A DNA stretch of 56,779 nucleotides from a virus. Both the position numbers and the translations under genes were made by a program. Under the pieces are notes generated by a model. It was not told the DNA's origin and made no database searches. It saw nothing but the letters and a program-made list of their open reading frames with translations. The first letter of the stretch is position 1; each line of letters opens with the position of its first letter. Shown here in pieces: positions 1 through 56,779 of this stretch. The DNA is taken from positions 1-56,779 of IMG/VR virus record IMGVR_UViG_3300031649_000002. One strand, written 5' to 3'.

Positions 1-129
1 CTTCTCACCCGCGGGGGCGGGCACCGGAGTCGTGGCCTGCTGCTTGATCTCGTCGACCGTCACCCGCGGCAGCGGGAACTCCTCGTCCGCCGTCACCTCG
101 CCGCGGTTGATCGACTGGAACGCCACCAG
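1..129. repeat. Terminal redundancy of the contig, left copy
   Basis: Bases 4-129 are identical to 56654-56779 at the other end; position 3 differs (t here, g at 56653). An exact overlap of about 126 bp is what a de Bruijn assembler leaves when it closes a circle, so this is most simply an assembly join and not a biological terminal repeat. It lies inside the annealing-protein gene, whose frame runs through the join. Confidence 0.85.
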
Positions 130-834
130 CAGTTGCGCGACGTCGTGCTCCGTCCACTTCCCCGACGGCCGGCCCAGCTTGGTCTCGATACGCTCCTGCG
201 TGACGCCGATGCCCTCGAACGCGCGGATAGCGTCAGCGATGCGTTGCGGCAGCGGCTTGCCGCCGCCGTCGGCCAGCGTCTTGGTGCAGATCTGCTTGGC
301 CTCTTCGACGAACCAGGGCGGGAGGATCGCGAAGATCGCCTCCCTGACACGGCGCGCACCGTTGTTGGCGTTGTTCTCGTAGATGTCCCGCATGTCGGTG
401 AGCTGCTTGGGGCCGCCCTTCTGGTCCCTCTTGTGAGGGACGATGAACGTCGAGGAGTTGCGGGAGTTCTTCTCGACGTCCCAGGCGAATGCCTGCATCT
501 CGGACTGGCCGAACTCGTCGTCGCGGCGCATCTCGACGAGGCCGTACTGGATGTTGCCCCAGCAGCGGGCCAACTCTCGGGCGAGGTGGACGGAGGCGCC
601 GGTGATGTTCCCGGTGCCGCGGCTGTAGCGGAAGAACGCGCGCTCGGCGAGGAACATCTGCTGGCAGGACTGGCGCATCTCGAAGATGGCGGCGTTGATG
701 TCGCGGGGTACCTGCTGCGCGACGACGATCGCGGCCTGGACCTCGGCGACGGCGCGCGACTGCTCGACGGCCGTGCCCTGGCCGATGCGGGCCGGTGCGG
801 CGGCCGGGGCCGGGCGCTCGACGGGGTAGTTCAC
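1..834 (-). CDS. Putative single-strand annealing protein (RecT/Red-beta functional analogue), partial at window edge
   Basis: GTG start at 834 overlaps the stop of the upstream exonuclease gene (GTGA). The frame is open to base 1 and, through the circular join, continues to a stop at 56597-56599, giving about 295 residues. The protein has segments such as GTGNITGASVHLARELARCW, AFAWDVEKNS, QLTDMRDIYE and GARRVREAIF. I associate this pattern with phage/prophage recombination proteins encoded next to RecE/YqaJ-type exonucleases. The expected role is annealing ssDNA exposed by the exonuclease during recombination and replication. The C-terminal tail is Ala/Pro/Gly-rich and probably disordered. 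The functional call rests on the neighbour and remembered motif similarity, not on a search. It could instead be another ssDNA-binding protein. Confidence 0.6.
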   Translation of the reverse strand, partial: MNYPVERPAPAAAPARIGQGTAVEQSRAVAEVQAAIVVAQQVPRDINAAIFEMRQSCQQMFLAERAFFRYSRGTGNITGASVHLARELARCWGNIQYGLVEMRRDDEFGQSEMQAFAWDVEKNSRNSSTFIVPHKRDQKGGPKQLTDMRDIYENNANNGARRVREAIFAILPPWFVEEAKQICTKTLADGGGKPLPQRIADAIRAFEGIGVTQERIETKLGRPSGKWTEHDVAQLLVAFQSINRGEVTADEEFPLPRVTVDEIKQQATTPVPAPAGEK

Positions 835-1724
835 AGGTACTCCTCGGTGTCACGAATGGCGGCCCAGGTGGGCAGAGAGAGGTAGGCGATCTCGTCGCTG
901 TAGCCGGGCCACACGCCCGATTCGGTGCACTCGGCGAAGACTTCGAGGGCACGCCGGTTGCGGGCGGCGCCGATGCGCCGGGCTTCGGCGTCCATCTCGA
1001 CGACGGTCACCACGTACGGGGCGGTCTTCTCTTGGCAGACGAAGACGAACGCGGCGCTGTCGTCGGCAAGGTCGAGGGCGCGGGCGGCGGCCCGATACCA
1101 GTCGTCTTGCTGGTGGTAGCCGAACTCCTGCACGGCGCGGGCCAGGGCGCTCGGCTCGGCACTGCGACAGGTCTTGTAGTCGGGGATGATCAGCCGTCCG
1201 GAGCGCGCGTCGGGCAGCCAGTCGAACCGGGCCCGCCGCATCACGCCGGTCGGCCGGTCGCGCCAGAACAGGGACTGCTCAGGCTTCCCGCGGGCCGGGT
1301 CGAACAGGGCCGCGGCAATGGGGTGCCGGCGCAGAGCGTCGGCCATCGAGTGGACCTGCTCGTACTCGGCGGGCTTCAACGGGATGCCGCCCTCGTCGCG
1401 GATCGCGGCGACTTCGGCTTTGACGGCGTTCGTCGTCCACTTGTCGGCGTCGACCTGGACGAGGTCGGGGCCTTCGCCGAGGACGAGTTTGTGCGCGGCC
1501 GTGCCGAGCTCGAACGTCTTCTTCGGCTCCTGCGGGGTGTCCTGTGCGTGCCGGAACAGGGCGGGGCAGGACGGCGGGAGGAGCATGCGGGCACCGGAGG
1601 AGGAGAGGCTGCCGCGCTGGGCGTGGTACTCCTCGTTGGTCAGGTTGTAGATGCCGGGCTCGGTAATGGCGGCCGGCCCGGTGGCCGGGGCCAACACGGC
1701 CCCGGCCACGGTCGTGTTCGTCAC
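831..1724 (-). CDS. PD-(D/E)XK exonuclease, RecE/YqaJ-like
   Basis: 297 residues from GTG at 1724, which overlaps the previous stop (GTGA). The protein starts with an NLTNEEYHA-type segment typical of the RecE C-terminal nuclease family. It then carries GTAAHKLVLG (core His), a D...IIPDYKT segment (the D-x-K part of PD-(D/E)XK) and QEFGYHQQ (QxxxY helper motif). The predicted activity is 5'-3' digestion of dsDNA ends to give 3' ssDNA for the downstream annealing protein, forming a two-component recombination system. The end ...DTEEYL overlaps the next start, so translation is coupled. Upstream in-frame codons exist but are Arg-rich and unlike the family, which supports the 1724 start. Confidence 0.8.
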   Translation of the reverse strand: MTNTTVAGAVLAPATGPAAITEPGIYNLTNEEYHAQRGSLSSSGARMLLPPSCPALFRHAQDTPQEPKKTFELGTAAHKLVLGEGPDLVQVDADKWTTNAVKAEVAAIRDEGGIPLKPAEYEQVHSMADALRRHPIAAALFDPARGKPEQSLFWRDRPTGVMRRARFDWLPDARSGRLIIPDYKTCRSAEPSALARAVQEFGYHQQDDWYRAAARALDLADDSAAFVFVCQEKTAPYVVTVVEMDAEARRIGAARNRRALEVFAECTESGVWPGYSDEIAYLSLPTWAAIRDTEEYL

Positions 1725-1915
1725 GCGGCGCCCCCGGTCAGGGAGGTGACCGCGTCGGCCCAAGCGTCGTCGTCGGTGCGGCGACCGAAGGCGGCCCCGT
1801 ACGCGGCCTCGGCGCGGGCGGCGATCTCGCGGGCCGCGGCGGCACCGCACCGCAGCTCGCCGCGTTCGATCTGGCCCAGGACACGCTCGGTGTCGAAGGA
1901 CGATGAGACGCTCAT
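1721..1915 (-). CDS. Small hypothetical protein
   Basis: 64 residues from ATG at 1915. It is mostly helical and Ala-rich (VLGQIERGELRCGAAAARE...), with no recognised domain. It sits between a winged-helix gene and the exonuclease, overlapping both by 4 nt (ATGA at its start, GTGA at its end). Co-translation with the recombination genes is therefore likely. Function unknown. Confidence 0.65.
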   Translation of the reverse strand: MSVSSSFDTERVLGQIERGELRCGAAAAREIAARAEAAYGAAFGRRTDDDAWADAVTSLTGGAA

Positions 1916-2157
1916 GAGCGGCTGTCCTCTCCGATGGTGGTGAAGTGGTACAGGCGGCGGCCGTCGATGTCGGCCGTGGTGAGGTGGCCGTGGCGGGCCA
2001 GGCCGCGCAAGTCCTTGCGGGCCGTGTTGCGGCCGTAGGTGGGCCACATTCCGGCGAGGAGCTGCGCGGCCAGCTGCGTGGTGACCGGGCGGCCGTGGGC
2101 CCTTATGGCGGCGAGGAGACAGGCGCGGCGGGTGGTGGTCTCAGGCACGGGAGGCAC
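1912..2157 (-). CDS. Small winged-helix-like DNA-binding protein
   Basis: 81 residues from GTG at 2157. The order of helices (LAAIRAHGRPVTTQLAAQLL, then TARKDLRGLARHGHL, then a strand-rich YHFTTIGE end) resembles a winged helix-turn-helix: recognition helix near residues 43-57 and wing near 60-75. The start lies inside the preceding winged-helix gene (16-nt overlap). It resembles that neighbour in design (helix, K/R-rich helix, AAGHL/ARHGHL turn), suggesting a tandem pair of related regulators. Target unknown. Confidence 0.6.
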   Translation of the reverse strand: MPPVPETTTRRACLLAAIRAHGRPVTTQLAAQLLAGMWPTYGRNTARKDLRGLARHGHLTTADIDGRRLYHFTTIGEDSRS

Positions 2158-2392
2158 CGCCCGTCTTGCGTGTGACCTCGTACCAGCGGACCCCGAGCTG
2201 CTCGTGCCGGATGAGGTGTCCGGCGGCGGCCAGCTGCTGGAGGTAGTGGCTGGCGGTGTTGGGGCTGATGGGGTGGTGGCCTGCTGCGCGGAGTGCGCGG
2301 ACGGCCCGGCCGCTTTTCCAGCGGACGTCAGGGTTCTGGCGAATGGCGTCGAGGAGAGCGGTCATCCGGTCCGCGTCGAGGAGAGCGTTCAC
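2141..2392 (-). CDS. Small winged-helix-like DNA-binding protein
   Basis: 83 residues from GTG at 2392 (an internal ATG at 2365 is an alternative). RAVRALRAAGHHPISPNTASHYLQQLAAAGHLIRHE reads as helix-turn-helix followed by a wing ending in YEVTRKTG. The fold is typical of small MarR/ArsR-like phage regulators. The start overlaps the stop of the upstream zinc protein (GTGA). Together with the next gene it forms a pair of similar winged-helix proteins in the early operon. Confidence 0.6.
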   Translation of the reverse strand: MNALLDADRMTALLDAIRQNPDVRWKSGRAVRALRAAGHHPISPNTASHYLQQLAAAGHLIRHEQLGVRWYEVTRKTGGASRA

Positions 2393-2610
2393 CGGGCAGC
2401 CTCCGTTCCGGCCAGCGCCCAAGAGGTGAGCCCGGGCCACGGCTTGTGCTGCGGGCAGTAGTCCTTGCCGTTCTTCTCCGTCCACCCGGCGGCGCGTGCC
2501 TCGTGCCGGAGCACAGTGAGCGGGGCGAGCCTCACGCCGATGGTGTGGACGAACCGGGTGATGCAGCGGGGGTTGTCGCAGGTGAGGAAGCGGACGAGTC
2601 GACGGCTCAT
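2389..2610 (-). CDS. Small zinc-ribbon-like protein
   Basis: 73 residues from ATG at 2610. CDNPRC near the N terminus and a later C in DYCPQH suggest a small metal-binding knuckle, with Trp/Lys residues (GWTEKNGKDY, KPWPGL) that could contact nucleic acid. Overlaps the genes on either side by 4 nt. The function is not recognised. It is one of many tiny Cys-pair proteins in this genome. Confidence 0.6.
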   Translation of the reverse strand: MSRRLVRFLTCDNPRCITRFVHTIGVRLAPLTVLRHEARAAGWTEKNGKDYCPQHKPWPGLTSWALAGTEAAR

Positions 2611-2741
2611 GCGGCGGCACCGCCCGCACGCGGCGCCCACCGGCGGCCGGTGTCCTGCAACGACACCTCGTCGAGCTCGCACGCGGGGCAACCCGCCTCG
2701 AACTCGCCCGGGTTGTCGTGGTCGTGGTCGAAGTCGCGCAT
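2607..2741 (-). CDS. 44-residue acidic protein with one CxxC
   Basis: ATG at 2741 overlaps the upstream stop (ATGA), and its own stop overlaps the next start. The sequence opens with a D/H-rich segment (RDFDHDHDNPGEFEAG), then CPAC, then a basic tail. One CxxC plus His residues could bind a metal. Below usual gene-caller length limits, but the chained 4-nt overlaps on both sides argue that it is translated. Confidence 0.55.
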   Translation of the reverse strand: MRDFDHDHDNPGEFEAGCPACELDEVSLQDTGRRWAPRAGGAAA

Positions 2742-3325
2742 CACAGGCCCCCGTCCAGGTCGTCGTGACGGTCGGCCGCAATGCGGCAGCGAGCGGAGCA
2801 GAACGTCGTCCCAACCGGAACCTCCGTCAGGCACTCCGCGCACGGCACCCCGTCCTCCCAACCCACCGCCACGTCCCACGCCCGACGCAGCGCCGCCGCC
2901 AGCGGCAGACGCTGCCCCTCCGGGAGCTGCACCACCTCCGTCACAGCGATCCACCGGCCGTCGTCGTGGTGTCCCTCGGTGACCGTCACCTGAAGGGTCG
3001 GCGCCACGAGGACCCTGGTCGGGTCGCCCCAGCCCTCCGTCTGCTCCCACCCGGCCTGCTGTTCCAGGGCGGTGACCAGCGACGGCAGCTCGGCCGTGGT
3101 GATGCCGATCTCTGCAGCGCCCTTCGTGGCGGGCCCGGTGAGCCCGAAGTCGTACAAGCCCGTCACGTTGGGCCCGGTGATGCGGATGAGTACCTGCGCG
3201 CATCCGGGGTCCTCGCGGAGGCCAGCGGGGATGACGCGCAGGGTGGTGCCGTCTGGGGTGGTGTAGTTCCAGGGCTGGGGGGTGAGTTCGGCGAGGAGTC
3301 CGCCGATCGCGTCGCGGAAGTTCAT
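2741..3325 (-). CDS. Conserved phage protein with C-terminal zinc knuckle; paralogue of the 34294-34764 gene
   Basis: 194 residues from ATG at 3325. The first ~150 residues (F-DAI..LLAELTPQPWNYTTPDGTTLR-IPAGLR...) align by eye with the protein at 34294-34764 (F-DALNTVTAELTPQPWDWTALDGTTLR-IPAGLR...). The shared PEGQRLPLAAALRRAWDVA / PESQRLPLASALRRALDVA block is the strongest match. This copy adds a C-terminal CAEC...CSARC zinc knuckle (about residues 160-180). The role is unknown. Similar proteins are common in Streptomyces phages and integrative elements, to my recollection. Overlaps both neighbours by 4 nt. Confidence 0.7.
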   Translation of the reverse strand: MNFRDAIGGLLAELTPQPWNYTTPDGTTLRVIPAGLREDPGCAQVLIRITGPNVTGLYDFGLTGPATKGAAEIGITTAELPSLVTALEQQAGWEQTEGWGDPTRVLVAPTLQVTVTEGHHDDGRWIAVTEVVQLPEGQRLPLAAALRRAWDVAVGWEDGVPCAECLTEVPVGTTFCSARCRIAADRHDDLDGGL

Positions 3326-3618
3326 CGGAGCGCCCCCTTCGGGCTGGTGGTGAGGAGGAGAAGCAGCGCGGCCACGTCGAGGACGGCGTTGCGCGCGGCA
3401 GTCCGCGCGTTGTCCCACTCCCGCAGCAGCGGATACAGGGGCTCCGACCGGACCGCGTCCCACACGAGCGGCCGCACGCGGCGCACCACCGGACGCGGAT
3501 CGAAGTCGGCGAGGTCCGCGTCGACGAACACGAAGTACGGCACGCTCAACGCGGCGTGGACGCTGAGACCGAGAGACAGGAACGCCGTCCACTCGGCAGG
3601 AGACGCGGCCGCCATCAC
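3322..3618 (-). CDS. Small membrane-associated protein
   Basis: 98 residues from GTG at 3618 (ATG at 3615 is the next codon). A hydrophobic stretch near residues 9-31 (WTAFLSLGLSVHAALSVPYFVF) and another near 80-91 (LDVAALLLLLTT) flank a polar, Arg-rich middle. That suggests one or two membrane segments or an amphipathic protein. Translationally coupled on both sides. No family recognised. Confidence 0.6.
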   Translation of the reverse strand: MMAAASPAEWTAFLSLGLSVHAALSVPYFVFVDADLADFDPRPVVRRVRPLVWDAVRSEPLYPLLREWDNARTAARNAVLDVAALLLLLTTSPKGALR

Positions 3619-4103
3619 ACGCCGCCCATCTCAGGCAGATCACGGCCAAGCCGGTAGTCGTGGTGCAGACCGCACGGGTCGTCCTCACGCAGGGCCTGCA
3701 CCGGCACGATCCGCCGCGCGATCCCATCCGCCTCGATGTCCGGGCCGGGCGCGGTGTTGTGCGCGTGCTGCGCCTCAGCGATCACCCGCCACCGGCCGCA
3801 CGTCGCCTCGACCTCAGCCAGCGCCACCGCGTTGCTCGCGTGGGTGATGGCGGACGCGGCGAGTTCGTCCAGGAAGTCGGCCAGGTCCTCGGAGTCCATG
3901 AGCGCGGCCCACGGCAGCGCGGGCGGGTACGTCTCGCTCGGCTTCTGCGCGGCCTCCAGCTCGGCGATCCGGGCCCGCAACTGCTCCAGCTCCGCCGCCA
4001 CCTCCGGCGTCATCAACATCCGCGCCGAGTCCAACGCCAACGCGATCCCCGCAGCCGTACGGTTCTGCGTCAACGCGGCGCTGTTCACGAGCTTCGTGTT
4101 CAC
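3615..4103 (-). CDS. Hypothetical protein with coiled-coil segment
   Basis: 162 residues from GTG at 4103. Residues ~33-55 (TPEVAAELEQLRARIAELEAAQ) form a short coiled coil. The rest is helical and acidic with a single late Cys pair context (DDPCGLHHDYRLG). Overlaps its neighbours by 4 nt in the early operon. No known domain recognised. Confidence 0.6.
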   Translation of the reverse strand: MNTKLVNSAALTQNRTAAGIALALDSARMLMTPEVAAELEQLRARIAELEAAQKPSETYPPALPWAALMDSEDLADFLDELAASAITHASNAVALAEVEATCGRWRVIAEAQHAHNTAPGPDIEADGIARRIVPVQALREDDPCGLHHDYRLGRDLPEMGGV

Positions 4104-4501
4104 GCCGCCACCGCCTCACGCAGCGACGGAAGAACCGCCTGCCCATCCACGGCCAGCGCGTGCACCTCGATACGCACAGCAGCCCGCCGCCGCGTGGCCG
4201 TCAACTCCGTGTACAGCGTCCACTCGACCATCGCAGCCGCGGTCTCACCGAGCTGCACCCGGCCGCCCAACTCCGCCAGCCACGGCGCCATGTCGTCGAT
4301 GTCCGCGAGCATCACGTGCACACGGTCCGACTGCGGAACCAGCGTCGGCGCGGGCAGGCCCGTCCGGTCGACGAGGACCTGCACGGCGTCGCCGTTGCCC
4401 CGCGTCAGCTCGTACACCGACGGCAGCGGCGTCTCGTGCGGGGGAAGGACCGCGAGGTGACTCGCGCCAGGGGTCTGAGATGATGCGTTCACGTGATCCA
4501 C
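4100..4501 (-). CDS. Hypothetical protein
   Basis: 133 residues from GTG at 4501 (GTG at 4492 is an alternative). Mixed alpha/beta composition without Cys or membrane segments. HVMLADIDDMAPWLAELGG and the final helix RIEVHALAVDGQAVLPSLRE are the most regular parts. First gene after a 72-nt gap from the zinc microprotein. No function inferred. Confidence 0.6.
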   Translation of the reverse strand: MDHVNASSQTPGASHLAVLPPHETPLPSVYELTRGNGDAVQVLVDRTGLPAPTLVPQSDRVHVMLADIDDMAPWLAELGGRVQLGETAAAMVEWTLYTELTATRRRAAVRIEVHALAVDGQAVLPSLREAVAA

Positions 4502-4573
4502 TCCTTGCTTTCTGCTTCAGTGGGTTGCGAGGGGTCGTCACCGGATGCCCGTCCGGGGCGGCCCCGTCTTCGT

Positions 4574-4690
4574 TCAGGCGCCGAGCGGCCGGCTTCTCCG
4601 GCACCGCCGGCACTCCATCCGCGAGGGCGGGTTGCGGTGCTCGCAGGTCGGGCAGGCCCAGCCGAGGAGCGCCCGCAGGAAGGCCCGCAT
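4574..4690 (-). CDS. 38-residue RanBP2-type zinc-finger microprotein
   Basis: ATG at 4690 overlaps the upstream stop (ATGA); stop at 4574-4576. After a short helix (RAFLRALLG) comes W-x-C-x2-C-x3-N-x6-C-x2-C spanning residues 11-30. This reproduces the full spacing of the RanBP2 (RBZ) zinc-finger consensus, including the key Trp and Asn. RBZ fingers bind ssRNA or ubiquitin in eukaryotes, and related W-x-C ribbons occur in bacteria. The protein is essentially only this finger plus a basic tail (RRSRPLGA). Role unknown; nucleic-acid binding is an inference. Confidence 0.6.
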   Translation of the reverse strand: MRAFLRALLGWACPTCEHRNPPSRMECRRCRRSRPLGA

Positions 4691-4896
4691 CAGGCGGCTT
4701 CCAGGAGGCGGACGAGCGACGCGGTGATGACGATGTGGCGGCCCGGGACGGGCAGCAGCTTCACCGGCGCTTCGTCGCGTTTGATCAGCTCGTGCAGGTA
4801 GCTCTTGGAGATGCCGAGCGCGGTCGCGGCCTGCGGGACGCTGACGGTGGCGGGCCAGGCGCGGATCTCGTCGAGGGTCGGGACGGTGGCGGCCAT
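4690..4896 (-). CDS. Excisionase/AlpA-like helix-turn-helix protein
   Basis: 68 residues from ATG at 4896. VSVPQAATALGISKSYLHELIKRDEAP is a MerR/Xis-type winged helix: helix, GIS turn, recognition helix, then the short PVKLLPVPGRHIV wing. This size and architecture suit a recombination directionality factor (Xis) for the integrase at 6830-8017, or an early regulator. Second gene of the leftward early operon, coupled (ATGA) to the Cro-like gene. Xis against a plain regulator cannot be decided from sequence. Confidence 0.65.
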   Translation of the reverse strand: MAATVPTLDEIRAWPATVSVPQAATALGISKSYLHELIKRDEAPVKLLPVPGRHIVITASLVRLLEAA

Positions 4897-5129
4897 CAGA
4901 CGGCCCCCGCCACGGTGTCCGGCTCGGGGGGCATCAGGTCTGCGATGTCGCAGTCGAGGGTCTCGGCGAGTCGTTTGAGGACGCGCGGTGAGGCGTTGCC
5001 TTCTCCGCTTTCGAGGCGCCCCATGTACGACTTGCTGATGGCCGCCAGGGCGGCCAGCTCCCTCTTGTTGAGGCCCGCTTGGATGCGGCGGCGTTGGAGT
5101 CTCTGAGGATCTTGAGTCGGTGGAGACAT
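4896..5129 (-). CDS. Cro/C1-type XRE regulator (Cro-like)
   Basis: 77 residues from ATG at 5129. Canonical XRE helix-turn-helix at ~residues 10-64 (LQRRRIQAGLNKRELAALAAISKSYMGRLESGEGNASPRVLKRLAETLDC). As the first gene of the leftward operon and divergent from the 170-aa repressor gene, it holds the Cro position. A -35/-10 pair (5158-5163 and 5136-5141) ends 6 nt before the ATG, so the transcript would be leaderless. No Shine-Dalgarno is visible, which fits. Confidence 0.8.
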   Translation of the reverse strand: MSPPTQDPQRLQRRRIQAGLNKRELAALAAISKSYMGRLESGEGNASPRVLKRLAETLDCDIADLMPPEPDTVAGAV

Positions 5130-5135
5130 GCCTCA

Positions 5136-5163
5136 AGAGTAGCGAGAAGTAGAAGCAAGTCAA
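5136..5163 (-). promoter_or_regulatory. Putative leftward early promoter
   Basis: On the minus strand TTGACT (5163-5158) and TACTCT (5141-5136) are separated by 16 nt. The start codon of the Cro-like gene follows after 6 nt, predicting a leaderless message. The spacer contains one copy of the GCGAGAAGTAGAA repeat, so a bound regulator would block polymerase. Confidence 0.55.
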
Positions 5164-5186
5164 TACGAAAGTTGCGAGAAGTAGAA
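5142..5186. promoter_or_regulatory. Pair of 13-bp direct-repeat operators of the lysogeny switch
   Basis: GCGAGAAGTAGAA occurs at 5142-5154 and again at 5174-5186. The centres are 32 bp apart, about three helical turns, so both face the same side of the DNA. The first copy fills the spacer of the leftward promoter. These are the likely operators for the divergent XRE proteins at 4896-5129 and 5294-5806. Confidence 0.6.
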
Positions 5187-5237
5187 CTCTGTTTGTGAAG
5201 GAATTGTGTGGAGGGGTTCTCAGGTTGGGCCCACCCC

Positions 5238-5270
5238 TTGACTCTGGGACAGTTGACTGAAGTTGACGAA
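5238..5270. promoter_or_regulatory. TTGAC cluster upstream of the repressor gene
   Basis: TTGACT at 5238-5243 and 5253-5258 and TTGACG at 5263-5268. The last two lie in a 10-bp tandem (AGTTGACTGA / AGTTGACGAA, 5251-5270). They could supply the -35 element of the rightward promoter or be a second operator type. No convincing -10 was identified. Confidence 0.4.
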
Positions 5271-5293
5271 AGTCCACAGGAGTAGGAGGAGCA

Positions 5294-5806
5294 ATGGCGC
5301 CCGACGGCCCCCCCAAGCCGCCGCCCGAGGCGGACCTCATCCGCCTTGCACGCCAAGCCCGCGGCCTCAGCCCAGAAGAAGCCGCCGAACGCACCCCCGT
5401 ACGCATCGGCGGCTTCCGCTGGAGACAGATCGAGAACGGCTACAAGGGCAAGGCCGGCGCCTCCCCTCCCGTGAAAGCGCCGGACAAGACCCTCGCCCAC
5501 ATGGCGCACACCGTTGGTGTCACGTCGGCGCGGCTTGCCGAGCACCGACCGGGAGCGGCGGAGATCCTCCGTGAGATCGAGATCCAGCACATAGCGCGCA
5601 CGGACGCGTTGCCGGACCCGCTGAGCAGGCTGGGCGCAGACCGGCAGCGCATCATCCTCGACATGATTGCCGACCTGCCTGCGGAGGATCGGGCGCCTGC
5701 ACTGCGTCGCCTTGCCGAGCGCGTCGAGGGTGGGGAGTTGGATCCTCCGGACCAGCCTTCGGCGCCGCCGGTGCGCGCTATGGAGTCGCGCCCTCGCACT
5801 GGATAG
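5294..5806 (+). CDS. XRE-family repressor (immunity repressor candidate)
   Basis: 170 residues; ATG at 5294 after a strong AGGAGGAGCA ribosome-binding site. Helix-turn-helix at ~residues 16-50 (IRLARQARGLSPEEAAERTPVRIGGFRWRQIENG), then a helical C-terminal part (LSRLGADRQRIILDMIADL...) likely for dimerisation. Divergent from the Cro-like gene across the repeat-bearing region and followed by the integrase on the same strand, as expected for the lysogeny arm. Similar 150-200-aa XRE proteins are common in Streptomyces prophages. No peptidase (LexA-like) domain is seen, so induction would not use RecA self-cleavage. Confidence 0.75.
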   Translation: MAPDGPPKPPPEADLIRLARQARGLSPEEAAERTPVRIGGFRWRQIENGYKGKAGASPPVKAPDKTLAHMAHTVGVTSARLAEHRPGAAEILREIEIQHIARTDALPDPLSRLGADRQRIILDMIADLPAEDRAPALRRLAERVEGGELDPPDQPSAPPVRAMESRPRTG

Positions 5807-5929
5807 TTACGTTTCGGCCACGATCACGGTTTACGTATGTGACGGAAGGCAACTCAGAAGGCACTGTGTGTAACCCGCACGCACGCCGACGTGTGCGGTA
5901 ACCGAGACCAACCGTGTCATAGGGGAAGA

Positions 5930-6799
5930 ATGATCTTGATCATTCTCGCGGCTGGGCTTGGCCTGCAATTCATCGTGGTTGTGCTGCTCTTCCGGCGGCT
6001 GAGGCGAAACCTCAGTCGGCAGCTACGCGACATGCGTGCCGAGCGCAACAGCGAAAAGATATTGCGCGCCCTCCAAGAGGCGCCCGTACAACACCCGGCG
6101 ATGCAGGCCGCCAACTGGTTCGGGCCAAACCCCGAGCCGGTTGGCGACCCGCAGCCGGTCCGCCGTAAGAAGCACCTGGGGCTCTACCTAGGCGGTGGCC
6201 TCGCGGCCATGTCCGTAACGGTGAGTCAAGTCATGCGGGAGACATGGAAGTCGCACCCTGTGCAGCTCGTCGGGGCCGTGGCCGGAGCGGCCGCGGCCGC
6301 GGCGACTGTCGCGGCTCTCCTGACCTACACGCCGTGGCGGGACGACAGTCGTCCGCCGTCCTCCGCACCGACGGCGGCCCCCTCCATCAACCCCCCGCCT
6401 GAGGACCTCCAGCCGCCCAGCATCCGCCCAAGCGAGACGCCGAGCCGGAGCCCGAGCGTGAGCCCGTCGGCCTCACCGCCTGGAACAGTGCCTGACAGCC
6501 CCGCTCTGAACCCGTCCGGGCCTGCCTCAACCGCCGGACCAAGCGGCTCCACAATCGGCGGGCAGGAGTCCGCCGAACCTGGACCGCGGCCGCCAAGTTC
6601 AACGCCCCCCGAGGGAGCCACCGCCGGGCCGGGCCCGAGCGGCGACGACACGCCCCCGCCGCCCGGCACGACACCGCCACTGCCCCCTCCGGTCCCACCA
6701 GCCGTACCCGTACCGACCCAGAGCCCTGACGGGCCGTGCGTGGGCGTCACGGCTGTAGCGGTGGCGGGGGTGGTGGCGTGTTTGCTGGGGGGTGGATAG
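5930..6799 (+). CDS. Membrane protein with long Pro/Ser-rich domain, lysogeny region
   Basis: 289 residues from ATG at 5930, preceded by AGGGGAAGA. The frame is open to 5891, but the hydrophobic N terminus (MILIILAAGLGLQFIVVVLLF, then RR) and the ribosome-binding site favour 5930. Further features are a short coiled segment, a hydrophobic stretch at ~residues 103-135 (LVGAVAGAAAAAATVAALLTY), ~120 residues of Pro/Ser/Gly-rich low complexity, and a hydrophobic tail (VGVTAVAVAGVVACLLGGG). Its place between repressor and integrase suggests expression from the prophage, possibly altering the host surface or excluding superinfection. That is inference only. Confidence 0.7.
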   Translation: MILIILAAGLGLQFIVVVLLFRRLRRNLSRQLRDMRAERNSEKILRALQEAPVQHPAMQAANWFGPNPEPVGDPQPVRRKKHLGLYLGGGLAAMSVTVSQVMRETWKSHPVQLVGAVAGAAAAAATVAALLTYTPWRDDSRPPSSAPTAAPSINPPPEDLQPPSIRPSETPSRSPSVSPSASPPGTVPDSPALNPSGPASTAGPSGSTIGGQESAEPGPRPPSSTPPEGATAGPGPSGDDTPPPPGTTPPLPPPVPPAVPVPTQSPDGPCVGVTAVAVAGVVACLLGGG

Positions 6800-6829
6800 T
6801 CCATCACCAACCGGTGAGAGAAGGAGAAG

Positions 6830-8017
6830 GTGGCAGAGATTAAGAAGGTCGTGCTGCGGTCCGGTGCCGTGAGGTACCGGGCCGTGGTCGACGTCGGCCG
6901 CGACGAGAACGGCCGGCGCAAGCAGCTGACCATCACCAAGGACACGAAGAAGGAGGTGCAGAACGAGGTCGCCCGCATCGTCAACCAGAAGTCGACGGGC
7001 GCCTTCGTAATGCCCAACAAGATGACCGTCGCCGAGCTGCTGGACTTGTGGCTCGCGAAGAAGGCGCGCGACCTGGAAGAGAGCACGATCCAGGGCTACA
7101 AGAACGCGCTGTGCCACGTGTACGAGTACCTGGGGCATCTCCGGCTGCAGGAGCTGACGGAGGCGCACATTGAGTCGATGGTGGCGTGGCTTCTCGTCGG
7201 GGCTCGCAGGCGTGGCGGGAAGGCCGGGACGGGGATCCGCCCGTCCACCGCTCAGGGGGTGCTGTCCCGGCTGAAGGAGGCCCTCGGGTGGGCGGTGGTG
7301 CGGAAGTACGTGCACGCCAGCGTCGCCCAGTACGTGGACATCCCGCGGAAGGCGTGGAAGGAAGACCGGCGCACCAACAAGCGGATCGTGCCCTGGAACG
7401 TTGTCGAGGTGAAGGATTTCCTCGTCGGCATCCGGGACGACCGGCTGTTCGCCACGCTCATGCTCAGCCTCATGGGCCTACGGCCGGCGGAGGTGGCCGG
7501 GCTGCGGTGGGAGGACATCGACGTCGATGCCGGGACGCTGGCGATCGCGAACACCCGCACGATGATCGGTAACGCCAGGGTGCTGGAGAAGGACACGAAG
7601 ACGGAGGCTGGTGAGCGTGTCCTGCCGTTGCCGGAGCCGGTGCGGCAGGCGCTCATCGCGTTCAAGGGGCTCCAGGAGATTGAGCAGATGTCCATGGGGG
7701 GCCTGTACGTGCCGTCGGGATACCTGTTCGTCGACCATTTGGGGGAGCCGCTGACGACGCGGCATCTGCGGGAGCACGCCTACTCGTTGATGCATGCGCT
7801 GGAGTTGCGGAAGGTGCGGTTGTACGACGCCCGCCACAGCTGCTTGACGTTCCTGGCCGTCAACGGTGTGGAGGACGTTGTCCTTGCGGCGTGGGCTGGG
7901 CACGTGTCCGCGAGCTTCACGAAGCGGGTATACGTCCATCCGAGTCCTGAGGATCTGCGGTCGGCGTCGGACCATCTCACGGTGCTGCTGGGCTTCGGTG
8001 ACGAGGCGGTGGCGTGA
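6830..8017 (+). CDS. int: Tyrosine integrase
   Basis: 395 residues from GTG at 6830 after GAAGGAGAAGG. Residues ~1-60 form an arm-binding AP2-like domain and ~64-165 a SAM-like core-binding domain (TVAELLDLWLAKKARDL...). The catalytic domain ends with R218 (MGLRPAEVAGLRW), Y332-D-A-R335-H336, H358 (WAGHVS) and nucleophile Y368 (KRVYVH). The usual HxxR is YxxR here, a known variant. It catalyses integration between attP and a host attB. The structured non-coding DNA immediately downstream is the likely attP. The Xis candidate is the 68-aa protein at 4690-4896. Confidence 0.93.
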   Translation: MAEIKKVVLRSGAVRYRAVVDVGRDENGRRKQLTITKDTKKEVQNEVARIVNQKSTGAFVMPNKMTVAELLDLWLAKKARDLEESTIQGYKNALCHVYEYLGHLRLQELTEAHIESMVAWLLVGARRRGGKAGTGIRPSTAQGVLSRLKEALGWAVVRKYVHASVAQYVDIPRKAWKEDRRTNKRIVPWNVVEVKDFLVGIRDDRLFATLMLSLMGLRPAEVAGLRWEDIDVDAGTLAIANTRTMIGNARVLEKDTKTEAGERVLPLPEPVRQALIAFKGLQEIEQMSMGGLYVPSGYLFVDHLGEPLTTRHLREHAYSLMHALELRKVRLYDARHSCLTFLAVNGVEDVVLAAWAGHVSASFTKRVYVHPSPEDLRSASDHLTVLLGFGDEAVA

Positions 8018-8230
8018 TTGGGGGGTGTGAGAGATTGTGAGATTTCGGCCGCCCGTTAGGCCGCGATTACGTCTCTGACCTGCTGCGCTCTGTGGATCAT
8101 TAGGATGTATCCCTAGCTTAGAGGCTGCCCATAGTGTCCATAGGGTCCAGGGAAGCGGGGGTGGGGGCGGGCTGGGAGCCGGTTTGGATGTCGTCTCACG
8201 CACGGTCTGTGAGATTTGCGTGAGACGGCG
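8018..8230. other. Candidate attP region with repeated arm-type motifs
   Basis: Non-coding DNA just after int. TGTGAGATTT occurs at 8036-8045 and 8208-8217, with TGTGAGAGATT at 8026-8036. A perfect 11-bp inverted repeat (CGTCTCACGCA at 8192-8202, TGCGTGAGACG at 8217-8227) encloses the last copy. Between them, 8090-8145 is clearly less GC-rich than its surroundings, as an exchange core often is. No tRNA 3' end was recognised, so the attB site is unknown. Confidence 0.4.
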
Positions 8231-8311
8231 CGGCCTGGAAACGCTGAGGTCAGACATGGCGCAGGCCCCGCCCATCCGCCACGGGGGTAGCGGACAGACG
8301 AGGCCCGTTGT

Positions 8312-8353
8312 GCCCGCCCTGCCAGAGTCTTCCGGGACTCCGACAGGGCGGGC
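8312..8353. terminator. Long hairpin downstream of int
   Basis: GCCCGCCCTG (8312-8321) pairs with CAGGGCGGGC (8344-8353), and the loop holds a second stem, GAGTC/GACTC (8325-8329/8336-8340). Likely transcription terminator for the int operon or part of the attP structure. Confidence 0.5.
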
Positions 8354-8354
8354 G

Positions 8355-8396
8355 CACCCGCCCCGGTTGCGGCTTCCGGACCGCGAGGGGCGGGTG
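8355..8396. terminator. Second hairpin with T-run
   Basis: CACCCGCCCC (8355-8364) pairs perfectly with GGGGCGGGTG (8387-8396), followed on the plus strand by TTT. It directly abuts the previous hairpin. Nothing else was recognised between 8397 and the start of the next gene at 8534. Confidence 0.5.
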
Positions 8397-8533
8397 TTTG
8401 GTGTGGCGGCGGCCGAGTTCGGTCGCTACCGTGCGCACAGGTGGCCCGTACATATATCTACGGGTTCCCCAAGTTGCTGAGATTTACCCATGTGGGTAAG
8501 GACTTCTGACCAAGATCACTCAAGCCTGGTCGG

Positions 8534-8767
8534 GTGCACCGCGACCAACCGCCCGCCTGGGTCCTCCCACGCCGACGGCAGATCGGGTTACAGATCCGCG
8601 CCGCCCGCAGAGCCGCCGGCCTCACCCAGGACCAGCTCGCCGCCCGCATCGAGCGGGACGTCAAGAGCATCAGCCGGTGGGAGAACGCTCACCGAGCGCC
8701 CGACCTGACCGACCTTCTCGTCATCGCCGACGCGATCGGTGTGCCGCTCTCCGATCTCGTGCGCTGA
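8534..8767 (+). CDS. Small XRE helix-turn-helix regulator
   Basis: 77 residues from GTG at 8534. Residues ~17-75 are a complete XRE domain (QIRAARRAAGLTQDQLAARIERDVKSISRWENAHRAPDLTDLLVIADAIGV), and the first 15 residues are a basic arm. The upstream ribosome-binding site is weak. Lies alone on the plus strand and converges on the zinc-protein operon; it may control that operon or the integrase region. Third XRE gene in this part of the genome. Confidence 0.75.
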   Translation: MHRDQPPAWVLPRRRQIGLQIRAARRAAGLTQDQLAARIERDVKSISRWENAHRAPDLTDLLVIADAIGVPLSDLVR

Positions 8768-8892
8768 AATCGGCCCGCCGCCGGCGTCAGGGGAGAGCAC
8801 CGGCGGCAGGCCCGCGGCCGTCCGTCACGGGGCGTACGAGACGGCCACGCTTCCCGGTGCCGGCGCGATCGGCGTCGCACCGGTACCGGGGG

Positions 8893-9054
8893 TCAGTGGC
8901 GCAAGTCGGCCTGGCTGGTCGGGGCGTTCGTCCGCTTGCATGGCCAGAGGTGCCGGTAGATGGTGGTGCCGGGCCCGGAAGGCGACGGGATGGAGTCCTC
9001 GGTGTAGTCGTCGCCCTTACGGAGTCGCGTGTCGCAGTGTGCGCAGATCTTCAC
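8893..9054 (-). CDS. Small zinc-binding protein
   Basis: 53 residues from GTG at 9054 (GTGA overlap with the upstream stop). CAHCDTRLRKGDDY and the later HLWPC suggest a zinc ribbon (two Cys, His, Cys). Last gene of a three-gene operon of small Cys-rich proteins. Short proteins starting with (V/M)KICxHC are frequent in Streptomyces genomes and phages, to my knowledge without a known role. Confidence 0.65.
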   Translation of the reverse strand: MKICAHCDTRLRKGDDYTEDSIPSPSGPGTTIYRHLWPCKRTNAPTSQADLRH

Positions 9055-9230
9055 CGTCGGACCTCCTTGCGCCAGAGGATGAACCAGGCCCGGTACAGCG
9101 CGCTTGCGTCCGCGCACTTGGGGGGATCGTCCGGCCGGTCCACGTTGACCTTGCAGCCGGGGCAGAGGATGCAGTGGTCGGCGAGTTCGCCGAACGCCTG
9201 CCTCGCTGGTGTCAGAGTGTCGGTGCTCAT
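9051..9230 (-). CDS. Small zinc-binding protein
   Basis: 59 residues from ATG at 9230 (ATGA overlap). A CILCPGC motif with a further Cys (PPKCADA) can form a zinc knuckle. The C-terminal helix is aromatic and basic (ALYRAWFILWRKEVRR). Middle gene of the zinc-microprotein operon; function unknown. Confidence 0.65.
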   Translation of the reverse strand: MSTDTLTPARQAFGELADHCILCPGCKVNVDRPDDPPKCADASALYRAWFILWRKEVRR

Positions 9231-9562
9231 CGTGCCTCCCGTGCGAGTTTCTCCAGCGTCGTGCGGGTCTCGCACAGGGTGGCGTCGTCGACGCACTGCT
9301 CGCACTGTCCGGCGTGGTCGCGGAGCGCCCGCACGGCAGCCTCTGCAGCGCAGCGGCGGCAGGAGCGGGGGAACGTCGAGTAGTGGCCGTCCAGGCGCCG
9401 GTGGCGGCGCTCCCCGAGGTCGACAGCCGTGGCCGTGTTGAGGACCGCGGTACACCAGACGCATGCCGCGCCGCGTACCTGCTCCTGTGACAGCCCGTCA
9501 AGGGCGGGGAGGGGAAGCAGGGATAACGGGCTGTCGGTGGTGCTGGTGGATTCTGGTGGCAT
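9227..9562 (-). CDS. Cys-rich small protein
   Basis: 111 residues from ATG at 9562 (in-frame codons continue upstream to 9598 but lie over the palindromic operator). Cys pairs occur at CVWC, CRRC, CEQC and one more in TLC, each next to Arg/His-rich helices, so one or two metal sites are likely. First gene of the operon at 8893-9562. The palindromes at 9595-9650 lie directly upstream and probably control it. Confidence 0.6.
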   Translation of the reverse strand: MPPESTSTTDSPLSLLPLPALDGLSQEQVRGAACVWCTAVLNTATAVDLGERRHRRLDGHYSTFPRSCRRCAAEAAVRALRDHAGQCEQCVDDATLCETRTTLEKLAREAR

Positions 9563-9594
9563 GCGTCGGGCCTCCACGGTCACGGTGATCCGTC

Positions 9595-9650
9595 TCACAT
9601 ATGTGACCGTAGGTGCGCGTATAGGGGCGGAATGCTCACAGATTTGTGAG
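9595..9650. promoter_or_regulatory. Two palindromic operators upstream of the zinc-protein operon
   Basis: TCACATATGTGA (9595-9606) is a perfect 12-bp palindrome. CTCACAGATTTGTGAG (9635-9650) has 6-bp arms around GATT. The centres are 42 bp apart, four helical turns. Both share the TCACA/TGTGA half-site, also related to the TGTGAGATTT motifs beside int. They sit between the 9562 start and the 3' end of the XRE-TPR gene, suggesting cooperative binding by one dimeric regulator. Confidence 0.6.
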
Positions 9651-9665
9651 CGCTGTGAGCGTGCC

Positions 9666-10850
9666 CTACAAACCGACCCAGGACGCCATGTGGTTCAGCG
9701 TGTCCGGCGTACGGCGAGCCACATGCACAAGGCCACGGATCGTTTCCCGGGCCCCCGGGTGATAGCGAGTCTGCTCCGGTGCCTCCCGTCGGGCCTCAAC
9801 CAGATGCTCCAGCGCCTTCTCAGTGAACCCCGTCTCCATCTCCGTGCGGGCCCGGTCGATCAGGAAATGCGCCCGCCTCGACGTGGCGAGCGACGCTGGC
9901 AGCCGCATCTTGCGGGCCTGCTTCAACGCCTCGTCGTACTGCCCCATCTCCACCGCCGCGGACATCCGGTGCAATGCGACGTTGGCCGGGCCGAATGACA
10001 GCCAGTGCACACCAGAGGCGTCGCCCGTTCGCTTCGCGATGGCGCGAGCCTCCTTGATGTGCCGGTCGACAGCGGTCTGGTCCTCGGCGCGTGCGCAGAT
10101 GACGGAGCCTCCGAGGTGCAGCTGGCCGGTGACAGCGAGGGCCTCTCGACTGGCGGCGGCCTGGCCGACGATGCCGTGGCCGGAAGAGATGAGGCGCTGC
10201 CCGATCGTGTACTCGCCCTCACGGAAATACACCAGGGCGCGCATGTACTGGCGGACCGCGCCGAGGCAGGGATCGGAGGCCCGTTCGGCGGCCCAGGCCA
10301 TGCGGTCCAGGGCGACGGCGGACAGGTCGTAGTAGCCGAGCTTGACGCTGATGTCGTGGGCTGTCCGGTACGTCGATCCGAGGGCCTGCCACAGCTCGCT
10401 CGACGGAGACGCCCACGCCGTGTGCGTGAGTTCGGCGATCGCCGCCGGCAGGGCGCGGGCGGCGTTGCGGAGGTGCGTTGCCCGGACCTCTGCACACAGT
10501 CGGTCGGCTTCAGCGATGAGTTCGGCGGCCGGGCGAGCCTGTAGGTCCGGGTTCGCGCCGAGGTCGTACAGGTCGAGGGCTTCACGGATGGGGCGGACGA
10601 GCTCGGCGAGCCGGTCGCGCTGCAATTCGGTCACGTAGGGCTGTCCCGTGAGGATGGTGACGTCGACGCCGAGGGCGCGCGAGACAGCCGCTACGAAGTC
10701 GGCCGTGGCTGGGCGGGCCCCGCATTCGACCTGGTTGAGCAGGCTGTATGAGTAGGGGATGCGGTCGGCGAGCTCGCGTTGTGTGAGCCTGGCCAGTCTC
10801 CGCTGCTCCTTGATGCGGGTCCCTGTGTGGTCGTCGTCCAGTGTGGGCAT
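9666..10850 (-). CDS. XRE transcriptional regulator with TPR-like C-terminal domain
   Basis: 394 residues from ATG at 10850, preceded by GAGGAGACC; upstream in-frame codons lack a better site. Helix-turn-helix at ~residues 10-65 (IKEQRRLARLTQRELADRIPYSYSLLNQVECGARP), followed by ~300 residues of helical TPR-like repeats (ALDRMAWAAERASDPCLGAVRQYMRALVYF..., AVEMGQYDEALKQARKM). These large XRE-TPR regulators are typical of Streptomyces. They often sit beside a flavoprotein gene, as here, where a flavoprotein gene is divergently transcribed from 10970. Probably regulates that gene. An unusual cargo for a phage. Confidence 0.8.
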   Translation of the reverse strand: MPTLDDDHTGTRIKEQRRLARLTQRELADRIPYSYSLLNQVECGARPATADFVAAVSRALGVDVTILTGQPYVTELQRDRLAELVRPIREALDLYDLGANPDLQARPAAELIAEADRLCAEVRATHLRNAARALPAAIAELTHTAWASPSSELWQALGSTYRTAHDISVKLGYYDLSAVALDRMAWAAERASDPCLGAVRQYMRALVYFREGEYTIGQRLISSGHGIVGQAAASREALAVTGQLHLGGSVICARAEDQTAVDRHIKEARAIAKRTGDASGVHWLSFGPANVALHRMSAAVEMGQYDEALKQARKMRLPASLATSRRAHFLIDRARTEMETGFTEKALEHLVEARREAPEQTRYHPGARETIRGLVHVARRTPDTLNHMASWVGL

Positions 10851-10916
10851 ACTGGTCTCCTCGTTCCTTGCTCCCACTTGGAACGGTACTCGCGGCAGGG
10901 TGCGCGGGTCAGGCGT

Positions 10917-10947
10917 CCGCCCCCGAGTCCACTGGATTCGGGGGCGG
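10917..10947. promoter_or_regulatory. Inverted repeat in the XRE-TPR / flavoprotein divergent promoter
   Basis: CCGCCCCCGA (10917-10926) and TCGGGGGCGG (10938-10947) form a perfect 10-bp inverted repeat in the 119-nt gap between the divergent starts at 10850 and 10970. It may be an operator or a hairpin in the flavoprotein leader. Confidence 0.45.
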
Positions 10948-10969
10948 TTGCATGTGATCGGATGAGGTC

Positions 10970-11524
10970 ATGACCTCTCGTGTGCTGTACCTCTTTGGTT
11001 CCGCGGCTCCTCCCGTCTTCGACGTAGCGTCCGTGATTGAGGACGCGCAGCAGCGTGGTTTCGACGTGTGCCTTGGGCTCACCCCGACTGCGCACCGCTG
11101 GCTCGGCAGCCAACTCGTAGAGCTGGAGCGGCTGACCGGGCATCCGGTGCGATCCGAGTACAAGCAGCCCGGCGAGCCGGACGTGTGGCCGAAGGCGGAC
11201 GTGATCGTCGTCGCGCCGGCCACTTTCAACACGGTGAACGCTTGGGCGCTTGGGTTGACGCACGACTTCGTGGTCGGTGTCGTGGCTGAGGGGATCGGCA
11301 AGGGCATTCCGTTGGTGGCGATGCCGTGCGTGAATGCGGCCTATGTGCGGCACCGGCAGTTCGAGCGGAGCGTCGCCGAGCTGCGGGCAATGGGCGTGGA
11401 AGTCCTGTATGGGGAGGGCGGGTTCGTGCCGAACCAGCCGGGTCAGGGGAGGCCGAAGGAATATCCGTGGCGGCTGGCGTTGGAGGCGGCTGAGCGGGTG
11501 GTGAAGAAGCCATCTCGGGCATGA
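10970..11524 (+). CDS. HFCD-family flavoprotein (PPC-decarboxylase-like)
   Basis: 184 residues from ATG at 10970. Rossmann-like start (RVLYLFGSAAPPVFDVASVIEDAQQRG), VIVVAPATFNTVNAWALG (the PAT-x-NT-x3-A flavin-binding signature) and GIPLVAMPCVNAAYVRH, where a PxMN-type motif is replaced by MPCVN. This family binds FMN and includes phosphopantothenoylcysteine decarboxylases and lantibiotic EpiD-type enzymes. The substrate here is unknown. Paired with the divergent XRE-TPR regulator and followed by a 60-aa protein, it forms a compact module also known from Streptomyces chromosomes. Confidence 0.8.
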   Translation: MTSRVLYLFGSAAPPVFDVASVIEDAQQRGFDVCLGLTPTAHRWLGSQLVELERLTGHPVRSEYKQPGEPDVWPKADVIVVAPATFNTVNAWALGLTHDFVVGVVAEGIGKGIPLVAMPCVNAAYVRHRQFERSVAELRAMGVEVLYGEGGFVPNQPGQGRPKEYPWRLALEAAERVVKKPSRA

Positions 11525-11557
11525 GTGTTCGGGGGCCGTTCTCGATATCCTGGAGGT

Positions 11558-11740
11558 ATGTCCCCCAACCCCCAGGCCTCTGGTCTGTCGCGCCCGGCTG
11601 CGGTCGTGAACGACGACATTCGCGCCCTTGCGAGGGCTGCGTGGGGGCGCCCGTTCACGGACGAGGAGCGGGCTGTGTACGGGCTGCTGGTAGTGGAGTG
11701 GGATGCGGCGGTGCGGGCCGAGATCGTCGCAGCGGCCTGA
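11558..11740 (+). CDS. 60-residue protein of the flavoprotein module
   Basis: ATG at 11558 after CTGGAGGT. A helical acidic protein (NDDIRALARAAWGRPFTDEERAVYGLLVVEWDAAVRAEIV) without Cys. It starts 33 nt after the flavoprotein stop and is very likely co-transcribed. No domain recognised; it could be a partner of the flavoprotein or of the XRE-TPR regulator. Confidence 0.65.
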   Translation: MSPNPQASGLSRPAAVVNDDIRALARAAWGRPFTDEERAVYGLLVVEWDAAVRAEIVAAA

Positions 11741-11805
11741 CTCCGAGCATGACGAAGCGGCCCCCGCCACCGCCCGAAGGCGATGACGGGGCCCATGCCC
11801 ACCAC

Positions 11806-12495
11806 TTACACGTACTGCATTCGCCGCGGATCCAACGCTCCCGCCGCCTGCGGAACCGTTCCTCCATCCCCAGGATCCGGCGCCCCATCCTCGCGGCACA
11901 CCCTCGCGTACTGGTCGTAAGACGGCGTCTGCCAACTGTATCCGTCCGGACAGGACTGCCCGTCCGTCCCGTCCCGCCCGTCGACACCGTCCTGGCCGTC
12001 CTGCCCCGCAGGACCAGCCGGGCCGGCAGGACCTGGCTCACCCTGAGGACCCGCTTCACCCTGAGGGCCAACGGGACCCGTCGGGCCGACTGCCCCAGCC
12101 GCTCCGGGCGCTCCGCTCGCACCCGGCGTACCGGCCGCCCCGCTCCCCCCTGGCTTCCCCGACGGTCCCGGACTGCCTGCCGGGCCGGGCGGGCCAGGAA
12201 TCGGCACCGGCACCTCCGCTCGAGCAGGTAGATCGTCGATCGCACGCGCCGGATCCGGCGCCGCGGGTGTCTTCCCTGCCGCCTTGAGCTGCGAGCGCAG
12301 CACCCGCACGTCTCCCGCGAGGGTGGATACGGCCGTGCCCCGCAAGTCCGCCTCACGGGCCAAGTCCTGGCGGGCGTCCGTCTCCCGGCCGATGAGGAGC
12401 AGAGACAGGGCGACCCCGCCGCCGAGCGTCAGCAAGACGGCGACCAGGAGGAGCAGCCTGCGGTTGCGGTACAGCACCACTTCGGTCCGCGTCAT
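11806..12495 (-). CDS. Membrane-anchored collagen-like protein
   Basis: 229 residues from ATG at 12495. One membrane helix at ~residues 14-34 ([22 protein letters not shown]), a helical stalk (~36-75), then about 30 G-x-y triplets (~97-187: [13 protein letters not shown]...[11 protein letters not shown]) and a Cys-containing tail. Collagen-like triplets usually occur in phage tail fibres. Here they are fused to a membrane anchor and placed last in the lysis block. A type II orientation would put the triplet domain outside the cell. Role unknown; co-translated with the small coiled-coil membrane protein (ATGA). Confidence 0.75.
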
Positions 12496-12758
12496 GGCGT
12501 CCCCCCGAGCTGCGTCACCAGCAGCCGCAGGCGCGCGACCTCCAATTCCAGCGTCTGCGCCCGTGCCTCCGCCTTGGCCTGATCCGCCTCCGCCTTGTCC
12601 CGCTCCGCGACCAAAGCCTTCGTCAGGCTGTCGTATCCGGTCACCGCGTTGGCCTCCCGGGCCGCCCTGGTTGCGCCGCGGCTGCCGTACATGACGCCCG
12701 CCGCGGCCACGGGACCGCCGATCAGCGCTGCGATCGCCGTCACCATGGCCGCGTCCAC
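12492..12758 (-). CDS. Small membrane protein with coiled coil, lysis region
   Basis: 88 residues from GTG at 12758, chosen for the GGAGGTGG site just upstream. One N-terminal hydrophobic helix ([22 protein letters not shown]) followed by a long charged coiled coil (residues ~40-84). One-helix proteins of this kind act as holins or holin partners in many actinophages. Lies between the holin-like gene and the collagen-like gene. Confidence 0.6.
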
Positions 12759-12791
12759 GCCACCACCTCCCCGACGCACTCATGGGACAGG

Positions 12792-13178
12792 TCAGGCTGC
12801 CTGGGTGTGCGATCCGGGGTCCATGGGGCTGGTCTGCTCGATCCGCAGCTGTGGCACCGGGGCCGTCACCTCCCGATGCAGCACCAGCGCCACCAGGCCC
12901 TCAACCGCGAGCATCCACAGAGCCTGAAGCTCGGCCGGCATGTTCAGCCCGAACGCGAGGAACAGTGCGAGCACGCCCTGTGCAAGGTTCACGATCGCCG
13001 CGGCGGCGGCGCCCGTCTTCAGGACGATCGCGGTGATGACGGCGACGAGGAGGGAGAGGACGGCCATGATGGCGCCCTGCTGCTCCGCGGATACGTCCAG
13101 CCCGTAGGCTGCGGCCAGTTTCAGGGCGATCGCGATGAACGCGAGGATGTATACCGGCTCTCTGCCGAACACCTTCAT
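12792..13178 (-). CDS. Holin-like membrane protein
   Basis: 128 residues from ATG at 13178 with AAAGGAA upstream. Three to four hydrophobic segments (residues ~8-24, 36-56, 58-80, 86-101) and a polar charged C-terminal tail. Immediately downstream of the endolysin gene on the same strand. Probably forms the membrane lesion timing lysis; assignment is from topology and position. Confidence 0.7.
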
Positions 13179-13195
13179 GATGGGTTCCTTTCGAT

Positions 13196-14116
13196 TCAAG
13201 CGACGACGTCGAAGCCGTGCTTCGCGCCGAGCTTCTTGAGCGACGTCATCCCGGGTATGCCGTCCGCGGCAGTCCCCGAATAGCCGAGGCGCCGCTGCCA
13301 CTTCGCGTACGCGTCCCGGGTCATCGACCCGTACGAGCCGTCGCCCGCGTACGTCTTGGCGAGCAGCTTCTCGGCGACGAGCGCGGCCTCGATGAGGTTC
13401 ACGCCAGCCATGTATGTGACGTGGCCCTGCCGCGCGCCCGGGTCGGTCTTCGCCGCGGTGACGAGGCGGGACAGGTCGACGCGCGGCTTCGACGGGGTCG
13501 GCTTCGGTACCGCCGTCGTGCCCGGCGTGATGGCGAGCTGCCTGTGCACGTCGGCGCGGAAGACGTCCATGTCGAACGACGGGTCGATCTTCCCGGGCTG
13601 CAGTTCCTTGTGCCCGGCGACGGAACGTTCCGTCCACCCGTGCTTCCGGCATGTCGCCGCTGCCCACAGCACCGCCTGCCGGTACTGGTCCGCCGGGTAC
13701 GGGTCCTTGCCGTCGCCGAGGTTCTCGATCTCCAGGCCGTACAGGACGTCGTTGCCGTCGGTGTCCGCCCGGTCGTCGCGCGGGAGCGGCGCCTTCTCCG
13801 CCACCAGCGCCGTCACAACATCCCCGTCAACGAGACCGGCATGGTTCGCCCGGCCCTGCCCGAGCATCCACAGGCCGGCGGTCTTACCGAGCCAGTTGTG
13901 GCAGAGCGGGCCGGGCAGGTCCGGTCTGCCGTTGAAGCAGACCGCTCTGTCGCCGTGTCCTGCGGTGTGGTGGATGAGGACGCCGACGACGGGCCCGAAC
14001 GTTTTGCCCGTCGCCGTGTCGCGGTTGTGGGTGCGCCAGCCGGGATACTCGTGGACCGTGAGTCCCTCTGCGCGGTAGGCGGCGAGTCTCTGGTCTGCGG
14101 TCATCGGTGTTGCCAC
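13196..14116 (-). CDS. Endolysin: N-acetylmuramoyl-L-alanine amidase with peptidoglycan-binding domain
   Basis: 306 residues from GTG at 14116 (overlap with the upstream stop; GGGGG site upstream; ATG at 14104 is an alternative). Amidase_2/PGRP-type catalytic domain at ~20-200, with LIHHTAGHGDR (zinc His), YGLEIENLGDG and GHKELQPGKIDPSFDM (second zinc His, K and D). A Pro-rich linker (~208-222) leads to a C-terminal peptidoglycan-binding domain (~235-305, YMAGVNLIEAALVAEKLLAKT...GMTSLKKLG). Cleaves the amide bond between MurNAc and the peptide stem to lyse the host. Followed by holin-type genes. Confidence 0.9.
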   Translation of the reverse strand: MATPMTADQRLAAYRAEGLTVHEYPGWRTHNRDTATGKTFGPVVGVLIHHTAGHGDRAVCFNGRPDLPGPLCHNWLGKTAGLWMLGQGRANHAGLVDGDVVTALVAEKAPLPRDDRADTDGNDVLYGLEIENLGDGKDPYPADQYRQAVLWAAATCRKHGWTERSVAGHKELQPGKIDPSFDMDVFRADVHRQLAITPGTTAVPKPTPSKPRVDLSRLVTAAKTDPGARQGHVTYMAGVNLIEAALVAEKLLAKTYAGDGSYGSMTRDAYAKWQRRLGYSGTAADGIPGMTSLKKLGAKHGFDVVA

Positions 14117-14118
14117 GG

Positions 14119-14394
14119 TCAGGCCCCCTTCTCGACGACGGTGCGGGTGACTTCCTGCACCGTCGTGAACGTGATCTGCTCCCAACCCGCACCGGCCAGA
14201 ACCTCCCGCAGCTTCCCCAGCTCGGCGAGCGGGGTCGACGCCGACCAGGCCCCGCTCATGTCCGACAGCTGGATCCGGCCCGACAGCTGGAACGCTTCCT
14301 CGCCGCCCTGGCCCCACGGCCGGACGGCGATGATGTCCACGGCACCGCCGGGCGCCGGGTCCTGCACATTCGTCTGCGACCACTCGTAAGCCAT
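14119..14394 (-). CDS. Hypothetical protein between tail and lysis genes
   Basis: 91 residues from ATG at 14394 (AGGCGAGG site). WSQTNVQDPAPGGAVDIIAVRPW and a final beta-rich segment (WEQITFTTVQEVTRTVVEKG) suggest a small beta protein, perhaps a tail accessory. Ends 3 nt before the endolysin start, so coupled. Not recognised. Confidence 0.65.
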   Translation of the reverse strand: MAYEWSQTNVQDPAPGGAVDIIAVRPWGQGGEEAFQLSGRIQLSDMSGAWSASTPLAELGKLREVLAGAGWEQITFTTVQEVTRTVVEKGA

Positions 14395-14407
14395 GACCTC
14401 GCCTCTC

Positions 14408-14932
14408 TCAGAAGATCCTTTTAGCGCGCATGTACGACCCGGAGGCCAGGACTGTGCCCGTCGCACCCGACGTGTTCTGCGCCCACTGCAAAGCGACGTT
14501 CCCGGCGTTCGTCGTGGTCACCGTCCCGACCTCCGTCGCCCCGACCTGGTTCGAGGTGGAGTTCCTCGTGCCGTACGTCAGTGACGTGACGAACGCGTGG
14601 ACACCGAACGCGCCGGATCCGAAGGGGCCGCCGGTGGTGGTGTCGTTGACGGTGGAGGCGACGCCGACCCGGGAGCGGCCGCCGGTCGCACCGGATGGCA
14701 CGGTCCACGCCGTTTTGAACTGCTCGGCGGTGACTGCTCCGTACCGGATGAAGACCTCGACGATGTACGTCGCGTTGGCCTCCAGCGCGATGACGAGGTC
14801 GGGGTCGTCGGTGAGCGTCGTCGTGCTGCTGCGGGTGGTGCTGGTGGCCTTGTACGCCTCCAGCGGCAGCAGCGACGACAGCAGGGGCGCGGTGAGGCGC
14901 TGGCCCGCGTACAGCACGGGATACCGGGACAT
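14408..14932 (-). CDS. Minor tail / receptor-binding candidate
   Basis: 174 residues from ATG at 14932. Entirely beta-rich with many Thr/Ser, starting SRYPVLYAGQRLTAPLLSSL and ending VALQWAQNTSGATGTVLASGSYMRAKRIF. That ending is a jelly-roll-like pattern I associate with Streptomyces phage tail-tip proteins. Directly downstream of the 1285-aa minor tail protein, hence likely at the distal tail and a candidate for host recognition. Confidence 0.65.
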   Translation of the reverse strand: MSRYPVLYAGQRLTAPLLSSLLPLEAYKATSTTRSSTTTLTDDPDLVIALEANATYIVEVFIRYGAVTAEQFKTAWTVPSGATGGRSRVGVASTVNDTTTGGPFGSGAFGVHAFVTSLTYGTRNSTSNQVGATEVGTVTTTNAGNVALQWAQNTSGATGTVLASGSYMRAKRIF

Positions 14933-14941
14933 GCGGGCCTC

Positions 14942-17900
14942 CTACAGGGCGATCGGGGCGGGGTGGTTGAGGGCGACGGACGCGCCTGCCGTCTGGGTTT
15001 TGACGACGCCGTTGGCGGAGCGGGTGACGGTGTAGCTCTGCGGGTTGATCAAGTCGATGTTGTCGAAGCGAAGTTCAGCCGCCGCGTTGGTGTTGCCGGT
15101 GTTCCGGAACGCGCGGGTGCCGAGGTTCGCTGCCGTGGTCAGGGACGAGTCCGTCGTCTCGATGTGCCAGGCGTCCGGCTCGCGGTCCGTGGCCAGCCAG
15201 ATCTTCGCCTTCAGCGCGGTCCCGATCACCTGGAAGCGGGTGCGGTAGAAGGTGCCCGCGACGTGCGTCAGCGTGCTGGTGTACGCGCTGCCCACCTGCG
15301 TTTCGACCCCGGCCACTCGTTTGCGGACGGTGATGATGATCTGGTTCGACGTGTTGAAGTCGACGCGGCACTGGTAGAGGTTGTTGTTGTCGACCTCGCG
15401 TACGACCGGCCCCGTGTACAGCGATGCGCCCGTGGCCAGTGCGCTGGCGGCGACGTCCACGTACAGGTCCACGTCCGCCGACGGGGCCGTGATCGTCGCC
15501 AGGTGCGCGATCGCGGTGGACGGGTGCGACGTGACCGCATACGTGCTGTTGGTGCTGTACTCGGCGGCAGTGCCCACCACCGCCCACGTCTGCCCGGAGT
15601 CCGCGACACCCCACCCGGAGGCGACAGTCCGGCCGAACGTGTCGTACACCGTCGACGACTTCGCGCGGACCGGGCCACGCGCCGCCCACACCCACAGCGT
15701 GTCTGATGCGGCCGGCGTCGACCCCATCCGCACCCGGCCCTGCGCCCGGTTCGCGGTGGCCGGCGCGACGAACGTCGCCTCGAAGTACGTCCACAGCGAC
15801 GAGGAGATCGCGACGGCGGTCGCGGAGACGGTGGAGATGAACACCGCGCCGGACGTGTACCAGGAGACGGTGGGGCGGATGTCGGCCCAGCCGTCCACGG
15901 AGAAAGCCCAGTAGCCCACCGTGTAGGAGGCGCCGGGGGTGATGGAGTCGACCGCGGTGATCCCGGCCTGCGCGCCGACGAACGCGGCCCCGCCTGCGGG
16001 GGTGATGAGCATGGACGCAGTGGCGCGCGGGTGCGGGTGGACGTACGTCGTATCCCGGGTGAGCGTCGAGTTCTCGGTGCTCCAGTCGGACACGTCCGTG
16101 CCGAAGAACGGGTTGCTGTTGATCAGCGTGTGGGGGGCGGTGACGGTCATGACCTCCCCTCCGACCCGCCAGTCGAATGGGGCGTCCTGGACGTACGGGG
16201 TCCACAGGTTGCTGTTCGCGGTGGTCGCAACGTCGACACCGGTCTCGGTGGTGGTGAGGTCCTCTGCGAGGATGCTGCCGCCGGTGTCCAACCACGCGAA
16301 CTCACGGAACGATGTGGCGGTGTCGTCGTCGCCTGCCCACGCCACATCCCACGGCCCTGCGGGCGAGCAGTTGTAGTCGAGATCCCACGTGAACTGGTCG
16401 AGGGTTTCGGCGTAGCCCTGCACCATCAGGTCGATCGTGTCCGGCGGCAGCCAGGCCGGCGGGTTGTCGATGTGGAAGCGGTCGCCGACGTCAAGGCTGG
16501 CCGCGTCCTCGATGAGGTGGGTGGCCTTGGCCAACTTGATGCGGACAACGGGATAGCGGGTCTCGTCCCACGTGCCGAGGTGGAGGCGCAATCCGGCGTG
16601 GTCACCGGTCTGCGCATCCTCGAAAAGGTTCTCCGTCACTGAGTCCGTGTAGCGGCCGACCCCGGACGGCGGGGACTGTGTCGACAAGGCGCCCGTGTCG
16701 AGGGTTCGGCGGGTGCTGCTGCCGCCGGCGCGTTGGACGGTGATGTCGTTGCGCACGGTCTGGTCGTCGTCCGTCGGCTCCAGCGGGGTGACGAGCCCGT
16801 CATCGCCCATGTAGTCCAACACCAGGGCGGGGGCCTGGTTGTACAGGGACGGCCGGTCCCGGAACCGGAACGTCGACGGGAAGTCCCTGCTCTCGCACAG
16901 GATGCCCTCGTCAGCGGCCTCCGCCTCCCGCATCAAATCCAGCACCGTCGACGTGCCCTGCACCCCCATCGGCTCGTCGCTGATGCTGGCCGAGTAGCAG
17001 GGGGACAGTTCCTCGTTGCCGAGCCGGTACAGGCGCGCGGAGGTGATCTCCCCGTTCCAGGCGACCATCGCCCCACTGGTGCCGCCGTACGCCGAGCTCG
17101 ACGACGCGAACGCGAGATGCCCGACCGCAGTGCCGTTGAGGAGACCGTCCTGACCGATTCGTGCCTCCGTCGCAGCACCGCACGTATACCCGACGAGGGT
17201 CCCCGTTGTGGATGTGGCACTGACGTCCGTCGCCCCCATCACGAACGAGATCACCTTGTAGGCGACATCAGCGCCGGACTGCGTCAGCTCGACACCGAGG
17301 ACGCGCTGCACGCCGTTGACGGCGAACGCGAGGAAACCGGTGGCCAGGATCTGCACGCCGTCCGCGTCGTACGCCCGCAGGTCCAAGTTTCCGGCCGTGT
17401 TGATGTAGACGACCCACGTGCGGGCCGTTCCCGTTGTCGTGAACGAGACCAGGCGGTCCGTGCCCAACACGCCAGCGGTAGGTACCTGCACGAACATGCG
17501 GGTGAAGATGAAGCCCGTCGGCGTGTACGCGGGGAGCGCCGCCCTCGTCACCCCGAAGCTGTACGTCGGCAGCGCCGTGGACGCCGACCAGTCCGAGTAC
17601 GCGGCCGGCGTCACCCCGCCCGCCGCTGGGATACCCATGGCGGGTTTCCCGTCCAGCGCAGACGCGAACGAGGTTGCGGAGGCTTCGTCCTCCATCGGCC
17701 AATAGGCGACGATGCTGGTACGGGCGGCGTTGGTGAACTCCCGGAACATCGGGGACCGCAACGGGCTCGCACCTTGGGAGAGGCGGCGTAGCACGCCGGA
17801 CGCTTCAACGTTGACGACGACGTCGTGTTTGGTTTCCCAGCGGACCGGCCAGGAGCTGATCTCACCGGTGAAGCGGGTTCGCCGGTTCGTGATCTGCGCG

Positions 17901-18799
17901 TTGCCGTGCATCGTCCACGTCCGGCCGGGGCCGTCGATGAACGATGGCGTTCCCGCGGACTCGTCGGAAAAATAGGGCTGCGCGACGACCGTGCCCCATT
18001 CGCCGCTGCGGATCTCTGCCGAGTGGCAGCGGCCCAGCGGCATCGTCTGGAGGAACCCGGTCGCGTTGCCGATCCGTACCGGGCTGGTGGAGTTGAAGAT
18101 GCTGGTGGTGCCGGATTGGGTGACGGCATCGCCGAGCTGCGTGTAGGGCGCGTCAAGGTTTTCGGCGGTGAAGAAGCGGACGGTGTTGCCGCTGGCCCCG
18201 TTGTCGACGTCCAGCCACACCCGCACCGCGAGACGACCCGAGCCGGGAATGACTGGCGGGATCGTCGAGGAAGCGGACAGGACGTTCGTGCCATCCGCGG
18301 ACCACTCGAAATACAGGCGGCCATTGCGGGCACCAAGGAACCAGGACCGTTGCCCGACGTCGCTCGATTTGCCGATCCACTCGACCGTGCCGGTGGATCC
18401 AGACAAGGTCGGCGGGATCCAGTTCGCGATGGTCATGTCGATACGGAGGTCGATGTCGCCGGTGATGTCCAATGCGGCGTTGTCGACGGTTTCGGCGTAG
18501 TCGGTGAACGTGCCGGGCAGGTCGAGATACGTGCTGCCCGTCATCACGGAGACGCGGCACTGCGTGTTGCGGCCGATCTGCCCGTAGTAGGCGCCGGTCG
18601 GGTTGCGGGGCGTGTACCGGCCGTCGTTGTTGTCGAGGGTGAAGGAGCAGCGGGAGGCGTCCACGGTCTGCCCCCAGTCGGAGCGGCCGCGGCTGATGCG
18701 GATCTGCTGCTCGGCGCGCACATCGGAGGTGACGTCGGTCCACGCCGAGTTGATGAGCAGCTCAACCTTGATGGGCAGCGGGGTCTGCGGGAACACCAT
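14942..18799 (-). CDS. Large minor tail protein (Dit/adhesin-like, LamG-type domains)
   Basis: 1285 residues from ATG at 18799. The N-terminal ~80 residues (VELLINSAWTDVTSDVRAEQQI...CSFTLDNNDGRYTPRNPTG) are the head of actinophage minor tail proteins replacing Dit. Two concanavalin/LamG-like jelly rolls follow (~95-280, with IANWIPPTLSGSTGTVEWIG; ~365-600, with AYWPMEDEASATSFASA). A tail-like middle and a further carbohydrate-binding-like module (~930-1255) follow. Expected to form the tail tip and bind surface glycans. Overlaps the tape measure stop by one base. Confidence 0.82.
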   Translation of the reverse strand: MVFPQTPLPIKVELLINSAWTDVTSDVRAEQQIRISRGRSDWGQTVDASRCSFTLDNNDGRYTPRNPTGAYYGQIGRNTQCRVSVMTGSTYLDLPGTFTDYAETVDNAALDITGDIDLRIDMTIANWIPPTLSGSTGTVEWIGKSSDVGQRSWFLGARNGRLYFEWSADGTNVLSASSTIPPVIPGSGRLAVRVWLDVDNGASGNTVRFFTAENLDAPYTQLGDAVTQSGTTSIFNSTSPVRIGNATGFLQTMPLGRCHSAEIRSGEWGTVVAQPYFSDESAGTPSFIDGPGRTWTMHGNAQITNRRTRFTGEISSWPVRWETKHDVVVNVEASGVLRRLSQGASPLRSPMFREFTNAARTSIVAYWPMEDEASATSFASALDGKPAMGIPAAGGVTPAAYSDWSASTALPTYSFGVTRAALPAYTPTGFIFTRMFVQVPTAGVLGTDRLVSFTTTGTARTWVVYINTAGNLDLRAYDADGVQILATGFLAFAVNGVQRVLGVELTQSGADVAYKVISFVMGATDVSATSTTGTLVGYTCGAATEARIGQDGLLNGTAVGHLAFASSSSAYGGTSGAMVAWNGEITSARLYRLGNEELSPCYSASISDEPMGVQGTSTVLDLMREAEAADEGILCESRDFPSTFRFRDRPSLYNQAPALVLDYMGDDGLVTPLEPTDDDQTVRNDITVQRAGGSSTRRTLDTGALSTQSPPSGVGRYTDSVTENLFEDAQTGDHAGLRLHLGTWDETRYPVVRIKLAKATHLIEDAASLDVGDRFHIDNPPAWLPPDTIDLMVQGYAETLDQFTWDLDYNCSPAGPWDVAWAGDDDTATSFREFAWLDTGGSILAEDLTTTETGVDVATTANSNLWTPYVQDAPFDWRVGGEVMTVTAPHTLINSNPFFGTDVSDWSTENSTLTRDTTYVHPHPRATASMLITPAGGAAFVGAQAGITAVDSITPGASYTVGYWAFSVDGWADIRPTVSWYTSGAVFISTVSATAVAISSSLWTYFEATFVAPATANRAQGRVRMGSTPAASDTLWVWAARGPVRAKSSTVYDTFGRTVASGWGVADSGQTWAVVGTAAEYSTNSTYAVTSHPSTAIAHLATITAPSADVDLYVDVAASALATGASLYTGPVVREVDNNNLYQCRVDFNTSNQIIITVRKRVAGVETQVGSAYTSTLTHVAGTFYRTRFQVIGTALKAKIWLATDREPDAWHIETTDSSLTTAANLGTRAFRNTGNTNAAAELRFDNIDLINPQSYTVTRSANGVVKTQTAGASVALNHPAPIAL

Positions 18800-21700
18800 C
18801 AGCCTGCCCCCTGGCCCAGCGACTTCTGCACACTGCCGCCACGGTGGGCGACCTCAGCGCGCAGCGGGTCGAAGATCTGCCGGGCCACCGTACGGCCGTC
18901 GAGGTTGACGACCAGCTCGTACACCTGCCGGCCGCCGGACACGGCCGGGGCCGCAGCAGCGGACACCGAAGCACGGCGGGGGGTGTTGAGCATCGACGTC
19001 CACGGCGCCTGCTGCGCCATCATCCGCCGGGTGTCCGGGCCGCTGTAGACGCGTGATCCGAATGGCAGCCTGACGAGCTCCGGTTCGTGCTCGCCGACCA
19101 TCGTCCAGCCCGAGCGCAGGCCGCCCGTCGCCGCACCGATGATCCCGCCGCTGGCTTTCTTCCCGAACGCCCGCTCGATCATCTTCTCCATCGACGAGGC
19201 CAGCTTGTCCATCGCCGCCGTCAGCGTGTTCTGCGACTTCGTCAACGCCGTCACCAGCCCCTGCTGCGCCTTGATCTGCCCCCCGTACACCGCATCCGAG
19301 GTGGTCTTGCCTGCCGAGCCCGCAGCGGACGTGATCTGCGACTGCAGGCTGTTCATCGACTTGATCTCCGACGGCGACGCCCGCAACAACGCGCCGGCCG
19401 TTTCCAGGCCGCCGCCCTCGATGCCGGCCTCGCCGATCTGCTGCAACAGGCTCGACGACAGGCCCCTCTTTCCCAGGTCGGCGAGCGCCTTCGAGAAGCT
19501 GGTGGCCTTGTCCCTACTCGCGGTGAGTCCGGCCATCACGGATTTGGTGGTGACGGGGCCGCCGGTCGTGTTGCGGGTGATGTTCGCGCTGGACAGGACC
19601 CCGCCCTTGACGGAGTTCGACAGCTGTGATGCCGCGGACTTCAGGTCGTCAAGTTTGCTCTTGGCCTTGTCCAGCGACGCGGTGACCTTCGTCAGGGACT
19701 TCTCGTAGCCCAGCAGTTTCTTGCCGGTGGAGTCGAGGGCCTTCAGCAGCGTCTTCTCGGTGCCGCCGTGGGTGGCCTTCATGATGGTGGACCGCCACTG
19801 ATTCAACGAGTTGACCAGCGACGACATACTGTCTGGCTTGGCCAGAGCGGACCGCATCTCGCTGCGCTGGTATCCGGCCATGCTCCCGAAGTGGGAGATC
19901 GTCAGATCGCCGCGCGCGTCCTTGCGGGCCTCACGCTCCGACTTGGCCTGCGCCTGTGCCGCCTTCTGTCTCTTGGTCAGGCCGCCCTTGGCGTAGCCCG
20001 TCGCCTTCAGCGTGCCGGAGTTCAGCGCGTCCATGAATCGCTCGCCGTACTTGCGTACCGAGCTGGCGCGCACTACGTACTCGCCCGCGCTGAGCATCGC
20101 CGGGATCGAGTCCGACGTCTCCGTGCCCGGGCCGACCACGCGGCCGCCGTCCGGCTGCCCACCCCCAGCCAGGTGGATCGGGCCACCCATCGCGCGGAAC
20201 TTAGGCGCCTGGTTCGCTTCGACCTGGCGGTAGGCCACGTTGATGTAGGACGTGCCCAACGATCGGCCGACCATCGCGTTGATCGAGGCCCAGAAGGAGC
20301 CGGTGCTTGCCTTGACGGGCGCGGTCTTCGTGGGCATCTTCGCGCCCTTGACCTGCCCCAGCTTCCCGAAGAAGTCGCTGGCGTTGCCTTGGAGGTTGGC
20401 CTCCACCGACGACCGGTCGAACTCGGCCAGCTGCCGCTTCGCTGAGGCCAACTTCTCCTCGGCGTCCTTCTTGTCCGCACTCAGCTTCGCCTTGCGTTCC
20501 CTCGTCAGGTCCGGGTCGTCCAGCTTGGCTTTCAGGTCGGCGAGGTTTTGTGTCGCCTCGTCGACGTTCATCTTGATCTGCGCCCGGTTCAGCCGGGGAA
20601 GGGCCTCGTCGACGAACCCACTGATCCCTGTGCCCATGGTGTCGAGCTGCTCGCGGAACTTCCCCGCACTCTTGTCGAACGACTCGTTCATCTGCTCGAA
20701 GATCTCGCCGCCGGGCAGGTTCCCGAACGCGGCCGCGAGCCCGGACACGAGCGCGTCAACGGCGAGGAGAACGCCCTCCGTCGTCGTGCGGAAGATCCCC
20801 CACAGGGTCGGCAGCCCGGAGATCCCGGCGGCGACGAACCCGGTGATCGCCCCGGCCATGTCGTAGAACGCCGACCGGATCTGGGGCGAGTTTTCTTTCA
20901 CCCAGTCGGAGAATCCGGTGAACCCGTCCAGGTTGCCGAGGTCGATCCCGGCGACCGAAGCGAACGCGCCGAGGAGCGCCCCGCCCACGTTCGTCGCGAG
21001 GCTCTTCGCAGCGTCCGCCGCGATCGGGAAGATCTCGTTCATGGCGCGGAAGCCGTCGGCGATGATGTCCGCGAACGGTTCGATGATCTTCATCGCGCCT
21101 TCGAAGACGTAGCTCAGGGCGGTGATCCCGTCGCCTGCCGCGTGGAGCATCTCGCCGAGGAGCGGGCCGAACGCGTCGGCGAAGCTGCCGGAGATCCGGC
21201 CGAGTGACGGCAGCAGGCTGTCGTTCAGCAGGTATGCGAGCCCGTCGATCACGTCGGAGGCGCCGCCGATGCCCTGCTCCAGGCCCTCGAACATGCCCGG
21301 CAGGCCGGTGTCGAGGAGCCCGCCGAAGAGGTTCCCGAGAGCGTCGAGTGACGGTTGCGACTTGGTGCCGAAGTCGAGGAACGCCTGAGTGAAGCTCATC
21401 AGCGACGTAGTGAACGAGTCGAAGAACCCGCTACCCATCTGCACGTTCTTCAACAGCGCGCCCTGGAAGGCGGGCGAATTCGCGAAGTCGGCGGCTTTCT
21501 CCACGAAGTCCCCGAACGCCTGGCCGCCCTCCCGCACGACCGGCGCGAGGCTCTTCATCGCCCCACGCCAGTCGTCCATGGACTCCTTCACGCCCGGCAT
21601 GATCGCCTTCGACGCGGCCTTCTGAAGATCCTCAAACTCCGGCTTGAGCTTCTTGAACTCTGTCTTCAGATCCTTCGCCGCCAACGCCGCCGCACCGCCG

Positions 21701-22260
21701 GCCGCCCCGAACCCGAGCAGCATCGGAGCCACGGCGCCGATCGCCGGGAGCACCGACGCGCCGATAACTGCGGCCACCCCCACCAACTGCCCCGTCAGAC
21801 CGCCGCCGGCCCCACCGCCTCCACCAATAGCGCCGGCCGCGCTACCCGCAGACGTGGTCAGGCCGCCGAGGTCTCCGCCCAAGTCCCGCAGATGCCCACC
21901 CGCACCCCGTGACGCGTCCCCAAGGCCGTCAATCGTCACGGACGTGCGCAAGGCGTGGTCGTCGAGGTCGCTGAGGCGGGTGGTCGTGATGTCGGCGTGC
22001 CGGTTGAAGGTGCGCAGGCTGCTGCCCGCTCCGGTGATGTTGGTGCGGAGAGCGCCGAGTGAGGTGGCGGTGCCGTCGGCTTGCCGCTGCAGGCGGCTGA
22101 GGGCGCGCGTTGCATCCTCGGCTTGCTGCTCCAGCCTGTTCAGTGCGGTCGCGGCAGTGGTGGCGCGCTGGGTGAGGGTGTGGAGGGAGGTGTTGACGGC
22201 GGTGAGCCCGCTGCCGGTCTGGTTGGAGACCCGTACTTGGATCTCGATGTCGTTACCCAC
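18799..22260 (-). CDS. Tape measure protein
   Basis: 1153 residues from GTG at 22260, picked for the GGAGG site 9 nt upstream and because it lies inside the end of the tail-chaperone frame. N-terminal coiled coil (~10-120), hydrophobic patches (~140-185, VAAVIGASVLPAIGAVAPMLLGF), long helical centre with Lys/Asp-rich coiled coil (~545-640), and a Cys-free end (GRTVARQIFDPLRAEVAHR). Scaffold for tail assembly that sets tail length and is later ejected. By the usual ~0.15 nm per residue rule the tail would be roughly 170 nm. Confidence 0.9.
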   Translation of the reverse strand: MGNDIEIQVRVSNQTGSGLTAVNTSLHTLTQRATTAATALNRLEQQAEDATRALSRLQRQADGTATSLGALRTNITGAGSSLRTFNRHADITTTRLSDLDDHALRTSVTIDGLGDASRGAGGHLRDLGGDLGGLTTSAGSAAGAIGGGGGAGGGLTGQLVGVAAVIGASVLPAIGAVAPMLLGFGAAGGAAALAAKDLKTEFKKLKPEFEDLQKAASKAIMPGVKESMDDWRGAMKSLAPVVREGGQAFGDFVEKAADFANSPAFQGALLKNVQMGSGFFDSFTTSLMSFTQAFLDFGTKSQPSLDALGNLFGGLLDTGLPGMFEGLEQGIGGASDVIDGLAYLLNDSLLPSLGRISGSFADAFGPLLGEMLHAAGDGITALSYVFEGAMKIIEPFADIIADGFRAMNEIFPIAADAAKSLATNVGGALLGAFASVAGIDLGNLDGFTGFSDWVKENSPQIRSAFYDMAGAITGFVAAGISGLPTLWGIFRTTTEGVLLAVDALVSGLAAAFGNLPGGEIFEQMNESFDKSAGKFREQLDTMGTGISGFVDEALPRLNRAQIKMNVDEATQNLADLKAKLDDPDLTRERKAKLSADKKDAEEKLASAKRQLAEFDRSSVEANLQGNASDFFGKLGQVKGAKMPTKTAPVKASTGSFWASINAMVGRSLGTSYINVAYRQVEANQAPKFRAMGGPIHLAGGGQPDGGRVVGPGTETSDSIPAMLSAGEYVVRASSVRKYGERFMDALNSGTLKATGYAKGGLTKRQKAAQAQAKSEREARKDARGDLTISHFGSMAGYQRSEMRSALAKPDSMSSLVNSLNQWRSTIMKATHGGTEKTLLKALDSTGKKLLGYEKSLTKVTASLDKAKSKLDDLKSAASQLSNSVKGGVLSSANITRNTTGGPVTTKSVMAGLTASRDKATSFSKALADLGKRGLSSSLLQQIGEAGIEGGGLETAGALLRASPSEIKSMNSLQSQITSAAGSAGKTTSDAVYGGQIKAQQGLVTALTKSQNTLTAAMDKLASSMEKMIERAFGKKASGGIIGAATGGLRSGWTMVGEHEPELVRLPFGSRVYSGPDTRRMMAQQAPWTSMLNTPRRASVSAAAAPAVSGGRQVYELVVNLDGRTVARQIFDPLRAEVAHRGGSVQKSLGQGAG

Positions 22261-22803
22261 TGCCGTCCACCTCCTCCGGGGTGCCAAGTTGCTCGATCGT
22301 GACGAGCCGCATCAGTTCGGTGTCCTCCGCGAGCAGGGAGGACAGGGTGTAGCCCGGGAACCGCTCCAACAGGCCCAGCAGGTACCGGGCCCGCTTTAGC
22401 TCGCCAGGCTCGGTGACAGTGCTTCCATCGGCACGGACTCCACCGGGGACGGCCCGCCAGAGGGCGAGCTCTGCGGCAAAGGGTCAGCGGCGTGGACCCC
22501 CGTAAGCGCCTGAGCCCAGCCGTCCTTCAGGGCCGCGACGAGGCTCGTGTCCACGGACCGGAGCCCCTCGGGGGTGGCGGGGATGGGGTGGTCCTGATCG
22601 TCGGTGAGGTTCCAGGAGACGAGGCGCTTGGCGAACTCGTCGGTGATGGTGGTCGTCTCCTCGCTGTCGCCTTGCTGCTCGCGGTCGACGATGGCCTCCC
22701 ATTCGCCGTAGCTCATGCCGCGGGCGCGGGCTTCGGCGCCGTGGTGTTCGTGGCCCGGCTCGAAGTGGACGCGGATGGTGCGGGGGCCTGCCTTGTATCC
22801 CAT
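22253..22803 (-). CDS. Tail assembly chaperone, -1 frameshift product (gpGT-like)
   Basis: 183 residues if ribosomes shift by -1 at the heptamer at 22483-22477. The shared N-terminal 109 residues are those of the short form. The extension begins AAELALWRAVPGG and continues LKRARYLLGLLERFPGYTLSSLLAEDTELMRL to a TAA at 22253-22255, five bases before the tape-measure start. A frame with no start codon of its own that is sandwiched between G-like and tape-measure genes is the hallmark of the lambda G/GT arrangement. Confidence 0.8.
22396..22803 (-). CDS. Tail assembly chaperone, unshifted form (gpG-like)
   Basis: 135 residues from ATG at 22803. Residues ~4-25 (YKAGPRTIRVHFEPGHEHHG) precede a helical region (ARARGMSYGEWEAIVDREQQG) and an acidic C-terminal part. 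Made in excess over the frameshift product; both bind the tape measure during tail assembly. After the slippery site the zero frame runs only ~27 residues of Ser/Pro-rich tail before its stop. Confidence 0.8.
   Translation of the reverse strand: MGYKAGPRTIRVHFEPGHEHHGAEARARGMSYGEWEAIVDREQQGDSEETTTITDEFAKRLVSWNLTDDQDHPIPATPEGLRSVDTSLVAALKDGWAQALTGVHAADPLPQSSPSGGPSPVESVPMEALSPSLAS
22477..22483 (-). other. Programmed -1 frameshift slippery site CCCTTTG
   Basis: On the minus strand the zero frame reads GAC CCT TTG, so C CCT TTG fits the X XXY YYZ rule. A shift to CCC TTT leads into the long -1 extension ending at 22253. GC-rich sequence just downstream could provide a stimulatory structure. Confidence 0.8.
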
Positions 22804-22816
22804 GGGTGTTTGCCTC

Positions 22817-23218
22817 TCAGGCCCAGGTCGGGACGGTGCCGTCGGCAAGGCTGCCGGGCGCGGACCAGGTGAGTTCGCCGCTGTCGGAGCGGCTGAGCTG
22901 GTAGTCGGAGTAGAGGAGTTCCATCGCGAGGGTGACGCCGTTGACGGTCTGCGTGGTCGTACGGGCAACGCTGGTCGACGGCACGGTGCGGAACACGAGG
23001 TGCGAGCCGGTCGCGTTGAACACGCCGTTCAGCGTGACGCTGCCGTCCGCCAGCAACAGCAGCCGCTCGTTAGCCGACTTGTCGACACCGGTGACGTCCT
23101 GCACGCCGCGCGGCGTGGCCATCTGCCAGTTGGTTACGTCGTTACGAATGTCCGTCGGTGTGCCCGCGCTCGTGTCGACCGAGAGCGTGGTCTGGCCGAG
23201 GCCGCTTGCCTTCGCCAT
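22817..23218 (-). CDS. Tail tube-like protein
   Basis: 133 residues from ATG at 23218. Beta-rich (GLGQTTLSVDTSAGTPTDIRNDV..., SVTLNGVFNATGSHLVFRTV..., ELTWSAPGSLADGTVPTW). The GVFN...SHLVF and SGELTW segments are those I recall from short tail-tube proteins of Streptomyces prophages. Sits directly before the tail chaperones, the usual place for the major tail protein. A larger tail protein is encoded at 24071, so one may be the tube and the other a decorated or accessory version. Confidence 0.65.
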   Translation of the reverse strand: MAKASGLGQTTLSVDTSAGTPTDIRNDVTNWQMATPRGVQDVTGVDKSANERLLLLADGSVTLNGVFNATGSHLVFRTVPSTSVARTTTQTVNGVTLAMELLYSDYQLSRSDSGELTWSAPGSLADGTVPTWA

Positions 23219-23221
23219 GGC

Positions 23222-23620
23222 TTACTTCCCTTCTGTTCGGTCGGCGCTCGCCCGGGCGGGCTGCTCCTCGACCCACTTCGCTTCGCGCTCCCGATCGGGT
23301 GCGAGAGAGCCGAACATCTTGCGGACGCCGTCGGCGCCGACCCAGCCCTTGTGGAAGCGCGTCGGGTGGGTGATCGCGTGGCGGCCGGTGGAGACCTTCA
23401 CCTGGTGTACGGCCTTGCTGTCGTCGAGCAGCGCGTACAGGCGGTCGCTCGGCGCGGTGACGACGATGGTGAAGCTCGCCGGTCCAAGGACCCTCGACGG
23501 TGAGGCGCCCTCGTCGGGGATCTCGTGGACGGCGTACGGGGTGTTCGCCTCGAACTCCGCGTACTCGCCCGTGAGGTCGATCCCGTTGACCGTCAGCCGT
23601 GCGTCTTCGCTGCTCCTCAT
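23222..23620 (-). CDS. Tail-associated hypothetical protein
   Basis: 132 residues from ATG at 23620 (upstream in-frame codons are Arg-rich and lack a ribosome-binding site). SSEDARLTVNGIDLTGEYAEFEANTP and FTIVVTAPSDRLYALLDDSKAVHQVKV indicate a small beta protein with one helix; C-terminal third charged. Three bases upstream of the tail-tube gene. Function unknown. Confidence 0.65.
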   Translation of the reverse strand: MRSSEDARLTVNGIDLTGEYAEFEANTPYAVHEIPDEGASPSRVLGPASFTIVVTAPSDRLYALLDDSKAVHQVKVSTGRHAITHPTRFHKGWVGADGVRKMFGSLAPDREREAKWVEEQPARASADRTEGK

Positions 23621-23624
23621 GCCG

Positions 23625-24071
23625 TCACCCCTTCGCGATCTCGTCGGCAATCGCCTGCTGATGCGTGGCGAAGTCGTCGAGCCAGTTCGCCGGGGTGTGG
23701 TGCACCCGGGGCTTGGTGCCGCGCGGGTTGCCGCGGTGGTCGCCGTCCCGGACCACGTACAGCGGCGGCCGGTCGATCCGCACGCGGTGCTGCGAGGCGC
23801 GGAAGCAAGGCTGTCCGGCCTCGAAGATCAGCCAGGTCTCGCCCTCGCCGACGCGCTGCTCGGTGAACTTCCGGCCGGACGTCTTCGCCGTGTGCAGCAG
23901 GTCAGGAGTGAGGCCCTCGACGCGGACGCGCCACCCGTTGAGGTAGTGCTCGCAGCCTGCTTCGGCGCAGGTCCCGGGCCGGAAATGCGAGCCGAGCGGT
24001 GCGGCCACGGCGTACGTCTTGTAGGCGGCCGGCGGCCCGACCGGCTCGGGCCGGAACAGGTGAACGCTCAT
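23625..24071 (-). CDS. Hypothetical structural-region protein
   Basis: 148 residues from ATG at 24071, overlapping the upstream stop (ATGA). It has a CAEAGCEHY motif (residues ~35-43) and a strand-rich core (KFTEQRVGEGETWLIFEAGQPCFRASQHRVRIDRPPLYVVRDGD). I recall similar proteins with the CxxxGCxHY motif in Streptomyces phage tail modules. The second Cys and nearby His could bind metal. Confidence 0.65.
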   Translation of the reverse strand: MSVHLFRPEPVGPPAAYKTYAVAAPLGSHFRPGTCAEAGCEHYLNGWRVRVEGLTPDLLHTAKTSGRKFTEQRVGEGETWLIFEAGQPCFRASQHRVRIDRPPLYVVRDGDHRGNPRGTKPRVHHTPANWLDDFATHQQAIADEIAKG

Positions 24072-24823
24072 CAGAAGACCACCCCAGCCGTCTCGTTCTT
24101 GATCACGTTCACGGCGAACGCGAGGGAGGTGAACCCGCCCGTGGTCACGGTGACCGCGCGGAGGTAGCGGCGCAGCGTGGCCGTGTTGCCGAGCGCGATC
24201 CGCTCGGCGAGCGGGGTACTGCTGGTGATCTGCGTGAACGCGAACCCGGCGACGTCCGCGAACGTGGCGTTGTCCGCGCTGTCTTGGATCTTCACCGTGA
24301 CGTCCGTGCCCACGAAGCTGAACGCCTGGAGGTAGGCCTGGCCGCCGAACGACGCGGACGCCGTCGTGTCGATGCTCGTGCCGTTGGTGGCCGCGGTATC
24401 GGTGCGGATCCCAGCGGTGAGCTGCTGCCCCCACTCGATGCCGTAGCCGTTCGACTGCGCTGAAATCCCGAACGTCAGCATCCCGTCGTCGCCCCTGTTG
24501 GGGTCGTAACCGAGCTGCTTCGAAACCAGCGACGCCGCCGGATCCCCAAGCACGGTGCCCCGGCAGTAGGTGAGGATCTGGTCGGTGCGGGGTAGTGCCG
24601 CGAGTTTCTCGTGCGTGCCGCCGGTGACGGGAACGTGGTTGAAGAACGCCGTGTATTCGATCTGCCCGGACCTGACGCCGCCCTGCCGCTCGTAGGCAGC
24701 CCTGTTGATGGCGGTGAAGTTCAGCAGGGCCGGGCCGCCGCCGACGTTGCCGAGCTGCTGAATATCGCCAGAGGAGTCGAACCCCGCGATATAGAGATTG
24801 TCACCAAGTCCCGACGTCTTCAC
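24071..24823 (-). CDS. Major tail protein candidate
   Basis: 250 residues from GTG at 24823 (GGAGG 4-5 nt upstream; ATG at 24838 has none). Begins KTSGLGDNLYIAGFDSSGDIQQLG and ends with an Ig-like repeat (VTVKIQDSADNATFADVAGFAFTQITSS...RRYLRAVTVTTGGFTSLAFAVNVIKNE). That ending is typical of actinophage major tail proteins with a C-terminal Ig-like domain. Follows the terminator-like gene as in most siphoviruses. Expected to polymerise into the tail tube. Confidence 0.75.
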   Translation of the reverse strand: MKTSGLGDNLYIAGFDSSGDIQQLGNVGGGPALLNFTAINRAAYERQGGVRSGQIEYTAFFNHVPVTGGTHEKLAALPRTDQILTYCRGTVLGDPAASLVSKQLGYDPNRGDDGMLTFGISAQSNGYGIEWGQQLTAGIRTDTAATNGTSIDTTASASFGGQAYLQAFSFVGTDVTVKIQDSADNATFADVAGFAFTQITSSTPLAERIALGNTATLRRYLRAVTVTTGGFTSLAFAVNVIKNETAGVVF

Positions 24824-25272
24824 GGGGCCTCCGTCCATAGGTCGTTGACGATGCAGGGCAGGGCGATGTCCATGACCCGGTATCTGGTGCCGTCTTGCTG
24901 GAGGTAGCCCGCGCGGACGTCGAGGGGCTGGCCGTGGGCGCCGAGCAGGTCGACGTGGCGGAGGAGTCCGCCGAGGGTGAAGTCGCCGCTGTACGCGCCA
25001 CACAGGGCGTCGACTGCGGCGATCACGGTGGGGTCGATCGCGTCGGGCGGGTCGAACATGTGGCTGAAGATCCGTACGTTGAACGCGACCAGCGCGGTCA
25101 CGGTGACCAGGCCGGACGAACGCAGCGGAGTGATGCGGTTCGCCCACACCGCGCACGTCAGCCCATCGCCAGGCGCATTCTCCGGCTCGTGCTGGTTCAC
25201 CCGCTCGAAGTGCCCGGAGGCCATCGCGTGGGAGACGACTGCGTCGAGGAGGCCCTCGATGTTGAGTGCCAT
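24820..25272 (-). CDS. Tail terminator-like protein
   Basis: 150 residues from ATG at 25272. The alpha/beta order (IEGLLDAVVSHAMASGHFERVN, then VTALVAFNVRIFSHMFDPPDAIDPTVIAAVDAL..., RYRVMDIALPCIVND) matches small tail-completion proteins. Located between an HK97-gp10-like gene and the major tail protein, the normal position for the terminator that caps the tail tube at the neck. Confidence 0.7.
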   Translation of the reverse strand: MALNIEGLLDAVVSHAMASGHFERVNQHEPENAPGDGLTCAVWANRITPLRSSGLVTVTALVAFNVRIFSHMFDPPDAIDPTVIAAVDALCGAYSGDFTLGGLLRHVDLLGAHGQPLDVRAGYLQQDGTRYRVMDIALPCIVNDLWTEAP

Positions 25273-25275
25273 CGG

Positions 25276-25662
25276 TCAGCCCCCCATTTCCGGAAGGCGG
25301 TGCCGCACCGCGGCTTCAGCGACGTCTGGACCATGACTTTCGACAGCCTGCTTCGCGAGCCGCCAGTGGTGGTATCCCTTGAACCGCGTCACCGGGTAGT
25401 TCCGCGACCCGACACCCTCCAGCCAGGGGCCGTAAATTACGCCGTTGTCATGGACGAGGTTCGCCTCGGACGAAACCCGGGTGGTCTCGATCCTGGTCTC
25501 GTAGTACGGGGTGCGCGTCTTGAACGAGGCGGAGGTGCCCATGAGGACGCGCTCTTCCCCATACGCCGCGATGTCGTCGCGGGCGTCATCGCAGGCATCC
25601 TCCATCGCCCGCTCGGCACGCCCGTCGAACCACGGGCCCGTCATGGTGATGTCGACGCTCAT
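25276..25662 (-). CDS. HK97 gp10-like neck protein
   Basis: 128 residues from ATG at 25662. Contains an N-terminal helix (AERAMEDACDDARDDIAAYGEERVLM) followed by short strands and FKGYHHWRLAKQAVESHGPDVAEAAV. This matches the length and order of gp10-type head-tail joining proteins. Overlaps the upstream connector gene by 4 nt. Confidence 0.65.
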   Translation of the reverse strand: MSVDITMTGPWFDGRAERAMEDACDDARDDIAAYGEERVLMGTSASFKTRTPYYETRIETTRVSSEANLVHDNGVIYGPWLEGVGSRNYPVTRFKGYHHWRLAKQAVESHGPDVAEAAVRHRLPEMGG

Positions 25663-26717
25663 ACCGACCTCACCTGCCCCTTCCGACCATGCGCCTGGTA
25701 GACGCGCTGCCGCAGACCGGAGAGCGCGTTCGCATCCACCGCCCGCTCGCTCGCACCGCCGTCACCTGTGCGCCGGGTCTTGCTGTATCCGGCCTGCTCG
25801 TTGCCGAGCCGGGCGATGGCCTCAGCGATGACCAAGTCCTGCACCAGGCCAGGCGGATCCCACCGCACGACCGCGGTGCTGTTGGTGTGCGTGGCTGCTG
25901 TCGTGCCGAGCGCACCCCTCTGCACAGTCAGGGAGCGGGGGGCGTAGATGTCGGCGCCGTTGGTGTGCTCGGCGTTCGGGCTGCCGTCCCACGCGCGCTT
26001 CACGGTGAGCTGGTTGCCCGCGATGTCGACGATGAGCATGCGCTCGGAGTCGATGAGGATGACCTCGTCCATCGCGAACTGTGTGCCGTCGGCGACCGGG
26101 ACCGTGACTGTCTTGAGTTGCTGGTCGATGGTGCTGCCGAGGTTCTGCCCCGTGTCGGCCATGCTGCGGCCGGTGACGATCAAACGTTCGTCGTCGATAC
26201 GGATCACGCTGCCAACACCGAGTTGTGCGGAGGCCGTCCCGTTGACGGTGATGGTCGTGGCCGTGGTCGTGGCGACCGCGCCTGCGAGCACACCGACCGT
26301 GGTCTCGTCGTTGCGGTAGCCCCACAGCCCGGTGACCGTGATGGCGCGCTGGTGCGTGTCCCCGCTGGAGAACGCGGCCGAGGAGCTGAGGTCAATCTCG
26401 ATCCTGTTGTACGGCGGCCCGTACTCGTTGGGCTCCAGAAAGAAGTCGGTGGACCCGATGACGACGCCGCCGCTGCTGAGGGTGGTGACGGAGATGAGCT
26501 CGTTCGCGTCCAGCCATAGGCGCCACGGCCGGCCAGTCTGCGGGCCGGGGTAGTCGAACGACTTGCTTGCGAGGTTGGGCACGAACGTGCGGTGGCACAG
26601 CGACTCCACATCGCGGCTCGCGGACTCCAGCGCGCGGTCGATCTGCGCGCTGTTGCGTGCGGTGAGTTTCACGTCGAGGGCGCGCATCACGTCCTCACGC
26701 GTCGCGTACACGACCAT
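25659..26717 (-). CDS. Head-tail connector (gp6-like) with inserted beta domain
   Basis: 352 residues from ATG at 26717 with a GGAGGTGACTGGAG leader. The N terminus (YATREDVMRALDVKLTARNSAQIDRALESASRDVESLCHRTF) is the helical core of gp6-type connectors, normally ~100-200 residues long. A central beta-rich insert (~155-270: TTITVNGTASAQLGVGSVIRIDDERLIVTG... and VILIDSERMLIVDIAGN) doubles its size. A C-terminal helical segment follows. The two halves of the insert resemble each other, suggesting duplication. Joins portal to tail. Confidence 0.75.
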   Translation of the reverse strand: MVVYATREDVMRALDVKLTARNSAQIDRALESASRDVESLCHRTFVPNLASKSFDYPGPQTGRPWRLWLDANELISVTTLSSGGVVIGSTDFFLEPNEYGPPYNRIEIDLSSSAAFSSGDTHQRAITVTGLWGYRNDETTVGVLAGAVATTTATTITVNGTASAQLGVGSVIRIDDERLIVTGRSMADTGQNLGSTIDQQLKTVTVPVADGTQFAMDEVILIDSERMLIVDIAGNQLTVKRAWDGSPNAEHTNGADIYAPRSLTVQRGALGTTAATHTNSTAVVRWDPPGLVQDLVIAEAIARLGNEQAGYSKTRRTGDGGASERAVDANALSGLRQRVYQAHGRKGQVRSV

Positions 26718-26757
26718 CTCCAGTCACCTCCTCTCGGGTGTCGTTGGCGGGCGGGGG

Positions 26758-27180
26758 TCAGGCGTCAGCGGAGCCGGTCTCCGACGTACCGGCCTCCGGG
26801 CCGCCATCCGTCGAAGCGGCAGAAGAGCTGCCCGTCTGGCCCTTCTTCGAGCGGCTGCCCGTCGTTCGGGCAGGCGACCGGGTCGGCTTCTTGCTCGGCT
26901 CGGTATCGCTCGACGGAGTCTCGGGCGATGTCTCGGAGCTGCTCCCAAGCGATGACTCCTCACCCCCCTCCTCCTCGGCCGGCTCCGGCCACACGTCGGG
27001 GGCGTCGCTGTCACTCCACGCGCCACCCACAACCGACGCGCCCGCAACGGTGGGCCCGCCATGAACGGTGATCTTCGGCATTGCGCCTTCCTCCAGATAC
27101 TCGGTTGACCCGCAGTGCGGGCAGCGCGGAGCGCCCACCGAGTAGGTGGTGGTGCACTCCGCGCACGCCCACGCCGCCAC
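26758..27180 (-). CDS. Zinc-ribbon protein with Ser/Glu-rich tail, head region
   Basis: 140 residues from GTG at 27180. An N-terminal CAEC...CPHCGS zinc ribbon (residues ~6-24) and a short ordered part (MPKITVHGGPTVAG, with a possible internal start) lead to a ~75-residue low-complexity Glu/Ser/Lys region. Placed among head-completion genes. The same Cys4 plus disordered layout is common in actinophage head modules; role unclear, possibly assembly. Confidence 0.65.
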   Translation of the reverse strand: MAAWACAECTTTYSVGAPRCPHCGSTEYLEEGAMPKITVHGGPTVAGASVVGGAWSDSDAPDVWPEPAEEEGGEESSLGSSSETSPETPSSDTEPSKKPTRSPARTTGSRSKKGQTGSSSAASTDGGPEAGTSETGSADA

Positions 27181-27181
27181 G

Positions 27182-27652
27182 TCAGGCCGCCGTCACAGAC
27201 GCGCCGTTGTCCAGCGGCACATAGGTGAGCTGCCACTGGATCGCCCCGGTGGCGTCGGCCGCCGAGTCGTTCACGCCGATCGTTCCGGCCGCGACGATCA
27301 CGGGCGTGGTCTGCCCAGTGACGCCACCTGAGCCGGAGCCGGAGATGCTCAGCGCGGAACCAGTCGGGCCGGGGAGGCTGTACAGCGTGCCGACCTCGTC
27401 GGCGGTGATGGTGCCTGCGGTGCACAGGTCGTTTGCAGTTCCGACGGTCGGCGTCGCGACGAGCTTGAGTGCGGGGGTCGTGCCGCCGATGACGGTGGTC
27501 ACCTTCCCGACCAGGCTGGTGATGGCGACGCGGCCACCTGACACGGTGAAGATCGTCGAAGTGGCGTTCGCAGGGACGGTCTTCGCGGTCCCCGCCACGA
27601 GAGTGCCGAGGACGACGGTGCGGAGCTGGTCTCCGGAGATGAGGACACTCAT
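27182..27652 (-). CDS. Putative head decoration protein
   Basis: 156 residues from ATG at 27652. Strand-rich and Thr/Val/Gly-rich throughout (LVAGTAKTVPANATSTIFTVSGGRVAITSLVGKV...), ending LTYVPLDNGASV. Two such beta proteins sit next to the capsid gene, suggesting capsid decoration or head-fibre proteins. Overlaps the next upstream stop by 4 nt. Confidence 0.6.
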   Translation of the reverse strand: MSVLISGDQLRTVVLGTLVAGTAKTVPANATSTIFTVSGGRVAITSLVGKVTTVIGGTTPALKLVATPTVGTANDLCTAGTITADEVGTLYSLPGPTGSALSISGSGSGGVTGQTTPVIVAAGTIGVNDSAADATGAIQWQLTYVPLDNGASVTAA

Positions 27653-28059
27653 GCCGTCACCGACCGCAGGTTCGCCGGGGGCCGCTGCACGGTCAGGTCG
27701 TGGGGCAGGATCACGAACGACCCGGACGCGTGCGAGGCGGTGATGTGGGTGTAGCCGTCGGACAGCTGCGCCGCGTCGACCTCGACGGCCAGGAGCCCGC
27801 CCGTGCCGGCCGTGACAGTGGCTGCTGCGGCCTGGGTGACCTTCGTCCAGGTGCCGGAGTTCTGCCGGTAGTAGCGGGTGAACACGGCGAGGTTCTGCGC
27901 ACCGGTGCCCGCGGAGTCCTGCGCCTCCTGGATGGTGGCGTTCCCGGACGTCGCACCGATCAGGATGATCGTCGCGCCGCCTGCGTCCTTCAGGCCGAAC
28001 GGGGTCGCCGTGGTGGTAGCTGAGGTGGCTGCGTTGAACAGCCTGCCAAGCGCTTCCAT
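27649..28059 (-). CDS. Putative head-associated beta protein
   Basis: 136 residues from ATG at 28059. Beta-rich with the motif GATIILIGATSGNATIQEAQDS and a later LSDGYTHITASHASGSFVILPHDLTVQ. First gene after the capsid gene. Likely a capsid-surface or head-completion protein; not otherwise recognised. Confidence 0.6.
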   Translation of the reverse strand: MEALGRLFNAATSATTTATPFGLKDAGGATIILIGATSGNATIQEAQDSAGTGAQNLAVFTRYYRQNSGTWTKVTQAAAATVTAGTGGLLAVEVDAAQLSDGYTHITASHASGSFVILPHDLTVQRPPANLRSVTA

Positions 28060-28101
28060 GGGATGCCTTCCTTACGGGGGTTGATTGCCGTTTCGGAGCG
28101 A

Positions 28102-28133
28102 GCCCGGCCGGGGGCGTTACTGCCCAGCCGGGC
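28102..28133 (-). terminator. Hairpin after the capsid gene
   Basis: GCCCGGC (28102-28108) pairs with GCCGGGC (28127-28133) in the 82-nt gap between the capsid stop and the next start. Could reduce read-through so that capsid message dominates; no U-tract. Confidence 0.35.
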
Positions 28134-28141
28134 CGGCAGGG

Positions 28142-29488
28142 TCAGGACCGGGTCGCGACCTTGACGAACGGGGAGAGGGTGTTGGAGCCCTTGCGGGGGG
28201 TGATCGCAGACTTGATCCACGGGGTGCCGTCGACGCGCTCGATGACGCGCATGGCGGTCTTGTCGTTGCCGAACTTGAACTCGGTCGACGTGGCCGTCTG
28301 CATGGCCTGCCTGTCGCCGATCAGGTAGTAGCCGAAGTCGACGAAGTTGATGTCACCCGCGGTGCCGACGGAGGAAACCTTCTCGGTCCACACGACCGGA
28401 CGGCCGAGGATCGTCACGGGCGGGGCGCCCGCGCCGTCGCCGTTGCCGATCCACACCGCGGAGCCGCCGGTGCCCACAGACAGGGCCATGGTGGCGATCT
28501 CGGGGAAGGTGTCGATGTGCGCCACCCACACCGCGCGGCCGATGGAGGCCGGCAGCATGCGGCTGTAGCACTTGACGATGTTCTCCCACAGGATCGTCCC
28601 CGCGGCCTGTCCGGTCTCCTTCGCGACGGACACGGCGGCGGCGGCGTTGAGGAAGCCGGTGGGCTGGCCGACGCCGTTGCCGTCGATGAACGCGACGTCC
28701 TCGAACCAGGCGAGGGCCTCGGGGTAGGACTCGTTCATGAACTGTTCGAGGCTGATGATGCTGTCCTGGAACAGCTCGTTCGGGATCTCCGAGTAGAGCG
28801 TGAGTTTCTTCGCGATGAGCTCGATGCGGCCGAACGTCGGTGCGGAGTCGGTGAGCGCTCCGGCCTCTTCGGTCCAGTAGCCGACGATCCCGCCATGCAC
28901 CGACGAGGCGTTCGACGTGGAGTCGATCATCGGATACGGGACCGTCAGCGACTCCATCGGCACGACGCGGGCGCGGGCCCGGACGACGGCCATCTCCAGC
29001 GCCACACGCAGCAGCTCCGCGCGCAGCACCTCGGGGATGAGGAACCCGCCGTCCGAGGGCACCGTCGAACCGAAGCTGTTCTGCAGCTTCTTGATCTCGG
29101 AGCGCGCGGTGAGGGACTCCTGCGTGTTCGCGCCCTGCCACGTCGCGGCCAGGAAGTCGCCCCAGTTCCCGAACTGCTTGTCGAGCGCCGCCCCGGGCGC
29201 CTTCGGGTTGTAGTGCTTCGACCGCGCGACGGGCTGCGTGTTCGGGTTGAGGTTGAGCCGGTTGATCCCGTCGATCTGCTCGTTCTTCAGGATCTCCGCG
29301 AACTGCCGCTGCGTCTCGTCGCGGATCTGCGTCTCGATGCTCTCGTCCGTACGGGACTGAGCCTTGGCGTAGTTGACGATGAAGTCCTTCAGCGTCTCCG
29401 GGGTCTTGACGATGTTCGTCAGCGTCGATGTGTCACCGAGCGCTTCGGCGAGCTCGTCGGCGTCGCGCGGGATGGTGGGAGTTGCCAC
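28142..29488 (-). CDS. Major capsid protein, HK97 fold
   Basis: 448 residues from GTG at 29488 with a GAGGAGG site. An N-terminal helical delta-like region (~1-130, rich in Q/E/D) is followed by the HK97 core: VPSDGGFLIPEVLRAELLRVALEMAVVR, YWTEEAGALTDSAPTFGRIELIAKKLTLYSEIPNELFQDS (E-loop and spine), GNGVGQPTGFLN (P domain) and a C-terminal RVIERVDGTPWIKSAITPRKG. Forms the icosahedral shell. The protease encoded just upstream probably removes the N-terminal region. Confidence 0.93.
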   Translation of the reverse strand: MATPTIPRDADELAEALGDTSTLTNIVKTPETLKDFIVNYAKAQSRTDESIETQIRDETQRQFAEILKNEQIDGINRLNLNPNTQPVARSKHYNPKAPGAALDKQFGNWGDFLAATWQGANTQESLTARSEIKKLQNSFGSTVPSDGGFLIPEVLRAELLRVALEMAVVRARARVVPMESLTVPYPMIDSTSNASSVHGGIVGYWTEEAGALTDSAPTFGRIELIAKKLTLYSEIPNELFQDSIISLEQFMNESYPEALAWFEDVAFIDGNGVGQPTGFLNAAAAVSVAKETGQAAGTILWENIVKCYSRMLPASIGRAVWVAHIDTFPEIATMALSVGTGGSAVWIGNGDGAGAPPVTILGRPVVWTEKVSSVGTAGDINFVDFGYYLIGDRQAMQTATSTEFKFGNDKTAMRVIERVDGTPWIKSAITPRKGSNTLSPFVKVATRS

Positions 29489-29497
29489 AGTGCCTCC

Positions 29498-30529
29498 TCA
29501 GGCTGCTTCCGTCGCCGCGCTGGACGACGCCGTGGGGTCGGTCAGATGGGCCACGAGTCCGACCCAGGGGTCCGGCTCGGGCTGGGTGAGGTGGGCGACG
29601 CTTGCCGCCCACTCGTTGACGGGCTCGTCGGCCGGCGCCGCAGGCTTGGCCGGTTCGTCGGCGCGCGCCGCGGGGGCCGGTTCCTCGACGGGCTCTGCCG
29701 CGGGGGCAGGCTCGACGGGTGTGGTGTCCTCGCCGGGCGGGGTCACGGCAGCGGCGAGCTGCGTGGCGACTTCCTCGCCGATGAGAGAGCGGACGTCCTC
29801 TGTGAGGGTCGTTTCCTCCGCGCGTGGACCCCGGTAGCCGTACGCGGTGAGGTCGAAGTCCTTCCGCATCTCCGGCTCTGGCTCTGCCCCCCGCTTGGGC
29901 GTCGGCACGACCTCGTCGGCCAGCCCAGCGGCGACGGCTTCCTCGCCCCGGTACCAGGTCTCGTTCTTCATGACCTGTCGCCATTCGGCCTCGGTGCCGC
30001 CCGCGCGCGCCGAGTATGCCCCGGCAATGTTGTCGGAGATCTTGTCGAGGACTTCCGCCATCTTGATCATGTCGGCCGCTTCCCCGACACAGAGGCCACT
30101 GGCTTCGTGGACCATCAGGAGCGCGTTCGGCATCATCCGCACCCGGTCGCCTGCCATGGCGATGACTGAGGCAATGCTCGCCGCGACTCCGTCGACCTGG
30201 ACCGTGACGTTCGCGGGGTGGGAGCGCAACGCGTTGGCGATGGCGATGCCCTCTGTCACCGATCCGCCAGGGCTGTTGACCCGGAGCAGAATCTTCGGCG
30301 CGGTGATGCCGCGCAGGTCGTTGATGAAGTCGTCGGCTGTGGCGCCGAGCCACCCGCCGACCTCGTCGTACAGCATCACCTCCGCCTCATCGGCGGTCTG
30401 GTTGGTGATGCGGTACCAGGACTGGGCCTCGATGCCGTGCTGGGCGCGCAGCTTGTCGGCCTGCTCCCGCTGCCGCGCGACGAACGAGGCGAGGTTCGCG
30501 GGCACGGTCAGGCCCTGCATACGGGTCAT
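29498..30529 (-). CDS. ClpP-type prohead protease fused to scaffold-like tail
   Basis: 343 residues from ATG at 30529 (overlap with the portal stop). Residues ~48-215 are an S14 ClpP fold: LLRVNSPGGSVTEG (oxyanion strand), GVAASIASVIAMAGD with the likely nucleophile S118, and LMVHEAS with H141. Residues ~240-343 are Ala/Pro/Glu-rich with repeated VAHLT(Q/D)P segments, which look like a scaffolding region. One gene may therefore supply both scaffold and maturation protease; no separate scaffold gene lies between portal and capsid. Confidence 0.85.
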   Translation of the reverse strand: MTRMQGLTVPANLASFVARQREQADKLRAQHGIEAQSWYRITNQTADEAEVMLYDEVGGWLGATADDFINDLRGITAPKILLRVNSPGGSVTEGIAIANALRSHPANVTVQVDGVAASIASVIAMAGDRVRMMPNALLMVHEASGLCVGEAADMIKMAEVLDKISDNIAGAYSARAGGTEAEWRQVMKNETWYRGEEAVAAGLADEVVPTPKRGAEPEPEMRKDFDLTAYGYRGPRAEETTLTEDVRSLIGEEVATQLAAAVTPPGEDTTPVEPAPAAEPVEEPAPAARADEPAKPAAPADEPVNEWAASVAHLTQPEPDPWVGLVAHLTDPTASSSAATEAA

Positions 30530-32004
30530 TCGCCCTCTCCCTTCCGGCCGCGCTTGACGACCTTGCAGCGGCACGCGTTGCCGTACTGGACGCCTTCGCA
30601 GCGCACGTAGCCCTCGCCGCCCGGGTAGTCCTCGTACGCCTGCTTGCGGTTCTTGTAGGTGCGCCCTGCCTGCTCCCGGCAGTTGTGGCAGGTGTCGCCG
30701 TCGTCGGTGATCTTCACGACCCAGCGCTGAGCGTTCTCGATGCCCTCGCCCACCAGGCCAGCCACAGCGTCCGCCCACGCAGACGGCCCAGCCGGTGCGG
30801 CAGGCGCGCCCGCGTACGGGATCTCGGGCAGGCCGACCGCGGACAGGATCCCGGCCGGGTCCCAGCCCGCCGTGCGCAGCGCCGCCGCAGCGTTCGCCCG
30901 CGCGGTCAGCGTTGCCGCCTCGGTCTCCGGGTCCGCGGGTACGGGGTCGCAGTAGTCGAACTCCAGGCCCTGCGCGGTGGCCCCGTACATGGGGAGCAGC
31001 TCGAAGTTGAGGGCGGCCTTGATGCGTTCCAGGCGCGGCACCGTCTGCTGCTCCGCGAACCAGGACTTCGCGGCGAGCGCGGAGGCCCGGTTGATGTCCT
31101 CGAAGTCACCGATCGCCGTCTTCGAGATGCCGTAGGCCTCACGCACCCGATCAGCCGTGGCGCCGCGCAGTTCGACGAACTGCATGTCGCGCTGGCTGAT
31201 GGTGCGGTCGATCCATTTGCCCTGCTCCAGGATCGCGACCCGGTGAGCGTTCGCGACGCCCTTATGCTGCTCCGCCCACCGGTCCCGCAGCTCGTCGAAC
31301 TGGCTGTCCGACAGGCGCTGGTCGAACTGCAGGATGCCGCCAGGCTGAGCCGAGTTGATGAAGAACGCCCGCGACCACTCCGCCGCATACCGCGACGTGT
31401 CGAGGTCCGGCAGGATCGACAGGATCGGCGACAGCCCCCGGTACGGATCCATCGGGTTCGGCCGGCGCAACTGAATGACCTGGTCGAGTTCGAGGGGAAT
31501 CTGCTCCCCGTCCGGGCTCGTGTAGATCCAGCCCTTCAGGAAGCGTTCCCGGTCGGGGACCGGGGTCATGCGGTCGGGGCGGACGGGCCACATCTCCAGC
31601 GGGATGGACACGCCGGGGCGGCGGGCGATGACCCATTCGGTTTCGCCGGTGAGGTCGTAGTGCTGCGTGGAGGACTCGACGAACTCCTGCCGTGGCATGA
31701 ACGGGTTGGGCTTGTTCCACAGGTCCAGGGCCGCGTGGCTTGTGACCTCTACGCGGTCCTCGTCACGGCCGGACTTGGCCTTGCGGTACAGCTTCCAGTC
31801 CACCAGGGCGGTCGCGTTGGAGGTGCGGTCGACGATCGCGAAGAGGGTTCCGACGGCGGACATCGCGCGCATCTGGCCCTCGGCGCTGCGGTTGCTGCCG
31901 AAGATGCCGTAGCTCTGGGCTCGGCTGGTGAAGGGGACGGGCGGGGCGGCGGAGCGGAATGATCCTGCGGCGTTGGCGAGGGAGCCGAGGAAGCTTCTGC
32001 CCAC
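30526..32004 (-). CDS. Portal protein with Cys-rich C-terminal (MuF-like) end
   Basis: 492 residues from GTG at 32004, chosen for GGGAGG just upstream. HK97-type portal: SRAQSYGIFG, AIVDRTSNATALVDWKLYRK, DLWNKPNPFMPRQEF, PYRGLSPI and AEWSRAFFINSAQPGGILQ. After ~residue 435 come DTCHNCREQAGRTY and YGNACRCKVV. These match the end of Mu gpF-type minor head proteins (a CxxC...CxC metal site), so part of a minor head protein seems fused to the portal. The portal ring is the DNA entrance and docking site for terminase. Confidence 0.88.
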   Translation of the reverse strand: MGRSFLGSLANAAGSFRSAAPPVPFTSRAQSYGIFGSNRSAEGQMRAMSAVGTLFAIVDRTSNATALVDWKLYRKAKSGRDEDRVEVTSHAALDLWNKPNPFMPRQEFVESSTQHYDLTGETEWVIARRPGVSIPLEMWPVRPDRMTPVPDRERFLKGWIYTSPDGEQIPLELDQVIQLRRPNPMDPYRGLSPILSILPDLDTSRYAAEWSRAFFINSAQPGGILQFDQRLSDSQFDELRDRWAEQHKGVANAHRVAILEQGKWIDRTISQRDMQFVELRGATADRVREAYGISKTAIGDFEDINRASALAAKSWFAEQQTVPRLERIKAALNFELLPMYGATAQGLEFDYCDPVPADPETEAATLTARANAAAALRTAGWDPAGILSAVGLPEIPYAGAPAAPAGPSAWADAVAGLVGEGIENAQRWVVKITDDGDTCHNCREQAGRTYKNRKQAYEDYPGGEGYVRCEGVQYGNACRCKVVKRGRKGEGE

Positions 32005-32020
32005 GGCCCCTCCCTTGCTG

Positions 32021-32218
32021 TCAGTCCGGGCGGCTGAGGTGCCACTCGTAGGCGATCGCGCAGAGTCCGGCGATGAGCAGGCCGGTCCACAGACCGAAGC
32101 GCATCCCAAGCCCAGTTGAGATGAGTGTAAATCCTCCTGTCAAGAGCGATGGTGACCGCAAATTTTTCAGCCGTAGGGCGAGCTTCGACCACATCACCGC
32201 AAAACCTTCCGTTTTCAC
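32021..32218 (-). CDS. Small two-helix membrane protein between terminase and portal
   Basis: 65 residues from GTG at 32218, which overlaps the terminase stop (GTGA); ATG at 32194 is an alternative start. Two hydrophobic helices (~30-43 GGFTLISTGLGM; ~44-58 GLWTGLLIAGLCAIAYEW) after a basic N terminus. Unusual in the terminase-portal gap; function unknown. Confidence 0.6.
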   Translation of the reverse strand: MKTEGFAVMWSKLALRLKNLRSPSLLTGGFTLISTGLGMRFGLWTGLLIAGLCAIAYEWHLSRPD

Positions 32219-33615
32219 AGCCAACCCACCCGGGGGTGACCGCCCAGATCCTGCTCGGCAACCATGTAGCGCAGCGCATCCATCGCGTGGTCGTCCTTCT
32301 TTACCGGCTCTTCCTTCAGCCCGCCGGCGTTGCCCGGTTTCACGGCCCACACGTAGCCGCCGACTTCATCCGTCGAGGACATCGGCAGCGACGCCTCTTC
32401 CAGCAACGGGTCCCGCTCGACCAGCGCACCCCGCACGACGAACAGCCGCGGCTTGCCGTCACCAGCTGGCTTCAGCCGGGACTTAACCGCCTGGATGCCA
32501 TCGCTGACGCTCTTGTGCGCGGCCTGCGTGCCCATGCCCAGGTGACGTTCCAGGGTGGCGCGATCCTCCGCGTCGTGGTCGCAGATCACCGCGCGCGGCC
32601 TCGGTTCGGTCCACTCCAGCTCGCAGGCCCCGCACGTGTGGCAGTCATGGTCGGCGGCCTTCGACTCGCAGCAGGTCGTGCAGCGGCGCACCAGGCGCAG
32701 GATGTGCCGGGCATGGTCTTCGACGAGACGCTTCGTGCGGTAGATCTCCCGGTATAGCCACAACCGCCCGTCGCCGTCCTCCGCCCAGCACTGCAGAACA
32801 AAGGGGTTGGTGAAGCCGAAGTCGACGGTCCACCAGCGGGTCCAGCTGTCGGGGATGGGCTGTGGGTCGACGAGGTGCAGGGCGTCGTCCCACTCTTCGT
32901 AGATCTGCCCTTCTGCCGCGGCCCAGGCGCCGTCGCGCAGACGGAGCTTGCGCACACCGGTGAGCCTGTCCAACTTCGCGAAGTACGCCGCGCCCTTGGG
33001 CGTGTACGTGCCGTCGGCGTTCACGTAGGCCGGGTTGTCGCGGTGCCGGGAGACGAGCATCGTCGCCTCACCGGCGTCGCAGCGCTGCTTGATCCAGTGC
33101 GCCGGGTGGGACGGGTTGCAGGCGGCGATCTGCTGCTGCCAGGACAGGGCCCCGTTGCGGAGCCGGGTGGCGATGGCTTCCCAGTCGTCGATGGTGAGTT
33201 CGGTGGCCTCGTCCGCGAACACGAGGTCGTACTCCGCCGACATGATCTTCTCCGGCTTGTCCATCCCCCCGACCACGATCACGCTGCCGTTCGAGTACCG
33301 GTAGCCCGCCGCCTCCCGCGCGCTGCCGCCGAACCAGCGGACGATGCCGCGGGCGAGCGCGTCGGCCGCAACCTTCTTGTCGAAGGTGACGAGCGTCGTC
33401 GAGGTGAGCGACACCGCGGTCTTACGGACGATGAGGCAGCGGACGTCTGGGTTGTTCAGTGCGGTGAGGTGCAGGCGGAACAGCGCGGCCAGACTCTTCC
33501 CGGTGCCGGCGGGGCCAGCGATGACGAGTTCACTGTCGCGGGTCTTGAACAGGGCGCGCGCTGCGCCGCGGGGCTCGTACCGGACGACGGCGTCCTGATC
33601 GAGCGCGGTCGTCAC
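32215..33615 (-). CDS. terL: Terminase large subunit
   Basis: 466 residues from GTG at 33615. ATPase: Walker A GPAGTGKS (34-41), Walker B YDLVFADEA (129-137), coupling motif QIAACNPS (~162-169). RNase H-like nuclease: D265 in TVDFGFTNP, an Asp cluster ICDHDAED (~344-351) and KKDDHAMDALRY near the C terminus. Between nuclease motifs, residues 312-331 carry six Cys (CTTCC...C..C..C), a probable zinc-binding insertion not usual in this family. Motor and nuclease that packages DNA into the head. Confidence 0.93.
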   Translation of the reverse strand: MTTALDQDAVVRYEPRGAARALFKTRDSELVIAGPAGTGKSLAALFRLHLTALNNPDVRCLIVRKTAVSLTSTTLVTFDKKVAADALARGIVRWFGGSAREAAGYRYSNGSVIVVGGMDKPEKIMSAEYDLVFADEATELTIDDWEAIATRLRNGALSWQQQIAACNPSHPAHWIKQRCDAGEATMLVSRHRDNPAYVNADGTYTPKGAAYFAKLDRLTGVRKLRLRDGAWAAAEGQIYEEWDDALHLVDPQPIPDSWTRWWTVDFGFTNPFVLQCWAEDGDGRLWLYREIYRTKRLVEDHARHILRLVRRCTTCCESKAADHDCHTCGACELEWTEPRPRAVICDHDAEDRATLERHLGMGTQAAHKSVSDGIQAVKSRLKPAGDGKPRLFVVRGALVERDPLLEEASLPMSSTDEVGGYVWAVKPGNAGGLKEEPVKKDDHAMDALRYMVAEQDLGGHPRVGWL

Positions 33616-34187
33616 GTGAGGTCCGCGGGGTCGACGCCGACGACCTCGTACCGGACGGCGCCGGACACGGCGACCTGTGCGGGCTGCTTCAGACCGTGGA
33701 GGTCCTGGTAGGCCTGGCGGACACGGAGCGCGACCGTGATGGCCTGGAGCTTGGGCCCGTCATCCGGCAGCGGCTCCTCCTGCTGCGTCTCCGGGTTGCG
33801 CCACATCACGATCTTGCCGTGGCTCACGGTGATGTGGTTCCGCTGGAGGATGGCGCACGCCTCGGTGTACAGGGCGTCGAGCTCCAGGGATTCGGCCCCG
33901 ATGAGTTTGTCGATGGCCGGCCGGGCGACGTCGGCTTTGGCGCGGAGGATGCCGCGGCGTGCTTCGCTTTTGTCGTAGTAGCCGAACAGTTCGGCGATCT
34001 GCTGGAGCGTCGTGTCTGGGTGGTCGGCTTGATATTCGGCGGCTGCGGCGTCGCGGCGGACGCTGGCGAGGGTGCGGGTGAAGCGGCCTGCGTTGTTGCG
34101 GGGGCGTTCCCAGGATGCGGGTGTGGTGGCCGGGCCGTCGCCCGTGGGGGTGTCGGCCGGTACGCTGGGGTCGTTACCGGTTGTCAT
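33612..34187 (-). CDS. terS: Terminase small subunit
   Basis: 191 residues from ATG at 34187. After a disordered N terminus come a helix-turn-helix-like region (DTTLQQIAELFGYYDKSEARRGILRAK, ~62-90) and a helical oligomerisation part. The end is VRYEVVGVDPADLT. Upstream of and overlapping the large subunit by 4 nt; recognises the packaging site, which would be expected near this gene. The ribosome-binding site is poor. Confidence 0.78.
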   Translation of the reverse strand: MTTGNDPSVPADTPTGDGPATTPASWERPRNNAGRFTRTLASVRRDAAAAEYQADHPDTTLQQIAELFGYYDKSEARRGILRAKADVARPAIDKLIGAESLELDALYTEACAILQRNHITVSHGKIVMWRNPETQQEEPLPDDGPKLQAITVALRVRQAYQDLHGLKQPAQVAVSGAVRYEVVGVDPADLT

Positions 34188-34234
34188 GGTGTGATGGTAA
34201 CGAGGTGCGCAACTGGTGGTTGGCGTGCGCAGGG

Positions 34235-34274
34235 CGAAGGCCCCGGTCTCCGTGGCGGCGGATCGGGGCCTTCG
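34235..34274. terminator. Terminator hairpin between terS and the upstream gene
   Basis: CGAAGGCCCCG (34235-34245) and CGGGGCCTTCG (34264-34274) pair perfectly over 11 bp around an 18-nt loop, starting 20 nt after the stop of the 34294 gene. No U-run, as is common in Streptomyces. Isolates the late operon from upstream transcription. Confidence 0.7.
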
Positions 34275-34293
34275 GCGTGTCCGGGGTCTGGCG

Positions 34294-34764
34294 TCAGTCC
34301 TCCCAGGCGCGGGCGACATCCAGGGCTCGGCGCAGCGCGGACGCGAGCGGCAGACGCTGGGACTCGGGAAGAACCATCCCGACGTCGACGTGCTGTCCGG
34401 TGCCGTGATTCTCCGTGACGCCCACGACCACCCCTCCGGAAGCTGCCGCGACCAGCAGGGCCCCGGAGACCAACGTGTTGTCGGCCCACCACCCTTGCTC
34501 GGTGAGCGCCTCGATTACCTTGGGCAGGTCCGTGGTGGTCACGCCGACCTCGGCGACGCCGCGGCTGTTCGGGCCGGTGATCCCGTAGTCACCCAGGCCC
34601 TTGGCATCAGGGCGGGTGACACGCACGTACACCTCGGCCTCGCCGGCGTCGGCGCGGAGGCCGGCGGGGATGATCCGAAGCGTGGTGCCGTCGAGGGCCG
34701 TCCAGTCCCAGGGCTGGGGGGTGAGTTCGGCGGTGACGGTGTTGAGGGCGTCGTGGAAGTCCAT
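34294..34764 (-). CDS. Conserved phage protein; paralogue of the 2741-3325 gene
   Basis: 156 residues from ATG at 34764 with GAGAAGAGGAAC upstream. Aligns along its length with the first ~150 residues of the protein at 2741-3325: shared AELTPQPW, DGTTLR-IPAGLR, RLPLA-ALRRA-DVA-WED. It lacks the C-terminal zinc knuckle. Two diverged copies in separate operons suggest an old duplication or independent acquisition. No known function. Confidence 0.7.
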   Translation of the reverse strand: MDFHDALNTVTAELTPQPWDWTALDGTTLRIIPAGLRADAGEAEVYVRVTRPDAKGLGDYGITGPNSRGVAEVGVTTTDLPKVIEALTEQGWWADNTLVSGALLVAAASGGVVVGVTENHGTGQHVDVGMVLPESQRLPLASALRRALDVARAWED

Positions 34765-34782
34765 GGGGTTCCTCTTCTCAGG

Positions 34783-35157
34783 TCAGCGGGCGTTGCGGCG
34801 TTCGGCAAGGCGGGCGCCAAGACGCGCGGCCTTGTCGTCGGCCCAGCCGAGCGCCGCTGATGCCTCCAACGTGACCTTGGCGGCCGGAGCGAGGGCCTCC
34901 TGCGCTTCGAACAGGAACAGCAGCCGAGCCCGCTCCGGGCTCCCTTCCGGGGCGCCCAAGAACAGCGCGGTCGGGGCTTCCAGGGCGGCGGCGCCGTGTT
35001 CGGTGACGTGCTTGATCTGGGCGACGAATCCAGCCCAGTAGCCGCGGTGGTCGGTGTCCTGGTCGGCGGCGTTCTGCAGGGCGGTGACGAACGCGTCTGC
35101 GGCGTCCGTGAGCTGTTCGATGGCGTTGAGGGCGGCGGTGGAGATCGGCTGGGGCAT
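34783..35157 (-). CDS. Helical hypothetical protein
   Basis: 124 residues from ATG at 35157 (GAAAGGACC site). All-alpha, Ala/Glu-rich (NAIEQLTDAADAFVTALQNAADQDTDHRGYWAGFVAQIKHV...), no Cys. Situated between the 34294 gene and a short beta protein. Function unknown. The 35158-35234 gap holds only an in-frame remnant without a start codon. Confidence 0.6.
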   Translation of the reverse strand: MPQPISTAALNAIEQLTDAADAFVTALQNAADQDTDHRGYWAGFVAQIKHVTEHGAAALEAPTALFLGAPEGSPERARLLFLFEAQEALAPAAKVTLEASAALGWADDKAARLGARLAERRNAR

Positions 35158-35234
35158 GACGGGGTCCTTTCGGTTCAGGCGGCGAGTGCGTCGGCGAGGA
35201 GCTGGACGCGGGCGGTGATGGGGAAGGCGCGGGC

Positions 35235-35474
35235 TCAGGCGTCGTCGCGCGTGGCGTCGGGCCGGTGAGTGAAGAGACGTGTCCACGCGGGCGGGTTGTC
35301 GATGAGTTCTGTGAGGGCGTCGCGGGCGTCGACCATCTCCGCGTAGCTCATGTGGACCACGACGACTCGTTCGGCGTCGCGACGGTCACGCGCCCGGACG
35401 GTGAAGGGCCGGGAATGGTCAGTGGTGACGCCTACGCCAACGTAGTTGGCGCTGACGGTGCGCTTCTGTGGCAT
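35235..35474 (-). CDS. Small hypothetical protein
   Basis: 79 residues from ATG at 35474. PQKRTVSANYVGVGVTTDHSRPFTVRARDRRDAERVVVVHMSYAEMVDARDALTELI reads as beta strands followed by two helices. After the TGA at 35235 the same frame stays open for 19 codons to a second TGA at 35175, perhaps a lost C-terminal extension. Function not recognised. Confidence 0.6.
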   Translation of the reverse strand: MPQKRTVSANYVGVGVTTDHSRPFTVRARDRRDAERVVVVHMSYAEMVDARDALTELIDNPPAWTRLFTHRPDATRDDA

Positions 35475-35485
35475 GGGTTCTCCTC

Positions 35486-35827
35486 TCAGGCCGCGAGCAG
35501 CATGCGCGCGGCGAGCTGGTGGTAGCAGCGCGAGCCCTTGACCCCAGCAGGGCACGAACAGGCGGTGGGGGCGGTCTTGTAGGTCTCGGTGCCGTCGGTG
35601 CTGACGGCGATGAAGACGACGGAGCGGAGGGGGACGATGGCGCCGTCCTCGATGAGCTCGCGGGCGGAGGCGACCTGGTGGGGCTTGTAGTTGGTGAGGT
35701 CGACGGTTGCGGTGCGGATCTTGCGGGCGCAGCGGGGGCCGTAGCCGAGGGCGATCGACTTGGCGGAGGTGAGGATGCGGTGGCAGTGGAGGCAGCGGGC
35801 TTGCTCGGTGGTGGTGGTGTTCTGCAT
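35486..35827 (-). CDS. Zinc protein with DUF6011-like and SWIM-like motifs
   Basis: 113 residues from ATG at 35827 after GAGGGGGCAGCA. CLHCHRILTSAKSIALGYGPRC (~11-32) is the Cys motif of small DUF6011-type proteins. CSCPAGVKGSRCYHQLA (~90-106) has the CxC...CxH spacing of a SWIM zinc finger. Both motifs suggest nucleic-acid binding. Divergent from the gene at 35929 across a palindrome-bearing promoter. Confidence 0.7.
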   Translation of the reverse strand: MQNTTTTEQARCLHCHRILTSAKSIALGYGPRCARKIRTATVDLTNYKPHQVASARELIEDGAIVPLRSVVFIAVSTDGTETYKTAPTACSCPAGVKGSRCYHQLAARMLLAA

Positions 35828-35850
35828 TGCTGCCCCCTCGTTCGTTTCCT

Positions 35851-35921
35851 TGTGGGTACACAGTAACCCGTAACCGTGTACCCACACAAGGGGTGACGTT
35901 AAGAAATCCGTGTGGGAACAT
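35851..35921. promoter_or_regulatory. Divergent promoter with repeated TGTGGG(T/A)ACA half-sites
   Basis: TGTGGGTACAC (35851-35861) and GTGTACCCACA (35876-35886) form a perfect 11-bp inverted repeat with a 14-nt spacer containing GTAACCCGTAACC. A third half-site, TGTGGGAACAT, lies at 35911-35921 next to the 35929 start. Probably bound by the ribbon-helix-helix-like protein encoded at 35929. Confidence 0.6.
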
Positions 35922-35928
35922 AGAACCC

Positions 35929-36207
35929 ATGGCAGCCGACCAGACCGACCACACCTTCAGCACCAAGTTCCGCATCCCCCGCCGCATGTGGGACGCCTAC
36001 GGAACAGCCGCCGCGCGCAAGGGCATCGACCGCAGCGCAGACCTCGTCGACCACGTCCGCACCTTCATCGAGCAGCACGGCAACGAACACGAGCGCACCG
36101 AACTGGCCGCCGCCGAGCAGGAGCTGGCCGAACGGCGCGCACGCAAGGGCGGCCGGCCGAAGAAAGCCACGGAGCGCCCGGTGAGCAGCGAGGAGAAGAC
36201 CGGATGA
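35929..36207 (+). CDS. Ribbon-helix-helix-like regulator
   Basis: 92 residues from ATG at 35929. HTFSTKFRIPRRMWDAYGTAAARKGIDRSADLVDHVRTFIEQ has the strand-helix-helix pattern of MetJ/Arc proteins. A charged helix and a basic KGGRPKK tail follow. Little Shine-Dalgarno sequence, so possibly leaderless. The upstream inverted repeats suit autoregulation; first gene of a three-gene plus-strand operon. Confidence 0.65.
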   Translation: MAADQTDHTFSTKFRIPRRMWDAYGTAAARKGIDRSADLVDHVRTFIEQHGNEHERTELAAAEQELAERRARKGGRPKKATERPVSSEEKTG

Positions 36208-36530
36208 GCGTCGCCATGGGACTCACGCTGATCGGGCTCGGGTACGCCACGCTCTTCGCCGCCCTGGCCTACCTCTTCGTCCGCACCCGCCGCCCGGTCG
36301 TAAATCCGCTCGGCTCTCCGTCATGCGACCGCTGCGGCAAGGACACTGAGAAGCCCTGGCTGTGGCGTCAGATCCGCACCCCGTGGCTCTGCGCCGCGTG
36401 TGACGCGGAAGTTGCCGAGCTGGCGTTCACGGGGATGCAGACGGCGTACGAGCAGCGGGCCAAGCAGGAGGAGGCGCTGTTCCGCACCCTCGCGGGCCCG
36501 GTGCGTCCGGGCGAGGAGCCCACACCATGA
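36204..36530 (+). CDS. Membrane-anchored zinc-ribbon protein
   Basis: 108 residues from ATG at 36204 (ATGA overlap). One N-terminal membrane helix (AMGLTLIGLGYATLFAALAYLFV), then a CDRCG...CAACD zinc ribbon (~41-66) and a charged helix. Small, in operon with the RHH-like regulator and another zinc protein. No function known. Confidence 0.65.
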   Translation: MSVAMGLTLIGLGYATLFAALAYLFVRTRRPVVNPLGSPSCDRCGKDTEKPWLWRQIRTPWLCAACDAEVAELAFTGMQTAYEQRAKQEEALFRTLAGPVRPGEEPTP

Positions 36531-36793
36531 GCGGCCGTCCGCCGCTGATCACCGACCACTGGTTCCGCGAGGGGCCAGTGCAACCGGATGGCTCGGACGG
36601 CTACTGGATCTGCGACCGCTGCGGCCAGCACCGAGGCGACCACCTACAGGTGCAAGGGCACTGGCGGAATCCGCTGCACCCGTTCGTCCCCCAAGCAGCC
36701 TGGCGGCCGACGCACTGCCGAACCTGCGGCAGACACCACCGCCACACCACGCACGTCCCGCTGACGTGGGAGCAGCTGAAGCCCACCGCATGA
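36527..36793 (+). CDS. Zinc-binding protein with two Cys pairs
   Basis: 88 residues from ATG at 36527 (ATGA overlap). CDRCG (~29-33) and CRTCGRHHRH (~65-74) frame a His/Trp-rich middle, suggesting one Cys4 site. Last gene of the plus-strand operon, followed 2 nt later by a strong hairpin. Confidence 0.65.
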   Translation: MSGRPPLITDHWFREGPVQPDGSDGYWICDRCGQHRGDHLQVQGHWRNPLHPFVPQAAWRPTHCRTCGRHHRHTTHVPLTWEQLKPTA

Positions 36794-36795
36794 CG

Positions 36796-36826
36796 ACGGC
36801 CCCGCCCCAACCCGGGACGGGGCCGT
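36796..36826 (+). terminator. Terminator of the 35929-36793 operon
   Basis: ACGGCCCCG (36796-36804) pairs with CGGGGCCGT (36818-36826), loop 13 nt, followed by TCAAC. The rest of the gap to 36962 shows no gene. Confidence 0.65.
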
Positions 36827-36962
36827 TCAACGTCTACGCGGCAGCCGCACCAGGGAGTTCACCACAATCTCCCCGAGGTCCTGCGAAGACCCGGCCCGAC
36901 TGCCGCTCCCGGGACGCTACGCCCCACCCTCCACGCCTGTCACTACCCCCAAACGGGTGACG

Positions 36963-37352
36963 TCACGGCGTCCCGGCCGCCGACTCCATCGCCCGCCGCG
37001 CATCCTCATCCGCCTGAGGACTCCCCAAATACTCGGTGACAACCTCACCTGTGATCCGCCGCAGCGTCGCCTCGTCCAGGCCCGTACAAGCTGGAGGCGC
37101 GGCAGCCGTCGGAGCATCCGGGCCGGCCGCCATCGCCTCCCGGTAGTTGACGGCGAGCGCGGCCTTGCAGGCGGTCGGGGTCGCGATCGTGTCGCCGTCG
37201 TCCTGCGCCCACACGGCCAGGCCGCCGCCGATCGCGAACGCAGCGCACGCGGCTGCTCCTGTCCACGCGACAAACCGGCCCCATCGTGGCGGGCGCGGCG
37301 GCACCGGTGGTGCCCAACCAGGTGCGGGCTGCAGCGGATACGGCTGGCTCAT
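36963..37352 (-). CDS. Membrane-anchored or secreted hypothetical protein
   Basis: 129 residues from ATG at 37352. Pro-rich cytoplasmic N terminus, one hydrophobic helix (~27-49, GRFVAWTGAAACAAFAIGGGLAVW), then an extracytoplasmic acidic helical domain with two Cys (TACKAAL, PACTGLD) that could form a disulfide. Divergent from 37491; possibly expressed during lysogeny and acting at the cell surface. Confidence 0.65.
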   Translation of the reverse strand: MSQPYPLQPAPGWAPPVPPRPPRWGRFVAWTGAAACAAFAIGGGLAVWAQDDGDTIATPTACKAALAVNYREAMAAGPDAPTAAAPPACTGLDEATLRRITGEVVTEYLGSPQADEDARRAMESAAGTP

Positions 37353-37490
37353 GGTCCCCCCACGGATCGGATGTGCTGCCGTGCATCATCCGACCCTGTG
37401 CAGACAACGTGAAGGCGCCGTCACCAGTTCGTGACCCGGATCCACTCGAACCAGTACACACACCCCGCCCGCCACGGCACACTGACGACC

Positions 37491-37670
37491 ATGGCGATCC
37501 GCATCGGCGTACAGGCAGACACCAGGGACGAATGCGTCGAAGGTCTCGCGGTCCTCGTCGAGAAGGGCTACGTCCCCATCATGCTGCCCGCTCAAGTCAC
37601 TGGCGGCCGGTGGCTCGCCCGCGCCGTGCCCGCCCCACCCGTCAACGAGCGGGAGCCGGCCGGGTCCTGA
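37491..37670 (+). CDS. Small hypothetical protein
   Basis: 59 residues from ATG at 37491. Strand-helix-strand layout (AIRIGVQADTRDECVEGLAVLVEKGYVPIML) like a small ferredoxin-fold or CBS-size unit. No Shine-Dalgarno is visible, so the transcript may be leaderless. The 138-nt gap to the divergent 37352 start must hold both promoters; nothing clear was seen there. Confidence 0.5.
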   Translation: MAIRIGVQADTRDECVEGLAVLVEKGYVPIMLPAQVTGGRWLARAVPAPPVNEREPAGS

Positions 37671-37731
37671 CACGCGAAAGCCCCACCGCGACGGGGGTGC
37701 GCGGCAGGGCTGGTCTCAGTGTGGCAGGCGG

Positions 37732-37896
37732 TCAGCTGGTGCGCGGGCCTTCCTGCGGAGCGCCCGGGACGGGCTTGTCCTGGGCGGGGTAGTGCCCGCC
37801 GCGGGAAGCGGAGTACACGGTGGCGTGCTGCGCCAGCTGCTCCTCGGTGCGGGCCGCGCGCAGCTCGTCTTGGGATCCGGTCCGTTTGAACGCCAT
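37732..37896 (-). CDS. Small hypothetical protein
   Basis: 54 residues from ATG at 37896 with AGGAG 10 nt upstream. AFKRTGSQDELRAARTEEQLAQHATVYSASRGGHYPAQDKPV is a short helix plus an extended tail. Codon positions are GC3-rich as in real genes. Follows the GIY-YIG gene after a 90-nt gap; function unknown. Confidence 0.5.
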   Translation of the reverse strand: MAFKRTGSQDELRAARTEEQLAQHATVYSASRGGHYPAQDKPVPGAPQEGPRTS

Positions 37897-37986
37897 GATG
37901 GCGGTCTCCTGTCTCTCGGGATGGGTGGACCGGCGGGGGCCGCGCTCTCTTGGCGGATGGAGCGGCCCGCGCCGGGGTCTTATGGG

Positions 37987-38859
37987 TCAGGCCTTGGGAT
38001 CTCCAGTCAGGCCCTTGACCGCCGGAGGAACTCCCGCGTCCAGAGCCGCCGCAGCAGCAGCCGCGACATCGCCGCCCTCTCGCCTCCGAGCCGCGGGCGG
38101 CCGGGTCTTGGCGACCTCGGCATACGAGGCGCCGGCCAACACGACCGCCACGACCAGCACGGTCCAGCAGAGGCTCGGCGCCAGCTCGGCAAGCGGAGGA
38201 GCCACATAGGCGCTCCAGAGCATCGACCACTCCTCCACCGGCAACCGCGGGAGGAGCAAGTCGCGTACCGCCGCGTCGAACCCGGCGTCCCACAGGATCG
38301 AGCCGACCCCGCTGAGGAGGACCAGGTAGATCCCGACTCTGGTGTTGAGCAGGGCGCGCAGCAGGAGCAGCACCAGGTACAGCGGCGCGCTGATGACAAC
38401 GATCAAGGCGGCGGCCCACGCTGGCATTCGGCTGGCGGCACGGGCTCGGGCCAGGCCGCCGAAGACGAGCCGCGCTAGCCCCATGGCGGGCGGCCAATCC
38501 TGCGCCTCGTCGGCTTGGGGGGCCGGTTCGGCGGGCTGGGGACGGCTCAGGTCGGCGACGTGCTGTTGGTAGTACGGCGCGTTCAGGAGGCGGTGGCCCT
38601 GCTTGAGGTGACGGCTGATCTGGCGCTTCTCTTCGGCGTCGAGCCGCGCCTCGGATGCGGTGGCGACGACCTCGATGCGCGGGGTCAGACCTCCGAGGGT
38701 GAGCCCGTTGATCCACACCCGCATTCCCGGGTTGGTCGGATTGGCAAGGTGGCCGGCGAGCCGGGTGAGGATGGGTTGGGTCGTCTTCCCGATGTAGCGG
38801 ATCTTGTCGTCGCGGGGGTCGATGAGGGCGTAGATGGCGCCCTGTCGGGTGCGGGTCAT
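37987..38859 (-). CDS. GIY-YIG nuclease domain fused to membrane helices
   Basis: 290 residues from ATG at 38859 (overlap with the upstream stop). Residues ~7-90 form a GIY-YIG domain: AIYALIDPRDDKIRYIGKTTQ (IY...YIG), the catalytic-type Arg in LTRLAGHL, and a late Glu in DAEEKRQI. Residues ~145-250 then hold about three membrane segments (AAALIVVISAPLYLVLLLLRALL, VGIYLVLLSGVGSILW, LCWTVLVVAVVLAGASY). GIY-YIG enzymes are normally soluble, so a membrane-tethered form is unusual. It shares an operon with Spd-like membrane proteins. Could cut incoming or transferring DNA at the membrane; this is inference. Confidence 0.72.
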   Translation of the reverse strand: MTRTRQGAIYALIDPRDDKIRYIGKTTQPILTRLAGHLANPTNPGMRVWINGLTLGGLTPRIEVVATASEARLDAEEKRQISRHLKQGHRLLNAPYYQQHVADLSRPQPAEPAPQADEAQDWPPAMGLARLVFGGLARARAASRMPAWAAALIVVISAPLYLVLLLLRALLNTRVGIYLVLLSGVGSILWDAGFDAAVRDLLLPRLPVEEWSMLWSAYVAPPLAELAPSLCWTVLVVAVVLAGASYAEVAKTRPPAARRREGGDVAAAAAAALDAGVPPAVKGLTGDPKA

Positions 38860-39242
38860 GACGTCCGTTCGGTCTCGACTGCGGGTGCGCATTCGACGCG
38901 CACGTGGGTGCGGTTGGGGCTGGTCGAGTCATCCACGAGGAAGATCGACATCCCCTCTCGGGTTACGAGAGTGGTTCCGTCAGCAAGCTCCTGAACTGCG
39001 CGTTCACCGCTCAGGGGGGCGGTACCCCCCGATGGGGGAGGGGCGGACGAAACGGACATGCGGCGGCGCGCTGCCCGCCATAGAGCCACCGCCCCGACCA
39101 CCCACACGGCGATCACTCCGACCACATCCGACACCGCGAACAGGACCGCCAGTGCACCCCCGCAGAGGACCACCAGCACGCACGCGCCAGCCGCCCGCGA
39201 AGACTCCTGCGGCTCCTCGACCGGAGGGCTATCCGTGGCCAT
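38856..39242 (-). CDS. Two-helix membrane protein
   Basis: 128 residues from ATG at 39242 (overlap with the upstream stop). Two adjacent membrane helices (~19-60, GACVLVVLCGGALAVLFAVSDVVGVIAVWVVG) and a soluble C-terminal beta region (AVQELADGTTLVTREGMSIFLVDD). Part of the membrane cassette between 37987 and 41488. Function not known. Confidence 0.65.
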   Translation of the reverse strand: MATDSPPVEEPQESSRAAGACVLVVLCGGALAVLFAVSDVVGVIAVWVVGAVALWRAARRRMSVSSAPPPSGGTAPLSGERAVQELADGTTLVTREGMSIFLVDDSTSPNRTHVRVECAPAVETERTS

Positions 39243-39748
39243 CACAGCGCCCCGTACACGGCGTCGCCGAGCCAGTTCACAGCGACCGCGAGGGGAGCTG
39301 CGGCGAACCCTGCGACGCCCGCGCTGGTGCCGAGGCAGATCCCGCACCAGGCGCCGCGCTTGATGTCGCTGCCCCACCGGGACTTCTTCACCGCGGCCAC
39401 CAGGGCGACGGTCAGGATCAGGACGATCGCGCCGCCGGTCTGGGTGAGCGGCAGGTAGGAGGCGCCGCCGGCGCGCTGTCCGGCCTGCCCGCCGACGCCC
39501 CAGACCAAGGACACGTCCCCCAACCAGTTGGAGATCCACAGGGTGGTGCGGGCGATCCAGCCGATGAGGCCGCCGACGCCGAGGATGGTGAGGACGCCGT
39601 ATGACCAGGCGAAAAGGAACGGGGCGAGGGCGCCAGCCTGGCCTGCGGGGTCCGTCATGAGGGCCTTGCGGCCGGGCCACCAGCCGACGAGGTGGTGGAC
39701 GAGGATGCAGAGTCCGACGGTGACACCGCCGATGGTCACGTACGTCAT
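39242..39748 (-). CDS. Polytopic membrane protein (Spd-like cassette)
   Basis: 168 residues from ATG at 39748. About four hydrophobic segments (~6-25, 44-70, 104-124, 132-158). Layout and neighbours resemble the small membrane proteins of plasmid-spread loci in Streptomyces conjugative elements. The likeness is to general organisation rather than to a diagnostic motif. Confidence 0.6.
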   Translation of the reverse strand: MTYVTIGGVTVGLCILVHHLVGWWPGRKALMTDPAGQAGALAPFLFAWSYGVLTILGVGGLIGWIARTTLWISNWLGDVSLVWGVGGQAGQRAGGASYLPLTQTGGAIVLILTVALVAAVKKSRWGSDIKRGAWCGICLGTSAGVAGFAAAPLAVAVNWLGDAVYGAL

Positions 39749-39755
39749 GTCGGGC

Positions 39756-39902
39756 CTATCGGATGAGGGCCGCGCCGAGCGCGGCGAGCGTGAGGATGAA
39801 TGCGGTGGTGGCGATGACCGGCGGGAGGGCGCGGGGTGCGATGGCCGCGATGCCGCATATCCCGCCGACTGTGGCGACCGAGAAGAACGCGGCGAGGATC
39901 AC
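39756..39902 (-). CDS. 48-residue hydrophobic protein (Spd-like cassette)
   Basis: GTG at 39902 overlaps the stop of the 529-aa gene (GTGA); stop TAG at 39756. Two hydrophobic helices (ILAAFFSVATVGGICGIAAIA and VIATTAFILTLAALGAALI) with a Pro hinge. Tiny double-helix proteins of this type are found in Streptomyces plasmid spread operons. Confidence 0.55.
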   Translation of the reverse strand: MILAAFFSVATVGGICGIAAIAPRALPPVIATTAFILTLAALGAALIR

Positions 39903-41488
39903 GGGTGGGACCCCGCGCTTCCGTCGAGGAGCTCTCGGATCTGCTGGGCTTTCGGCTGGCCGACGCGCAGTTCCCGCTTGAGGGTGTGGATGCTGGCGGG
40001 CCGGCGGTGGGTACGGCGGTGCTCGGTGTCGACCTCGCGGGCGCGGGCGAGTAGGGCGTTGAGGTCGCCTGTACCTGCCGTACTCGTGGGCTCGGGTGCG
40101 CGCTCGGGTACGGGTACGACCTCGGGTAGGGGCTGCTCTTCGGGCCGGGTACGGCTCACCGTGGGAGCGGTGGCGCGCTCTTCGTTGGCGCGGCGGCGGA
40201 CGAAGTCGACGGGGTGCTCGATGCCCGGTGGCACATCGGGTACGCGGGCGTGTACCTCGGTTCGGGTAGGGCGGGTACGGGCCATGGCGGCGGGTACAGC
40301 GGAGGCGAACTCGCGGCGTACCTGGGGCTCGGTGGTCAGGTCGAGGTGCAGGCCGGGAGCGGTGTACTCGCCGTCGGGTACCTCAGGTACGGCGGGTACG
40401 GGTACGGCCTGCGCGGCGGGTACGGGCTCGGGTGAGGCGTCGAGTTGAGGCCGTACGGGTACGTCGAGTACGGGCGCCGGGTTGGCCGCTCGGAGCGCCA
40501 GCCGTACCTGGGTCTCGGATACGGGTACGCCGTACTCGACGCAGAGCGCGGCGAGCTCAGCGGGCGTGGCGTCGGAGTGCGCGGCGTGTACCCGGAGTAC
40601 GGCATCGAACGGCTCCATCCGCCGAAGCTCCGCACCCGTGACGCCGAGCGGGGTAGCCGGGTACGGCTCGGGTACAGGCTGCGGTACCCACGGCGACGCG
40701 ACGGGTACGGTCCGCAGGTCGCCCGCGCTGCGCCGCCCGGCGAGCTGCTGCATGAGGACGTGCCGCTGCTGCCCGTCGAGGGACGCCCCCGAACGAGTGA
40801 GCGACGCGGCGAGCGCTGCCCTACCCCACGGGCCGAGCCAGCGGCGCGAGCCGAGGCGTACCGCGCGGGCGGTGGCCCGGTCGCGGCTGATCTGCTCCGC
40901 GGTACGGTTCCGGGTCGCCAGCCCGAGGTAGGACAGCAGCCGCTCGCGCAGCTCCGCGCCGATCTGCGCGGGCAGACCGGTGGAGAGAGCCTCGGGCCGG
41001 GTGACGCGGATCTCCAGGCCCATGGCGAGGTGCCAGAGCAGGCCGGCCATGACGGGGCCGAAGAAGGCGCGGACCAGGCCGCCCCAGACACCGGACTCGG
41101 TGAACGCGGGGATGATCTGCACGCCGGTGATGCACCAGACGAGGACGCCGGGCACGCCGGGGGTTCCCGCGGTGGTGCCGGTCGCGGTCGCTCGCTTGTT
41201 GGCGCGGGCCATGACGGCGCAGGCGAGGAGCGCGATCTCACCGGCGGCGAACATGACGGCGCGTTCGGTGGAGTCGACCATGCCGAGGCGGTGCTCGGCG
41301 AACCGCCAGCTGGTGTCTGCGGTGTAGGCGGTGCAGACCAGGGCGCCGATGCCTGCGGTGAGGACGGCGCCGCTGGTGCGGCGTACGACGATCGAGCAGA
41401 CGGCGGCCACTGCGAGCAGGAGGATGCCGGCGGCGAGGGCGGTCGGCCAGTGGTCGACTGCTGTCGCGAGGGGCTCGTCCAGGTTCAC
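39899..41488 (-). CDS. SpdB-like membrane protein with cytoplasmic DNA-binding-like C terminus
   Basis: 529 residues from GTG at 41488 (GGAG upstream). Four membrane helices in the first ~170 residues (ALAAGILLLAVAAVCSIVV..., VLTAGIGALVCTAYTA, AVMFAAGEIALLACAVM, FFGPVMAGLLWHLAMGLE). Next comes a cytoplasmic basic region, a Val/Pro-rich linker (~370-500), and a terminal helix-turn-helix-like segment (IHTLKRELRVGQPKAQQIRELL). This matches my recollection of SpdB/DUF2637-type proteins of Streptomyces conjugative plasmids, where membrane helices are joined to a DNA-binding tail. Its 3' two thirds is packed with GTAC. Confidence 0.6.
   Translation of the reverse strand: MNLDEPLATAVDHWPTALAAGILLLAVAAVCSIVVRRTSGAVLTAGIGALVCTAYTADTSWRFAEHRLGMVDSTERAVMFAAGEIALLACAVMARANKRATATGTTAGTPGVPGVLVWCITGVQIIPAFTESGVWGGLVRAFFGPVMAGLLWHLAMGLEIRVTRPEALSTGLPAQIGAELRERLLSYLGLATRNRTAEQISRDRATARAVRLGSRRWLGPWGRAALAASLTRSGASLDGQQRHVLMQQLAGRRSAGDLRTVPVASPWVPQPVPEPYPATPLGVTGAELRRMEPFDAVLRVHAAHSDATPAELAALCVEYGVPVSETQVRLALRAANPAPVLDVPVRPQLDASPEPVPAAQAVPVPAVPEVPDGEYTAPGLHLDLTTEPQVRREFASAVPAAMARTRPTRTEVHARVPDVPPGIEHPVDFVRRRANEERATAPTVSRTRPEEQPLPEVVPVPERAPEPTSTAGTGDLNALLARAREVDTEHRRTHRRPASIHTLKRELRVGQPKAQQIRELLDGSAGSHP
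40071..40707. repeat. GTAC-dense island inside the SpdB-like gene
   Basis: About 28 GTAC tetranucleotides in ~640 bp, often as GGGTACGGGTACGG clusters. On the coding strand they arise in different codon frames: GTA-CCC (Val-Pro), GTA-CGG (Val-Arg), CGT-ACC (Arg-Thr), AGT-ACG (Ser-Thr), GGT-ACA (Gly-Thr), GAG-TAC (Glu-Tyr). Valine is mostly GTA before a C-initial codon but usually GTC or GTG otherwise, so the pattern looks selected at the DNA level. Confidence 0.85.
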
Positions 41489-41512
41489 GTGGGCTCCAGA
41501 ATCAGGGGTGGG

Positions 41513-41989
41513 TCAGCCGAGCGGGAGGGCCTGGATGCGCCACGGCACCTCGGCCGCCGCGGGGAGGGGGGCGCCTGGTTCGGCGGCAGTCCATCCGCTG
41601 CGAGGGGCGCCGTGTGCTTCGGCGGCCATCTCGGCGGCGTCATGGCTGGCGTGGATGCTGCAGAGCGCGCCGTGCCGGAAGAGGACGTGCACCCGGTCGG
41701 TGGGGCGGGTCTGTTTGCGGGTGGTGCGCAGCAGCATGCGGAGTACGGCCCGGTCCTCGGTGTCGAGGAGGTGCTGGGCGCGCAGTGCGTCGCGTTCTCC
41801 TTCGGTGCGGGCGGTGGCGGCGCGGGCGTCGGCCAGTTCCTGGCGCAGGGTTTCGACGGCGGTCTCGGCGCGGATCAGGGCGTCGGTGGCCGGGCAGTCG
41901 TTGGTCTGAGGGGCTGGCGGTTGGCGGCTTGCGTTGTCCTGGTCGGAGCGCAGGGCCGCGAGGGTGCTGGTGCGGATGATGCGGATCAC
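41513..41989 (-). CDS. Coiled-coil hypothetical protein
   Basis: 158 residues from GTG at 41989 with GGAGGAGC upstream. Coiled coil at ~38-75 (DALIRAETAVETLRQELADARAATARTEGERDALR), then a small alpha/beta part with LFRHGALCSIHASHDAAEMAAEAHG. I have seen similar proteins beside spread genes in Streptomyces integrative elements. Function unknown. Confidence 0.6.
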   Translation of the reverse strand: MIRIIRTSTLAALRSDQDNASRQPPAPQTNDCPATDALIRAETAVETLRQELADARAATARTEGERDALRAQHLLDTEDRAVLRMLLRTTRKQTRPTDRVHVLFRHGALCSIHASHDAAEMAAEAHGAPRSGWTAAEPGAPLPAAAEVPWRIQALPLG

Positions 41990-42017
41990 GGTGCTCCTCC
42001 TGGAGCGGGCAGGGGGA

Positions 42018-42060
42018 CCGGCCCCGCGCGGCCGTGGGGGAACGAAGCGCGCGGGGCCGG
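42018..42060. terminator. Perfect 12-bp hairpin
   Basis: CCGGCCCCGCGC (42018-42029) pairs with GCGCGGGGCCGG (42049-42060), loop 19 nt, in the gap 14 nt after the stop of the 42075 gene. Likely terminator or mRNA end. Confidence 0.6.
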
Positions 42061-42074
42061 CCGGTCGGTGGGTG

Positions 42075-42287
42075 TTACCAGCCCCAGGGGGCGTTGTTAC
42101 CGCGGCGGACGGTGGCCCGGTGGCTGGCGCGGCGTTGGCGGGAGGCCGCTTCGTCGGCGGCGCGTCGGCGTTCGGCGCGTTCGGCGTCTTTGCGGGCGGC
42201 GCGGTCCGAGGCGCTCTCGCGGCCGGCGTACTGGTCGGCGGCGAGTTGGCGGTCGTTGCCGGGGCGGAGCCAGGAGAAGGCGCCCAT
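42075..42287 (-). CDS. Small basic protein
   Basis: 70 residues from ATG at 42287 (ATGA overlap). GAFSWLRPGNDRQLAADQYAGRESASDRAARKDAERAERRRAADEAASRQRRASHRATVRRGNN... is one long, highly charged helix with a basic end. Probably nucleic-acid associated; not recognised. Confidence 0.55.
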   Translation of the reverse strand: MGAFSWLRPGNDRQLAADQYAGRESASDRAARKDAERAERRRAADEAASRQRRASHRATVRRGNNAPWGW

Positions 42288-42439
42288 CAGCGTTGCCTCG
42301 CTTCCTGCGCGGCGAGGGTCTGCCGGACTTCGACGGCTTGCGCGTAGTCGGCGTTGCACGCCTGGACGGTCGCGGGCTCGGCGAGGATCTGGCTCGGGCG
42401 GGGCGTCCGGTCCGGCTGCTCGGGCTGCTGCTCGCTCAT
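42287..42439 (-). CDS. Small hypothetical protein
   Basis: 50 residues from ATG at 42439, overlapping both neighbours by 4 nt. Pro/Gln-rich N terminus and a helical end (CNADYAQAVEVRQTLAAQEARQR). No function inferred. Confidence 0.5.
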   Translation of the reverse strand: MSEQQPEQPDRTPRPSQILAEPATVQACNADYAQAVEVRQTLAAQEARQR

Positions 42440-42603
42440 CGGCCGGCCCCTTGCTGCGGGAAGGGGTGTTCGGCGAGGTGTTGGGCGAGGGCGCGGCCGT
42501 TCGCGGCTTGTGCGGGGTGCCGGTAGATGGCGCACAGGCTGCAGTCGCGGGGGTTGTGCGTGCCGGGGCTGTGCTGCTCAGGGGGTTGTTGCGTAGGCTT
42601 CAC
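42436..42603 (-). CDS. Small Cys-pair protein
   Basis: 55 residues from GTG at 42603 with GAGGCAGG upstream. One CSLC motif and two downstream His (YRHPAQ, HLAEHPF) could bind zinc. First gene of the minus-strand cassette, divergent from the regulator at 42768. Confidence 0.5.
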   Translation of the reverse strand: MKPTQQPPEQHSPGTHNPRDCSLCAIYRHPAQAANGRALAQHLAEHPFPQQGAGR

Positions 42604-42636
42604 GGGCCTGCCTCTTCGTCGCGGTTGAAGGTGGGC

Positions 42637-42676
42637 GCCCCCGGCCCATACGGCGTTCCAGCGCCGGGCCGGGGGC
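42637..42676. promoter_or_regulatory. Perfect 11-bp inverted repeat in divergent region
   Basis: GCCCCCGGCCC (42637-42647) and GGGCCGGGGGC (42666-42676) with an inner GGCG/CGCC stem. Lies in the leader of the minus-strand cassette; a hairpin or operator. Confidence 0.5.
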
Positions 42677-42702
42677 TTACTTCGTTGAGCAGCACGGGCT
42701 GC

Positions 42703-42732
42703 TTGCTCCCGACTGTAGGGGACCCCTACACT
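42703..42732 (+). promoter_or_regulatory. Rightward promoter overlapped by a 17-bp palindromic operator
   Basis: TTGCTC (42703-42708) and TACACT (42727-42732) are 18 nt apart. The perfect palindrome TGTAGGGGACCCCTACA (42714-42730, single central base) fills the spacer and enters the -10. Binding here would block transcription of the 42768 regulator gene, an autoregulatory layout. Confidence 0.6.
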
Positions 42733-42767
42733 CCATGGCAAGCGGCCCACCGAATGAAAGGGCCGAG

Positions 42768-43067
42768 ATGAGCGACGAGGAGGTGCGCCGGGTGGCGGAC
42801 GCCCTTGACGCGGTCGAGCAGATCGCGGACTTGGAGCAGCGGGTCAGGGCGAAGAGCCAGGTGATGGCTGCTCAGGCCGAGCGCAACAAGGAGTGGTCCC
42901 ACGAGCGGGACGACCTGATTCGTCGACTGAACGGCGAGGAGGGGCTGTCATACCGGCAGATCGCGGCGCGCCTCGACATCAAGCTGAGCACGGTGCAGGC
43001 CGTGTTCCGTGGGTACAAAGGGTCGGGCACGACGCGGCCGAAGGTGGAGAAGGACCCGGAGGGGTGA
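42768..43067 (+). CDS. Helix-turn-helix protein with coiled coil
   Basis: 99 residues from ATG at 42768 (AAAGGG upstream). An ATG at 42735 is in frame but lies only 3 nt after the proposed -10. Helical N terminus (EEVRRVADALDAVEQIADLEQRVRAK) and a sigma-70 region 4-like helix-turn-helix (LSYRQIAARLDIKLSTVQAVFRGYKG, ~62-87). Likely binds the palindrome just upstream. Followed by a coupled DUF6221-like gene. Confidence 0.65.
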   Translation: MSDEEVRRVADALDAVEQIADLEQRVRAKSQVMAAQAERNKEWSHERDDLIRRLNGEEGLSYRQIAARLDIKLSTVQAVFRGYKGSGTTRPKVEKDPEG

Positions 43068-43429
43068 GCGGCGTGGAGGATCTCGTGCAGTGGCTGCGCG
43101 CCCAGCTCGACGAGGACGAGCGGATTGCGCGTGAGACAGCGGCCGAGTGGGGCACTGCGTGGGCGGCAGACCATGACTCGGACACGGTGGATAGTGCCAT
43201 CGAATACGTGAGCGTGGTCGGGGAGCCGAACTCCCCGATCGGATTCATCGCGGAGTGGGATCCGGCGCGGGTGCTGCGAGAGGTCGACAGCAAGAGGCGG
43301 GTAATCGGAGCGATCGAACATCTACTTGTTCAGGTAGACGATCCGTTCGCAGGCGTGGATGACGTCCTGCGCCTGCTCGCGCTCCCGTACACCGACCGGC
43401 CCGGCTACCTGGATTCGTGGCGGCCCTGA
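43064..43429 (+). CDS. DUF6221-like protein
   Basis: 121 residues from GTG at 43064, overlapping the regulator stop (GTGA). DLVQWLRAQLDEDERIARE at the start and VLREVDSKRRVIGAI...VLRLLALPYTDRPGYLDSWRP at the end are the two conserved blocks of this Streptomyces family. The variable middle differs between members. Function of the family is unknown. Followed by a terminator. Confidence 0.75.
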   Translation: MSGVEDLVQWLRAQLDEDERIARETAAEWGTAWAADHDSDTVDSAIEYVSVVGEPNSPIGFIAEWDPARVLREVDSKRRVIGAIEHLLVQVDDPFAGVDDVLRLLALPYTDRPGYLDSWRP

Positions 43430-43442
43430 TCCCTCACGCGCT

Positions 43443-43477
43443 GAAGGCCCTCGTCGACCTGAACGACGGGGGCCTTC
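43443..43477. terminator. Bidirectional terminator
   Basis: GAAGGCCC (43443-43450) with GGGCCTTC (43470-43477) and an inner CGTCG/CGACG stem. Lies between the converging plus-strand operon (ends 43429) and minus-strand gene (ends 43583). Confidence 0.7.
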
Positions 43478-43582
43478 GCGTTGTGCGGAGTAGCGCTGCC
43501 CGCGCGAGCCAGCGGGAACGAACAGGCAGCGCACTGATCGTACGCCCGTCCGGCCAGGCCCGGGACGTGTGGGAACACTGAC

Positions 43583-43750
43583 CTACTCGGGGTCGTCGAC
43601 CGCGCGGAGCCGGCGCCGGTCCATGTCCGCTTCGATCCGGTCGAGCAGCTGCTCGTCGCCTGTCTCGTCGGTGTTCGTGACGGCGGCGAGGATGCGGCGT
43701 CCGTCGGGGAACTCGCGGGTGATGATGCGGTGTTCGGGGCTGCCGGCCAT
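43583..43750 (-). CDS. Small hypothetical protein
   Basis: 55 residues from ATG at 43750, preceded by GGGGGAAC. AGSPEHRIITREFPDGRRILAAVTNTDETGDEQLLDRIEADMDRRRLRAVDDPE: a beta hairpin followed by an amphipathic helix. Function unknown. Confidence 0.5.
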   Translation of the reverse strand: MAGSPEHRIITREFPDGRRILAAVTNTDETGDEQLLDRIEADMDRRRLRAVDDPE

Positions 43751-43778
43751 GGGGTTCCCCCTGTCGCGTGGTTGGGGT

Positions 43779-43916
43779 TCAGGCTGCCGCCTGTGTCGGT
43801 TTCAGGTCAATGGGGCCGACGCCTTTCGGTCTGGCCGGGGTGCGCGTAGCGTCGGTGGCCACTTGGGAGTGCGCGGCCCGTCGACGGTAGGGGTACCTGT
43901 CGGCGGGCCGCGTCAT
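43779..43916 (-). CDS. Possible 45-residue basic protein
   Basis: ATG at 43916, 18 nt after the stop of the upstream zinc-ribbon gene, without a clear ribosome-binding site. TRPADRYPYRRRAAHSQVATDATRTPARPKGVGPIDLKPTQ is basic and probably disordered. Retained because of its tight spacing in the operon, but it may not be real. Confidence 0.35.
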   Translation of the reverse strand: MTRPADRYPYRRRAAHSQVATDATRTPARPKGVGPIDLKPTQAAA

Positions 43917-43933
43917 GTCTGAACGCGCGACGG

Positions 43934-44068
43934 TCAGTTGTGCGGGTGGCTGCTGCCCTGGCTCATCGGCCAGCGGTGTCCGCAGCGCACGCATTCGTAC
44001 TGGCCGCCCTTGACGACCTTCACGGAGCGGGGGCGGCCCTTGCTGCTGCATGGGACGACGGCGGTCAC
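43934..44068 (-). CDS. Small zinc-ribbon protein
   Basis: 44 residues from GTG at 44068, overlapping the upstream stop (GTGA). A basic arm (SSKGRPRSVKVVKGGQY) precedes CVRCGHRWPM. One further Cys lies near the start (VVPCSS). Resembles a half zinc ribbon; may dimerise around metal. Function unknown. Confidence 0.5.
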   Translation of the reverse strand: MTAVVPCSSKGRPRSVKVVKGGQYECVRCGHRWPMSQGSSHPHN

Positions 44069-44451
44069 GGCTGGTCCCGCCCGTCGGTCGCTTGGGTCGC
44101 TGTCTGCCGGTCGCCGTCGGTGCGGAGTGCGTCGCGGATACGTTGGGCGAGGGTGCCGTGGTTGGCGGTCCAGGGCGCGCCGGCTTCGATGAGGTCGGCG
44201 AGGCGCTGCACGCGGGCGATGGCGGCCTCGGCGCGGGCGCGGCGCTGCTGTTCGTACTTCCACGCCTTCCGGTAGCTCTCCCGCTCGCGGGCCACTGTGA
44301 GCGTGTTGCGGGCGTGCTGCTCGGCCGCGGTTTCGAGCTGCTCGATGCGCTGGTCGTAGTCGGCGAGTTCAGCGGTGAGCCGGTCGTTTTCGGCGTGGAG
44401 TTGGTCGAGTTCGTCGCTGGTGATCTGGTCGATGGTCTTGCGGTCGGTCAT
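44065..44451 (-). CDS. Coiled-coil protein
   Basis: 128 residues from ATG at 44451. An almost continuous coiled coil from ~10 to 75 (ITSDELDQLHAENDRLTAELADYDQRIEQLETAAEQHARN...), then helical (ARAEAAIARVQRLADLIEAGAPW). Translationally coupled to both neighbours. No specific function. Confidence 0.65.
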   Translation of the reverse strand: MTDRKTIDQITSDELDQLHAENDRLTAELADYDQRIEQLETAAEQHARNTLTVARERESYRKAWKYEQQRRARAEAAIARVQRLADLIEAGAPWTANHGTLAQRIRDALRTDGDRQTATQATDGRDQP

Positions 44452-44714
44452 GCGGCGTCCTGTTCGGTGTGGGCCCACGAGGGGCGTGGGCGGGGCTGTG
44501 ACGGCTTGTGGGGCTCGGGAGGCGACGCGGGGGCCTCGGAGTGCTGCACGAGCGCCACAACCGCCGTCACGCCTCGCCATGCGGCATGGCACGCCCACGC
44601 GGCGGTGACGATCACGGTCCACAGGGCAAGGGTGGCGGTCGCGGCGAGCAGCACAATCCATACGAGGAAGGCCCAGCCGAGGGTGATGACGGTTTCGACC
44701 GCCTCGCCGATCAC
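44448..44714 (-). CDS. Small membrane protein
   Basis: 88 residues from GTG at 44714. Two close hydrophobic helices (~8-60, VITLGWAFLVWIVLLAATATLALWTVIVTAAWACHAAW) and a Pro-rich cytoplasmic tail. Coupled by 4-nt overlaps in the operon. Function unknown. Confidence 0.65.
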   Translation of the reverse strand: MIGEAVETVITLGWAFLVWIVLLAATATLALWTVIVTAAWACHAAWRGVTAVVALVQHSEAPASPPEPHKPSQPRPRPSWAHTEQDAA

Positions 44715-45175
44715 GACGGGTCCTCGATGGCGGCCTCGATGACGACCGTGGTGGTGCGCCGGACGAGGCGGAACGTGAACTCCGGCTGCATCCGGCGGCG
44801 CGCGGCCAGTCGCTCGACGGCGAACTTCACATCGGTGCTCGCGCTACTGCACTGCTCCCAGGTGCCGTCAGGGTGCTGCCCCTGGACGAGGTACTCGACG
44901 GTCTGCCGGTGGTCCTCGAAGTTGGCGTTGACGGCCGGGTACAGGTCGGGGAAGGCGAAGCAGGCGTTGATCACGTCGGCGACGATCGGTGCGTTGAGTG
45001 GGATCTCCTCGCCGCGCGGGTGCATGGACCCGCGGACGTAGCCCATGACGGCGGCGTCGTGGACGAGGGCGCGTTCGCGGTCGGTGAGCGCGTTGAGGAA
45101 GGTGGCTACGGCTTCGGCGCGGGCACGCTCGCGGTCGGCGAAGTAGGTGATCAGGGCGGCGGGGAGTTCGGTCAC
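44711..45175 (-). CDS. Hypothetical protein
   Basis: 154 residues from GTG at 45175. An N-terminal helical region (ELPAALITYFADRERARAEAVATFLNALTDRERALVHDAAVMGYV) is followed by a mixed domain and a strand-rich end (EFTFRLVRRTTTVVIEAAIED). Overlaps both neighbours by 4 nt. No family recognised. Confidence 0.6.
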   Translation of the reverse strand: MTELPAALITYFADRERARAEAVATFLNALTDRERALVHDAAVMGYVRGSMHPRGEEIPLNAPIVADVINACFAFPDLYPAVNANFEDHRQTVEYLVQGQHPDGTWEQCSSASTDVKFAVERLAARRRMQPEFTFRLVRRTTTVVIEAAIEDPS

Positions 45176-45966
45176 GGCCGGGTCTCCTTCGGCTGCTGCG
45201 CCCCACCAGCGGGCCCGGGGCAGGTGACGGGCGCCTCGCTGCTGATCCGGTCGGTGAGCGGGAGTTCGAACGGCGTGCGTCCGCAGCACGGGGTGAGGCC
45301 GGAGCCGTCCGGCGGGCAGCCGTGCACGGTCTCGCTGGCGCCCTCGCCGCTCATGCAGACCGAGTGACCCTTGGCTCGGCAGCCGGGGCACAGGATTGCC
45401 GCCCCGGGGGCGTGCCGGGAGCCGGGGGTCTCGCTGTCGGGCTGATGCGCCTCGGTGGCGTCCGGGCCGGGGCAGATGAACGGGTAGTCCGGGTTGGTGC
45501 CGTGGCAGGCGGGGCAGTCCTCCGCGTTGCCGCCGACGTGCGCCTGGGTCTCGGTGCGCCCCGCGACGGCAGGCACGGACTCGGCAGCCATCCGGCGCAG
45601 CAGGGACGTAGCCCATCGCGCGCCGTTGTCGAACATGTCCACCTGGTCCTGCGGAAGGTCCTCACGATCGATCCGGTCTGCGGCCTCACGCAGCACGGTG
45701 GCCCGGTCGGCGCTCGCGGGCAGCACGGACAACACCGCGTCGGCGTCTGCCTCAGCGTCGGCACGCCACCGGTACTCGCAGTCGGCCCAGCGGCGGCCGG
45801 GGTTCTGCCGCTCCCAGATGGCGGCGGCGATCCGGTCGCGGAGTTCGCAGCCCGCGCAGCCGTAGTCCGCGGCCAGGTTGTCGTGCCGGGCGACGGAGCC
45901 GTGCAGGGCGGACAGGTAGCGCTCGACGTCGCGGAGCAAGCGGGCAGGTTCGGGCTGGTTGGTCAT
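45172..45966 (-). CDS. Multi-zinc-knuckle protein
   Basis: 264 residues from ATG at 45966. Helical N-terminal half (LLRDVERYLSALHGSVARHDNLAADYGCAGCELRDRIAAAIWERQ...) resembling small Streptomyces proteins of unknown function. The C-terminal half has several Cys pairs: CPACHG, CPGP, CPGCRAKG, VCMS, CCGRTP. Likely binds two or more metals; perhaps a fusion of short Cys proteins seen elsewhere in the genome. Confidence 0.6.
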   Translation of the reverse strand: MTNQPEPARLLRDVERYLSALHGSVARHDNLAADYGCAGCELRDRIAAAIWERQNPGRRWADCEYRWRADAEADADAVLSVLPASADRATVLREAADRIDREDLPQDQVDMFDNGARWATSLLRRMAAESVPAVAGRTETQAHVGGNAEDCPACHGTNPDYPFICPGPDATEAHQPDSETPGSRHAPGAAILCPGCRAKGHSVCMSGEGASETVHGCPPDGSGLTPCCGRTPFELPLTDRISSEAPVTCPGPAGGAQQPKETRP

Positions 45967-45984
45967 CGGGGTCCTTCGGTCGGG

Positions 45985-46011
45985 GCCGGCCACCCGCAGA
46001 GGGCGGCCGGC
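45985..46011. terminator. Intergenic hairpin
   Basis: GCCGGCC (45985-45991) with GGCCGGC (46005-46011) in the 56-nt gap between two minus-strand genes. Possible attenuator. Confidence 0.4.
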
Positions 46012-46022
46012 GCGCGGGACGG

Positions 46023-46415
46023 TCAGGCGGTGGCGGGGTCGACCTCGGGGTGCGTGAACCGGACGGGCTTGCCCAACTCGCGGGCGTAAGCGATCTCGGC
46101 GGTCGTCGATGAGCCGATGTAATCGCCGACGACGAGGACCTCATCGGCCAGGCGGATCTTCGCCCGGTGCAGGTCGTCCAGCCGTGCCTTGAGCGCCTCG
46201 GCTTCGACCGGGTCCGCCCACAGCGGGTGCGGGGTCTTCATGTTGCAGCCGGGCTTGACGACGATCTTCCCGGCGGCGGTCTCGCGCAGGTCGGCCTCGG
46301 TCATCTCGGGCATGAAGCGGGTGGATCCGCAGATCACGACGATCGGCGGCAGGCTCAGCCCGTACTTCGCCGAGGCGAGCTTCTCTTCCGGGGTCAGCGA
46401 CTGCGGGTACGACAT
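46023..46415 (-). CDS. Nucleoside 2-deoxyribosyltransferase-like protein
   Basis: 130 residues from ATG at 46415. PIVVICGSTRFMPEMTEADLRE is the N-terminal Rossmann-like strand-loop-helix. RLADEVLVVGDYIGSSTTAEIAYARELGKPVRF carries the S-T-x-x-E-I-A segment, with the conserved Glu of deoxyribosyltransferase/DUF4406 proteins. Such enzymes exchange bases on deoxynucleosides or hydrolyse modified nucleotides. Common in actinophages, where they may feed nucleotide pools. Substrate unknown. Confidence 0.7.
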   Translation of the reverse strand: MSYPQSLTPEEKLASAKYGLSLPPIVVICGSTRFMPEMTEADLRETAAGKIVVKPGCNMKTPHPLWADPVEAEALKARLDDLHRAKIRLADEVLVVGDYIGSSTTAEIAYARELGKPVRFTHPEVDPATA

Positions 46416-46456
46416 GGGGTTCCTCCGGTGGGTGGTGTGGCAGGGTCGGCGGGCGG

Positions 46457-46485
46457 GCCCGGCGGTGATAGCGACACCGCCGGGC
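46457..46485. terminator. Perfect 11-bp hairpin
   Basis: GCCCGGCGGTG (46457-46467) pairs with CACCGCCGGGC (46475-46485), loop 7 nt, 10 nt after the stop of the 46496 gene. Terminator-like. Confidence 0.6.
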
Positions 46486-46495
46486 TCGTGTCCGG

Positions 46496-46837
46496 TCACG
46501 GGGCGGTGGTGCATCCGGGGCAGTCGTCCACGTGCTCCGGGTCGTCGCTGTCGTCGGCGACGACGTGCGTCTCCTCGCCGTCGGGGCCGGCGAGGTTCTG
46601 CCGCAGAACGGCGGCCCGCTCCTGGTCCAACTCCAGCCAGTACGGCTCGCCGCCGGGGCCGGACAGCATCACGGTCACGCTGTCGTCGTCGCCCCACATG
46701 ACGTCGTCCAGGCCCCAGCGGAGTTGGACGGGCTGCTGCTCGACGTCGGGGCCGAGCATGTTGGCGATCTCGTCGTCGCCGAAGCCGTCGCGCTTCAGGC
46801 TGGCGGCCATCTCGTTGGTGGGCGGGGTGGTGGTCAC
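46496..46837 (-). CDS. Acidic hypothetical protein
   Basis: 113 residues from GTG at 46837 with GAGGAGCAC upstream. Helical start (EMAASLKRDGFGDDEIANMLG), strand-rich middle (DDSVTVMLSGPGGEPYWLELDQERAAVLRQNLAG) and an acidic end with one CPGC. No function known. Confidence 0.6.
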   Translation of the reverse strand: MTTTPPTNEMAASLKRDGFGDDEIANMLGPDVEQQPVQLRWGLDDVMWGDDDSVTVMLSGPGGEPYWLELDQERAAVLRQNLAGPDGEETHVVADDSDDPEHVDDCPGCTTAP

Positions 46838-46847
46838 GGTGTGCTCC

Positions 46848-47219
46848 TCAGGTCGCGGTGCGGGCGGTGGCGGCGTTCACGGCGCGGGCTACAGCCAGGG
46901 CGTGACGGGCGTCCTCGGGCATCGCGGCGTCCTCCCGGAAGTCGATGCCGGTCCAGGACTCCAGCCAGCCAGCGAGGGCCTTGCCGACGCCGGGGTGCAT
47001 GGCCGCGATGTACGGGGCGATCGTGAACGCCGGGATGCTCGGATCCTCGTGGCAGTCAGCAACGCAGTACGGCACGCCAACGTTGCTGATCGACTGCGGG
47101 TAGCCGCTTGGCGGGGTGCCGACGGTCCAGGGCCCTCGGCAGTCTCCGAGGAACGTGACGAGCTGGCGCAGCGTCTCGGCGGCGGTGCGGATCTCGTCGG
47201 CGGGTGTGGGTGTGGGCAT
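46848..47219 (-). CDS. Hypothetical protein
   Basis: 123 residues from ATG at 47219. EIRTAAETLRQLVTFLGDCRGPWTVG, NVGVPYCVADCHEDPS and AFTIAPYIAAMHPGVGKALAGWLESW are the conserved-looking blocks. I recall short Streptomyces proteins with the same LRxLV, YIAxxHP and ALAxWLE spacing. Function unknown. Confidence 0.65.
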   Translation of the reverse strand: MPTPTPADEIRTAAETLRQLVTFLGDCRGPWTVGTPPSGYPQSISNVGVPYCVADCHEDPSIPAFTIAPYIAAMHPGVGKALAGWLESWTGIDFREDAAMPEDARHALAVARAVNAATARTAT

Positions 47220-47233
47220 GACGGCTCCAGGAC

Positions 47234-47983
47234 TCAGGCGGCGGGCAGGGTGAGCGCGGACAGACGACGGGCAGCGACCTCGCAGTACTCCTCGCGGGCC
47301 TCGATACCGATCGCCCGCCGGCCGGACTGGCGGGCCGCGTCCAGCGCGCTGCCGGACCCGGCGAACGGATCGACGACGAGACCGCCGGGCGGGCAGGCGT
47401 AGCGGATCAGCGGGTCGATGATCCCGAGCGGCTTCTCCGTCTCGTGCCGCCCGCCGCGCACGGACTTGACCTTGACCACCGACCGCATAAGGCGGGTTCC
47501 ATCGTCTTCATAGGTGATGGCCTTGATTGCTCCCGCATGGGCGGCACGGTCGTCGTACCTGGCCCTGGCGTGCTTGTCGGGACCCGTGTATGCCACTCGC
47601 GGAGTGTCGTGGTGGATGTTCCGCCAGTCACCGCGGTACCAGTGCGTGGCCACCTCGTGGACGCGCTTGAAGCGGTCGGCGGCGAACCCAGTCCCGTTGT
47701 GCTTCTCCCAGACCACGTCTTGGGAGAGCTTCCAATCGGCGAATTCCGGAGCTCGGTCGAGGAACATGCGTATCGAGCCGAAGCACCACATCGACGAGGC
47801 GACAGTCGCGGCGAGGGTGGTCCAGCCGTCGGGCCAGCGGTCCCAGGCAAGGCTCGTTTCGCTGTACGGCGGATCCGTCACGATGCAGTCGGCCTGCAGG
47901 TCGAGCGTGGGCAGGATGTCGCGGCAGTCGCCGAGGTACAGGGCGAGACCGGTCTCGTGGTCTTCCCAGTACGGGGTGGTCAT
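47234..47983 (-). CDS. DNA adenine/cytosine-N4 methyltransferase, beta class
   Basis: 249 residues from ATG at 47983. Catalytic motif IV DPPY at 37-40 near the N terminus and SAM-binding motif PFAGSGSA near ~215, i.e. the beta-class order IV...TRD...I. ADCIVTDPPYSETSLAWDRWPDG and KPLGIIDPLIRYACPPGG are typical. No restriction endonuclease gene is adjacent (the HNH at 49321 is two genes upstream), so it is probably a solitary phage methyltransferase protecting phage DNA. Confidence 0.88.
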   Translation of the reverse strand: MTTPYWEDHETGLALYLGDCRDILPTLDLQADCIVTDPPYSETSLAWDRWPDGWTTLAATVASSMWCFGSIRMFLDRAPEFADWKLSQDVVWEKHNGTGFAADRFKRVHEVATHWYRGDWRNIHHDTPRVAYTGPDKHARARYDDRAAHAGAIKAITYEDDGTRLMRSVVKVKSVRGGRHETEKPLGIIDPLIRYACPPGGLVVDPFAGSGSALDAARQSGRRAIGIEAREEYCEVAARRLSALTLPAA

Positions 47984-48031
47984 GTCGGGGTGGTCCTTTC
48001 CGGGGTGGTGGTGTGGCGGCCGACGGGCGGA

Positions 48032-49240
48032 TCAGGCAGCCTCGTCCTCGACGAACGGTGCGGACGTCTCCGGCTTGATCGACCGCCACAGGTGCAGGCC
48101 CGTTGGCCGGCCGTCGAGGAGCAGGAACATCGCGGCACGGTTGGCGGGGTCGTTGATGCTCTGGACCGCGCGAGCGAACGCCCCGCGGTCGGCGGCAAGG
48201 TGAGCGACGCCCTTGAACGCGAACTCGACGAGCTGCTGCCGCTCCTTGTGCTGGAACTCCAGCCGCGCGGCCACCGACTTCACCCACGTGTCGAACTCGT
48301 CGGGCACCTGCTCCAGCAGCGCATCGAGCGGACCGCGGCCGCCATCAGCGAGCGCCTGCACCTCCGAGACCGGGCAGCCGAGCGACTTCGCGACGAGCTT
48401 CGGCGGCTGGCCGGCGAACAGCTGCATGCCGGCGTACCGCCAGATGTCCCGCTCGGTGATCCCGGTGAGGACCTTGTGGAGGCGGACGTACTCGGCAAGC
48501 TTTGCCTTCGCGCGGAGCCCCGAGGCGTAGCGGATGACGTAGCCCTCGGCGTGCATGCCGTTGCTCTGGTCGCCGTCGAGGGTCCGGCTGCCGTCCGTGA
48601 GCTCCAGCAGCTTCGGCAAGGGCATGGCGGGCCAGGTGCGGACGACCGTGCCGAGGTCCAGCCAGTCGACCGCCGCCGTCCGCAGGGGGATCTCGGTGCC
48701 GTCGATCTCGTAGGCGGCGAGAAGGACGAGGTCTTCCCGCTGCCCGTAGTTGACGACGATTCGGTTGCCCGGGTAGATGATCTCGGCGAGGTAGGTAGCG
48801 CCGGGCCATAGGGCATCGGTGTCGTGGTCGTCGAGCCAGCGCTGCGCCCACATGGCCTGCTCGCTGGTGAAGCTGCCCTTGGAGGCTGCCCGCCACCGGC
48901 CGGCGTGCCAGAAGACGATGCCGAGCGACCCGTCGACTTTGTCGTACACCTCGAACGGCTCGCCCTCGGGGAGCGGCGGCGCGTAGGTGTTGCCGTGCTG
49001 GTGCTCGCCGACGTTGAAGAACTTCGGGAACGGCCAGGCGACGATTTCGCCGGTCTTGTCGTCGGCGATCAGGCCGCGGCATTGGAGGGTGACCGGGGTC
49101 CAGGCGCGTTCGTACTGGGCTGCCCGCGTGTAGGTGTAGATCGACAGCGGAAGGGCGGGGTGCTTTCGGCGGGTGACGTGGCCGGCCTGGATGGCAGCGG
49201 TGAGGTCGGCGGGTGGGATGAGGGTGTCGAGAGTGGTCAT
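48032..49240 (-). CDS. RNA ligase, T4 Rnl1-like
   Basis: 402 residues from ATG at 49240. Nucleotidyltransferase motif I K101-V-D-G-S-L (YDKVDGSLGIVF) with upstream CRGLIADDKTGEIVAWPFPKFFN (the R and FxKFFN element of Rnl1). Motif IIIa-like YLAEIIYPGNRIVVNYG and motif IV/V EGYVIRYASGLRAKAKLAEYV follow. The helical C terminus (~255-400) may set RNA specificity. It would seal broken RNA, for example tRNAs cut by host anticodon nucleases. No polynucleotide kinase/phosphatase gene is seen in the window. Confidence 0.87.
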   Translation of the reverse strand: MTTLDTLIPPADLTAAIQAGHVTRRKHPALPLSIYTYTRAAQYERAWTPVTLQCRGLIADDKTGEIVAWPFPKFFNVGEHQHGNTYAPPLPEGEPFEVYDKVDGSLGIVFWHAGRWRAASKGSFTSEQAMWAQRWLDDHDTDALWPGATYLAEIIYPGNRIVVNYGQREDLVLLAAYEIDGTEIPLRTAAVDWLDLGTVVRTWPAMPLPKLLELTDGSRTLDGDQSNGMHAEGYVIRYASGLRAKAKLAEYVRLHKVLTGITERDIWRYAGMQLFAGQPPKLVAKSLGCPVSEVQALADGGRGPLDALLEQVPDEFDTWVKSVAARLEFQHKERQQLVEFAFKGVAHLAADRGAFARAVQSINDPANRAAMFLLLDGRPTGLHLWRSIKPETSAPFVEDEAA

Positions 49241-49273
49241 GGCTGGTTCCTTACTGACTCGTCGGTTAGTTGT

Positions 49274-49320
49274 GGGTGGGGTGTGGGGTGGGGTGGGGTT
49301 GGGTGTGTGGGGCGGGGCGG
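49274..49320 (+). repeat. G-run tract with quadruplex potential
   Basis: The gap between the HNH stop and the RNA ligase start carries at least six runs of 3-4 G on the plus strand (GGGTGGGG...TGGGGTGGGG...), i.e. C-runs in the message. Its rest (49241-49273) shows only a weak ACTGAC...GTTAGT inverted repeat. Confidence 0.6.
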
Positions 49321-49686
49321 TCAGGTGGTGGGCTCGGTGAGGGTGAGTTGGCCGGCGGCTTCGGTGGCGGCGCGGCGGGTGGCTGCGGCGGTTTCGCGGT
49401 GGTGGTCTGCGTCGTAGGCGAGGTGGCAGCCGTTGCAGAACGCGCGGAGGTTGTTCTCGTCGCAGTTCTCGGGGGTGTGGTCGAGGTGGGCGACGGTGAG
49501 GACGACCTTCGAGCCGGTGCCGTACGCCTGGCCGCCGTTGTGGTTGGGGCAGCGTCCGGTGTGGGTGCCGCGTCCGCATTCGCCGAGGCACTCGCAGTGG
49601 CCAGCAGCGCGCACCGTGCGGATGTGGAGGCTGATCTCCCGCCAGTTGGCCGGGTAGCGGTGGCGGTTCTCGGGCCGGATGGGCAT
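49321..49686 (-). CDS. HNH endonuclease
   Basis: 121 residues from ATG at 49686 (ATGA overlap). Starts NRHRYPANWREISLHIRTVRA-GHCECLGECG, then VLTVAHLDHTPENCDENNLRAFCNGCHLAYDADHH: catalytic H-L-D-H, structural Asn (NL), and CxxCH with the final His. A zinc site is completed by the earlier Cys residues. Small HNH proteins are frequent in actinophages and may nick DNA in packaging or act as homing-type nucleases. Not near terminase here, so a packaging role is unproven. Confidence 0.85.
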   Translation of the reverse strand: MPIRPENRHRYPANWREISLHIRTVRAAGHCECLGECGRGTHTGRCPNHNGGQAYGTGSKVVLTVAHLDHTPENCDENNLRAFCNGCHLAYDADHHRETAAATRRAATEAAGQLTLTEPTT

Positions 49687-49838
49687 CAGGCGGCTCTGTC
49701 GTTGATGTCGGCGGTGATCTGGTAGCCGCTGCTGATCAGGTACTGGGCCACGCGCCCGGCTGCAGCGTCGTGGTCTTCGTCGAGGAGGTGGGCGTCTTCG
49801 AGGGCGGCGCGGATGACGGAGAGGGCGGCGTCGGGCAC
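49686..49838 (-). CDS. Small hypothetical protein overlapping its neighbour
   Basis: 50 residues from GTG at 49838 with AAGGAGACACC upstream. PDAALSVIRAALEDAHLLDEDHDAAAGRVAQYLISSGYQITADINDRAA is helical and looks like a genuine protein. Its first ~103 nt overlap, in another frame, the end of the 49736-49981 gene. Coupled to the HNH gene by ATGA. Confidence 0.6.
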   Translation of the reverse strand: MPDAALSVIRAALEDAHLLDEDHDAAAGRVAQYLISSGYQITADINDRAA

Positions 49839-49981
49839 GGTGTCTCCTTGGTGGTGTGGGCGGTGATGCGTGCGTCGTGGGATTCGATGAGCAGGCGTCG
49901 GCCGCGGGGGCTGGTGCAGCGTTGGCCGGCGGGTGCTTGGCACCAGGGGCAGCGGATGGCCCACTCCGGAAGCTGGGTCAT
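49736..49981 (-). CDS. Small zinc-finger protein with overlapping C-terminal extension
   Basis: 81 residues from ATG at 49981. The first ~48 residues (LPEWAIRCPWCQAPAGQRCTSPRGRRLLIESHDARITAH) are a Cys2-Cys-His knuckle typical of small Streptomyces phage proteins. The remaining ~33 residues are Pro/Ser/Thr-rich and coincide with the out-of-frame 49838 gene. The functional part is probably the N-terminal finger. Confidence 0.6.
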   Translation of the reverse strand: MTQLPEWAIRCPWCQAPAGQRCTSPRGRRLLIESHDARITAHTTKETPCPTPPSPSSAPPSKTPTSSTKTTTLQPGAWPST

Positions 49982-50631
49982 GAGGCTTCGGCGCGGCGGG
50001 CGAGGGCGCGGCGGGAGGCTTCGCGGCGGCGCTCGATCTCTGCGGCCTCGATGGCCGGGTCGGTGGCTTCGCCTCGGCGTGCTGCGTGGGGGGCGCGTTC
50101 TTTGCCGCTGGAGAGGCGGCAGGGGCGGCCGATGGGTGCGGAGCACTTGGGGCATTCGGTGCCGAGGGGGCCGGGGCGGCGAATCTTGGCGATCTCGTCG
50201 TCCTCGTCGGGTACGTCGCGGCCGACACCTTCGAGGAACTTGGCGACCTGCTTGGTCGGCCCTCCGGTGAGCGCGGGCGCCTGGGTTGGTGCGGGGGCGG
50301 TGCCGCTACCGATGGCGTGCTGCTGGCGGCGGAGTCGTTGGATGTACTCCGGGTCCGTCTCGCCTGCCGGGGGTTCGTAGACGAAGTTCTCCAGCCGTTC
50401 GCGGCGGATGCTCTGGCGGTGGGTGCGGACGTCGTGGGGCTGGATCCACAGGCGTTGGCCGGCTTCTTTGGGTGGGGTGCCGTAGAAGCGGGCGACGGCG
50501 TCGAAGCAGTCTTGGTCGAGGGGGAGATCCTTGAGGGCGGTTGCCCAGGCGCGTTTGGCGATTTGGGAGGGCTGCCGGTTGTCGAAGGCGGCGCAGGCGG
50601 CGAGGAGTTGTTGTGCGTCGTCGGGGGTCAC
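49978..50631 (-). CDS. Replication-associated hypothetical protein with C-terminal zinc motif
   Basis: 217 residues from GTG at 50631 (CAGGAG upstream; overlaps the replication-protein stop). N-terminal helical part (TPDDAQQLLAACAAFDNRQPSQIAKRAWATALKDLPLDQDCFDAVARFYGTPP...) resembles domains that follow replication initiators in actinobacterial elements. The C-terminal CPKCSAPIGRPCRLSSGKERAPHAAR (~165-190) is a zinc motif shared with many small proteins here. Likely works with the upstream winged-helix protein. Confidence 0.6.
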   Translation of the reverse strand: MTPDDAQQLLAACAAFDNRQPSQIAKRAWATALKDLPLDQDCFDAVARFYGTPPKEAGQRLWIQPHDVRTHRQSIRRERLENFVYEPPAGETDPEYIQRLRRQQHAIGSGTAPAPTQAPALTGGPTKQVAKFLEGVGRDVPDEDDEIAKIRRPGPLGTECPKCSAPIGRPCRLSSGKERAPHAARRGEATDPAIEAAEIERRREASRRALARRAEAS

Positions 50632-51548
50632 GAGATCTCCTGTTCGGCGTCTGGGGGTAGTGAGAGCCATCCGGCGACGCGGGCGTCGGTGCCGGTGAGG
50701 GTGGTCTGTCCGCCGCCGGTGAGTGGCACGAGGAAGGCGCCCTGTCGGGGGCGGCCAGTGCCGCGGCGGGAGTCTTCGGCGATCCACTTCCGCCACGCTT
50801 CGGGCCAGTTCTTCCGGCGGGTCCCGGTGGAGCGGTAGTGCGCAATGAACTGGTTCGTGGAGTGGTTGAGGTCTACGTGCGCGTATTCGGCGTTGGCCCA
50901 GCGGCGCATCTGTCCGGTGACGGTGAAGCCGTCGATGTCGATGGGGGCGGGGGGCCCATCGGGCCAGGCCTCGTGCGCCCCACTACCCGCACTATCCCCA
51001 CCGGCATCAGCCATAGAAGGGGTTGGGGTCGGGACGGGACGGGACGGGGCTCCGTTAGTAACGCCGTTACGGATTCCGCTGACCTGCGGGTCTGCCTGAA
51101 CTTCGTGACGCTTTCCGGTCGCCGTCGTGTCGCCGTCGTGTCGCCGTCGTGCTGCGTTCGTGTCGCCGTCGTGCGTTTCGGGTGCATCGGAGCCGTCCGG
51201 CGGGACTGGCTTTCCGTTCCTCCGGCGGCGGAACTTCTCCTGCCTCTCGGCGTTCTTCTTCCGCTCGGCGAGTGTCTGTTCGCGGGAGGGGTTGTAGTCG
51301 AGGAAGTCGTGGATGACCCAGCCGTCGTCGGTGCGGTCCCATAGGCCGGCGTCTTCGAGCTGCTTCGCGGTTGCCTTAAGTCCCCGGATGTGCGCGACGA
51401 GCGTCAACTCGCGGTCGCTGATGCGGCCGTCGGTGAGGTTCTCGGAGCACCAGCAGATCGCGGAGACGTGCAGCCGGAAAGCTCGATCGGACAACAGCGC
51501 GACCTTCCGGTGGGAAGGGAAGCGGTCATCGAGCTTGACCCAGGGCAT
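50628..51548 (-). CDS. Replication initiator/DnaD-like winged-helix protein
   Basis: 306 residues from ATG at 51548. The N terminus (PWVKLDDRFPSHRKVALLSDRAFRLHVSAICWCSENLTDGRISDRELTLVA...LWDRTDDGWVIHDFLDYNPSREQ) is the winged-helix block of phage replication proteins. A basic disordered middle (~105-190, encoded by 11-bp repeats) and a C-terminal helical domain (MRRWANAEYAHVDLNHSTNQFIAHYRSTGTRRKNWPEAWRKWI) follow. Such proteins bind the origin, often inside their own gene, and load helicase. Confidence 0.72.
   Translation of the reverse strand: MPWVKLDDRFPSHRKVALLSDRAFRLHVSAICWCSENLTDGRISDRELTLVAHIRGLKATAKQLEDAGLWDRTDDGWVIHDFLDYNPSREQTLAERKKNAERQEKFRRRRNGKPVPPDGSDAPETHDGDTNAARRRHDGDTTATGKRHEVQADPQVSGIRNGVTNGAPSRPVPTPTPSMADAGGDSAGSGAHEAWPDGPPAPIDIDGFTVTGQMRRWANAEYAHVDLNHSTNQFIAHYRSTGTRRKNWPEAWRKWIAEDSRRGTGRPRQGAFLVPLTGGGQTTLTGTDARVAGWLSLPPDAEQEIS
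51119..51173. repeat. Five tandem 11-bp iterons
   Basis: TCGCCGTCGTG occurs at 51119-51129, 51130-51140, 51141-51151 and 51163-51173; the unit at 51152-51162 (CTGCGTTCGTG) is a diverged copy. The period is 11 bp, one helical turn, and not a multiple of three, so the array is maintained as DNA rather than as peptide repeats. It lies within the replication-protein gene and is a candidate origin. Confidence 0.7.
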
Positions 51549-51654
51549 CGGCACTTCTTTCGGTCGTACGGGATCAGGGGACTGGGTGTCTTGGCAGGGC
51601 TGGCCTCGCCCTGCCATACTACTTTAAAGATTGGAAATAATGGAAGGATTGGCA

Positions 51655-51993
51655 ATGACTTACACTCTGGCCATGGCTGCTGACCAGGGCATTCGGATCG
51701 CCGACGACGGTGTGGCGGAGGTCTCCATGACCTACGCCCGCGCGAACCTGACCCAGCTCCTGCGCGACGTCCGGTACGGGAAGCGCCCGGGCGCCTTCAC
51801 TGAACGAGGCGAGCGGAGTGCCTACGTGGTGCCGCCTGACTTCTACGAGCAGGCTCTGCGCGACCGGGCGATCATCGACGAGCTGCACAGGCGCACCGAG
51901 GATCCCGGGGCGGACGCCAAGGCGCACGACCAGGGCCAGGCCCGTACGATCCGCGATGCGCTGCACTCCGCCGCGCTGGCTGTCGACGACTGA
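51655..51993 (+). CDS. Phd/YefM-type antitoxin-like protein (orphan)
   Basis: 112 residues from ATG at 51655 (GGAAGGA 6 nt upstream). EVSMTYARANLTQLLRDVRYGKRPGAFTERGERSAYVVPPDFYEQALRDRAIIDELHRR follows the Phd/YefM layout: beta strand, R-x-N-L-x-x-L-L, T/F-E-R-G-x-R-x-A-Y-V-V-P, helix. A C-terminal acidic helix could bind a toxin, but no toxin gene is adjacent: a terminator follows at once. Upstream is AT-rich (51617-51645). May act as a repressor or neutralise a host toxin. Confidence 0.68.
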   Translation: MTYTLAMAADQGIRIADDGVAEVSMTYARANLTQLLRDVRYGKRPGAFTERGERSAYVVPPDFYEQALRDRAIIDELHRRTEDPGADAKAHDQGQARTIRDALHSAALAVDD

Positions 51994-52019
51994 CACCGCC
52001 CCTCCTCCTCTTTTCTCCG

Positions 52020-52046
52020 GGCCCCGCACCGTGCTGGTGCGGGGCC
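52020..52046. terminator. Strong bidirectional terminator
   Basis: GGCCCCGCACC (52020-52030), loop GTGCT, GGTGCGGGGCC (52036-52046): perfect 11-bp stem with a 5-nt loop, followed by TTCG. Separates the converging antitoxin-like gene and the 52063-52500 gene. Confidence 0.8.
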
Positions 52047-52062
52047 TTCGTGCTGCGGTGCG

Positions 52063-52500
52063 TCAGCGAACGAACTGATCCCTCTCGGCCTGCTCACGGC
52101 GGCGCTTGAAGTCGCGGAGCTCGTCCTCCGTCGGCTTCGCCGCGGCCATCTCGTCCAGGTGGTTGCCGGGATGGATCGGTCCCTTACCGACCGCGTCGAA
52201 CGTCCCGTCGATCTGCCGGCCGCGGTACATCGCACGGCGGGCATCGATCAGCGACTTGGCGTCCTCGTCGTTGCGGGCGACCTCGCAGCCGGTGACGCGG
52301 ACCTTGACCTGCGCGGGCTTCTCCTCGCCTTCGGCGTGGCCGGTGTACGACTTGGAGGTGAGTTCGACGATGGCGTAGACGACGGTGCCGGGCTTCTCGA
52401 AGAGGCCGCGGCGTTGGTCGGGGGTCATGGAGGCTTCGACTGCTGCTGCGGCGGCGTCGAGTTTGACCTCGGGGATGTCGGCTGGCCCGAGCTTGGGCAT
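52063..52500 (-). CDS. Conserved hypothetical protein
   Basis: 145 residues from ATG at 52500. PGTVVYAIVELTSKSYTGHAEGEEKPAQVKVRVTGCEVARNDEDAKSLIDARRAMYRGRQIDGTF is a beta barrel-like segment; the end is a charged helix (PTEDELRDFKRRREQAERDQFVR). I recall relatives in actinophage replication regions. The barrel-like core could bind ssDNA, but this is only a guess. Confidence 0.6.
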   Translation of the reverse strand: MPKLGPADIPEVKLDAAAAAVEASMTPDQRRGLFEKPGTVVYAIVELTSKSYTGHAEGEEKPAQVKVRVTGCEVARNDEDAKSLIDARRAMYRGRQIDGTFDAVGKGPIHPGNHLDEMAAAKPTEDELRDFKRRREQAERDQFVR

Positions 52501-52536
52501 GTCGTTCCTTCCGTCGGGTTGTCCTGGGTTGGTGGG

Positions 52537-52577
52537 CCCGGGAGCCCGCCTTCGGGGGGAAGTGGCGGGCTCCCGGG
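52537..52577. terminator. 14-bp perfect hairpin
   Basis: CCCGGGAGCCCGCC (52537-52550) pairs with GGCGGGCTCCCGGG (52564-52577) around a 13-nt loop. First of two stacked hairpins in the 127-nt gap between minus-strand genes. Confidence 0.7.
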
Positions 52578-52579
52578 TG

Positions 52580-52613
52580 GCGGCCGGTGGCGTAGGGGCG
52601 CCAGTCCGGCCGC
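52580..52613. terminator. Second hairpin, two-part stem
   Basis: GCGGCCGG (52580-52587) with CCGGCCGC (52606-52613), and inner TGGCG/CGCCA (52588-52592/52599-52603). Starts 2 nt after the first hairpin; on the minus strand it would be transcribed first, right after the 52628 stop. Confidence 0.65.
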
Positions 52614-52627
52614 CGATTCGGTTGGTC

Positions 52628-53041
52628 TCAGCCGCCGAGTTCGGCGTCGGTCATCAAGTCGTGCGGGATACGGCCCGACACCAGGACCTCGCGAAGGTCG
52701 GCGGCGGCCCTCCAGTAGGTGGCGGCGCGCTCGTGTTGCTGGCGCTGTACGGGCGTCGGCTCGTCGATGAACAGTTCGTCGCCCAGCTCCGGAGCGGCGT
52801 TGCCCATGCGTTCCCAGCGCTCGGCGAGCGAGTTGAGGGCGGTCAGGGTGGCGCTCTGGTCTCCTGTGCCGCCGTCCCACTGGTTGGCGACGTGTCGCAG
52901 GACGTAGGCGGCGGTCGGCTGGTCCAGCCCCTTGGCGGCGGCCTCGATGGAGACGCCGCCTTGGGTTTCGCCGGGCCGGATGATGACGAAGGCGAGGGCG
53001 TCGGTGCCGTCGATGGCGGTCATCGTGACGTTCTCGGTCAT
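52628..53041 (-). CDS. Hypothetical protein
   Basis: 137 residues from ATG at 53041. Begins TENVTMTAIDGTDALAFVIIRPGETQGGVSIEAAAKGLDQPTAAYVLRHVANQW, then helices (LNSLAERWERMGN..., QRQQHERAATYWRAAADLREVLVSGR). Seems an all-alpha DNA- or protein-binding protein. Flanked by hairpins on both sides, so it may be a separately terminated unit. Confidence 0.6.
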   Translation of the reverse strand: MTENVTMTAIDGTDALAFVIIRPGETQGGVSIEAAAKGLDQPTAAYVLRHVANQWDGGTGDQSATLTALNSLAERWERMGNAAPELGDELFIDEPTPVQRQQHERAATYWRAAADLREVLVSGRIPHDLMTDAELGG

Positions 53042-53064
53042 GGGTCGTGGTCTCCTTGGTGGGT

Positions 53065-53091
53065 GCCCCGCCGGTTTCCGCCCGGCGGGGC
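53065..53091. terminator. Perfect 10-bp hairpin
   Basis: GCCCCGCCGG (53065-53074) pairs with CCGGCGGGGC (53082-53091), loop 7 nt, in the gap between 53110 and 53041. Confidence 0.6.
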
Positions 53092-53109
53092 GCTGCTGTT
53101 GGGCGGTGG

Positions 53110-53328
53110 TCAGCCGAGGTGTTCTGCGTCGTACGCTTCGGCCGCCTCGGCGGCCTGCCGGGCGAGCGCTTCCTCGGCACAGGACTTGTGGGCCGGCTTC
53201 CGCTTCGAGTCGCGGAGCTGGGTGTCCTTGCCGCAGTACCGGCAGGGGCGTGGGGTCCACGACCAGTGGGCCGGGTCGCGCCAGTCGAGGAGCGGCGGCG
53301 GGTCGGGGCCGCTGTCGTCGCCGCTCAC
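53110..53328 (-). CDS. Small zinc-knuckle protein
   Basis: 72 residues from GTG at 53328, overlapping the WhiB-fusion stop (GTGA). CRYCGKDTQLRDSKRKPAHKSC (~29-50) has Cys-x2-Cys and a His/Cys pair, a basic zinc knuckle. Acidic helical tail. Coupled downstream of the WhiB-HNH gene; function unknown. Confidence 0.6.
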   Translation of the reverse strand: MSGDDSGPDPPPLLDWRDPAHWSWTPRPCRYCGKDTQLRDSKRKPAHKSCAEEALARQAAEAAEAYDAEHLG

Positions 53329-54014
53329 ACCAGGGCCTTGGTGCTGCCAGCGCGGCGGAGCCGGGCGTCCGCGTCCGCGCTCGCGCGACGGCACGGCTTG
53401 CAGGGCTCCGTCCGCTCCCGCAGATGCTTCTGATAGCCCGACCGGGTCCCGCAGTTTGCGCGCCGCGGGCCGTCGGCCAGGTGCTCCGGCAGCACGCACT
53501 CCCGGACACCGCAGTCGACGCGCGCGATCCCTTCGGGCATGCGGCCGAAACCGACCATGAAAGCGATCTGGTTCGGGGTGTAGAAGCGGCCCCCGAAGCC
53601 GGTCTTCTGGCCGCCGGTCCAGGCAAGGTGTCCGCCGTACAGGCGCACGGTGTTGCCTTCGAAGATCGTGGCGAGGGTGCGTTCCCGTTTCGGGGCGCGG
53701 GCTTGGTTGGCCCTGGCGGCGACCGTTTCCGGGTTGGCGTTGCGCTTCCGCACGGTCCGGCGGAGTGCGGTGCGCTCGTCTCCCGTGAGGCCGCCGAAGA
53801 TGCCGTCGCGGATGTTGTTGGCGAGGGCGAATTGCAGGCACTGGTCTACGGAGGGGCAGCGGCGGCAGATGGCTTTGGCCTGCTCGATGGTCAGTTGCCA
53901 GGGCCCTTCGTAGCTCTTGGGGAAGAACAGTTCGGGGTCCTCTTCGCGGCATGAGGCTTCGTTGCGCCAGTCGGGCGCGCGGCGGGTGTCGGGTGCGGCG
54001 CCGGTGTGGCTCAC
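53325..54014 (-). CDS. WhiB-family protein fused to an HNH-like and a CxxC module
   Basis: 229 residues from GTG at 54014. Residues 1-90 are a WhiB domain: iron-sulfur Cys C22, C50, C53, C59, and G-I-F-G-G-L-T (71-77) before a basic tail. Residues ~118-182 resemble the HNH_3-type fold of the gene at 54346 (HLAWTG..., C168...C173...H178 in DCGVRECVLPEH) but lack obvious catalytic His. Residues 188-229 add CGTRSGYQKHLRERTEPCKPCRRA. WhiB proteins are usually 80-130 residues, so this is a fusion. Expected to sense redox state or bind sigma factor while contacting DNA through the extra domain; that is inference. Confidence 0.78.
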   Translation of the reverse strand: MSHTGAAPDTRRAPDWRNEASCREEDPELFFPKSYEGPWQLTIEQAKAICRRCPSVDQCLQFALANNIRDGIFGGLTGDERTALRRTVRKRNANPETVAARANQARAPKRERTLATIFEGNTVRLYGGHLAWTGGQKTGFGGRFYTPNQIAFMVGFGRMPEGIARVDCGVRECVLPEHLADGPRRANCGTRSGYQKHLRERTEPCKPCRRASADADARLRRAGSTKALV

Positions 54015-54349
54015 GGCTGGTCCTCTCGGTGGTCGCGGATGGCTTGGCGGAGCCGGTCGAATCCGGCGGCGGCGTCGGGGTGCGTGCCGAGGTTGGGGAC
54101 AGGGACGTCCGGGCCGAACACCTCGAACAGGTCGGGGTCTTCGGCGACGTACTCCGTGATGTGCGCGTCCGCGTCCTCGAGGAGGAGCAGGGCGTCAGGG
54201 CCGACGTCGTGCCCCACCGGGGCCGGTGCCACGGTCGGCGCCTGGCGGTCGAGGTGCCGCTGGTGGCGGCGCAGGATGACCCAGATCGCGGCGCTGATGA
54301 GGAGCAGCGTGATGGCGATGGTCCAGTTGGCGGCGGCCGCAGTGGTCAT
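54011..54349 (-). CDS. Single-pass membrane protein
   Basis: 112 residues from ATG at 54349. One N-terminal membrane helix (~9-27, WTIAITLLLISAAIWVIL) followed by RRHQRH and a soluble acidic domain (LLLLEDADAHITEYVAEDPDLFEVFGPDVPVPNLG). Overlaps both neighbours by 4 nt. Function unknown. Confidence 0.65.
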   Translation of the reverse strand: MTTAAAANWTIAITLLLISAAIWVILRRHQRHLDRQAPTVAPAPVGHDVGPDALLLLEDADAHITEYVAEDPDLFEVFGPDVPVPNLGTHPDAAAGFDRLRQAIRDHREDQP

Positions 54350-54792
54350 CGGGTCACCGCCCCGAAGATCGCGGTGTACAGCGTGTCGACGCGCCGGTCC
54401 TGTTGGCGGTCGACGCGGTCGGCGTGGTGTCCCGGCTTCACGCAGTGGGCACGTCCGCAGTTCGGCAGGGCGTGTCCCTCCGGCTCTCGGCCGTTGGCGA
54501 TCCGGTAGGCGATCCGGTAGGCGGTCTGGTTCCTGCCGCCGTGGCGCAGTCCCGGAGTGCTGGCCATGTGGAAGCCGGTCCACTCCATGTGGCCGTCGTC
54601 CGTCGGTTTGACGCGCTTCCAGAAGAGGTCTTCTGGGGTGGCGGCGGCCTTGAATCCGGACTTGGCCTTGGGCAGGCCGAGTGCGGCGCGCGCCTTGGCC
54701 GCGGTGGTCTTGTCGACGTGGAGTTGACGGGCGATCGCTGCGTCAGAGTGGCCTGCGTGGAGCAGCTCGGCGATGTCGGCGCGGATCTCCAT
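54346..54792 (-). CDS. HTH plus degenerate HNH-like protein
   Basis: 148 residues from ATG at 54792. Residues ~5-40 (IAELLHAGHSDAAIARQLHVDKTTAAKARAALGL) are a helix-turn-helix. Residues ~56-130 are an HNH_3-like zinc domain (HMEWTGF..., AYRIAYRIANGREPEG, NC112GRAHC117VKPGH122). In typical members the helix reads AHRVAY and the turn VLHHCD. Here the two His positions are Y and P, so catalysis is doubtful and DNA binding more likely. Clearly related to the C-terminal part of the WhiB fusion next door. Confidence 0.72.
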   Translation of the reverse strand: MEIRADIAELLHAGHSDAAIARQLHVDKTTAAKARAALGLPKAKSGFKAAATPEDLFWKRVKPTDDGHMEWTGFHMASTPGLRHGGRNQTAYRIAYRIANGREPEGHALPNCGRAHCVKPGHHADRVDRQQDRRVDTLYTAIFGAVTR

Positions 54793-55286
54793 CAGCGCAC
54801 CGCCCGGTATCCGAGCGGGTCCTCACCGGGCTCCAGCCCGCGGACCACAAGGACGAGTTGGCTGCGCTTGACGACCTTGCCGAGGCGCATGTCCGGGCCG
54901 ACGACGCGCGTGTGGTCGTCGTCGTCGAACAGGCCCGCGTCCACCAGCCCGTCGACCGCCGCTTTGAAGCTGGGGTACCAGTTCGCGGGGTCGCGGCGGC
55001 CGTTCGTGTCGGGGTGGAGGATGCCGAGCACGTGAGCGCGCTGGAACAGCGGGCCCGGCTTGGCGGCGGCGAGGGCGGCCATGAGGGCGGGGCACTCGCT
55101 TACTGCTTCCTGTGCTTTGCCGCGGATGACCTTGACGATGCGGGCGCGGCGGGCTCGGTGCTGGCTCTCGTTGGAGTTGATCAGCTCCAGGCCGACGGGC
55201 AGCGGGATGACGAACGGGGTGGGCCGGGGCCCGGCCGCCGTGGTGGCGGCCGGACGCTCCGGGTTGAACAGGGCGGATGCGCTCAC
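54792..55286 (-). CDS. rusA: RusA-like Holliday junction resolvase
   Basis: 164 residues from GTG at 55286. [35 protein letters not shown] is the RusA N-terminal strand and basic helix. [40 protein letters not shown] carries the D-x2-N-x5-K-x3-D and DDDD acidic motifs of the active site. Cleaves four-way junctions made during recombination or replication and probably prepares DNA for packaging. Overlaps the downstream HTH-HNH gene (ATGA). Confidence 0.83.
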
Positions 55287-55468
55287 TGGGTGACCCCCGA
55301 ACTCGTGCTGGTGGAAGCGGTGTTGCGGCGGCTGTCCGGCCGCAGGGGTGGGCGGGGCGCGCGGTGCCGGCCGGACCGAACCGGCTTGAGCCACCAGCGG
55401 GCGACTGCAGTCCCCGCGGTGAGGGAGCCGACGATGGACGCGGCGCCGATCGTGATCTCGGGGTTCAT
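55283..55468 (-). CDS. Small single-pass membrane protein
   Basis: 61 residues from ATG at 55468 (overlap with the upstream stop). One membrane helix (~5-25, [22 protein letters not shown]) with a short outside end and a basic Ser/Thr-rich tail. Translated with the resolvase gene. Function unknown. Confidence 0.55.
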
Positions 55469-55848
55469 GACGCGCTCTCCTTCGGCGCCACGTAGCCGGG
55501 CTGCCAGCTGCGGCTGTCCGTGATCCGCCCGGCCGGGAGACCGACGGCGTCATCGAGGCGCTGCTGCAGGTGGTCCGCGCGCCGCTTCTCCGCCGACCAG
55601 GCGGCGAGGATGCGGGATCCGGCCTTCCGTGCGATGACCCGCTGGCGGCGGGACAGAAGCAGGTCGCGGGTGAGGCAGTCGTTGACGATGCTCACGTCGA
55701 CGACCTGCTCGGCGCCGGTGGAGGCGGCGGCCCGGAACGCCTGTCGTTCGGCGCGGGCGCTGTCGCGTTCTTCCCGAAGCCGGTCGGTCTCGGCCTGGAT
55801 GACGGCGAGCTCGGCGCGGTGGCGGCGCAGAGAGATGAAGCCGAACAT
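55465..55848 (-). CDS. Coiled-coil protein
   Basis: 127 residues from ATG at 55848. Coiled coil at ~8-42 ([30 protein letters not shown]), a middle segment with [21 protein letters not shown], and a second helix ([21 protein letters not shown]). Directly downstream of the exonuclease gene with no gap. Function unknown. Confidence 0.65.
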
Positions 55849-56600
55849 CAGCGCTCACCCCCGTCACGCTGCGCCGGGATCAGGGGCCAGGAGCCGTCGA
55901 TGACCTTGTTCGGGTCGCCGCCCTGTTCCGCCGTCGCCTTCGTGCGGAACCACTTCTGCAGCCCGGCCTGCTGCTCCGCCCGCCAGGCCTTCTGCGCGGC
56001 GAACAGCTGCTGCGGGCCCATCGAGTTGAGCTGCCCGTACTTCGCGAACTGCTTCTCGGCGATGAGGAGCGCGGCGAGCGCGTCGGCTTCGGCGGTGTGC
56101 CAGTCCTCCAGCTCGACGCCGTACCGTTCGGCGGTGGGCTTCAGCTTCCGCATGCCGGTGCCCTTGACGTACTTGTCGACCTGCTTGTCGATGACGTGCG
56201 GGTCGAGGAGGGGCAGCGGGCCGGGGCCCACGCGCTCGTGGACGGTGGCCAGGCCATGGCGGGCCAGGTCGTAGTGGAGGATCGACCAGTCGAAGGACTG
56301 GTTGAACGCGATGACCGGCATGCCGTGGGCGATGGCGGTGGCGAGGGTGGAGGCGATCTCGTCGAGGGCGGTCTTCGGGTCCTGGCCGTCGGCCTGGACC
56401 ATGGCGTCGGTGATGCCGTGAACTTCGCTGGCCTCGGCAGGGATCGGGATGCCGGGGTTGATGAGCCAGGAGAAGACGCGGTGTTCGTGGCCGCCGCCGC
56501 GGACGATGAACGCGGCGGTGACGATGCGGTCCTCGACCGGGTTCGGGCCCGTCGTCTCCGTGTCCCAGGCGGTCTTGCGGATGTCGGCGAAGGCAGTCAC
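55848..56600 (-). CDS. DEDDh 3'-5' exonuclease (DnaQ-like)
   Basis: 250 residues from GTG at 56600, overlapping the annealing-protein stop (GTGA). Exo I AWDTETTGPNP (D13, E15), Exo II FNQSFDWSILHYDL (Asp), Exo III HTAEADALAALLIAEK (His and Asp), the DEDDh set. The C-terminal ~70 residues are helical and basic (FAAQKAWRAEQQAGLQKWFRTKATAEQ). No polymerase gene lies nearby. Probably proofreading-like or recombination end-trimming activity, translated right after the annealing protein in the circular map. Confidence 0.87.
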   Translation of the reverse strand: MTAFADIRKTAWDTETTGPNPVEDRIVTAAFIVRGGGHEHRVFSWLINPGIPIPAEASEVHGITDAMVQADGQDPKTALDEIASTLATAIAHGMPVIAFNQSFDWSILHYDLARHGLATVHERVGPGPLPLLDPHVIDKQVDKYVKGTGMRKLKPTAERYGVELEDWHTAEADALAALLIAEKQFAKYGQLNSMGPQQLFAAQKAWRAEQQAGLQKWFRTKATAEQGGDPNKVIDGSWPLIPAQRDGGER

Positions 56601-56779
56601 TGGCGGGCCCCCGATCCGGGAGCCGCCGCGGCCGGCCAGTTCTTCTCGCCCTGCTCACCCGCGGGGGCGGGCACCGGAGTCGTGGCCTGCTGCTTGATCT
56701 CGTCGACCGTCACCCGCGGCAGCGGGAACTCCTCGTCCGCCGTCACCTCGCCGCGGTTGATCGACTGGAACGCCACCAG
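56597..56779 (-). CDS. C-terminal end of the annealing-protein gene (partial copy across the contig join)
   Basis: Same frame as the gene at 1-834, ending ...QATTPVPAPAGEQGEKNWPAA... at stop 56597-56599. Bases 56654-56779 duplicate 4-129. Joining the ends gives one uninterrupted gene, confirming circularity. Confidence 0.8.
   Translation of the reverse strand: MVAFQSINRGEVTADEEFPLPRVTVDEIKQQATTPVPAPAGEQGEKNWPAAAAPGSGARQ
56651..56779. repeat. Terminal redundancy of the contig, right copy
   Basis: Identical to 1-129 except position 56653 (g against t at 3). See left copy. Confidence 0.85.

Follow-up and report, generated by a model that had tools for sequence, protein, structure and literature searches.

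A dense array of the tetranucleotide GTAC lies inside the coding sequence of a phage gene, and related genes in other actinobacterial elements carry arrays of different short words at the corresponding position, with the word following the type of the C-terminal HTH that each gene encodes. We consider it likely that these genes form a widespread gene family of actinobacterial mobile elements in which a stretch of coding sequence doubles as an element address read by the gene's own membrane-anchored protein, that the words diversify together with the HTH through a readable residue-to-base code and domain swapping, and that the DNA word dictates the amino acids of the linker instead of being dictated by them. 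For the array at hand we favor, with slightly less confidence, a reading in which the words are bound by the gene's own membrane protein and thereby tether the element's DNA for maintenance or spread.

The window, meaning the whole 56,779 bp stretch of DNA analysed, is an IMG/VR record of a temperate phage of an actinobacterium (called a Streptomyces virus) and contains genes for capsid, ClpP-type protease, portal, terminase, tail, endolysin, integrase, and replication proteins. The gene of interest encodes a membrane N-terminus, a Pro/Val-rich linker that holds the word array, and a C-terminal FtsK-gamma-like HTH, in that order. Its features are as follows.

39899-41488, minus strand: SpdB-like gene, 529 aa, GTG start (open reading frame, full-length relatives, AF2 model).
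41000-41461, minus strand: predicted membrane-spanning N-terminal helices, codons 10-163 (hydropathy segments, AF2, conservation).
40712-40900, minus strand: confidently modelled helical domain, codons 197-259 (AF2 pLDDT 93-96).
40071-40708, minus strand: word array with 28 GTAC, most of them part of GTACCC when read along the coding strand (GGGTAC on the plus strand), plus 3 CTACCC.
40484-40651, minus strand: another helical domain modelled with confidence, possibly an HTH, inside the array, codons 280-335 (AF2 pLDDT ~96).
39911-40072, minus strand: C-terminal tri-helical HTH, FtsK-gamma-like, the proposed word reader, codons 473-526 (profile matches, AF2).
39977-39991, minus strand: covarying codons 500 (I), 501 (H), and 504 (K), which track word positions 2, 1, and 4.

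The initial annotation had counted about 28 GTAC sites in roughly 640 bp, and the count is accurate: 28 start positions fall within 40071-40705, where the window's own rate predicts about 2.5 per 640 bp. In a sliding-window scan the other sampled 640-bp stretches hold at most seven sites, save for steps that overlap the array, and the remainder of the window contains 191 GTAC against a Markov expectation of 211, so there is no window-wide elevation. All three reading-frame phases are represented (19 GTA-C, 5 xGT-AC, and 3 xxG-TAC among the 27 GTAC that fall in the linker test). The most enriched unit is longer than the tetranucleotide, being CGGGTA or GGGTA[C/G] on the plus strand and mostly one-handed; on the coding strand the array comprises 16 GTACCC and 3 CTACCC. 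Spacing of the 28 sites is irregular, ruling out regular helical phasing, and a few short imperfect tandem stretches of low score are present, for example at 40375-40426.

That selection acts on the DNA word, rather than on protein sequence or codon supply, was proposed from these features and is borne out by three lines of evidence. We permuted synonymous codons while keeping both the protein and its codons, scoring all 4-6-mers or 4-7-mers, and the enrichment in the window array exceeded every one of 200 such shuffles. This test is conservative because it permutes the gene's own, already GTA-rich codon set; its failure to reproduce the array indicates that the word itself is selected. Valine codons depend on context in the manner first noticed, with GTA used in 21 of 23 cases before C as opposed to 1 of 7 before another base (Fisher p = 3e-4). 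Furthermore, in pairs among relatives of the GTACCC class, Val codons lying within words are conserved in 85% of identical-residue columns, compared with 46% for other Val codons, and in the comparison with a relative that uses another word (L015), none of the four retained Val codons is GTA. Selection on the DNA word can hence be regarded as nearly certain.

Streptomyces genomes and IMG/VR contigs contain full-length relatives at 50-72% identity (best-segment identities of 70% and 54% in Streptomyces genomes). Matches occur in 153 of the 394 Streptomyces genomes searched, at 54 IMG/VR loci, and in 17 plasmid records, and about 180 distinct related genes were compared altogether. Additional viral scans for members carrying the window's type of HTH (type A) yielded no new contigs, and tblastn against a phage database returned no relatives. 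The related genes have a four-helix membrane N-terminus in common. Many have 19-28 GTAC in the corresponding 640 bp, and others have none. The initial annotation had named homologues that lose GTAC and conserve the protein as evidence against selection on the word. Such homologues exist, but in most of them another word is densely arrayed at the corresponding position, which strengthens the case for selection on the DNA word.

The words in these linkers include GTACCC, (G/C)TACCC, GCACCC, GCATCC, GCGTCC, TGACC(A), GGGGACC/CGGTCCC, CGGGCA, CGACA, GGAACC, GAGACC, and others; every phase is used, and reverse-complement copies are frequent, placing words on both strands. The best word scored above all 200 shuffles in 99 of 150 related linkers, and at most two shuffles were as good in 111 of 150; the test was weak or negative in the other 39, and one locus (L070) has no array. 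One linker (L059) contains 26 GAGACC and 10-11 GGTCTC, and its protein reads ET, xGDx, and VS because the phase and strand of the word vary. The strongest shuffle z-score, 13.7, came from a 712-aa relative on a Streptomyces olivoreticuli plasmid (L157:5806-7944), with 28 GGGAACC in its linker, counting both strands. At three loci (L037, L027, and L336) the frame is apparently broken before or at the HTH and the array is still present in the DNA, reflecting recent decay or sequencing error.

AF2 places the N-terminal helices of the window protein at residues 14-37, 40-66, 73-101, and 112-163, and codons 10-163 are the most conserved part of the family; the protein is predicted to be membrane-anchored. 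The C-terminal HTH is modelled as three helices (473-494, 500-507, and 511-526), with pLDDT of ~97 in the full-length model and ~85 for the domain alone. A profile of 55 type-A members matches FtsK gamma structures in the PDB (2j5p, 2ve8, 2j5o, and 2iut, E 1.5e-4 to 3.4e-4). The Pfam FtsK_gamma family (PF09397) was not reached at its cut-off (13.8 versus 30.6 bits for the window domain; the best of the 55 members has E = 0.0011), and Foldseek gave only weak, generic HTH matches for the domain (E ~1). Residues 307-356 have a sub-threshold match to Sigma70_r3 only (E = 0.16), and no RecA-like motor domain is present in the 529 residues. The label SpdB-like, given from the sequence, describes an architecture and is not a family assignment: the protein matched no Pfam, PHROG, or NCBIfam family, and no curated SpdB/DUF2637-type match was obtained.

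Across the family, the word goes with the type of C-terminal HTH and not with the N-terminus. Each of five HTH types is associated with its own word, which is far denser in the linker than in the flanks: GTAC for type A (median 20 per kb of linker versus 3.2 in flanks), GCGTCC for type B (27 versus 1.4), TGACC for type C (17 versus 2.9), GGGGAC for type D (25 versus 0.6), and CGGGCA for type E (8.9 versus 1.6). Profile comparison relates type C to type A (hhalign probability 92), while D and E are not clearly related to it, and types C, D, and E have no convincing relatives in the PDB. Natural domain swaps illustrate the association. N-termini ~86% identical to that of L053 occur with HTH B, A, or C, each with the matching word: L053 itself (HTH B) has 11 GCGTCC and 1 GTAC; L057, L075, and L077 (HTH A) have 8-10 GTAC and no GCGTCC; and L056 (HTH C) has 10 TGACC and neither of the other two words. 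Likewise, L122 and L108 have N-termini that are 97% identical and C-termini that are unrelated, with GGGGAC/CGGTCC giving way to CGGACCA/GCGGACC. On a tree of the N-termini the word changes at least 16 times; the well-supported independent pairs that can be counted number 2-3, none of them discordant, and are too few for a test of significance.

Within type A, individual residues of the HTH covary with individual positions of the word. For this analysis we used the motif x1-x2-x3-L-x4, corresponding to residues 500-504 of the window protein (I-H-T-L-K), in 65 type-A proteins. Residue 501 tracks word position 1, with two or more CTACCC in 0 of 30 genes encoding Arg versus 10 of 12 without Arg. 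Residue 500 tracks position 2, GCA(C/T/G)CC being dominant in 20 of 20 proteins with Leu and in 4 of the 45 that have Ile, Val, or Phe there, and residue 504 tracks position 4, with at least five GCATCC in all 18 cases with Gln, a number that the 47 cases with Lys or Arg never reach. The window protein has His at 501, together with its mixture of GTACCC and CTACCC. These associations persist after N-termini are collapsed at 85% identity (p = 3e-5, 3e-8, and 2e-10). Because the three positions had been chosen by eye on 52 of the 65 proteins, these p-values summarize a pattern in the very data that suggested it. Exceptions are L020 and L025, which have Lys at 501 yet only GTACCC, and L003, which has Arg but mostly GCACCC.

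The sole independent support for the residue code comes from word rules that were fixed before new loci were fetched and were then scored on the new, non-duplicate loci, where cases arose for the GTACCC and GCATCC rules and none for the GCACCC or CTACCC-mix rules. The GTACCC rule was correct in 8 of 8 cases. The GCATCC rule (LR.LQ class) was correct in 2 of 7 by strict scoring, with one tie, and in 7 of 7 when the word was read as GCA(C/T/G)CC, with GTACCC in none. The misses differ in helix 3, having GQxKAQLLQ or GQRRAQRLQ versus GQxRAQR[MI]R, an after-the-fact reading of which is that residue 504 is probably not the only determinant of word position 4.

Taken together, the swaps and the residue covariation suggest that the encoded C-terminal domain is very probably the reader of the words. 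The initial annotation had envisaged a sequence-reading protein of one kind or another; the candidate that emerges is the encoded membrane protein, whose FtsK-gamma-like C-terminus has residues that covary with the word, while neither a methylase nor a motor-type orienting signal is supported.

Genes that neighbor the array-bearing gene are not conserved across the family, which leaves the host or the encoded protein as candidates and the protein itself as the common factor. The window genes that bear on this question are the following.

35827-36207: RHH-like regulator, neighbor of the SpdB-like gene.
42735-43067: HTH regulator, neighbor of the SpdB-like gene.
47234-47983: N6/N4 DNA methylase in the early region of the phage, adjoining a T4-type RNA ligase gene (48032-49591).
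50628-51617: replication-initiation protein, separate from the SpdB-like gene.

The two regulators were rejected as readers, being only sporadic in relatives. Elsewhere in the window, an open reading frame at 37987-38892 has a weak match to GIY-YIG endonucleases (E = 0.008) followed by apparent membrane sequence, and 51631-51993 matches Phd/YefM-type antitoxins, with no obvious toxin identified. Among the plasmid relatives, 6 of 14 have a ParA-family or segregation-ATPase gene within ~2.5 kb (L152, L154, L155, L348, L349, and L350, on actinobacterial plasmids including those of Mycobacterium), often with a small unknown gene in between. Chromosomal relatives lie near integrases and near relaxase- and MobC-like genes (the latter recognized by eye), phage relatives lie near portal and terminase genes, and DnaC-like, SSB-like, and replisome-organizer-like genes are found near some relatives. 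The common denominator of these loci is a mobile element.

We propose that the protein binds its own gene at the many sites of the GTAC island. The N-terminal helices would anchor the protein in the membrane and the HTH (residues 473-526) would read GTACCC/CTACCC, such that binding at ~28 sites in the gene could hold the element's DNA at the membrane, providing an element-specific address for maintenance, segregation, or intramycelial spread. Codons and even amino acids of the linker (VP for GTACCC, ET for GAGACC) would follow the word because a long disordered linker is the part of the gene freest to write, and a change of HTH would bring a change of word. From the covariation we strongly infer direct binding of the protein to the words, and more weakly a role in tethering or partition. 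The mobile-element setting, the predicted membrane anchor, and the ParA-type neighbors favor an element-specific membrane tether, and we give tethering or maintenance about an even chance of being the purpose. The window yielded no ParA and the phage carries an integrase, which makes a need for partition less evident there.

Several other explanations would account for part of these observations. In an autoregulatory scheme the protein would read the words in its own gene and block transcription through it, keeping its level low; the sites do fall within transcribed sequence, in the gene of the reader itself, and covariation of HTH and word fits equally well, but 20-35 sites over ~600-900 bp are far above what a roadblock needs, and the membrane anchor and the ParA-type neighbors of plasmid relatives are left unexplained. 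We regard autoregulation as unlikely, although less so than the other alternatives. An intragenic replication origin in the manner of ori lambda, at which the protein or a partner initiates, would match the arrangement of type-specific sites in an interdomain linker and the replication-type genes near some relatives. Against an origin are the membrane character of the protein, the separate replication-initiation gene in the window, and words that are GC-rich, irregularly spaced, and present in both orientations, and we hold this explanation to be improbable. Equally improbable is a separate motor, either host FtsK or a TraB-type translocase, that reads the words as KOPS- or TRS-like loading sites. 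The C-terminal domain does resemble FtsK gamma, and the KOPS sequence, GGGNAGGG, is matched over its first half by GGGTA; however, the words differ among elements of one host genus and track the encoded HTH, and no FtsK/TraB motor was found among the ~40 window open reading frames scanned. Words occur in both orientations within arrays, and no class-specific polarity is seen across the elements: rates of GTACCC and GGGTAC outside the gene are alike in the GTACCC and other classes, with GTACCC:GGGTAC ratios of 50:19 upstream and 55:55 downstream of the gene in GTACCC-class loci and 61:47 and 53:33 in other classes. Post hoc, the flanks of GTACCC-class genes may be weakly polarized with respect to the array.

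The competing explanation put forward at the outset was slippage of a GGGTAC unit. The short tandem stretches and the Pro/Val-rich composition of the linker would be consistent with a by-product of slippage, low-complexity protein, or codon usage. Yet words in all phases and as reverse complements, such as GAGACC/GGTCTC in L059, exclude simple slippage, the tandem stretches being short and low-scoring. Synonymous shuffles fail to reproduce the array, Val codons depend on context, and homologous linkers carry different words, leaving a by-product of any such kind highly improbable. Least probable of all, and scarcely credible, is the use of the array as methylase or restriction sites, which the initial annotation had listed. 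GTAC is the RsaI site and the window does encode a DNA methylase, but of 56 related loci 6 show matches to the methylase gene, short or weak ones at best, so the window enzyme is without a near relative in array-bearing loci, and it is the HTH encoded by a different gene with which the word varies.

If the array is read by its own membrane-anchored product, a disordered protein region has been written by selection on DNA sites for that product, giving a coding sequence a second job. Evolution would have supplied a residue-to-base table for an FtsK-gamma-like HTH, usable to decode such reading domains, and sequence alone would predict the DNA bound by each Spd-type protein. This would offer a handle on the long-open role of Spd-type membrane proteins in Streptomyces plasmids, phages, and integrative elements. 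We found no description of such an arrangement in the open literature, an absence that is weak evidence given that subscription papers were mostly outside its coverage.

Partial parallels exist in several known systems. In phage lambda, ori lambda lies inside the gene for the initiator lambda O, which is likewise a type-specific DNA-binding protein with sites in the linker part of the gene that encodes it; lambda O differs in having four regular iterons, in being a replication initiator, and in lacking a membrane anchor. FtsK gamma reads KOPS (PMC2680272; PDB 2ve8, 2ve9, 2j5p), and the likeness to FtsK and to SpoIIIE with its SRS sites consists in the profile-related C-terminal domain of the window's class and in the resemblance of the GGGTA core to the KOPS sequence. 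Here, in contrast, there is no ATPase motor, the array is dense and local within its own gene rather than genome-wide and polarized, and the words are hexamers. TubY of type III plasmid partition is a single maintenance protein that binds both membrane and DNA (PMC7762940), a combination that we propose here on inferred grounds; unlike the window protein, TubY has an amphipathic tail, an N-terminal MerR-like HTH, and sites outside its own gene. Among Streptomyces mobile elements, SpdB2 is reported to be a non-specific DNA binder and the TRS sites belong to TraB (reviewed in PMC4170104). The similarity lies in a membrane protein with DNA-binding activity, which for the present family would follow from covariation, and the difference is that no TraB was found here. 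The closest precedent is SpdA2/sps of the Streptomyces plasmid pIJ101, a DNA-binding spread and stability protein with sites inside its own coding region, whose loss affects segregational stability (PMC4170104). SpdA2/sps has 2-3 copies of one conserved 12-bp palindrome, whereas the arrays described here hold 20-35 copies of a word of 5-7 bp, with each subfamily having its own, and the protein is a different one, with predicted membrane helices and a swappable HTH.
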